Positions 1-24,654 of a DNA stretch of 24,654 nucleotides are shown here, piece after piece. The position numbers and the translations under genes are program-made. Position 1 is the stretch's first letter, and each line of letters begins with the position of its first letter. Origin of the DNA: Chloroflexota bacterium (GTDB taxonomy: Bacteria; Chloroflexota; Dehalococcoidia; Lucifugimonadales; UBA826); contig PBDP01000005.1 in assembly GCA_002718095.1 (NCBI GenBank), forward strand, positions 209,108 to 233,761, in the 5' to 3' direction. The notes beneath the pieces were generated by a model, which was given only the letters and a program-made list of their open reading frames with translations, made no database searches and was not told the origin of the DNA.

Positions 1-449
1 CCTTTTTTAATTGATATAGATGAAATTTCTTGTGAAATTTCTACATCAGATATAAAGTCTTCTAACTTGGATACGATATCAGGAGAAGCACTTCCCCCAT
101 ACCCAGGCTTGAATTTGAATCCATTCCAGTTTGGAGGGTTATGGCTTGCTGTGATTACGATTCCTGCCGCACATTCACGTTGTACAAGGTTATAACTTAC
201 AACAGGCGTAGGGGCTGGTCTATCACATAATATTACAGGAATATTATTTCCGGCTATCACTTCGGCGACAGATTGAGCAAATTCTTCAGAGTTTAACCTG
301 GTGTCATATCCTATTATTAACCCTGAATAATCATAGTTATTAGATTTTAAATAATTTGCAACACCTTGAGCACATATTCTTACATTCTCAAATGTATAAT
401 CTTCACCAATTATTGCTCGCCATCCATCAGTGCCGAATTTTATTGCCAC
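1..449 (-). CDS. Phosphoglucomutase/phosphomannomutase family protein (N-terminal part, cut by window edge)
   Basis: An alpha-D-phosphohexomutase, which interconverts hexose 6-phosphate and hexose 1-phosphate in the cytoplasm. About 149 N-terminal residues are visible; the rest lies beyond base 1. The N-terminus carries FGTDGWR (residues 5-11), and TASHNPP at about 100-106 places the phosphoserine at Ser102, the usual position for the family. The start is GTG at 449: an in-frame TAA lies directly upstream and AAGGA sits about 7 bases before the GTG. It follows metK by 23 bases on the same strand, so it is probably the last visible gene of that operon. Whether glucose, mannose or glucosamine is the substrate cannot be told from this part. 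It could supply glucose 1-phosphate for the nucleotide-sugar route that also uses galE in this window. Confidence 0.9.
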   Translation of the reverse strand, partial: MAIKFGTDGWRAIIGEDYTFENVRICAQGVANYLKSNNYDYSGLIIGYDTRLNSEEFAQSVAEVIAGNNIPVILCDRPAPTPVVSYNLVQRECAAGIVITASHNPPNWNGFKFKPGYGGSASPDIVSKLEDFISDVEISQEISSISIKK

Positions 450-472
450 TTAATTTCCTTTAATTATGGATT

Positions 473-1681
473 TTATAAGTTTGCATCTTTTCTTATTGCT
501 TCAGATTTATTAAGTCTTTCCCATGGTAAATCTATGTCATTTCTACCAAAATGCCCGTATGCAGCAGTTTGCTGATATATAGGGTTTCTTAGTTCCAAGT
601 CCCTTATAATAGCTCCTGGTCTTAAGTCAAAATGAGTATTTATAAGCTCTTCAATTTTTTCATTTGGTATTTTGTTGGTACCAAAAGTCTCGACTGCTAT
701 TGAAGTAGGAGCAGCTATGCCTATTGCATAAGATACTAATACTTCTACTCTATCAGCCACTCCAGAAGCAACTAAATTTTTTGCTACCCAACGAGATGCA
801 TATGCTGCTGATCTGTCTACTTTTGTAGGATCTTTTCCTGATAAAGCACCTCCACCATGTCTTGACATACCTCCGTAAGTGTCAACAATTATTTTTCTTC
901 CTGTTAAACCTGTGTCACCAACTGGGCCGCCTATGACGAACCTTCCGGATGGGTTAACAATAAATTTAGTGTCTTTTAACAATTCCGCAGGTATGGTTGG
1001 TTTTGCAACTTTTTCAATTAAATCATTGAAAATCGTCTCATTGTCTATATCTGCAGAATGTTGGTTACTTAGTAAAACAGTATGAACCCTTACCGGAGAT
1101 CCTTTTGAATATTCAACGGTGACTTGTGACTTTCCATCAGGTCTTAAATAAGGCACTTCACCTGATTTACGTACTGACGCTAACTTTTGAGTCAATTTAT
1201 GAGCTAAATGAATGGGTAAAGGCATGTATTCAGGAGTCTCATTACATGCAAATCCCATCATCATACCTTGATCTCCGGCACCTAGATTCTCGATTTCGTG
1301 GTCTATGTGGTCATTTCGTGCTTCCAAAGATGTGCTGACACCTTTAGAAATATCCTGAGATTGCTCGTCTACTGCAACCATGACCCCGCAAGATTTGTAA
1401 TCAAATCCATATGCAGGATCAGTGTATCCGATAGATTTTATAGTTTCTCTTACAAGAGCAGGGATATCAACAGATCCACTCTTTATCGATATTTCTCCCA
1501 TTACCACTACTAGCCCAGTAGTGCATGATACTTCACATGCTACTCGAGCATTTGGGTCGAGGCGTAGCATTGCATCTAGAACTCCATCAGATATTTGATC
1601 ACTTATCTTGTCAGGATGACCTTCTGTCACTGATTCTGAAGTGAATAGATATGAAGATGATTCCATAAAAGTAGAACTCAT
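473..1681 (-). CDS. metK: S-adenosylmethionine synthetase
   Basis: MetK makes S-adenosylmethionine from methionine and ATP. The 402-residue protein has the family motifs in order: GHPDK (21-25, ATP-binding His22), the loop [16 protein letters not shown] near residue 135, and [16 protein letters not shown] near residue 275. Length is slightly above the usual 380-400, from a short N-terminal extension; Met6 is a possible alternative start. GGGAG-like Shine-Dalgarno bases lie about 9 bases before the ATG at 1681. It lies 38 bases downstream of ahcY on the same strand, which pairs synthesis of SAM with clearance of its product SAH. I see no SAM-type riboswitch in the short gap before it, so control is probably at the operon level. 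Confidence 0.98.
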
Positions 1682-1719
1682 TCTGTATTTCTCCCTAGTT
1701 ATTTAAATTTGATTCAAAG

Positions 1720-2991
1720 TTATGTGCCTACATCCCAACTTTGTAGGTATTTTTCTTGTTCTTCAGTTAACTCGTCAATTTGAATACCCATTGACAATAA
1801 TTTTAGTCTACCTATTTCAGCATCAATGTCTTGAGGGACAGTATATACTTGATTTTTAAGGTTTCTGTACTCAGATGCCATATATTCTGCTGAAAGTGCC
1901 TGATTAGCAAAACTCATATCCATAACAGCCGAAGGATGGCCTTCTGCTGCAGCTAAGTTAATGAGTCTTCCCTCACCGAGTATGTTTATTTTTCTACCAT
2001 CGTGCATTGTGTATTGTTCTACGTATTGACGGACCTCTGTTTTGCTGTCGGCATCTTCTTCTATTCCGTTGATATCAATTTCTACATTAAAGTGTCCGCT
2101 ATTTGCTAATAGAACACCATCTTTCATTAAGGCTACATGTTTTCTGTCTATAGCTTTCATACCTCCAGTTATAGAAATGAATACATCTCCGATTTCTGCA
2201 GCTTCCTCAGCCTTCATTACTCGATGACCATCCATAGCTGCTTCTAAACCTCGGATAGGATCGACTTCACATACGATAGTTTTCGCTCCCATACCACTGG
2301 CCCGCAACGCTACACCTTTTCCACACCATCCGTAACCTATAACTACAACCGTCTTTCCAGCCCAAAGCATATTAGTTGCCCGGGTGATACCGTCAAGAGT
2401 ACTTTGCCCTGTTCCATATCTATTGTCAAAGAAATGTTTTGTATCGGCGTCGTTCACAGCTACAACAGGATATTGTAATTTTCCATCTTTTGCTAAGCTT
2501 TTTAGCCTAATAACCCCAGTTGTTGTTTCTTCGGTGCCCCCAATAATATTTTCAGCTAAATCAGGCCTTTCACCATGTAACATTGCAACTAAGTCTGCCC
2601 CATCATCCATTGTCATATGAGGCTTAGGTTTTAAAACTGACATAATATGTTCATAATAAGTATCTCTATCTTCACCTTTGATTGCAAAAGTAGGTATCCC
2701 GTATTGAGTAACAAGAGCAGCGGCTACATCATCTTGGGTACTTAAGGGATTACTAGCGCATAAGTAAACGTCAGCACCACCTTCTTTTAGCGTTATCGCT
2801 AGGTTTGCTGTCTCGGTTGTGACATGTAAACATGCTGCGACTTTTAAGCCTCGTAGAGGTTTATCTTTAGAAAACCTTTCTTTTATTTGCCTTAAGACAG
2901 GCATCTCTCTTTCCGCCCAAGTTATCCTTTTAACTCCCTCAGCAGATAGCCTTGGGTCTTTTATATCTCCAGGATCTGTTTTTTTTGTCAA
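1720..2991 (-). CDS. ahcY: S-adenosylhomocysteine hydrolase (adenosylhomocysteinase)
   Basis: AhcY splits S-adenosylhomocysteine reversibly into homocysteine and adenosine using bound NAD+. The 423-residue length is typical of the form lacking the roughly 40-residue insertion. Visible motifs include the N-terminal [17 protein letters not shown], the substrate-domain segment [13 protein letters not shown], the NAD-binding GYGWCGKG near residues 218-225, [10 protein letters not shown], and the C-terminal segment ending in YLQSWDVGT, where the family usually has a conserved K-x-x-x-Y-x-Y end; here the end is shorter. The start is TTG at 2991 with AGGAG 6 bases upstream. It lies between a PfkB kinase (33-base gap) and metK. 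Because the equilibrium favours SAH, removal of adenosine by the upstream kinase would pull the reaction forward; that link is inference. Confidence 0.97.
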
Positions 2992-3024
2992 TGGTATCTC
3001 CTATTTAGTATATTCTTTAAAAAT

Positions 3025-3948
3025 TTATGTTATACCTGTGGTTTTAAAAGATGTTATATCAATAAATCTTGAAAATCGATCTTCTATCTCGTTTTTTGTC
3101 AGTTTATTAAATCTTTCTATGCTGAAACCTTCAATTGCTAAAGACCCCATAACGGAGCCGGCAATTATGGCTCTCCTTAAATTTTCATTTGAAGTGTCGT
3201 TTGTTTTGGCAATGTATCCCATGAATCCACCGGCAAAACTGTCACCTGCTCCAGTTGGGTCAATCACATTTGCTATTGGAAGAGCTGGCGCGGTAAAAAC
3301 ATCTCCTTTATTGAACATGATAACCCCATGTTCGCCTTTCTTTATGACAATTGTGCTAGGTCCAATTTCTTCAATTCTTCTTGCTGCTGCTATTAAATTA
3401 GTTTCTCCTGTAAATGAGGATATTTCCTTATTATCCATAAATAATATATCAACTTTTTCAATTATGCTTGTAAGATCTTTTTTATGATCATCTATCCAGA
3501 AATTCATAGTATCTAAAGCCACAATTTTAGGTCTTTTTGACATCTGAGTTAAAGTTTTCATTTGTAAATCAGGTGCAATGTTTGCTAAAAACAAATAATC
3601 ACTTTGTTTATTACTATTACTTAAAATAGGGTTGAAGTTTTCAAACACATTAAGCTGAGTATCTAAAGTTTCTCTTATATTCACGTCTGAAGTATCATAA
3701 ACTCCTTTCCATCTAAATGTATTTCCAGATTCTGTAGATAAATTTGATATATCAATTTTATAATCAAGGAGTTTCTTTTTATCAGATTCTAAGAAGTCAT
3801 CTCCTATCACTGCAACCACATTAACTTTGGTGAAAAAACTAGATGAAACTGAGAAATACGTTGCAGACCCACCTAGCGCATCGTCTCGTGTTCCTGCAGC
3901 AGTGGATACAGAATCATATGCAACAGACCCTACAACTAGTAATGTCAT
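3025..3948 (-). CDS. PfkB/ribokinase-family carbohydrate or nucleoside kinase, candidate adenosine kinase
   Basis: A ribokinase-fold kinase of 307 residues. The N-terminus reads LLVVGSVAYDSV followed by GGSATYFS, a substrate-side glycine motif, and the C-terminal catalytic signature DPTGAGDSFAGGF gives the base Asp236 and the anion hole. The frame is open further upstream (to 3993), but the ATG at 3948 overlaps the rhodanese stop as TAATG, which points to translational coupling, and its N-terminus matches the family. Its position directly before ahcY suggests adenosine from SAH cleavage as substrate, giving AMP. PfkB members also phosphorylate ribose, fructose, inosine and others, so substrate identity is inference. 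Confidence 0.88.
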   Translation of the reverse strand: MTLLVVGSVAYDSVSTAAGTRDDALGGSATYFSVSSSFFTKVNVVAVIGDDFLESDKKKLLDYKIDISNLSTESGNTFRWKGVYDTSDVNIRETLDTQLNVFENFNPILSNSNKQSDYLFLANIAPDLQMKTLTQMSKRPKIVALDTMNFWIDDHKKDLTSIIEKVDILFMDNKEISSFTGETNLIAAARRIEEIGPSTIVIKKGEHGVIMFNKGDVFTAPALPIANVIDPTGAGDSFAGGFMGYIAKTNDTSNENLRRAIIAGSVMGSLAIEGFSIERFNKLTKNEIEDRFSRFIDITSFKTTGIT

Positions 3949-4301
3949 TATGTATCCATTCCTGTGCTTGTTGGATATCCTTTGGCGATCCAAGAAGGGG
4001 TTCCTTCTTCTATGTTGTATATCCTTTCTTGATTTATTCCCATTGATGCTGACATTTCACAAGCTAAAGCGCTGCGTACTCCTGCTGCGCATATGAAAAG
4101 TAAATTCTTAGCATCAGGTAATTCATCAATTCTGCTGATTAATTGGTCTACCGTGATAAAAAGCGCACCCTTTACATGGCCTTCTATGTATTCGTCAGGC
4201 CTGCGAACATCAACAAAAACGTAGTTTTCATTATCATGTAATTCAGAAGCTTCATCTACGGTTATTCTAGTATAAGGTTCTCCTTCTATGTTGTACGGCA
4301 T
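3948..4301 (-). CDS. Single-domain rhodanese-like sulfurtransferase
   Basis: A 117-residue, single rhodanese domain. It shows the usual VDVRRPDEYIEGHVKGA stretch (about 30-46) and an active-site loop CAAGVRS with the sulfur-accepting Cys71. Such small rhodaneses move persulfide sulfur to acceptors such as cyanide, thioredoxin or sulfur-carrier enzymes. There is no signal peptide, so it acts in the cytoplasm. AGGAG lies 5 bases before the ATG. Its stop overlaps the PfkB start by one base (TAATG), so the two are almost surely made from one message. A role in sulfur handling alongside the methionine-SAM-homocysteine enzymes is plausible but unproven. Confidence 0.93.
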   Translation of the reverse strand: MPYNIEGEPYTRITVDEASELHDNENYVFVDVRRPDEYIEGHVKGALFITVDQLISRIDELPDAKNLLFICAAGVRSALACEMSASMGINQERIYNIEEGTPSWIAKGYPTSTGMDT

Positions 4302-4349
4302 CTATACTCCTAAATAATGTCTAAGGTACTATTGAACCATAATTAATCA

Positions 4350-5516
4350 TTATAATAAACGATTTATTCTATCTATTGGCGTGCCAATTAGAGGGTTCAA
4401 ATATTCGATAAATTTGGTACTTGGAAGAAAATCGTCAGAAGGATAAAAATCTCTAGGAAGTTTACGGACCTTTCCTGCTACTGTATCCAAACTAGTTGTA
4501 CTTGTAGTTACACTGTATGGATCGTTTGATTCACGAATAAGAGTTATCATTATGTTACTGTTACCCTTTAGAGATTCCGTGACTGCAGATTTTCCGACTA
4601 ATTCAGCTTCATCTCCATCAATTGTAGAAACAGAATCTATTAAAGATCTTTGAATAGTTCCTGGACTTTCGTGTCTGCATCTTAGATTTAATCTTTTGCT
4701 AACCTGTTTTGAAAGATATTTTGAAGGGCTATTGTAGTATTCGTGTCCAAAATCATCTGTAAACCAAGGTTTTGCCGTATCCCCTATGGGCATATTATTT
4801 GTTTTTATATTTTCTGCAATTACTGCTACGGCATATCCAAATTTACGATATGATTCTTCAATTTTAAATAAGAAAAAATCTTCATCAAATGATTGTTCAG
4901 GGATTCCAATAAAATGAGGGGGGTCAAAATCATCTTTCTTGTATAAAGTAGATGCTAACGCTAACCAACCTGTATCGCGGCCCATAACTTCTATAATAGT
5001 TATTGGTGATGAGTCTCCCATACTCCAAGCATCTTTCCCTGATCCTAGTGAAGCTTGGGCTATAAATCTTGCTGTAGAGCCATATCCAGGGCAGTGATCT
5101 GTTTCTTCGAGATCGTTATCTATTGTTTTTGGTATATGGATAATTTGTATATCTAAATGATCATTTAGTAATAATCCTGTTTCGGCGGAATCATTGCCTC
5201 CGATCATGTATATGGTTTTGATTTTATGACGATTTAAATTATCAGAAATCTGTTGTATCTCTGATAATTTAATCTTATGCCTAGAGGATCCTAGAGCTGC
5301 TCCGGGGGATATCTTTAAAGAGTGCAATTGATCTTCAGATATGTCGGTGATATCAGGTGTTTTCCCTTTAATCAATCCTTCAATGCCATGATCTGAAGCA
5401 TATATGCGACTATTAGACAATTCCTTTTTGGTTTCTTTTATTATTCCTAATAGACTCCTGTTTATTACAGAAGTTACTCCACCAGATTGAAGAATTAATA
5501 CATTTTTTTGACTCAT
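4350..5516 (-). CDS. 6-phosphofructokinase, probably pyrophosphate-dependent
   Basis: A PfkA-superfamily phosphofructokinase of 388 residues that phosphorylates fructose 6-phosphate. Motifs: the N-terminal LQSGGVTSVIN loop (9-19), LGSSR (75-79), GGNDS (106-110), PKTIDND (129-135; Asp133 is the likely catalytic base) and EVMGRDTGWLA near 177. Two features point to pyrophosphate rather than ATP as donor: an Asp (109) where ATP enzymes have Gly in GGDGS, and Lys130 where ATP enzymes have Gly in PGTIDND. Asn108 in place of the usual first Asp of that motif is a further variation. The PPi form is usually reversible, serving glycolysis and gluconeogenesis. The start at 5516 has only a weak ribosome site. 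It sits 24 bases after the HAD gene and 48 before the rhodanese gene. Confidence 0.9.
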   Translation of the reverse strand: MSQKNVLILQSGGVTSVINRSLLGIIKETKKELSNSRIYASDHGIEGLIKGKTPDITDISEDQLHSLKISPGAALGSSRHKIKLSEIQQISDNLNRHKIKTIYMIGGNDSAETGLLLNDHLDIQIIHIPKTIDNDLEETDHCPGYGSTARFIAQASLGSGKDAWSMGDSSPITIIEVMGRDTGWLALASTLYKKDDFDPPHFIGIPEQSFDEDFFLFKIEESYRKFGYAVAVIAENIKTNNMPIGDTAKPWFTDDFGHEYYNSPSKYLSKQVSKRLNLRCRHESPGTIQRSLIDSVSTIDGDEAELVGKSAVTESLKGNSNIMITLIRESNDPYSVTTSTTSLDTVAGKVRKLPRDFYPSDDFLPSTKFIEYLNPLIGTPIDRINRLL

Positions 5517-5540
5517 ATACTTAACTCTTATTAATATCCA

Positions 5541-6257
5541 TTAGATTGTTAATTTGTTATGAAGATCTAAAAAATCAATTGCAATTAGATCTATATAATC
5601 TTCAGGTGCTGTGTCAATTTGTGTGTCGGGCCCATTCTCTAATGGCCTAGGTATATAAGCGGTTTTCATACCTAAAGATTTGGCGTTAAATAGATCTTTT
5701 TTATGAGCTGCCACCATCATAACTTGGTTCATGGGTATATCAAGAAGTCTTGATGCGGACAAATAAGTTTCAGGATCTGGTTTATACTTATGCACTAACT
5801 CTGCTGACAGGACCATATCCCATGGTAAATTGGCGTATTTTGCCATATTTAGAAGTAAGGAAACATTTCCATTGGATAAGGTTGTAATGATAAATTGCCC
5901 CTTTAATTTTTTTAATCCTGCTACTGAATCTTGCCATGGATCTAATCTATGCCAAGCTTTATTTAAATGTTCCTTATCCTCATCACTAATGAATGATATC
6001 TCATGTTTAATCAGTAATTCATCCAATACCATTCGATGCAGGTGATCTAAATTTGTCCATTCAATTTCCCCATTTTTTACGCGATTCATAGATGGCACAT
6101 ATCCGGATCTCCAATCATCTGCAAATTTGGCCCAATCTAAAGTAAAATCATTTTTAGTACCTATCATAGATATTTCTCTAGCAACACTAGATCTCCAATC
6201 AACTACAGTTCCAAAAACATCGAATGTTAACGCTTTTATATTTTTAAATTTGGACAT
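5541..6257 (-). CDS. HAD-superfamily hydrolase, 'haloacid dehalogenase type II'-like
   Basis: A 238-residue HAD hydrolase close in layout to type II L-2-haloacid dehalogenases. Motif I is FDVFGTVVDWR with nucleophile Asp13, motif II is TLSNGN around residue 130, and KYKPDPETY carries the motif III lysine. The family's SSNxxD segment reads AAHKKD here, so the Ser and Asn that help bind the carboxylate in characterised dehalogenases are changed. The true reaction may therefore be dehalogenation, phosphate ester hydrolysis or something else. It starts 7 bases after the acyl-CoA synthetase stop and is surely co-transcribed with it. No signal peptide, so cytoplasmic. Confidence 0.88.
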   Translation of the reverse strand: MSKFKNIKALTFDVFGTVVDWRSSVAREISMIGTKNDFTLDWAKFADDWRSGYVPSMNRVKNGEIEWTNLDHLHRMVLDELLIKHEISFISDEDKEHLNKAWHRLDPWQDSVAGLKKLKGQFIITTLSNGNVSLLLNMAKYANLPWDMVLSAELVHKYKPDPETYLSASRLLDIPMNQVMMVAAHKKDLFNAKSLGMKTAYIPRPLENGPDTQIDTAPEDYIDLIAIDFLDLHNKLTI

Positions 6258-6264
6258 ACTTATC

Positions 6265-7761
6265 TCAACTATTATTAAATTGTTTAGCTATATTTCTACG
6301 CTGTATTTTCCCAGTAGCTGTTCTTGGTAGCTGATCTACAATATAGATTTTGCTTGGTATCTTAAAATCAGCAATGTGGTCGCTACAAAAACTTTGTATT
6401 TCTGATGCGGATATTGATTCTGAAGTTACAATTGCTGCGTGAACGACCTCGCCATATTTAATATCAGAAGCTCCAAAGCAAACCGCTTCTACTATATTTG
6501 GATGTTTAATTAATGTTGCATCTACTTCGAGTGGAGATATTTTTTCACCACCTCTATTTATAAGTTCTTTAAGCCTGCCTGTTAAAGTTAATATTCCTGA
6601 GTTAGAGATTTCTCCTTGATCACCTGTTCTGAACCACCCATTTGTGAATGCTTCAGCGTTTGCTGATGGATTATTGTGGTACCCCAATGTTACGTTTTCT
6701 CCTTTTATAACAACCTCTCCTGGATTATTAGGATTCAGTAGAGTTCCAAACTCATTCATAATTGATATCTCAACTCCTGTGCCTTGCCCTACAGTTCCGG
6801 GAGATCTGTCAAATGGTGGCAGTAAATTAGATGACATTTGGTGTGACGCTTCGGTCATTCCGTATGCTTCTAGTACAGGGGCTCCGAATCGAGTCTCTAA
6901 ATCTTCAAATACAGATGGAGCTAAAGCTGCGGAGCAAGATCTTATAAATCTGAAAGATTTTTTAGGAGCATTATCTTTTTCTGCCCGCATCAATAATATT
7001 TGATGAATAGTTGGAACTGCTGAATACCAAGTTGCTTTATGGTCATTTTGATGTTTCCAGAATGTGCTAGCACTAAATTTAGGGGGTATAACTAATGTAC
7101 CTCCTGAAAATAATGTAGATAAAGATACCCCTATTAATCCATGGACATGGAATAAAGGCATTACTAAAAGGGCAACGTCTTCGTTCATTAAATGATAGCT
7201 AGAAGAAATATTGGATAAGGAGGCCATTAAGTTGCTATGGGTTAAGGGAACTCCTTTAGGTTGGCTCGTTGTTCCTGACGTGTGAAGGAATAGTGCTATA
7301 TCCGTAGGTTTAGGGTAATTAATATCTGCTTTGTTAGTTAATTCTGAATTGTTTTTATATAGTGATAATTGGCCTGAGTCATTCATGGATACTTCAATTA
7401 TGCTTACCCCTAATTGATTTGCGGCGTTTATTGAATAATTTGTTTTTGAAGATAAGATCAAAAATTGTGAATCAGTATCATTCATATAAAATTTAAACTC
7501 GTCTATTGTATATTCTGGGTTTAGGGGAGCAACAGTGGCACCAGTTTTTGCAACAGCTAAGAACATATTAATGAATTCTAGCCCGTTTTCAAATACGATT
7601 GAAGCTGTTACTCCTTTACTTAACCCAATACTAGATAGGATTGAAGCAATTCTGTCTAGTTCATCGTTCAGTTCAGCATACGATAATTGTGGGCCATCAG
7701 GGATAATAATTGCTTTATCAGAAGATGTAGCATTTTCAAGTATGTTAGCTAAAGTTACCAA
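6265..7761 (-). CDS. Acyl-CoA synthetase (AMP-forming), oxalate-CoA ligase-like
   Basis: An ANL-superfamily enzyme of 498 residues that activates a carboxylic acid with ATP and joins it to CoA. Motifs: the P-loop HTSGTTSQPKG near 158-170, EAYGMTEASHQMSSNLLPP mid-protein, GWFRTGDQG, the hinge GRLKELINRGGEKISPLEVD, and the C-terminal catalytic lysine in TATGKIQRR near 487. The MTEASHQMSSN and ELINRGGEKISP segments resemble the plant/fungal AAE3/Pcs60 oxalyl-CoA synthetase group, recognised from memory. Short or medium acyl substrates remain possible. The start is TTG at 7761 with GGAG five bases upstream; that ribosome site directly follows the galE stop. Confidence 0.92.
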   Translation of the reverse strand: MVTLANILENATSSDKAIIIPDGPQLSYAELNDELDRIASILSSIGLSKGVTASIVFENGLEFINMFLAVAKTGATVAPLNPEYTIDEFKFYMNDTDSQFLILSSKTNYSINAANQLGVSIIEVSMNDSGQLSLYKNNSELTNKADINYPKPTDIALFLHTSGTTSQPKGVPLTHSNLMASLSNISSSYHLMNEDVALLVMPLFHVHGLIGVSLSTLFSGGTLVIPPKFSASTFWKHQNDHKATWYSAVPTIHQILLMRAEKDNAPKKSFRFIRSCSAALAPSVFEDLETRFGAPVLEAYGMTEASHQMSSNLLPPFDRSPGTVGQGTGVEISIMNEFGTLLNPNNPGEVVIKGENVTLGYHNNPSANAEAFTNGWFRTGDQGEISNSGILTLTGRLKELINRGGEKISPLEVDATLIKHPNIVEAVCFGASDIKYGEVVHAAIVTSESISASEIQSFCSDHIADFKIPSKIYIVDQLPRTATGKIQRRNIAKQFNNS

Positions 7762-7770
7762 TTTTTCTCC

Positions 7771-8766
7771 TTAAGAAGACTGCACGTTGTTTTTATTGAA
7801 CCATTTTAAAGCATCTGCTAAACCTTGTTCTATGGACATTCGTGGTGTCCACTTCAAAAGGTTCAACGCTTTATCTCTATTTGTATATCCGCCGGCGACA
7901 TCACCCTGTCGGGGAGGAGAGGATACTTTTATAATTTTGGTTCCGTTTATTTCTTCAAAAGCGGTTACTAATTCTAATACTGTAGTCCCTTCTCCTGTGC
8001 CTAAGTTTATAACATTGTAAGGAGTGTCTTGCGTGACGATATTATCAAAATATTCGATTGCTGATACGTGAGCTTGTGCCAAATCCCATACATGAACATA
8101 GTCTCTAATCCCCGTCCCGTCACGAGTGTTCCAATTTGTTCCTGTTATTGTAAAGATATTACTTTCAGAATTTATGGATTCGATTAATTTGCCTACTACA
8201 TGTGAAGGGTTTTGAGTATGAGGTCCAGTTCTCATTTTAGGGTCTGCTCCAATAGGATTAAAATATCTAAGTGATATAGCCTTGAAATTGTAGGAATTTG
8301 AAAAATCTTTTAACACCATTTCTATAGACATTTTTGTTCTTGCGTAAGGACTTTGCGGCAAAAGTTCTGATTTTTCAGTGACCATTGTTCCATCGGAAGA
8401 TTTGTATAATGAGGCAGTCGAGCTAAATATTAGTCTTGTTTGCCCTAAAGTTAATAAGTTATTAAATAATTGAATCGATTTTATTAGGTTCTCGTTATAA
8501 TATTTGTATGGATCTTTACTAGATTCTGGAACTATAATTAATCCAGCACAGTGGATAGTTGTGTGTATTTCAGGATGATCTCTGAATATTTCAGTAAGTA
8601 TTTCTTTCTCAGAAATATCCCCTTTATAGAATATCCTGTTAGAAATATAATTTTTTTTCCCAGTAATTAAAGAGTCAATTATTATAGGTGTGTGGCCTTT
8701 GTCTTCTAAGGCAGAACAAACTGTACTACCAATATAACCGGCTCCACCAGTAACTAATATTTTCAA
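7771..8766 (-). CDS. galE: UDP-glucose 4-epimerase family protein
   Basis: An extended SDR of 331 residues that interconverts UDP-glucose and UDP-galactose through a 4-keto intermediate with tightly bound NAD. It shows the cofactor motif TGGAGYIGS (6-14), a serine in FSSTASLY (about 114-121), the catalytic pair Tyr141/Lys145 in SPYARTK, and RYFNPIGADP, all typical of GalE. Length fits the family (330-340). The start is TTG at 8766 with GAGGA 7 bases upstream. A strong hairpin lies just before that ribosome site (8779-8834). It follows the FAD oxidase gene by 68 bases. UDP-xylose/arabinose epimerase activity is an alternative within the family. Confidence 0.92.
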   Translation of the reverse strand: MKILVTGGAGYIGSTVCSALEDKGHTPIIIDSLITGKKNYISNRIFYKGDISEKEILTEIFRDHPEIHTTIHCAGLIIVPESSKDPYKYYNENLIKSIQLFNNLLTLGQTRLIFSSTASLYKSSDGTMVTEKSELLPQSPYARTKMSIEMVLKDFSNSYNFKAISLRYFNPIGADPKMRTGPHTQNPSHVVGKLIESINSESNIFTITGTNWNTRDGTGIRDYVHVWDLAQAHVSAIEYFDNIVTQDTPYNVINLGTGEGTTVLELVTAFEEINGTKIIKVSSPPRQGDVAGGYTNRDKALNLLKWTPRMSIEQGLADALKWFNKNNVQSS

Positions 8767-8778
8767 TTTCTGTTCCTC

Positions 8779-8834
8779 TTTAATCTGAATAAGATATTTA
8801 TGTAATTTAACATAAATATCTTATTCAGATTAAA
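8779..8834 (-). other. Perfect 25-bp inverted repeat (intercistronic hairpin)
   Basis: Bases 8779-8803 are the exact reverse complement of 8810-8834, with a 6-base loop (8804-8809, AATTTA). The stem is mostly A-T. It fills the gap between the stop of the FAD oxidase gene (8837-8835) and the galE ribosome site (GAGGA, about 8774-8778). There is no T-run after the stem on the minus strand, so it is not a standard intrinsic terminator. It may separate expression of upstream and downstream genes by RNA processing, mRNA stabilisation or control of galE translation. Confidence 0.9.
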
Positions 8835-9956
8835 TTACTTTTGGAATCTACCAATGCTAAATTCATTTATATTAATACTTGTTTTTTGATCTGTTACTAA
8901 TTCAGAGGTTAGCTTACCCATTGCCGGGCCTAGCAATATCCCTTTCCTGCCCGCACCTGAAGCTAAAGTCACATTAGAGTATTGTTCGAGTTTGTCAATT
9001 ATAGCTATACCATCCTTGGCAAGTGGTCGCAGACATGCTGTTTGATGTACGAGCTCTGCATTATCTAAGTTAGGAAACATTTTTAATAGGTTGGAAATCA
9101 AATGATCTCGACCATCACTGGTGATGTTGCTGTCAAATCCAACATCTTCTTCAGTAGTTCCGAGCCATAGCAGATCGTCTAATTTGGTACAGGCGTAATT
9201 ACCATTCCATCCTACGGAACAGTCTATAGATGTATTAGGGACATTTAATTTGATTATTTGACCTTTTAATGGTTTGATTGGAATTTCTATATTTATCCAA
9301 CTAGAGATGTTTTTCATCCATGGACCCATTGCTAAGACCAGATCGGAACAAGGTATTTCTTTCGTTTTCGTATTTAGTGAAGTTACTGTATCGCCTTTAG
9401 TATTTATCCCAGTTACTTCTCCGTGTTGTATAACTACTCCCATTTTTTCACACGCTTGGACTAAAGCCAATATTAATCTATAGGGATCTAGGTCTGCGAC
9501 ACCTTCTGTGTATGCTGCGCCAATAATTTCTGAGGAAATTTCAGGGACAATTTTTTTTACTTGAGCTAGATCAAGCCATTCTGACTTATATCCTTTGTAT
9601 TGTTTACGCCATTCTACCTGAGATTTACATTCAATAACTTCTTGGTCAGAGAAAGCTATATCTAATGCAGGTCTGAATCTATGTTGAATATCAATACCAG
9701 TCATTTCAGGTAGTTTGTGGGAAAATTGTTTGTGTAAATCCATTCCGAATAGAGCTAATTCTATTTCCGATGAAATATCTTTATAAATGCCAGCTTCGCC
9801 TAGTGGGCTTAATGAGCCATAAGCAAATCCAGAAGCATGACTACCGAAAGAATCTCTTTCTATTAATAAAACTTGTATTTTTTCTTTGGCTAAGAAATAT
9901 GCCGTAGACAACCCAACAATGCCACCGCCTACTACACAAACAGTAGAATTATTCAT
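8835..9956 (-). CDS. FAD-dependent oxidoreductase of the D-amino acid oxidase/glycine oxidase family
   Basis: A DAO-family flavoprotein of 373 residues. The N-terminal FAD-binding motif VCVVGGGIVGLSTAYFLA (about 5-22) is followed by ERDSFGSHASGFAYGSLSP, and the C-terminal FAD segment is RPLAKDGIAII with ASGAGRKGILLGP near 335-350. The family oxidises C-N bonds of amino acids or secondary amines such as glycine, sarcosine or D-amino acids; the exact substrate is not readable. No signal peptide or membrane helix. It starts 7 bases after the aminotransferase stop with no clear Shine-Dalgarno, so translation is probably coupled. The pair with an omega-type aminotransferase suggests catabolism of an amine or amino acid. 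Confidence 0.9.
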   Translation of the reverse strand: MNNSTVCVVGGGIVGLSTAYFLAKEKIQVLLIERDSFGSHASGFAYGSLSPLGEAGIYKDISSEIELALFGMDLHKQFSHKLPEMTGIDIQHRFRPALDIAFSDQEVIECKSQVEWRKQYKGYKSEWLDLAQVKKIVPEISSEIIGAAYTEGVADLDPYRLILALVQACEKMGVVIQHGEVTGINTKGDTVTSLNTKTKEIPCSDLVLAMGPWMKNISSWINIEIPIKPLKGQIIKLNVPNTSIDCSVGWNGNYACTKLDDLLWLGTTEEDVGFDSNITSDGRDHLISNLLKMFPNLDNAELVHQTACLRPLAKDGIAIIDKLEQYSNVTLASGAGRKGILLGPAMGKLTSELVTDQKTSININEFSIGRFQK

Positions 9957-9963
9957 ATCATAA

Positions 9964-11343
9964 TTAAATTGTAGACTCTACTTCAGTAAGGATTGAATCC
10001 ATTTGAGATATGAAATAATCGATTTCATCTTTATTTATACATAATGGAGGTGAGATAGGTATAAAATCTGTCACCCTGCCTAATATGTTGTGTTTTATAG
10101 CTATTTCATTTGCTCGTCGGATAGTATTTTTATCAAGCCTTTCTTTAGTTTCTTTATTTTTCACTAACTCTATAGATGCTAATAATCCTAGTCCGCCTCT
10201 CACATCACCTACTATTTGATGGGTAGTTAAAGTTTTTAGTTGGTCATATAAGTATGTCCCCATGGTAGTAGAATTTTCTAGCATATTTTCATTTTCCATA
10301 ATATCTAAGTTAGCCATTGCTGCTGCACAAGCTGCAGGGTTGCCTCCAAATGTTATAAGGTGACTGAAAGTAGAAGATTCATCTTTATCGAAAGCAGAAG
10401 TGATTTTCGGACTTGCGATAGCTACTCCTATAGGTAAATATCCACTTGTTAACCCTTTTGCAGAAGTTGTTATATCAGGTTTAATTCCCCAGTGTTCAGT
10501 AGCGAACATTGTTCCTGTCCGACCCCAAGCGTTAATTACTTCGTCACATATTAGTACGATACCGTATTTGTCACATATCTCTCGTATAGTTGGCCAATAT
10601 TCAGGATGAGGGATATGAATACCCGCTGATTGAGATATAGGTTCTGCAATGAAAGCAGCTATAGTAGAAGGGTCTTCATGCAAAATTGCTCTTTCAAGAT
10701 CTCTAGCACAATCAAGTGTACATCCCCCCGGCTTTGAACAACATACCCCCCTGTATGAATCAGTTTGTTCGATGTGTATGTTACCAGGCATTAGTGGCCC
10801 ATAATTTTGGAGAGCATTTATTCCTCCTCCTCCTAGACTCATGGCTGCATGAGTTGTTCCGTGATAGGACCTTCTTCGACTTATTACCTTCCATCTTCTA
10901 GGCTCACCGACATTTAATTGATAGTTTTTTGCCATTTTGAGTGCACTTTCAACTGCCTCCGAGCCTCCACTGACAAGATAAACACGTGATTTTTTGTCAG
11001 GAGATAGTTGAGCTACTCTATGAGTTAATTCTGCAGTCACTGGTGTTACAGTTCCTCCAGGAGAGTAAGATATTTGTGACATTTGAGAGTAAACTGCTTC
11101 TGCAATTTCTTTTCTACCATGCCCTATGTTAACCAAAAACATACCTGCTAAAGTGTCGAACCATCTATTGCCAGATACGTCATCTACCCATACCCCTTTT
11201 GCGGAAGAAACAAATTGTAAACCGACCTCATTAAACATATCTTTCGTATGTCGTGCATGAGGCCAAAAATTTTCTGAAGCTTTTTGTTTCAATTCTTCGA
11301 TTTGATCACCTGACAAGTTCTTTTGCGGAATTAGCTGTGTCAT
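9964..11343 (-). CDS. Class III (omega) PLP-dependent aminotransferase
   Basis: A fold-type I aminotransferase of 459 residues, normal for class III. It moves an amino group, often a terminal one, from an amine donor to a keto acid. Visible motifs: GVWVDDVSGNRWFDTLAG near the N-terminus, VSGGSEAVESALKMA, SYHGTTHAAMS, the PLP aspartate in ICDEVINAWGRTG, the Schiff-base lysine Lys296 in TSAKGLTSG, and THLITFGGNPAACAA-like residues thereafter. A cysteine-rich stretch VCCSKPGGCTLDC occurs near residue 200. Taurine, beta-alanine, GABA or putrescine could be donors. GGAGG precedes the ATG by 6 bases. It is followed at 7 bases by the FAD oxidase gene. Confidence 0.93.
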   Translation of the reverse strand: MTQLIPQKNLSGDQIEELKQKASENFWPHARHTKDMFNEVGLQFVSSAKGVWVDDVSGNRWFDTLAGMFLVNIGHGRKEIAEAVYSQMSQISYSPGGTVTPVTAELTHRVAQLSPDKKSRVYLVSGGSEAVESALKMAKNYQLNVGEPRRWKVISRRRSYHGTTHAAMSLGGGGINALQNYGPLMPGNIHIEQTDSYRGVCCSKPGGCTLDCARDLERAILHEDPSTIAAFIAEPISQSAGIHIPHPEYWPTIREICDKYGIVLICDEVINAWGRTGTMFATEHWGIKPDITTSAKGLTSGYLPIGVAIASPKITSAFDKDESSTFSHLITFGGNPAACAAAMANLDIMENENMLENSTTMGTYLYDQLKTLTTHQIVGDVRGGLGLLASIELVKNKETKERLDKNTIRRANEIAIKHNILGRVTDFIPISPPLCINKDEIDYFISQMDSILTEVESTI

Positions 11344-11373
11344 ATTGTTCCTCCATTTAACATGAATATATCC

Positions 11374-11517
11374 TCAAGATGCTTTTCCTATGCGAAATAC
11401 CTTTTCTCCGCACGAGACACAAAGTCCTTGTGTTGCAGCACGTCCATTTTTCAGAATTTTCTCCACAGGATCTACTATTTCTCTAGGGCCTTTACACTTT
11501 AGACAATATGCTTCCAT
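11374..11517 (-). CDS. DUF5679-like zinc-ribbon microprotein (47 aa)
   Basis: A 47-residue open frame with ATG at 11517, TGA at 11376-11374 and GGAG six bases upstream of the start. It has two CxxC pairs (Cys5/Cys8 and Cys33/Cys36) that would bind one zinc, with KNGRAATQG between them and a basic FRIGKAS end. The pattern CxKC...KNGRxATQGxCxxCGxKxFRIGK resembles the DUF5679 family, remembered as topoisomerase-zinc-finger-like; no function is established. It lies 30 bases before the class III aminotransferase on the same strand and would be the first gene of the long minus-strand run. Likely cytoplasmic and perhaps nucleic-acid or protein binding. Confidence 0.85.
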   Translation of the reverse strand: MEAYCLKCKGPREIVDPVEKILKNGRAATQGLCVSCGEKVFRIGKAS

Positions 11518-11672
11518 TATATACTCCATTTGGGGATCGTAAAAGGATCTATTAAATATCGAGTGCAGGCATTATATATACACATTACCTTGCTAAACAA
11601 CCTTAATGTTAAAAAAAAGTTAAAAATTGATAATATTAAATTAACTATCAAATATGAATACTGGGAAATTAT
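11518..11672. other. Divergent intergenic region
   Basis: This 155-base, very AT-rich gap separates the minus-strand block from the plus-strand epimerase. Apart from the candidate minus promoter I see a run of eight A near 11612 and no clear hairpin. The plus-strand gene is preceded by only a weak GGGA-type ribosome site. Confidence 0.6.
11571..11600 (-). promoter_or_regulatory. Possible sigma-70-type promoter for the long minus-strand block
   Basis: On the minus strand TATAAT (11576-11571) is preceded, after 18 bases, by TTGTTT (11600-11595). It would start transcription about 45 bases before the DUF5679 microprotein. The -10 is perfect but AT-rich sequence makes chance matches common, and the -35 matches only partly. 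Confidence 0.35.
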
Positions 11673-12431
11673 ATGTATAAGAAAATTTTGATAACAGGAA
11701 TTTCAGGTCTTGTGGGGAACGTATTATATAAAGGGCTTAGTAAAGAATTCTATATAACTGGCGTTGATGTGAACTCTTTTTTAGATGCTCCTACTTTAGT
11801 TGCTGACTCTACCAATATTATTTCAATAGAAAAAGCATATAAAGATGTTGATCTTGTTATTGATTTAGCAAGTGTTCCAAGCCAATTTAGTCCTTGGAAT
11901 GTGATATACGACAACAATATACTGTGTACTTATAATTCTTTGGAATTGGCACGTTTGCACGGTGTTAAAAGATATATATACGCAAGTTCGAATCATGTTA
12001 CTGGAATGTATGAATTAGACACCCCATATTCAGATATTATTTCTGGTAATTACTCTAATATAAAATCCTATTCTCGAATAACAACAGATATGCCCATACG
12101 GCCTGATGGGTATTATGGTGTTGGTAAGTCTTTTGGGGAATCTTTAGGAAGGTTTTATTCTGAAGAGTACAATATGTCAATTATGTGTCTTAGGATTGGG
12201 ACTGTAAATGCTGAGGACAAACCTTTGAATATACGTCAATTTGCAACACTTTTAACCCATTCTGATTTAGTTAAATTAGTTAAATCTTCTATAAATGCTT
12301 CTGAAGATATTAGGTTTGGTATATATTATGGGGTTTCTAATAACAAGTGGAGAATTTGGGATATTAGTAATTCGCAGGAAGAAATCGGTTATGCTCCGTC
12401 GGACAATGCTGAATTATATAGAAGCAAGTAA
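11673..12431 (+). CDS. NAD-dependent epimerase/dehydratase, uronate dehydrogenase-like
   Basis: An extended-SDR protein of 252 residues. The N-terminal cofactor motif is ITGISGLVG (7-15); YASSNHVTG (about 103-111) supplies the active-site serine, and RPDGYYGVGKSFGE holds Tyr148/Lys152. The combination ASSNHxxG and RPDxxYGVxKxFGE is what uronate dehydrogenases show; these oxidise galacturonate or glucuronate to the aldarolactone using NAD+. Length is close to theirs (about 265). Other sugar epimerase roles remain possible. It stands alone on the plus strand, ends 7 bases from the convergent rpiB stop, and has a weak ribosome site, so its expression may be low. Confidence 0.8.
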   Translation: MYKKILITGISGLVGNVLYKGLSKEFYITGVDVNSFLDAPTLVADSTNIISIEKAYKDVDLVIDLASVPSQFSPWNVIYDNNILCTYNSLELARLHGVKRYIYASSNHVTGMYELDTPYSDIISGNYSNIKSYSRITTDMPIRPDGYYGVGKSFGESLGRFYSEEYNMSIMCLRIGTVNAEDKPLNIRQFATLLTHSDLVKLVKSSINASEDIRFGIYYGVSNNKWRIWDISNSQEEIGYAPSDNAELYRSK

Positions 12432-12438
12432 TTGTGAA

Positions 12439-12888
12439 TTAGAATTCGTCTTCCATATCTAGAACCTTTTCTAGTCGCCTTTGATGTCTTTCTTCATGAG
12501 TGTATTCTGCATTAACAAATGTTAATACTAATTCTCTGGCGACTTCACTTCCTATTATTCTGGAACCTAAGCACAGTACATTTAGATCATCATGTTCTAC
12601 GCCCTGATGAGCAGAATATAAGTCATGGCACATAGCAGCTCGAACACCTTTGACTTTATTTGCTGCGACAGATGCTCCTACCCCACTTCCACATATCATT
12701 ATTCCTCTATCACTTACTTTTTCTGACACACTTTTTGCTAATATTTTTGCATAATCTGGATAATCATCTAGAGGATCGAAGCTGTGAGGGCCAACATCTA
12801 ATACAGTATGGCCAGCTTTTTTCAAAACCTCCGATATGATAGCTTTTAGTTCAAAGCCATTGTGGTCAGCAGCAAGAGCTATTTTCAT
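12439..12888 (-). CDS. rpiB: Ribose 5-phosphate isomerase B
   Basis: RpiB interconverts ribose 5-phosphate and ribulose 5-phosphate in the pentose phosphate pathway; some relatives act on allose, galactose or lactose 6-phosphates. The 149-residue protein shows AADHNGFELK (6-15), the catalytic cysteine Cys66 in MICGSGVGASVAANK, and CHDLYSAHQGVEHDD with His88 and His94, followed by NVLCLGSR. These residues fit RpiB proper. The ATG at 12888 has only a poor ribosome site (GGTAACC-like). It is convergent with the epimerase and divergent from the Vms1-like gene, so probably transcribed alone. Confidence 0.96.
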   Translation of the reverse strand: MKIALAADHNGFELKAIISEVLKKAGHTVLDVGPHSFDPLDDYPDYAKILAKSVSEKVSDRGIMICGSGVGASVAANKVKGVRAAMCHDLYSAHQGVEHDDLNVLCLGSRIIGSEVARELVLTFVNAEYTHEERHQRRLEKVLDMEDEF

Positions 12889-12965
12889 TATATGGTTACC
12901 TGAGTTTAACTTAGTAAATAGAAAATCTATAATATATCAATCATAGCATTTGAGGAAAATTGTGG

Positions 12966-13706
12966 ATGAATATTATCAAACTGGATGAAAGAAATATTTA
13001 TAGAAACTCTATTTATAAATATTTGGATGCTGATTTTTCTCAATACATACTCTCACAATATATCGCTTCTGATAATCTGAATTCCGACACTCTTATAAAA
13101 TTTATGGGTGAAAATGATATTGATTTAACTCCAGTTATGCCAGACATAAAAAATTCTTCAACGGGGGTTATATTTTTTTTGAAAGAAAAAATATTGGATA
13201 TTGTGATTCCTTCATTTGAGGTTACAGAGAATTCAATTCACACTTCATATGATTTAGGACCTTTAAAAAACATTTTTAGCAAACCACGTATGGTAGGCGT
13301 CATTTTATTGCGATTAGGAAGATTTGCTTTGGCTATACTGGATGATGAAAAAATAATTGCATCAAAAACTGAAGGGAGGTACGTTAAAAATAGGCATAAA
13401 GCAGGGGGGTCTTCACAACGGAGATTTGAACGGAGCAGAGAACGACTTATCAGGGAATTTTACGATAAATCTTGCGAACAAGTTGAGAAAGTATTTGAGC
13501 GACATATTAAAAATATTGACCATATTTTTTTAGGTGGAGAAGCCCACACATTAAATGGGTTCAAGAAACGGTGCTCATTTATTAATAAGTATGATCAAAA
13601 AATGATGACCAGAGTATTAGATGTGAATATACCAAATCAAAAAACTATAAATTCTATAGCTAGACAAGTTTATTCTAGTAAATTAATAACATATGAACTG
13701 ATTTAA
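12966..13706 (+). CDS. Vms1-like (VLRF1) peptidyl-tRNA hydrolase/release-factor domain protein
   Basis: A 246-residue protein I place in the bacterial Vms1-like release factor group (acVLRF1/eRF1-like fold). The clue is GRYVKNRHKAGGSSQRRFER: a conserved basic lead, Gly-Gly and a glutamine (Gln151), which in Vms1/ANKZF1 and eRF1-type factors positions water to cut peptidyl-tRNA. The helix after it (RSRERLIREFYDK) and LGGEAHTLNGF also fit. Such factors release stalled nascent chains in ribosome quality control. ATG at 12966 has GAGGA nine bases upstream; a TTG at 12960 in the same frame is too close to that site. It is monocistronic and its stop is 6 bases from the convergent SDR stop. The family call is from memory of motifs. 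Confidence 0.72.
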   Translation: MNIIKLDERNIYRNSIYKYLDADFSQYILSQYIASDNLNSDTLIKFMGENDIDLTPVMPDIKNSSTGVIFFLKEKILDIVIPSFEVTENSIHTSYDLGPLKNIFSKPRMVGVILLRLGRFALAILDDEKIIASKTEGRYVKNRHKAGGSSQRRFERSRERLIREFYDKSCEQVEKVFERHIKNIDHIFLGGEAHTLNGFKKRCSFINKYDQKMMTRVLDVNIPNQKTINSIARQVYSSKLITYELI

Positions 13707-13712
13707 AGTTAA

Positions 13713-14492
13713 TTATTGAGCAGTGTATCCTCCGTCTATTACTAATGAAGATCCTGTCATAAAAGAAGATTCGTCAGATGCTAAAAATAATGCTCCGTTG
13801 GCTATCTCCGATGCTTTTCCTATTCTTCCCATTGGGTGCAATTTTTTTAGCCATTCGTTTCTTTCTGTGTCACTTGTCAGAGCTTTTATTAAATTGGTTT
13901 CAATATATCCAGGGCATATACAATTTACCCGGATCCCATTTTGAGCTTGAGCAATGCCTAAATTTTTAGTAAATTGGATTACTGCACCTTTTGATGGGGG
14001 ATATGCATTATAGCCACTTTGGACTTGATCTTTTAGGGCTCCCCCTTCCCAACCTTCTGGATAACCAATCATTCCCATAATTGATGCTATGTTTATAATT
14101 GATCCTCCTCCTGAGGAGTGCATTAGTGGAATGGCATGATAGGAAACCAGGTATGTCCCTTTTAAATTTACTTCTATTACACGATCCCATATTTCTTCTG
14201 GGTCAGATGTATGGACTGCTGCATGCCTTGGAGCAATTCCAGCACTGTTAACAATAATGTGAAGTTCACCGTATTCCTCTTCAATATATTTGATAACATT
14301 TGTCACAGAAACTGTTTCTGTGACATCACATATTTGATAAGAAATATCAGGTACTTTAATTTCGGGCGAAGTAATATCGGAAGCTATTACTTTTGCCCCC
14401 TCTTTTATAAACCGATCAACGCATGCCTTTCCGATTCCAGAATTTGCTCCTGTTATGAGTGCCGTTTTTCCTGAAAGTTTGCCCGAAGCCAT
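13713..14492 (-). CDS. Short-chain dehydrogenase/reductase
   Basis: A classical SDR of 259 residues using NAD(P)(H). Motifs: TGANSGIG (14-21), NSAG, the active-site serine in NIASIMG, the pair Tyr164/Lys168 in YPPSK, then PGYIETN and a typical C-terminal SSFMTGSSLVIDGGY. An acidic residue after the second strand (ASDI) hints at NAD(H) preference. The substrate, probably a secondary alcohol or sugar, is unknown. A run of G bases lies 6 bases before the ATG. It is divergent from the iron-sulfur protein gene, and a perfect palindrome (14505-14520) lies only 13 bases upstream of its start, where a repressor could block it. Confidence 0.94.
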   Translation of the reverse strand: MASGKLSGKTALITGANSGIGKACVDRFIKEGAKVIASDITSPEIKVPDISYQICDVTETVSVTNVIKYIEEEYGELHIIVNSAGIAPRHAAVHTSDPEEIWDRVIEVNLKGTYLVSYHAIPLMHSSGGGSIINIASIMGMIGYPEGWEGGALKDQVQSGYNAYPPSKGAVIQFTKNLGIAQAQNGIRVNCICPGYIETNLIKALTSDTERNEWLKKLHPMGRIGKASEIANGALFLASDESSFMTGSSLVIDGGYTAQ

Positions 14493-14504
14493 AAATAACC
14501 CCCT

Positions 14505-14520
14505 ATTTCACATGTGAAAT
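14505..14520. promoter_or_regulatory. Perfect 16-bp palindrome, possible operator
   Basis: ATTTCACATGTGAAAT is its own reverse complement. It lies just upstream of the SDR start on the minus strand and about 77 bases before the plus-strand iron-sulfur gene. The size and symmetry fit a dimeric repressor site. No regulator gene is in the window and I do not recognise the specific family. Confidence 0.5.
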
Positions 14521-14596
14521 GAATCATAGCAGTAATTTTATTTTTAATAAATAAGTTGATATATACTATGGTAAATAGTGTGTGTTAGGAGATATT

Positions 14597-14941
14597 ATGT
14601 CAGGATTTAATGCTCATGTGTTAGTTTGTGATGTTGTCAGAGATGATGGTATTCATTGTGGTAATAAAGGTGGAATAGAAGTTAAGAAACAACTTATTAA
14701 AACTTTGGCCGATAGAGGATTAAACTCAGATGTCAAAGTTACTAGTGTTGGCTGTACCAGTCAACATAAGCCTTGCGCTACCGATCAATGTTCAATGATT
14801 GTTTATAGCTCAAATAATGAAGGTACATGGTATAGACTCAACTCTGATGACATTGACTTGTTCGTTGAAGAACATTTGGTTAATGGAAACAAGGTAGAAC
14901 ATTTAGTTAATGAAGAGATTAAAGTTAATTTAAAGTCTTAA
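14597..14941 (+). CDS. Small thioredoxin-like [2Fe-2S] ferredoxin-type protein
   Basis: A 114-residue protein with the layout of thioredoxin-fold [2Fe-2S] ferredoxins: an N-terminal strand ending in a cysteine (HVLVCDVV), a helix with KKQLIKTLADRGL, a second cysteine patch VTSVGCTSQHKPC, and the tail SMIVYSSNNEGTWYRL...DIDLFVEEHL. Cysteines are at 11, 21, 53, 60 and 65. The last group does not have the usual C-x3-C spacing, so cluster binding is uncertain. ATG at 14597 is chosen because AGGAG lies five bases upstream; an in-frame GTG at 14582 precedes that site. Its stop overlaps the convergent RidA-like gene by four bases. It may pass electrons to a nearby oxidoreductase, but this is inference. 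Confidence 0.7.
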   Translation: MSGFNAHVLVCDVVRDDGIHCGNKGGIEVKKQLIKTLADRGLNSDVKVTSVGCTSQHKPCATDQCSMIVYSSNNEGTWYRLNSDDIDLFVEEHLVNGNKVEHLVNEEIKVNLKS

Positions 14942-15405
14942 TCTTTAATTTCTGCAATCAGCTCTATTTCTACTGGAATACCCCCTGGTAAAGCGGTAAG
15001 CCCAACTGCTGACCTAGCGTGTCTTCCAACATCCCCAAATATTTCGACCATCAAATCAGAACATCCATTTGCCACTGCAGGGTGATCAGAAAAATCTGGT
15101 GTTGAATTAACCATAGATAATAGTTTTACTATTTGAACAACCCTGTCTAAATCTCCGAGATAAGCTTTTAGACGTGCAACAATATTTATGCCAGTAGCTC
15201 GAGCTGCTTCATATCCTTCTTCAATTGACATATTTTCACCAAGTCTTCCGATATAACTCGAGCCATCAGCTTTGGGTGTAGGGGCAAGCCCTGAAAGATA
15301 TATAAGATTACCTGTTCTTACCACTGGGACATAATTGGCAAGGGGTGTTGCGGGTTCGGGTAACATTATCCCTAATTCTTCAATACGTTTTTCAAAATTA
15401 CTCAT
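14938..15405 (-). CDS. RidA-family (YjgF/YER057c/UK114) protein
   Basis: A 155-residue protein of the RidA superfamily, in the slightly longer subfamily starting with LGIMLPEPATPLANYVPV. Typical parts are GNLIYLSGLAP, the helix with ATGINIVARLKAYLGDLDRV, and the end GRHARSAVGLTALPGGIPVEIELIAEI, which keeps the arginine and glutamate lining the active site. Classical RidA hydrolyses reactive enamine/imine intermediates to keto acids and ammonia; this subfamily is less well defined. AGGAG lies 6 bases before the ATG. It follows the PTE-like gene by 73 bases and is likely co-transcribed with it. Confidence 0.92.
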   Translation of the reverse strand: MSNFEKRIEELGIMLPEPATPLANYVPVVRTGNLIYLSGLAPTPKADGSSYIGRLGENMSIEEGYEAARATGINIVARLKAYLGDLDRVVQIVKLLSMVNSTPDFSDHPAVANGCSDLMVEIFGDVGRHARSAVGLTALPGGIPVEIELIAEIKD

Positions 15406-15478
15406 AATGTTCTCCTAAATATTGATTGAGTTGAGATTCGTAATATTATCAGATTCCTTATTTTTTCACATTAAACTT

Positions 15479-16543
15479 TTATTGAATAGGCAAAATAGCC
15501 GATGCATTATTTTCGATTATATTCTTGATTTCCATTGCAGAAAAATCTTTTTTGTACATTCTTGGGACAATTTCATTTAATATGTATCCATATCCATGTC
15601 CGCCATATTTTAATAAACGGTGTTTTGTACATATATCATGTGAAATTACGATTTTTTCTCCAAACCCTTCATCAATCATCGACTTTATGATGTCCATTCG
15701 CATGGTGTCATTGGGCATTTCAAAATCAGATAATTGATAAAAAGAAACTTCTGTACCAAACAGATCCCATTCTAAAAAACATCCTGATGATGCTATTTCT
15801 TTTAATTTTCTGATATCAAAAGTTACTCTGTCTAAATGTCCAATAATAACTCTAGTAAGATCTGCTCCGGCATTTTTGAGGATATTTAATATTTCTATTG
15901 GTGCATTTTCATTACGGCCAGGATGAATTAATATTGCTGCTCCTGTTTCTATCTGGGCTTTCCCTGCACCGTTAAGGATTTTCTTCTCATTTTTTGTTAA
16001 TGGCCATGTACACCCTATTTCGCCAATTATTCCTGCTTTTATAGAAGTGTCATCTACCCCTACTTGGATATCTTTTATTATTTGATTTGATATTTCATTT
16101 TCTGAAAGATTAGAAGTCTCTTTAGAATGGGAAGCTTCTACGTAATACCCTGCCCCCATTACTATGTTAACTCCGGATTTTTCAGATATATATTCTAAAC
16201 CTTTGGGGTCGCGTCCTATCCCAATGGTTGTCGCATCGACTATAGTCCCTCCACCTGAAGATTTATATTGCTCTGCTTCTTTTACGGCAACTTCTTTATC
16301 TGCCAACGTTAAGTTATCCAAATTACTGTAAACATATTGCCTAATTAACCCTAAATTTTCTATAGATACTGGTTTGGTGGATAAATCTTTGATCCTAGAG
16401 TCTTTTTTTATTCTAGAATCAAAATCAAACATTAATTCAAAATCTATTAATAGATGTTCATGAGTCATAACAGACCCTAATTCAGAAGGGTCGATCGCTC
16501 CTAGTACTGTTTGGACTTTTCCTCTTTGTGCTACATTACTCAC
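15479..16543 (-). CDS. Phosphotriesterase-family (PHP/PTER-like) metal-dependent hydrolase
   Basis: An amidohydrolase-superfamily TIM barrel of 354 residues. Metal ligands are visible: His28/His30 in MTHEHL, Glu175 in IIGEIGC, His207 in LIHPGR, His236 in IIGHLDR and Asp303 in ISHDIC. A glutamate where true phosphotriesterase has a carbamylated lysine puts it with phosphotriesterase homology proteins, several of which are lactonases. YGGHGYGYILNEIVPRM near the C-terminus is also PHP-like. No signal peptide, so cytoplasmic, probably acting on a lactone or phosphate ester. In-frame TGA just upstream fixes the start at 16543. It leads a likely two-gene unit with the RidA-like gene. Confidence 0.92.
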   Translation of the reverse strand: MSNVAQRGKVQTVLGAIDPSELGSVMTHEHLLIDFELMFDFDSRIKKDSRIKDLSTKPVSIENLGLIRQYVYSNLDNLTLADKEVAVKEAEQYKSSGGGTIVDATTIGIGRDPKGLEYISEKSGVNIVMGAGYYVEASHSKETSNLSENEISNQIIKDIQVGVDDTSIKAGIIGEIGCTWPLTKNEKKILNGAGKAQIETGAAILIHPGRNENAPIEILNILKNAGADLTRVIIGHLDRVTFDIRKLKEIASSGCFLEWDLFGTEVSFYQLSDFEMPNDTMRMDIIKSMIDEGFGEKIVISHDICTKHRLLKYGGHGYGYILNEIVPRMYKKDFSAMEIKNIIENNASAILPIQ

Positions 16544-16585
16544 ACATCACCTCAAAATATTATGGTACAAATACGATAAAACTCT

Positions 16586-16613
16586 AATATAACAGAATCA
16601 TTTTATTCTTGAA
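16586..16613 (-). promoter_or_regulatory. Possible promoter for the PTE-like/RidA unit
   Basis: On the minus strand TATATT (16591-16586) follows TTCAAG (16613-16608) at 16 bases. It lies about 45 bases before the start codon in a 163-base divergent gap. The match is partial and the region is AT-rich. Confidence 0.28.
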
Positions 16614-16706
16614 CCTATATATGCTTTGGAAGTAGTAATGTAATTTAATATATATGGTAAAGTTGAGTTTATATTTAATAGCCTAAAATGATTAAAGGAG
16701 ATTATT

Positions 16707-16979
16707 ATGGCAGATTGGAAAATGGAAGCAGAAATTGAATATTGTGTTCCTTGTGGATATGCCAACTTAGCTGCATGGATGACTAGTGAATTATTTCAAG
16801 CAGCGGGCACTGCATTAGCAATATCTTTGAAGCCTGGGGCGGCTGGTGCATTTAAAATCACAGTTGATGACGAAGTTTTGTGGGATAAAAAAATACAAGG
16901 GAAATCCCCTGATATTATGGAAGCAAAAGATATTAAAGCTAAAGTTGCAAAGAAATTAGGATCTTTGGCTAAAGTATAA
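16707..16979 (+). CDS. SelT/SelW/SelH (Rdx) family thioredoxin-like protein
   Basis: A 90-residue Rdx-family protein with a thioredoxin-like fold. The N-terminal IEYCVPCGYANLA gives a CxxC redox pair (Cys13/Cys16), the cysteine version of the CxxU motif of selenoprotein W. The second half has the family's PGAAGAFKITVDDEVLWDKK strand pair and a C-terminal helix. Role: probably thiol-disulfide exchange in the cytoplasm; the physiological partner is unknown. AGGAG sits 6 bases before the ATG. It stands in a 163-base divergent gap from the PTE-like gene and 190 bases before the Gfo/Idh gene, so it is probably transcribed alone or at the head of the plus-strand run. Confidence 0.9.
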   Translation: MADWKMEAEIEYCVPCGYANLAAWMTSELFQAAGTALAISLKPGAAGAFKITVDDEVLWDKKIQGKSPDIMEAKDIKAKVAKKLGSLAKV

Positions 16980-17058
16980 AAATCCATTTTTCTATTGCAG
17001 TGAGGACATAATACTGCTAGGTATTTTACTTTTACCATTACCACAGATGACCTATTAA

Positions 17059-17079
17059 GCTACTATAATTCATAGTAGC
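17059..17079. repeat. Short perfect hairpin (8-bp stem, 5-base loop)
   Basis: GCTACTAT (17059-17066) and ATAGTAGC (17072-17079) pair around AATTC. There is no T-run on either side, so it is not a clear terminator. It lies between the Rdx gene and the Gfo/Idh gene and could be an operator or chance. Confidence 0.5.
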
Positions 17080-17169
17080 ACTATATTCAAAATCTACAGG
17101 TTTTGATGTGCTTTTTCGGGCGTTAAATTTTTTAATTAATATAATATTTACCATTTAGGAGATTTATGA

Positions 17170-18210
17170 ATGAGTGTTGAGCAAATAAAAATTGGTTTAA
17201 TTGGAGCTGGGGGAAACACGAAATTAAGACATATTCCTGGATTTCAGGCTATTGATGGCGTAGAAATTCTTGGTGTTACAAATAGGACATTTGATTCTAG
17301 TAAAAAAGTTGCAGATGAGTTTAATATTCCAAATGTGTACGAAAATTGGGTGGATATGCTAGAGGATCCTAATATTGATGCTATATGTATAGGTACTTGG
17401 CCTTACATGCATTGTACTTTGGTGATTGCCAGTCTTGAATACGGGAAACATGTTATCACAGAAGCTCGCATGGCGATGGATGGGGCCGAAGCCCATGCTA
17501 TGCTTGAAGCTTCAAAACAATACCCTAATCAAATTGCTCAGATTGTCCCGGCACCTCACACTCTTAATCTTGATAAAACTATCATAGATTTAATTAAGAA
17601 TGATTACTTGGGCGATATCATTTCTGTAGACGTGGCTATTTCACAGGGAGGATTCGTTGACCATGAGAAGCCCTTCCACTGGCGTCAAAGTAGAGATTTT
17701 AGCGGAAGCAATATTATGGGCTTAGGTATTTGGTATGAAGCAATTATGAGATGGATTGGGCCGGCATCTTCGGTTCAGGCTATTACAAAAATATTAGTTC
17801 CAAGAAGAAATGACGATGAGGGTCATTCTCATGTTATATCCATACCAGACCATGTAGAGATTTTATGTGATACATACTCAGGTCCTACGATGCATATAAG
17901 ATTTAGTGATGTATTAGGTCATACTCCTGAAGATACTATTTGGCTTTATGGGACTAAGGGTACCTTGAAGATTGATGGAACAGAAAAAAGGATATATGGG
18001 GCTCAAAAATCTGATGCTAAATTAGTTGAAATTCCTATCAAAAAAGAATTTGAAGGAGACTGGAGGGTGGAAGACGAATTCATAAATGCGATAAGAGGTA
18101 AAGAAAAAGTCACCCATACTTCATTTGAAGATGGGGTTCGCTACATGGAGTTTATAGAGGCAGTGTCAACGAGCGCTAATTTGGGAGAGAAAGTATATTT
18201 GCCTTTCTAA
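17170..18210 (+). CDS. Gfo/Idh/MocA-family protein with altered active site
   Basis: A 346-residue protein with an N-terminal Rossmann domain (IKIGLIGAGGN, 6-16) and the C-terminal alpha/beta domain of Gfo/Idh/MocA oxidoreductases, which usually reduce or oxidise sugars and inositols with NAD(P). The canonical EKP after GKHV reads EAR (98-100), so the catalytic lysine is Ala99. In the second domain the usual D-x3-H reads G184-LGI-W188, so the Asp and His are also absent. It may act on an unusual substrate, or bind without classical catalysis. The start is ATG 17170 with AGGAG 8 bases upstream; an ATG at 17166 in another frame stops after four codons. The class I aminotransferase follows at 19 bases. 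Confidence 0.9.
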   Translation: MSVEQIKIGLIGAGGNTKLRHIPGFQAIDGVEILGVTNRTFDSSKKVADEFNIPNVYENWVDMLEDPNIDAICIGTWPYMHCTLVIASLEYGKHVITEARMAMDGAEAHAMLEASKQYPNQIAQIVPAPHTLNLDKTIIDLIKNDYLGDIISVDVAISQGGFVDHEKPFHWRQSRDFSGSNIMGLGIWYEAIMRWIGPASSVQAITKILVPRRNDDEGHSHVISIPDHVEILCDTYSGPTMHIRFSDVLGHTPEDTIWLYGTKGTLKIDGTEKRIYGAQKSDAKLVEIPIKKEFEGDWRVEDEFINAIRGKEKVTHTSFEDGVRYMEFIEAVSTSANLGEKVYLPF

Positions 18211-18229
18211 GTGAGTTAAGGAGTAATTT

Positions 18230-19420
18230 ATGTTTGATTTCACAGATATAGAGGCAAAAAGTATACCTTCTGCTATAGATATGCCGCCTGGCCTTATGGA
18301 AGATTGTGAATATGTGTTTTCAGTCACGTTTACTGATCCAGATGCTATGGATATAAAGGCATTAGCAAATGCTACTTCTAGAATTATAACTAGAGAAGGG
18401 GAATCATTATCAACCTATCCACCACCATTTGGACATGAAGGCCTTAGGGAATTTATTGCGAGTGAGTTATTTGAAAATAGAGATATAAAAGTTTCACCAG
18501 ACAATATATTTTTATCTAGTGGGGCAGGTGGTGCTGTTCAGATTATGATTGATGCTTTTATAGACTCAGATGATGTTGTCTTGATGGACGAATACTGTTA
18601 CCACGGTAGTTTAAATATGTTTCTTCGTAAGGGAGCTAATCCTATTCATGTAAAAATGGATGATCAAGGAATGATACCTAGTGAATTAGAATCTTCAATA
18701 AAATCTTTTATTAAAGATGGGCATACTCCTAAAATGATTTATACTATTCCTGTTTATCATAATCCGACGGGTGTAACCACTACTCTAGAAAGAAGAAAGG
18801 CTATAGTTGAATTATCTAACAAATATTCAATTCCTATTGTTGAAAACGAGTCGTATGCAGATTTTAGAATTGATGGCCCTGATTTGCCTCCATCTATGAT
18901 GTCAATTGATAAAGCCGAAGGAGTGATGTATATATCTGCATTTACAAAATTATTAGGATGTGGACTTAGATTAGGATTTGGGGTTTTCCCAGATAGTGCT
19001 AAAGAATCTATACAGAAAGTATCATTAGGTCGTTCTCCTAGCCATTTAGCTTCAATGTCTGTTTATGAATATCTTAAAGGCCATAAGACTTCATATGTTG
19101 AAGGAGTTGCCCGATCATTAGGTTCTAAGAGAGATTCTATGGTGCGTGCTTTGGGAGAATTTTTTCCTCCGACATGCACATGGACAGAACCTAAGGGAGG
19201 TATGTTAATTTGGGTTGAATTACCGGGACATGCAGATACTTGGAAAGCTCTTGATAAAGCAGTGTCTAAAGGTGTTAAATATAATCCAGGATCTATTTTT
19301 AGAGCTGATCGAAAAGGTGGTAATAAATTGAGATTAACATATAGTCATAATTCTCCTGAAGATATAGAAAAAGGGATTGAAATATTAGCTAATGTTTTTG
19401 AGGAAGAAGGGTTATTTTAG
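18230..19420 (+). CDS. PLP-dependent class I/II aminotransferase (LysN/MocR-type catalytic domain)
   Basis: A fold-type I aminotransferase of 396 residues without an N-terminal DNA-binding domain. Motifs: TYPPPFGHEGLREFIA near 63-78, SSGAGGAVQ, IPVYHNPTG with the PLP-contacting Asn, ENESYADFR, the Schiff-base Lys240 in SAFTKLLG, and LRLTYSHN with the carboxylate-binding Arg near the C-terminus. The nearest known types are 2-aminoadipate and valine-pyruvate aminotransferases. AGGAG lies 6 bases before the ATG. gatC starts 5 bases after its stop, so this gene, the Gfo/Idh gene and gatCA look like one operon. The amino acid used is unknown. Confidence 0.92.
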   Translation: MFDFTDIEAKSIPSAIDMPPGLMEDCEYVFSVTFTDPDAMDIKALANATSRIITREGESLSTYPPPFGHEGLREFIASELFENRDIKVSPDNIFLSSGAGGAVQIMIDAFIDSDDVVLMDEYCYHGSLNMFLRKGANPIHVKMDDQGMIPSELESSIKSFIKDGHTPKMIYTIPVYHNPTGVTTTLERRKAIVELSNKYSIPIVENESYADFRIDGPDLPPSMMSIDKAEGVMYISAFTKLLGCGLRLGFGVFPDSAKESIQKVSLGRSPSHLASMSVYEYLKGHKTSYVEGVARSLGSKRDSMVRALGEFFPPTCTWTEPKGGMLIWVELPGHADTWKALDKAVSKGVKYNPGSIFRADRKGGNKLRLTYSHNSPEDIEKGIEILANVFEEEGLF

Positions 19421-19425
19421 AGAAT

Positions 19426-19725
19426 ATGAGTGAAAGTCATAAAATAACTGTTGAAGAAATTAAACATTTATCTGTTCTTACAAGAATTCATATGTCGGAT
19501 GAAGAAATTGAATTAATGAGGGATCAAATGTCAGACATCCTTCGTAATATAGATATTTTGAATCAGATTGATACTGAAGAAGTAGAAATCACAGCACATT
19601 CATCCAATGTTGAATCTGTTATGAGAGAAGATGTAAGTAGAGATTCAATTACTACTGAAGATGCATTGTTGAATGCACCTAATACAGAAAAAGATTTTAT
19701 TCGTATCCGAGCTGTACTTGAATAA
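19426..19725 (+). CDS. gatC: Asp-tRNA(Asn)/Glu-tRNA(Gln) amidotransferase subunit C
   Basis: GatC is the small subunit that stabilises GatA in the GatCAB complex, which turns Glu-tRNA(Gln) and/or Asp-tRNA(Asn) into Gln-tRNA(Gln) and Asn-tRNA(Asn). At 99 residues it has normal length. It shows ITVEEIKHLSVLTRIHMSDEE near the start, the helix ending in ILNQIDTEEVE, and a C-terminal part (MREDV, LLNAPNTEKDFIRIRAVLE) that wraps round GatA in known structures. It lies 5 bases after the aminotransferase and 13 before gatA. No gatB is present in this window. Confidence 0.95.
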   Translation: MSESHKITVEEIKHLSVLTRIHMSDEEIELMRDQMSDILRNIDILNQIDTEEVEITAHSSNVESVMREDVSRDSITTEDALLNAPNTEKDFIRIRAVLE

Positions 19726-19738
19726 TTTGTGAATAAAT

Positions 19739-21196
19739 ATGATAAATTTAACTGATTTGACGATTGATAAAGCAAGACTACTGCTTGATTCAAGAGAGTT
19801 ATCCGCTTTAGAACTGACTAAACTTTACCTAGATAGAATTGATGATTTAGATGCAAATATCGCATCTTTTTTGAGTGTCAACTATGAGAATGCGATAAAG
19901 CAAGCTGATAACGCTGATTCACTGATTGCTAAGGGGGATTCAGATATTCTTACAGGAATTCCTATGCAGATCAAAGATAATATTTGCACAAAAGGAATTC
20001 GGACAACATGTGCCTCTAATATGCTAGAAGATTTTGTTCCACCTTATAACGCACATATTGTTGAAAAACTCAACGAAGCTGGTGCAATTTTATTAGGTAA
20101 AGGTAATCTAGATGAATTTGCTATGGGTTCTTCTACTGAAAATTCTTCTTTTAAAATAACTAAGAATCCTTGGGATATAACACGTGTCCCTGGTGGCAGT
20201 AGTGGTGGGCCAGCCGCTTCTGTAGCTGCGAGTGAAGTGTTGTTTTCTATTGGTTCAGACACAGGTGGAAGTATTAGACAGCCCGCTTCATTTTGTGGCG
20301 TTGTTGGGATGAAACCAACCTATGGATTAGTTAGTAGATTTGGGTTGATTGCATTTGCTAGTTCATTGGATCAAATAGGTCCTATTACGAATAATGTTAA
20401 AGATTCTGCGATAGTCTTATCAGCTATGGCCGGATATGACTCGAGAGATTCTACTTCGTTAAAGGTAGATATACCGGATTATTCAAAAGGATTAAAAGCT
20501 GATTTGAAAGGGTTTAATATAGGAGTTCCTAAAGAATATTTCACATTAGGTATAGATCCTAAAATAGAAAATAATATTAGAGAAGCTATTAAAACTCTTG
20601 AAGAATTAGGAGCCAATATTGAGGAGATAACCTTACCCCATACAGAATATGCACTGTCTGTTTATTATATTATTGCTCCTTCAGAAGCCTCTGCAAATTT
20701 ATCACGATACGACGGTGTTAAATATGGATATTCTGACTCAAAGTCTGAATCTATGTGGGATGCTCTTGAAGCAACTCGAGAATCAGGATTTGGACCTGAA
20801 GTTAAAAGACGAATATTTTTGGGGACTTATGCATTATCCTCTGGATATTATGACGCATATTACGTAAAAGCCCAAAAAGTAAGAACATTAATACGACAAG
20901 ATTTTGAAAACGCGTTTAAAAAATTTGATGTTTTAGTTATGCCAACGTGCCCGACAACTGCATTTAACGTTGGGGATAAAATTGACGATCCTATACAGAT
21001 GTATCTTAATGATATATTTACTATTCCAGCTAATATTGCTGGTATTCCTGGGATTTCTGTGCCTTCAGGGTTAATAGATGGTTTGCCGGTAGGCTTGCAA
21101 TTTATGTCTGGCTCTCTTCAAGAGAAAAAGTTATTTCAAGCTGCATACGCTTATGAAAAAGCAACTGATTGGAATAATTTAAAACCAAATATCTAA
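19739..21196 (+). CDS. gatA: Asp-tRNA(Asn)/Glu-tRNA(Gln) amidotransferase subunit A
   Basis: GatA is the glutaminase of GatCAB, releasing ammonia that GatB uses on the mischarged tRNA. The 485-residue protein is an amidase-signature enzyme with the Ser-cisSer-Lys triad: Lys79 in QIKDN, cis-Ser154 in [10 protein letters not shown] and nucleophile Ser178 in [16 protein letters not shown]. The adjacent gatC and normal length support GatA rather than a general amidase. The region before the ATG has no good Shine-Dalgarno, so it may rely on coupling with gatC 13 bases upstream. The hydrolase gene starts four bases after its stop. Confidence 0.97.
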
Positions 21197-21200
21197 AAAG

Positions 21201-21878
21201 ATGGACCAATCATCCGATGAACAATTGTCAATTACTATTACAGGATTATCTGAATGGAAGATTGATAATTTAGAACAGAGTGGTCGTGGATTATTACTTA
21301 ATACTACTAGAGGTGATTTAAAAACGATAATTCATCATGACCCTGAATTTCCAACTGATAAGGGTGTGATTTGGCTTTCAGGTGCTTCGGGAGGGTTTGA
21401 TGGTCCTGCTAATGGATTGTATAGGAAATTAAGTGAAAAGATTAGCCCTGAAATCACATCATTAAGAGTTGATTATCGTATGCCAAATAATTTGATTGAG
21501 TGTGTATTAGATGTACTTGCTTCAGTTTCATTCTTAACAGGAACAATGCATAAAGAATTGGTCTTAGTAGGACATTCTTTTGGAGGAGCTGTAGTCATTA
21601 AATCTTCCTCTTTTTCTCCCGAAGTTAAAAGTGTTATTGCATTGGCTAGCCAAACTCATGGTGCAACAGAAGCAAGCCTAGTTTCTCCAAGGTCATTACT
21701 GCTTATCCACGGTGACGAAGATACCGTTTTAGATCCTGAATGTTCTCAAACTATTTTTAATTGGGCAAAAGAACCTAAGGAATTTTTTTTAATTAATGGA
21801 ACAGGACATTCATTTAGAGAAAAAGAAGAAGATTTAACATTTAAAATTGAATCTTGGATCAAAGATGTTTTTAATTAA
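21201..21878 (+). CDS. Alpha/beta hydrolase
   Basis: A 225-residue alpha/beta hydrolase. The nucleophile elbow is GHSFGG with Ser126, the acid is in LLIHGDEDTVLDP, and the histidine is in NGTGHSF. An oxyanion-hole candidate lies in IWLSGASGGFDGP near residues 57-69. It has no signal peptide. The family covers esterases, thioesterases, lipases and dienelactone hydrolases, and the substrate cannot be read from sequence. It starts 4 bases after the gatA stop and has a poor ribosome site, so it is probably translated by coupling at the end of that operon. A 68-base gap with a good new ribosome site follows before the SDR. Confidence 0.9.
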   Translation: MDQSSDEQLSITITGLSEWKIDNLEQSGRGLLLNTTRGDLKTIIHHDPEFPTDKGVIWLSGASGGFDGPANGLYRKLSEKISPEITSLRVDYRMPNNLIECVLDVLASVSFLTGTMHKELVLVGHSFGGAVVIKSSSFSPEVKSVIALASQTHGATEASLVSPRSLLLIHGDEDTVLDPECSQTIFNWAKEPKEFFLINGTGHSFREKEEDLTFKIESWIKDVFN

Positions 21879-21946
21879 ACAAATAGCCACGATATTAACC
21901 TTCAGTTATACTCGACCCACAAAATACTGATTTGGAGGTAAGAATA

Positions 21947-22756
21947 ATGGGAGAATTAGATGGAAAAGTTGCTATTGTTACTGGTGCTGGCAGATTGCGA
22001 GGTATTGGTAGGGCTGCTTCAGTTGCTTTAGCTAAACTTGGAGCCAATGTTGTAGTTACAGGAACCGGTAGATCTCCTGATACATTTCCCGAGGATGAAA
22101 AATCTATTAACTGGCGTGATGTTGATAGTGTAGTTTCTCAAATTGAAGATGAGGGTAGCAAAGGCTTAGCTTTAAAAGTTGATGTTAGGAATCAATCTGA
22201 TGTTGAGAATATGGTTTCTGAAACTCTTAAAAAGTTTGGTCGTATAGATATATTGATTAATAATGCTGCTTTTGCAAGAGGGGCAGACAGGGTTCCTATA
22301 GTTGATTTAGAAGAAGATATTTTTAATAAGGTATTAGATATAAAGGTTAATGGTACCTTTTTATCTACTCAAGCTGTAATCCCTCATATGATTAATCAAG
22401 GGGGCGGCAAAATTGTCAACATATCGTCTACGGCTGGGAAACAAGGAGTTTCTAACACATTAGCTTATAATGCGGCTAACTTCGCTATTGTTGGTATGAC
22501 CCAATCTATGGCGAGAGAATTAGGTAAGCACAACATTAATGTTAACGCGGTTTGCCCGGGGGTAGTGGACACTCATCGTATGGATATTTTAGGTAGAGAT
22601 GATGTTTGGGATGATTTAATAGCTAAAACATCAATAGGTAGAACTGGTACTGACCAGGAAGTTGGAGATTTCTGTGCCTACCTCTGTACAGAAGCGGCAT
22701 CATGGATTCATGGCCAATCTATTAACCAAAACGGTGGGAGCGTTATGGAACATTGA
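21947..22756 (+). CDS. Short-chain dehydrogenase/reductase with YxxxN active site
   Basis: An SDR of 269 residues with NAD(P)-binding VTGAGRLRGIG, NNAAF, the catalytic serine in NISSTAG, Tyr174 in AYNAANFAIVGM, and the typical C-terminal end SWIHGQSINQNGGSVMEH. The usual Lys four residues after the tyrosine is Asn178; the codon is AAC, so this is not a misread of a frame. Activity may be altered or the role may be binding. ATG at 21947 is chosen because GGAGG lies 8 bases upstream; the frame is open a little further up. Promoter elements may lie in the 68-base gap before it. The tRNA gene follows 39 bases after the stop. Confidence 0.93.
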   Translation: MGELDGKVAIVTGAGRLRGIGRAASVALAKLGANVVVTGTGRSPDTFPEDEKSINWRDVDSVVSQIEDEGSKGLALKVDVRNQSDVENMVSETLKKFGRIDILINNAAFARGADRVPIVDLEEDIFNKVLDIKVNGTFLSTQAVIPHMINQGGGKIVNISSTAGKQGVSNTLAYNAANFAIVGMTQSMARELGKHNINVNAVCPGVVDTHRMDILGRDDVWDDLIAKTSIGRTGTDQEVGDFCAYLCTEAASWIHGQSINQNGGSVMEH

Positions 22757-22795
22757 TTAGATTGTTATATACATATTTGTTAGAATTTTTTAAAA

Positions 22796-22872
22796 GGGCG
22801 GTTAGCTCAGTGGTTTAGAGCGCTGCGTTGACATCGCAGAGGTCACAAGTTCGACTCTTGTACCGCCCACCA
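22796..22872 (+). tRNA. tRNA-Val (anticodon GAC), CCA encoded
   Basis: A complete cloverleaf: acceptor 22796-22802 pairs with 22862-22868 (GGGCGGT/ACCGCCC); D-arm GCTC/GAGC; anticodon stem CTGCG/CGCAG around loop TTGACAT, giving anticodon GAC (valine, GTC/GTT codons); T-arm ACAAG/CTTGT around TTCGACT; discriminator A and an encoded CCA at 22870-22872. TAGAAT at 22781-22786 could be its -10 box. No repeat of its 3' end occurs elsewhere in the window, so I see no sign of use as an integration site. Confidence 0.96.
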
Positions 22873-22994
22873 TTGAATATTTTGACAGTTAGACATATTA
22901 ATTAAGCTGATCTAGATTGAAATTCTAATAACGATATTGTCACATAGATTCAGTTATTCATTAAGATCTTTCTAAAATAAAGGAGAGCACGGAC

Positions 22995-23366
22995 ATGTCA
23001 ATAATGCATTTTCTTTCAGACATTCGTAATGCAGCAATTGCTAATTCAGTCATTGTTATCTTTCACATATGGGTCGCCTTTGCGATTGAGGGAATAGAAT
23101 TCCTTGTTATCGTCATTCCAGTTGGTGTTCTGATTGCTGGGGCATATTATTTTAAGGGTAAGATTGGAGCTGCGTTACTTGCTATTCCGACACTTGGGTA
23201 TCTACTTGTTGTACCAGACCTAATTGAAGGACTAACCACTGGCCCAGATGCTGATATAGGATACTTCATATATGTATTCGCTCCATTCTGGTTATTGACT
23301 ATCCTAGTAAATATTTTGACTGTCGTTGTTGAGGCACGAGGAACTAGTAAATATTCAAATAGTTAG
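22995..23366 (+). CDS. Small four-helix membrane protein of unknown function
   Basis: A 123-residue, very hydrophobic protein I do not recognise. Likely membrane segments are at about 16-32, 36-53, 57-77 and 90-112, with short charged loops and a polar tail (EARGTSKYSNS). GPDADIG in the loop before the last helix is the only notable polar motif. No cysteines or histidine clusters suggest a cofactor. GGAG lies 9 or 10 bases before the ATG. It follows the tRNA gene by 122 bases (no RNA or ORF seen in that gap beyond AT-rich sequence) and ends before a likely terminator, so it is probably a single-gene transcript, perhaps with the tRNA. Confidence 0.75.
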   Translation: MSIMHFLSDIRNAAIANSVIVIFHIWVAFAIEGIEFLVIVIPVGVLIAGAYYFKGKIGAALLAIPTLGYLLVVPDLIEGLTTGPDADIGYFIYVFAPFWLLTILVNILTVVVEARGTSKYSNS

Positions 23367-23401
23367 ATTTATTTATAGCTGTTATTGAGTATCTGTGTCG
23401 G

Positions 23402-23444
23402 TGAATATTGAGGTATTTTGTTGCCTCAGGTATTCATATTTTTC
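23402..23444 (+). terminator. Likely intrinsic terminator
   Basis: TGAATA-T-TGAGG (23402-23413) pairs with CCTCA-GG-TATTCA (23424-23436) around a 10-base loop, leaving a small internal mismatch, and is followed by TATTTTTC. This fits a weak-to-moderate intrinsic terminator for the membrane protein gene on the plus strand. Confidence 0.55.
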
Positions 23445-23472
23445 TTGTGGCGAGGACACCCCACCAATCAAA

Positions 23473-24297
23473 TCAATTTACAGATGACTGTGATTTTATT
23501 TCCTGATTATTAGTGATTTGATTAATCAAAATAAATACTATTACAGCAGGTATTACTGTCAAGCTTGTAACTAGCATATTAAAATAAGTTAATTCTATTA
23601 ACTCTTTTATTTGTAAGTCTTCTGCCCTAAACCACATTCGCATGATGATGTTTTCAAGAACATTACTGACTATCCATAAAGCCCACCACCATCCTATTAA
23701 ATTACTACCAATGTCGATTTTGTATGTCCCAGCGGACGGTACCCCTGGCGTGTATTTGTTGTTTGGATGGCTGCTCTTCCAAATCTCATTCATAACCTGA
23801 TAAGGGCGGAACAAATGCATAAATGGTATAAACCACCATCCTACAGCCCAAGCTGGTGAAAATCTTTGGCTCACATATCCAAGTGCATTTAAGTTCGATG
23901 ATGCTTGGTAAATCCACCTAAGAAAAGTAATTATTGTTACTAGATAAACTAATGTATATCCAACACCCCAAATTCCCCATATGAGGGCATTATTGTTTAT
24001 TTCTGCCTCAGTAGCAGTGAAATTGTGAATGTTTTTTAATAAATTGATGTCCATCATGTCTAATATAATAGAGAGAATGGATAGTCCCACAAAAACGATA
24101 AGTAATCTTTGGGTCCATTTGGCCCTTGGGAAAAGGGATATAAATTTGGGACGGGGTGGTTGGTTCCCACGAAAGTCCGTTCCTATTCCTTCAGTACGAA
24201 GCACAGAGTCTACTATTTGGCCGCATTTTTGGCAGAATTTGGCATCTGGGGATAAGGATACCCCACAAGCCTGACAAATCCGTTCCTGTTTTCTCAT
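23473..24297 (-). CDS. Zinc-ribbon DUF4328 membrane protein
   Basis: A 274-residue protein with an N-terminal zinc ribbon (CQAC at 8-11, CQKC at 22-25), a short linker, then about five hydrophobic segments near 61-82, 104-128, 145-163, 197-216 and 238-259. The core FLRWIYQASSNLNALG ... FSPAWAVGWWFIPFMHLFRPYQVMNEIW is the DUF4328 pattern. Function unknown; such proteins are common in bacteria with large extracytoplasmic signalling sets. The ribbon should face the cytoplasm. AAGGA is 9 bases before the ATG. It is convergent with the small membrane protein. Confidence 0.88.
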   Translation of the reverse strand: MRKQERICQACGVSLSPDAKFCQKCGQIVDSVLRTEGIGTDFRGNQPPRPKFISLFPRAKWTQRLLIVFVGLSILSIILDMMDINLLKNIHNFTATEAEINNNALIWGIWGVGYTLVYLVTIITFLRWIYQASSNLNALGYVSQRFSPAWAVGWWFIPFMHLFRPYQVMNEIWKSSHPNNKYTPGVPSAGTYKIDIGSNLIGWWWALWIVSNVLENIIMRMWFRAEDLQIKELIELTYFNMLVTSLTVIPAVIVFILINQITNNQEIKSQSSVN

Positions 24298-24520
24298 TAC
24301 GATGTTTCCTTAAAGTACATTCGAGGTATTTTACGACATTGTACATTCAAAATAGTATTAATTTCATAAGCTATACTCCCATCAAATATATATATTATAT
24401 TTTAGTAATATTGTGAGTATATTTAATAGCCACAAATAATATGCTAAGTCAATTAGTTAATAACTCTAATCATTCTGATTTTACCACTGATATAATAGTA
24501 GTTAAATTTAAGGATTTAAT
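24298..24520. other. Divergent intergenic region with a repeated octamer
   Basis: A 223-base, AT-rich gap between two divergent genes. GTACATTC occurs twice in the same direction (24315-24322 and 24341-24348), close to the DUF4328 start. A perfect TATAAT lies at 24491-24496, about 25 bases before the lipoprotein start, without a clear -35. No ORF with a ribosome site was found. Confidence 0.5.
24491..24496 (+). promoter_or_regulatory. Candidate -10 box for the lipoprotein gene
   Basis: TATAAT lies 24 bases before the ATG at 24521, leaving room for a short leader with AAGGA. The expected -35 position has no good match, so this is only a candidate. Confidence 0.35.
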
Positions 24521-24654
24521 ATGACACTCAAAATCAGAATTGTTTTTATTGCAATTATTTCGCTATTGATAATTGGATGCTCATCGGAAAGTGCTGAAAT
24601 CGAGATTACCGATTTTCAATTAGAAGATAATAATGGTAAAACAGTATCCTTATA
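24521..24654 (+). CDS. Lipoprotein with redoxin-like start (N-terminal part, cut by window end)
   Basis: Forty-four residues are visible. The N-terminus has basic residues, a hydrophobic stretch and a lipobox ending LIIGC, so Cys20 would be lipidated and the protein anchored outside the cytoplasmic membrane. After a short linker, ITDFQLEDNNGKTVSL matches the opening strand pair of thioredoxin-like redoxins (TlpA/AhpC-TSA) and SCO1/SenC copper chaperones. The active-site cysteines would lie beyond the window. AAGGA is about 7 bases before the ATG. Confidence 0.75.
   Translation, partial: MTLKIRIVFIAIISLLIIGCSSESAEIEITDFQLEDNNGKTVSL

What the first reader, a model, noticed from the sequence alone, without database searches (positions are those of the whole stretch)
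12966..13706. Vms1-like release factor in a low-GC, Chloroflexota-like genome
The protein has the glycine-glycine plus glutamine core (GGSSQ, Gln151) with a basic flank that marks Vms1/eRF1-type peptidyl-tRNA hydrolases. Bacterial versions are little studied and could release chains stalled in ribosome quality control. It stands alone, with no RqcH or tRNA-editing partner beside it.
Basis: partly seen in the sequence, partly recalled or inferred. Interest (0 to 1): 0.6.

Follow-up and report, generated by a model that had tools for sequence, protein, structure and literature searches.

The report
Ribosome-rescue release factor paired with MutS2
The gene encodes a bacterial relative of Vms1, the factor that frees stuck protein chains from split ribosomes in yeast; in its bacterial class it is often encoded directly next to MutS2, the machine that splits collided ribosomes, while the usual bacterial partner RqcH is missing, which suggests a simpler and untested version of ribosome quality control.

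Summary
The gene is real and is an acVLRF1-type release factor: Pfam PF18859 at 81 bits against a cut-off of 27, and a confident model with both eRF1-like domains that also superposes on Vms1 bound to the 60S subunit. The family itself is known (described 2019, uncharacterised).

(1) It is alone in this genome but not in its class. Among 142 acVLRF1 genes from Dehalococcoidia, 67 of 132 informative ones lie beside MutS2 (RqcU, the collided-ribosome splitter) on the same strand, usually within tens of bases, in 24 of 43 taxonomic families. acVLRF1 rarely occurs without MutS2 (10 of 133 genomes).

(2) RqcH was found in none of 324 class genomes, so it cannot act on RqcH-tailed chains. The window genome has MutS2, tmRNA, SmpB, RF1 and RF2, but no ArfB or RqcH was found.

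(3) Gln151 is not the conserved part. G147, G148, S150 and R153 are invariant in 142 genes, but position 151 is Gln in only half (Ser, Ala or Glu otherwise).

Best reading, inferred and not shown: MutS2 splits collided ribosomes and acVLRF1 frees the chain left on the 50S subunit, without tailing. Catalysis is untested.

The parts
12966..13706 (+). acVLRF1 gene, 246 aa, ATG start, TAA stop
   Evidence: Frame open; Pfam PF18859 81.2 bits
12966..13286 (+). N-terminal domain, residues 1-107: predicted shortened eRF1 domain-1 fold without stop-codon motifs
   Evidence: Model of residues 1-108: eRF1 6xa1 Z 8.9, 96 residues, 2.5 A; no NIKS-like or YxCxxxF motif in 143 homologues
13287..13676 (+). 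eRF1 middle-type (RNase H fold) release domain, residues 108-237
   Evidence: Pfam acVLRF1 covers residues 109-237; aRF1 8hku Z 14.5 over 128 residues, 2.8 A
13404..13418 (+). Active loop GGSSQ, residues 147-151; G147, G148, S150 invariant in the class, Gln151 not
   Evidence: Sequence; conservation over 142 genes; low-confidence coil before helix 149-178
13410..13499 (+). Long basic helix after the loop, residues 149-178; R153 invariant, R156 and R158 nearly so
   Evidence: DSSP of the model; conservation

Best explanation
The gene is a Dehalococcoidia acVLRF1: a two-domain eRF1-like factor without the C-terminal domain of eRF1 and without stop-codon motifs. I infer that it acts downstream of MutS2. 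[quoted passage not shown] acVLRF1 enters the empty A-site side of that 50S particle, places its GGxS(Q) loop at the peptidyl-transferase centre and triggers release of the nascent chain, so that the 50S is recycled. No RqcH tail is added, because the class has no RqcH. Shown here: family and fold, the MutS2 linkage, RqcH not found, and invariance of the loop residues. Inferred: binding to the 50S, catalysis, and the order of steps.
For: acVLRF1 profile and an eRF1/Vms1-type model. RqcH in 0 of 324 class genomes with controls positive. MutS2 directly beside acVLRF1 on the same strand in 67 of 132 informative loci and 24 of 43 families, median gap 33 nt in the upstream order, both gene orders seen. 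Co-occurrence: class 123/10/116/75, p 2e-11; order 37/1/5/17, p 1e-9, and one row per family 20/1/3/16, p 3e-7. Adjacent MutS2 proteins carry the splitter-type LDLR rather than the nuclease DxH motif, as in B. subtilis MutS2 (PMC10897456). GG, S150 and R153 invariant. The window genome has MutS2, and RF1/RF2 but no ArfB. Published: MutS2 leaves peptidyl-tRNA on the 50S (PMC10897456), and no dedicated RQC termination factor is known in bacteria (PMC11317155).
Against: No biochemical evidence for any step. In the window genome the two genes are 133 kb apart. 116 class genomes have MutS2 without acVLRF1 and without RqcH, so MutS2 does not need acVLRF1. In other phylum members (G097, G241, G299) true acVLRF1 occurs without MutS2, and Actinobacteriota are reported to have neither mutS2 nor rqcH (PMC11633108). 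Half of the class genes lack the Gln. No genome tree was used, so shared ancestry inflates the genome-level p-values.
Confidence: 0.58

Rival explanations
1. It acts on whole stalled 70S ribosomes as a free-standing rescue factor (an ArfB-like role), and the MutS2 linkage only reflects shared regulation.
For: No ArfB in the window genome: the RF-1 domain is found only in two proteins of RF1/RF2 size. The one relative with an ArfB-sized RF-1 ORF (G033, 140 aa) lacks acVLRF1. The N-terminal domain keeps the eRF1 domain-1 fold. acVLRF1 occurs without MutS2 outside the class.
Against: Adjacency to and co-occurrence with MutS2 in the class. Codon-reading motifs are absent. tmRNA and SmpB are present. 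The ArfB contrast rests on one genome.
Confidence: 0.14
2. It frees the chain by cutting the tRNA near its CCA end, as has been proposed for Vms1/ANKZF1, rather than by hydrolysing the ester bond.
For: Fold match to Vms1 on the 60S subunit (6r84, Z 10.6, 174 residues). PMC11317155 describes Vms1/ANKZF1 as a tRNA endonuclease. GG-x-S and R153 are fixed while Gln151 is not.
Against: The closest families by sequence are acVLRF1, eRF1_2 and baeRF10; bVLRF1 is below its cut-off. The motif GGSSQ resembles eRF1 GGQ more than the single-glycine GxuQ of Vms1 described in PMC6514570.
Confidence: 0.13
3. It is a non-catalytic A-site factor (Dom34- or Balon-like) that helps splitting or stores ribosomes, at least in members that lack Gln151.
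For: Position 151 is Ser, Ala or Glu in 71 of 142 genes, with at least 21 changes on the tree. Balon and Dom34 are among the fold matches, Z about 11.
Against: GG, S150 and R153 are 100% invariant, unlike the poor loop conservation described for inactive baeRF and Dom34 families (PMC6514570). The window protein and the sampled members of its family have Gln.
Confidence: 0.12

Closest known systems
acVLRF-1 family (Pfam PF18859; Burroughs and Aravind 2019, PMC6514570)
   Same: Profile score, GGxSQ motif in the window protein, no C-terminal Pelota-type domain, Chloroflexota host
   Different: Below the cut-off of NCBI's acVLRF1 model (98 against 125). In this class the Gln is lost in half of the genes, the gene is often beside MutS2, and the N-terminal part folds like a shortened eRF1 domain 1 instead of an unrelated extension.
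Vms1/ANKZF1 (eVLRF1), release factor of eukaryotic ribosome quality control
   Same: Same fold over residues 11-243 (6r84, Z 10.6); same inferred task after ribosome splitting
   Different: No treble clef, ankyrin or Cdc48-binding parts fit in 246 aa; two glycines in the loop; acts in a class without any RqcH/Rqc2 homologue found
RqcH-MutS2-Pth quality control of Bacillus subtilis
   Same: MutS2 of the splitter type (LDLR/DIR in the SMR domain)
   Different: No RqcH found in 324 class genomes. Pth was not searched. Inferred release without tailing.
aRF1/eRF1 stop-codon release factors
   Same: Two of three domains by fold
   Different: TIGR03676 58.7 bits against a cut-off of 234.7; no NIKS-like or YxCxxxF motif; no third domain
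baeRF family 10 (PF18854)
   Same: Same superfamily, 46 bits here
   Different: Clearly lower score than acVLRF1. Phylum hits of about 20-54 bits to PF18859 mostly lie in longer ORFs of about 350-470 aa and may be of this kind; not tested.

Membership tests
acVLRF1 (Pfam PF18859) | Score above the curated cut-off and best among related families | tested here: met
   81.2 bits against 27.1; eRF1_2 47.5, baeRF10 46.3, bVLRF1 25.5. The cut-off alone is not specific: it is also passed in four archaeal control genomes.
acVLRF1 (Pfam PF18859) | GGxSQ catalytic loop | tested here: met
   GGSSQ in the window protein; across the class GGxS is fixed but Gln is present in 71 of 142
acVLRF1 (Pfam PF18859) | Stop-codon domain lost and replaced by a short N-terminal extension (PMC6514570) | tested here: inconclusive
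   Codon motifs absent, but residues 1-108 fold like eRF1 domain 1, Z 8.9; Foldseek alone only E 0.028
acVLRF1 (Pfam PF18859) | Peptidyl-tRNA hydrolase activity (predicted for the family) | not testable with these tools
   Needs an in-vitro release assay
acVLRF1_NCBI (NF041024) | Score above NCBI's cut-off of 125 bits | tested here: not met
   98.1 bits; class relatives 105-127. It is therefore not filed under this narrower model.
aRF1/eRF1 (TIGR03676) | Score above the cut-off of 234.7 bits and three domains | tested here: not met
   58.7 bits over one stretch, 246 aa in all
bVLRF1 (PF18826) | Score above the curated cut-off | tested here: not met
   25.5 bits against 27
RqcH-type bacterial ribosome quality control | RqcH (NFACT_N, PF05833) in the genome | tested here: not met
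   0 of 324 class genomes, 0 of 60 relatives over the cut-off, controls positive; window genome 94.6% complete
RqcH-type bacterial ribosome quality control | MutS2 splitter present | tested here: met
   G000:C5:86515-88854, 689.8 bits against 400; GPNTGGKT, DIR and HGKGTG in its sequence

The most novel reading that the evidence does not exclude
Dehalococcoidia have a tail-free form of bacterial ribosome quality control in which a MutS2-acVLRF1 pair does the whole job: MutS2 splits and a Vms1-like dedicated release factor terminates. Its chemistry does not depend on the GGQ-type glutamine, which has changed repeatedly while GG-x-S and an arginine stay fixed.
Probability: 0.3. Interest if true: 0.85.

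Novelty: new variant of a known kind. Interest (0 to 1): 0.6.

Why it matters
A recent paper states that no dedicated termination factor of bacterial ribosome quality control has been identified (PMC11317155), and how genomes with MutS2 but no RqcH finish the job is open. A conserved MutS2-acVLRF1 gene pair in a class without RqcH names a specific candidate and a specific reaction to test. The repeated loss of the 'catalytic' glutamine at an otherwise frozen loop offers natural variants for asking what that glutamine does in release factors.

Tried and rejected
RqcH as partner: searched in the order and the class, not found. ArfB as the rescue factor here: the RF-1 domain is found only in two RF1/RF2-sized proteins of the window genome. 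Local neighbours as a clue: the genes around it are shared synteny mainly within family f1, and the upstream ~660-aa gene of f1 relatives is an Abhydrolase_10 protein not seen upstream in the window. RNA features in the window: only tRNA-Val. Literature: no paper in the held library names acVLRF1; VLRF-1 occurs only in PMC6514570, which never mentions MutS; the one paper holding both MutS2 and Vms1 does not link bacterial VLRF1 to MutS2 in the passages read. The library lacks most subscription papers, so priority of the MutS2 link is not proven. No genome tree was built, so the co-occurrence test is not corrected for shared ancestry beyond collapsing to one row per family within the order. Pth and HrpA were not searched. 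In one search many tmRNA matches of about 76 bases look like tRNA genes; only full-length matches were counted. Searches failed on wrong coordinates and gave nothing.

Full report
WHAT WAS CHECKED. The ORF at 12966-13706 (+) is real: 246 aa, ATG start, GGSSQ at residues 147-151, then a basic helix. The opposite strand has no open frame. GC is 35.7% for the window and 30.6% for the gene.

FAMILY. Pfam gives acVLRF1 81.2 bits (cut-off 27.1), eRF1_2 47.5, baeRF10 46.3 and bVLRF1 25.5, the last below its cut-off. NCBI's acVLRF1 model scores 98.1, under its cut-off of 125; class relatives score 105-127. So this is a divergent branch of the published acVLRF-1 family (PMC6514570). PF18859 also passes its cut-off in four archaeal control genomes, so the ranking among families, not the cut-off, carries the assignment. 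In the PDB by sequence the best relative is archaeal aRF1, E 7e-6.

STRUCTURE. From an alignment of 42 homologues the model has pLDDT 89.5 and pTM 0.84. The GGSSQ region lies in a coil of pLDDT about 61 between strand 129-137 and helix 149-178. Fold matches are the aRF1 middle domain (8hku, Z 14.5, 128 residues, 2.8 A), eRF1, Dom34, Balon, and Vms1 on the 60S subunit (6r84, Z 10.6, 174 residues, 4.5 A, model residues 11-243). Predicted alone, the N-terminal 108 residues (pLDDT 77.8) match eRF1/aRF1 domain 1 in the first 19 rows (best Z 8.9, 96 residues, 2.5 A), followed by Balon and further eRF1 entries. Foldseek alone was weak (E 0.028). None of 143 proteins carries NIKS-like or YxCxxxF motifs. 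The 'short N-terminal extension' of the literature may therefore be a shrunken stop-codon domain that no longer reads codons.

HOST AND RESCUE GENES. The genome (G000, 1.44 Mb, 94.6% complete) belongs to the SAR202/Dehalococcoidia group, judging by named relatives. It has one acVLRF1, a full-length tmRNA, SmpB, two RF-1-domain proteins that by length are RF1 and RF2 and no ArfB, and MutS2 at C5:86515-88854, 133 kb from the gene. RqcH was not found in it, nor over the cut-off in 60 relatives, nor in any of 324 class genomes; positive controls rang.

LINK TO MutS2, CO-OCCURRENCE. In 60 relatives acVLRF1 and MutS2 are both present in 37 and both absent in 17; acVLRF1 alone in 1 and MutS2 alone in 5 (p 1e-9). 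One row per taxonomic family gives 20/1/3/16, p 3e-7. In the class sample the counts are 123 both, 10 acVLRF1 only, 116 MutS2 only, 75 neither (p 2e-11); with acVLRF1 genes of 78 bits or more, 116/4/123/81. The dependence is one-sided: acVLRF1 rarely goes without MutS2, but MutS2 often goes without acVLRF1.

LINK TO MutS2, ADJACENCY. I fetched all 140 acVLRF1 loci of the class sample plus two more. MutS2 lies just upstream on the same strand in 59 and downstream in 8; 65 are not adjacent and 10 are cut by contig ends. That is 24 of 43 families, and both gene orders occur. The median gap in the upstream order is 33 nt; the larger overlaps probably come from taking the longest possible ORF. MutS2 is the commonest neighbour (68 of 142 loci); the next, which looks like an enolase-superfamily gene, reaches 21. 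On an acVLRF1 tree adjacency changes 6 times against about 45 after shuffling, so it is an inherited arrangement with a few gains or losses, not 67 separate events. The window's own family f1 is unlinked.

KIND OF MutS2. Adjacent MutS2 proteins have LDLR in place of the nuclease DxH motif in most cases where the motif was found, keep HGxGTG, and 65 of 67 show the Walker A pattern searched for. The window genome's MutS2 has DIR, HGKGTG and GPNTGGKT. B. subtilis MutS2, which splits collided ribosomes without cutting mRNA, has DLR (PMC10897456).

THE GLUTAMINE. Over 142 class genes G147, G148, S150, R153 and G191 are invariant, while position 151 is Gln 71, Ser 35, Ala 30, Glu 6, both beside MutS2 and away from it. 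The state changes at least 21 times on the tree (shuffled about 48). From general knowledge of release factors, the backbone of the GGQ motif contributes to catalysis, so loss of the side chain need not abolish release; that is inference. The window protein and the sampled members of family f1 have Gln.

MECHANISM. In B. subtilis MutS2 yields a 50S with trapped peptidyl-tRNA, RqcH adds alanines, and Pth can release the chain (PMC10897456, PMC11633108, PMC11317155). Without RqcH the ester bond stays deep in the 50S, where a factor that reaches the peptidyl-transferase centre would be needed; acVLRF1 has the fold for it. I put 0.58 on release from MutS2-split 50S subunits, 0.14 on 70S rescue, 0.13 on tRNA-end cleavage and 0.12 on a non-catalytic role. 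No step of catalysis or ribosome binding has been shown.

NOVELTY. The gene as such is a new member of a known family. The MutS2 pairing in a class without RqcH, and the loss of the glutamine in half of the genes, are not in the passages read, but the library holds only open-licence papers, so priority is not proven.

Noticed in passing
L231 (G208:C48), L258 (G427:C137), L247, L248, L252, L253, L228: A more divergent acVLRF1 type in several Dehalococcoidia (loop GGRSE or GGRSQ in some), not beside MutS2; G208 and G427 carry it as a second copy next to a MutS2-linked one elsewhere.
   Followed up: partly
class sample: 116 of 324 Dehalococcoidia genomes have MutS2 but neither RqcH nor acVLRF1 found, so what follows ribosome splitting there is unknown.
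   Followed up: no
G097:C26, G241:C175, G299:C6: Three Chloroflexota outside the class carry high-scoring acVLRF1 (144-154 bits) but no MutS2, perhaps the actinobacterial type.
   Followed up: no
G033:C9:93970-94353: A 140-aa RF-1-domain ORF (ArfB-like size) in a relative that has MutS2 but lacks acVLRF1.
   Followed up: no
L229 (G002:C51:19485-19868): acVLRF1 with an in-frame TAA in the match, either a broken gene or an assembly error.
   Followed up: no
L056, L118: Records titled Rhodospirillaceae and Euryarchaeota carry Chloroflexota-type acVLRF1 matches, so they may be misbinned or mislabelled.
   Followed up: no
L036:5358-7331 and other family f1 relatives: An Abhydrolase_10 (PF20091) gene lies directly upstream of acVLRF1 on the same strand in many f1 relatives, but not in the window.
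   Followed up: partly
window 22796-22872: tRNA-Val (GAC), the only RNA gene found in the window.
   Followed up: yes
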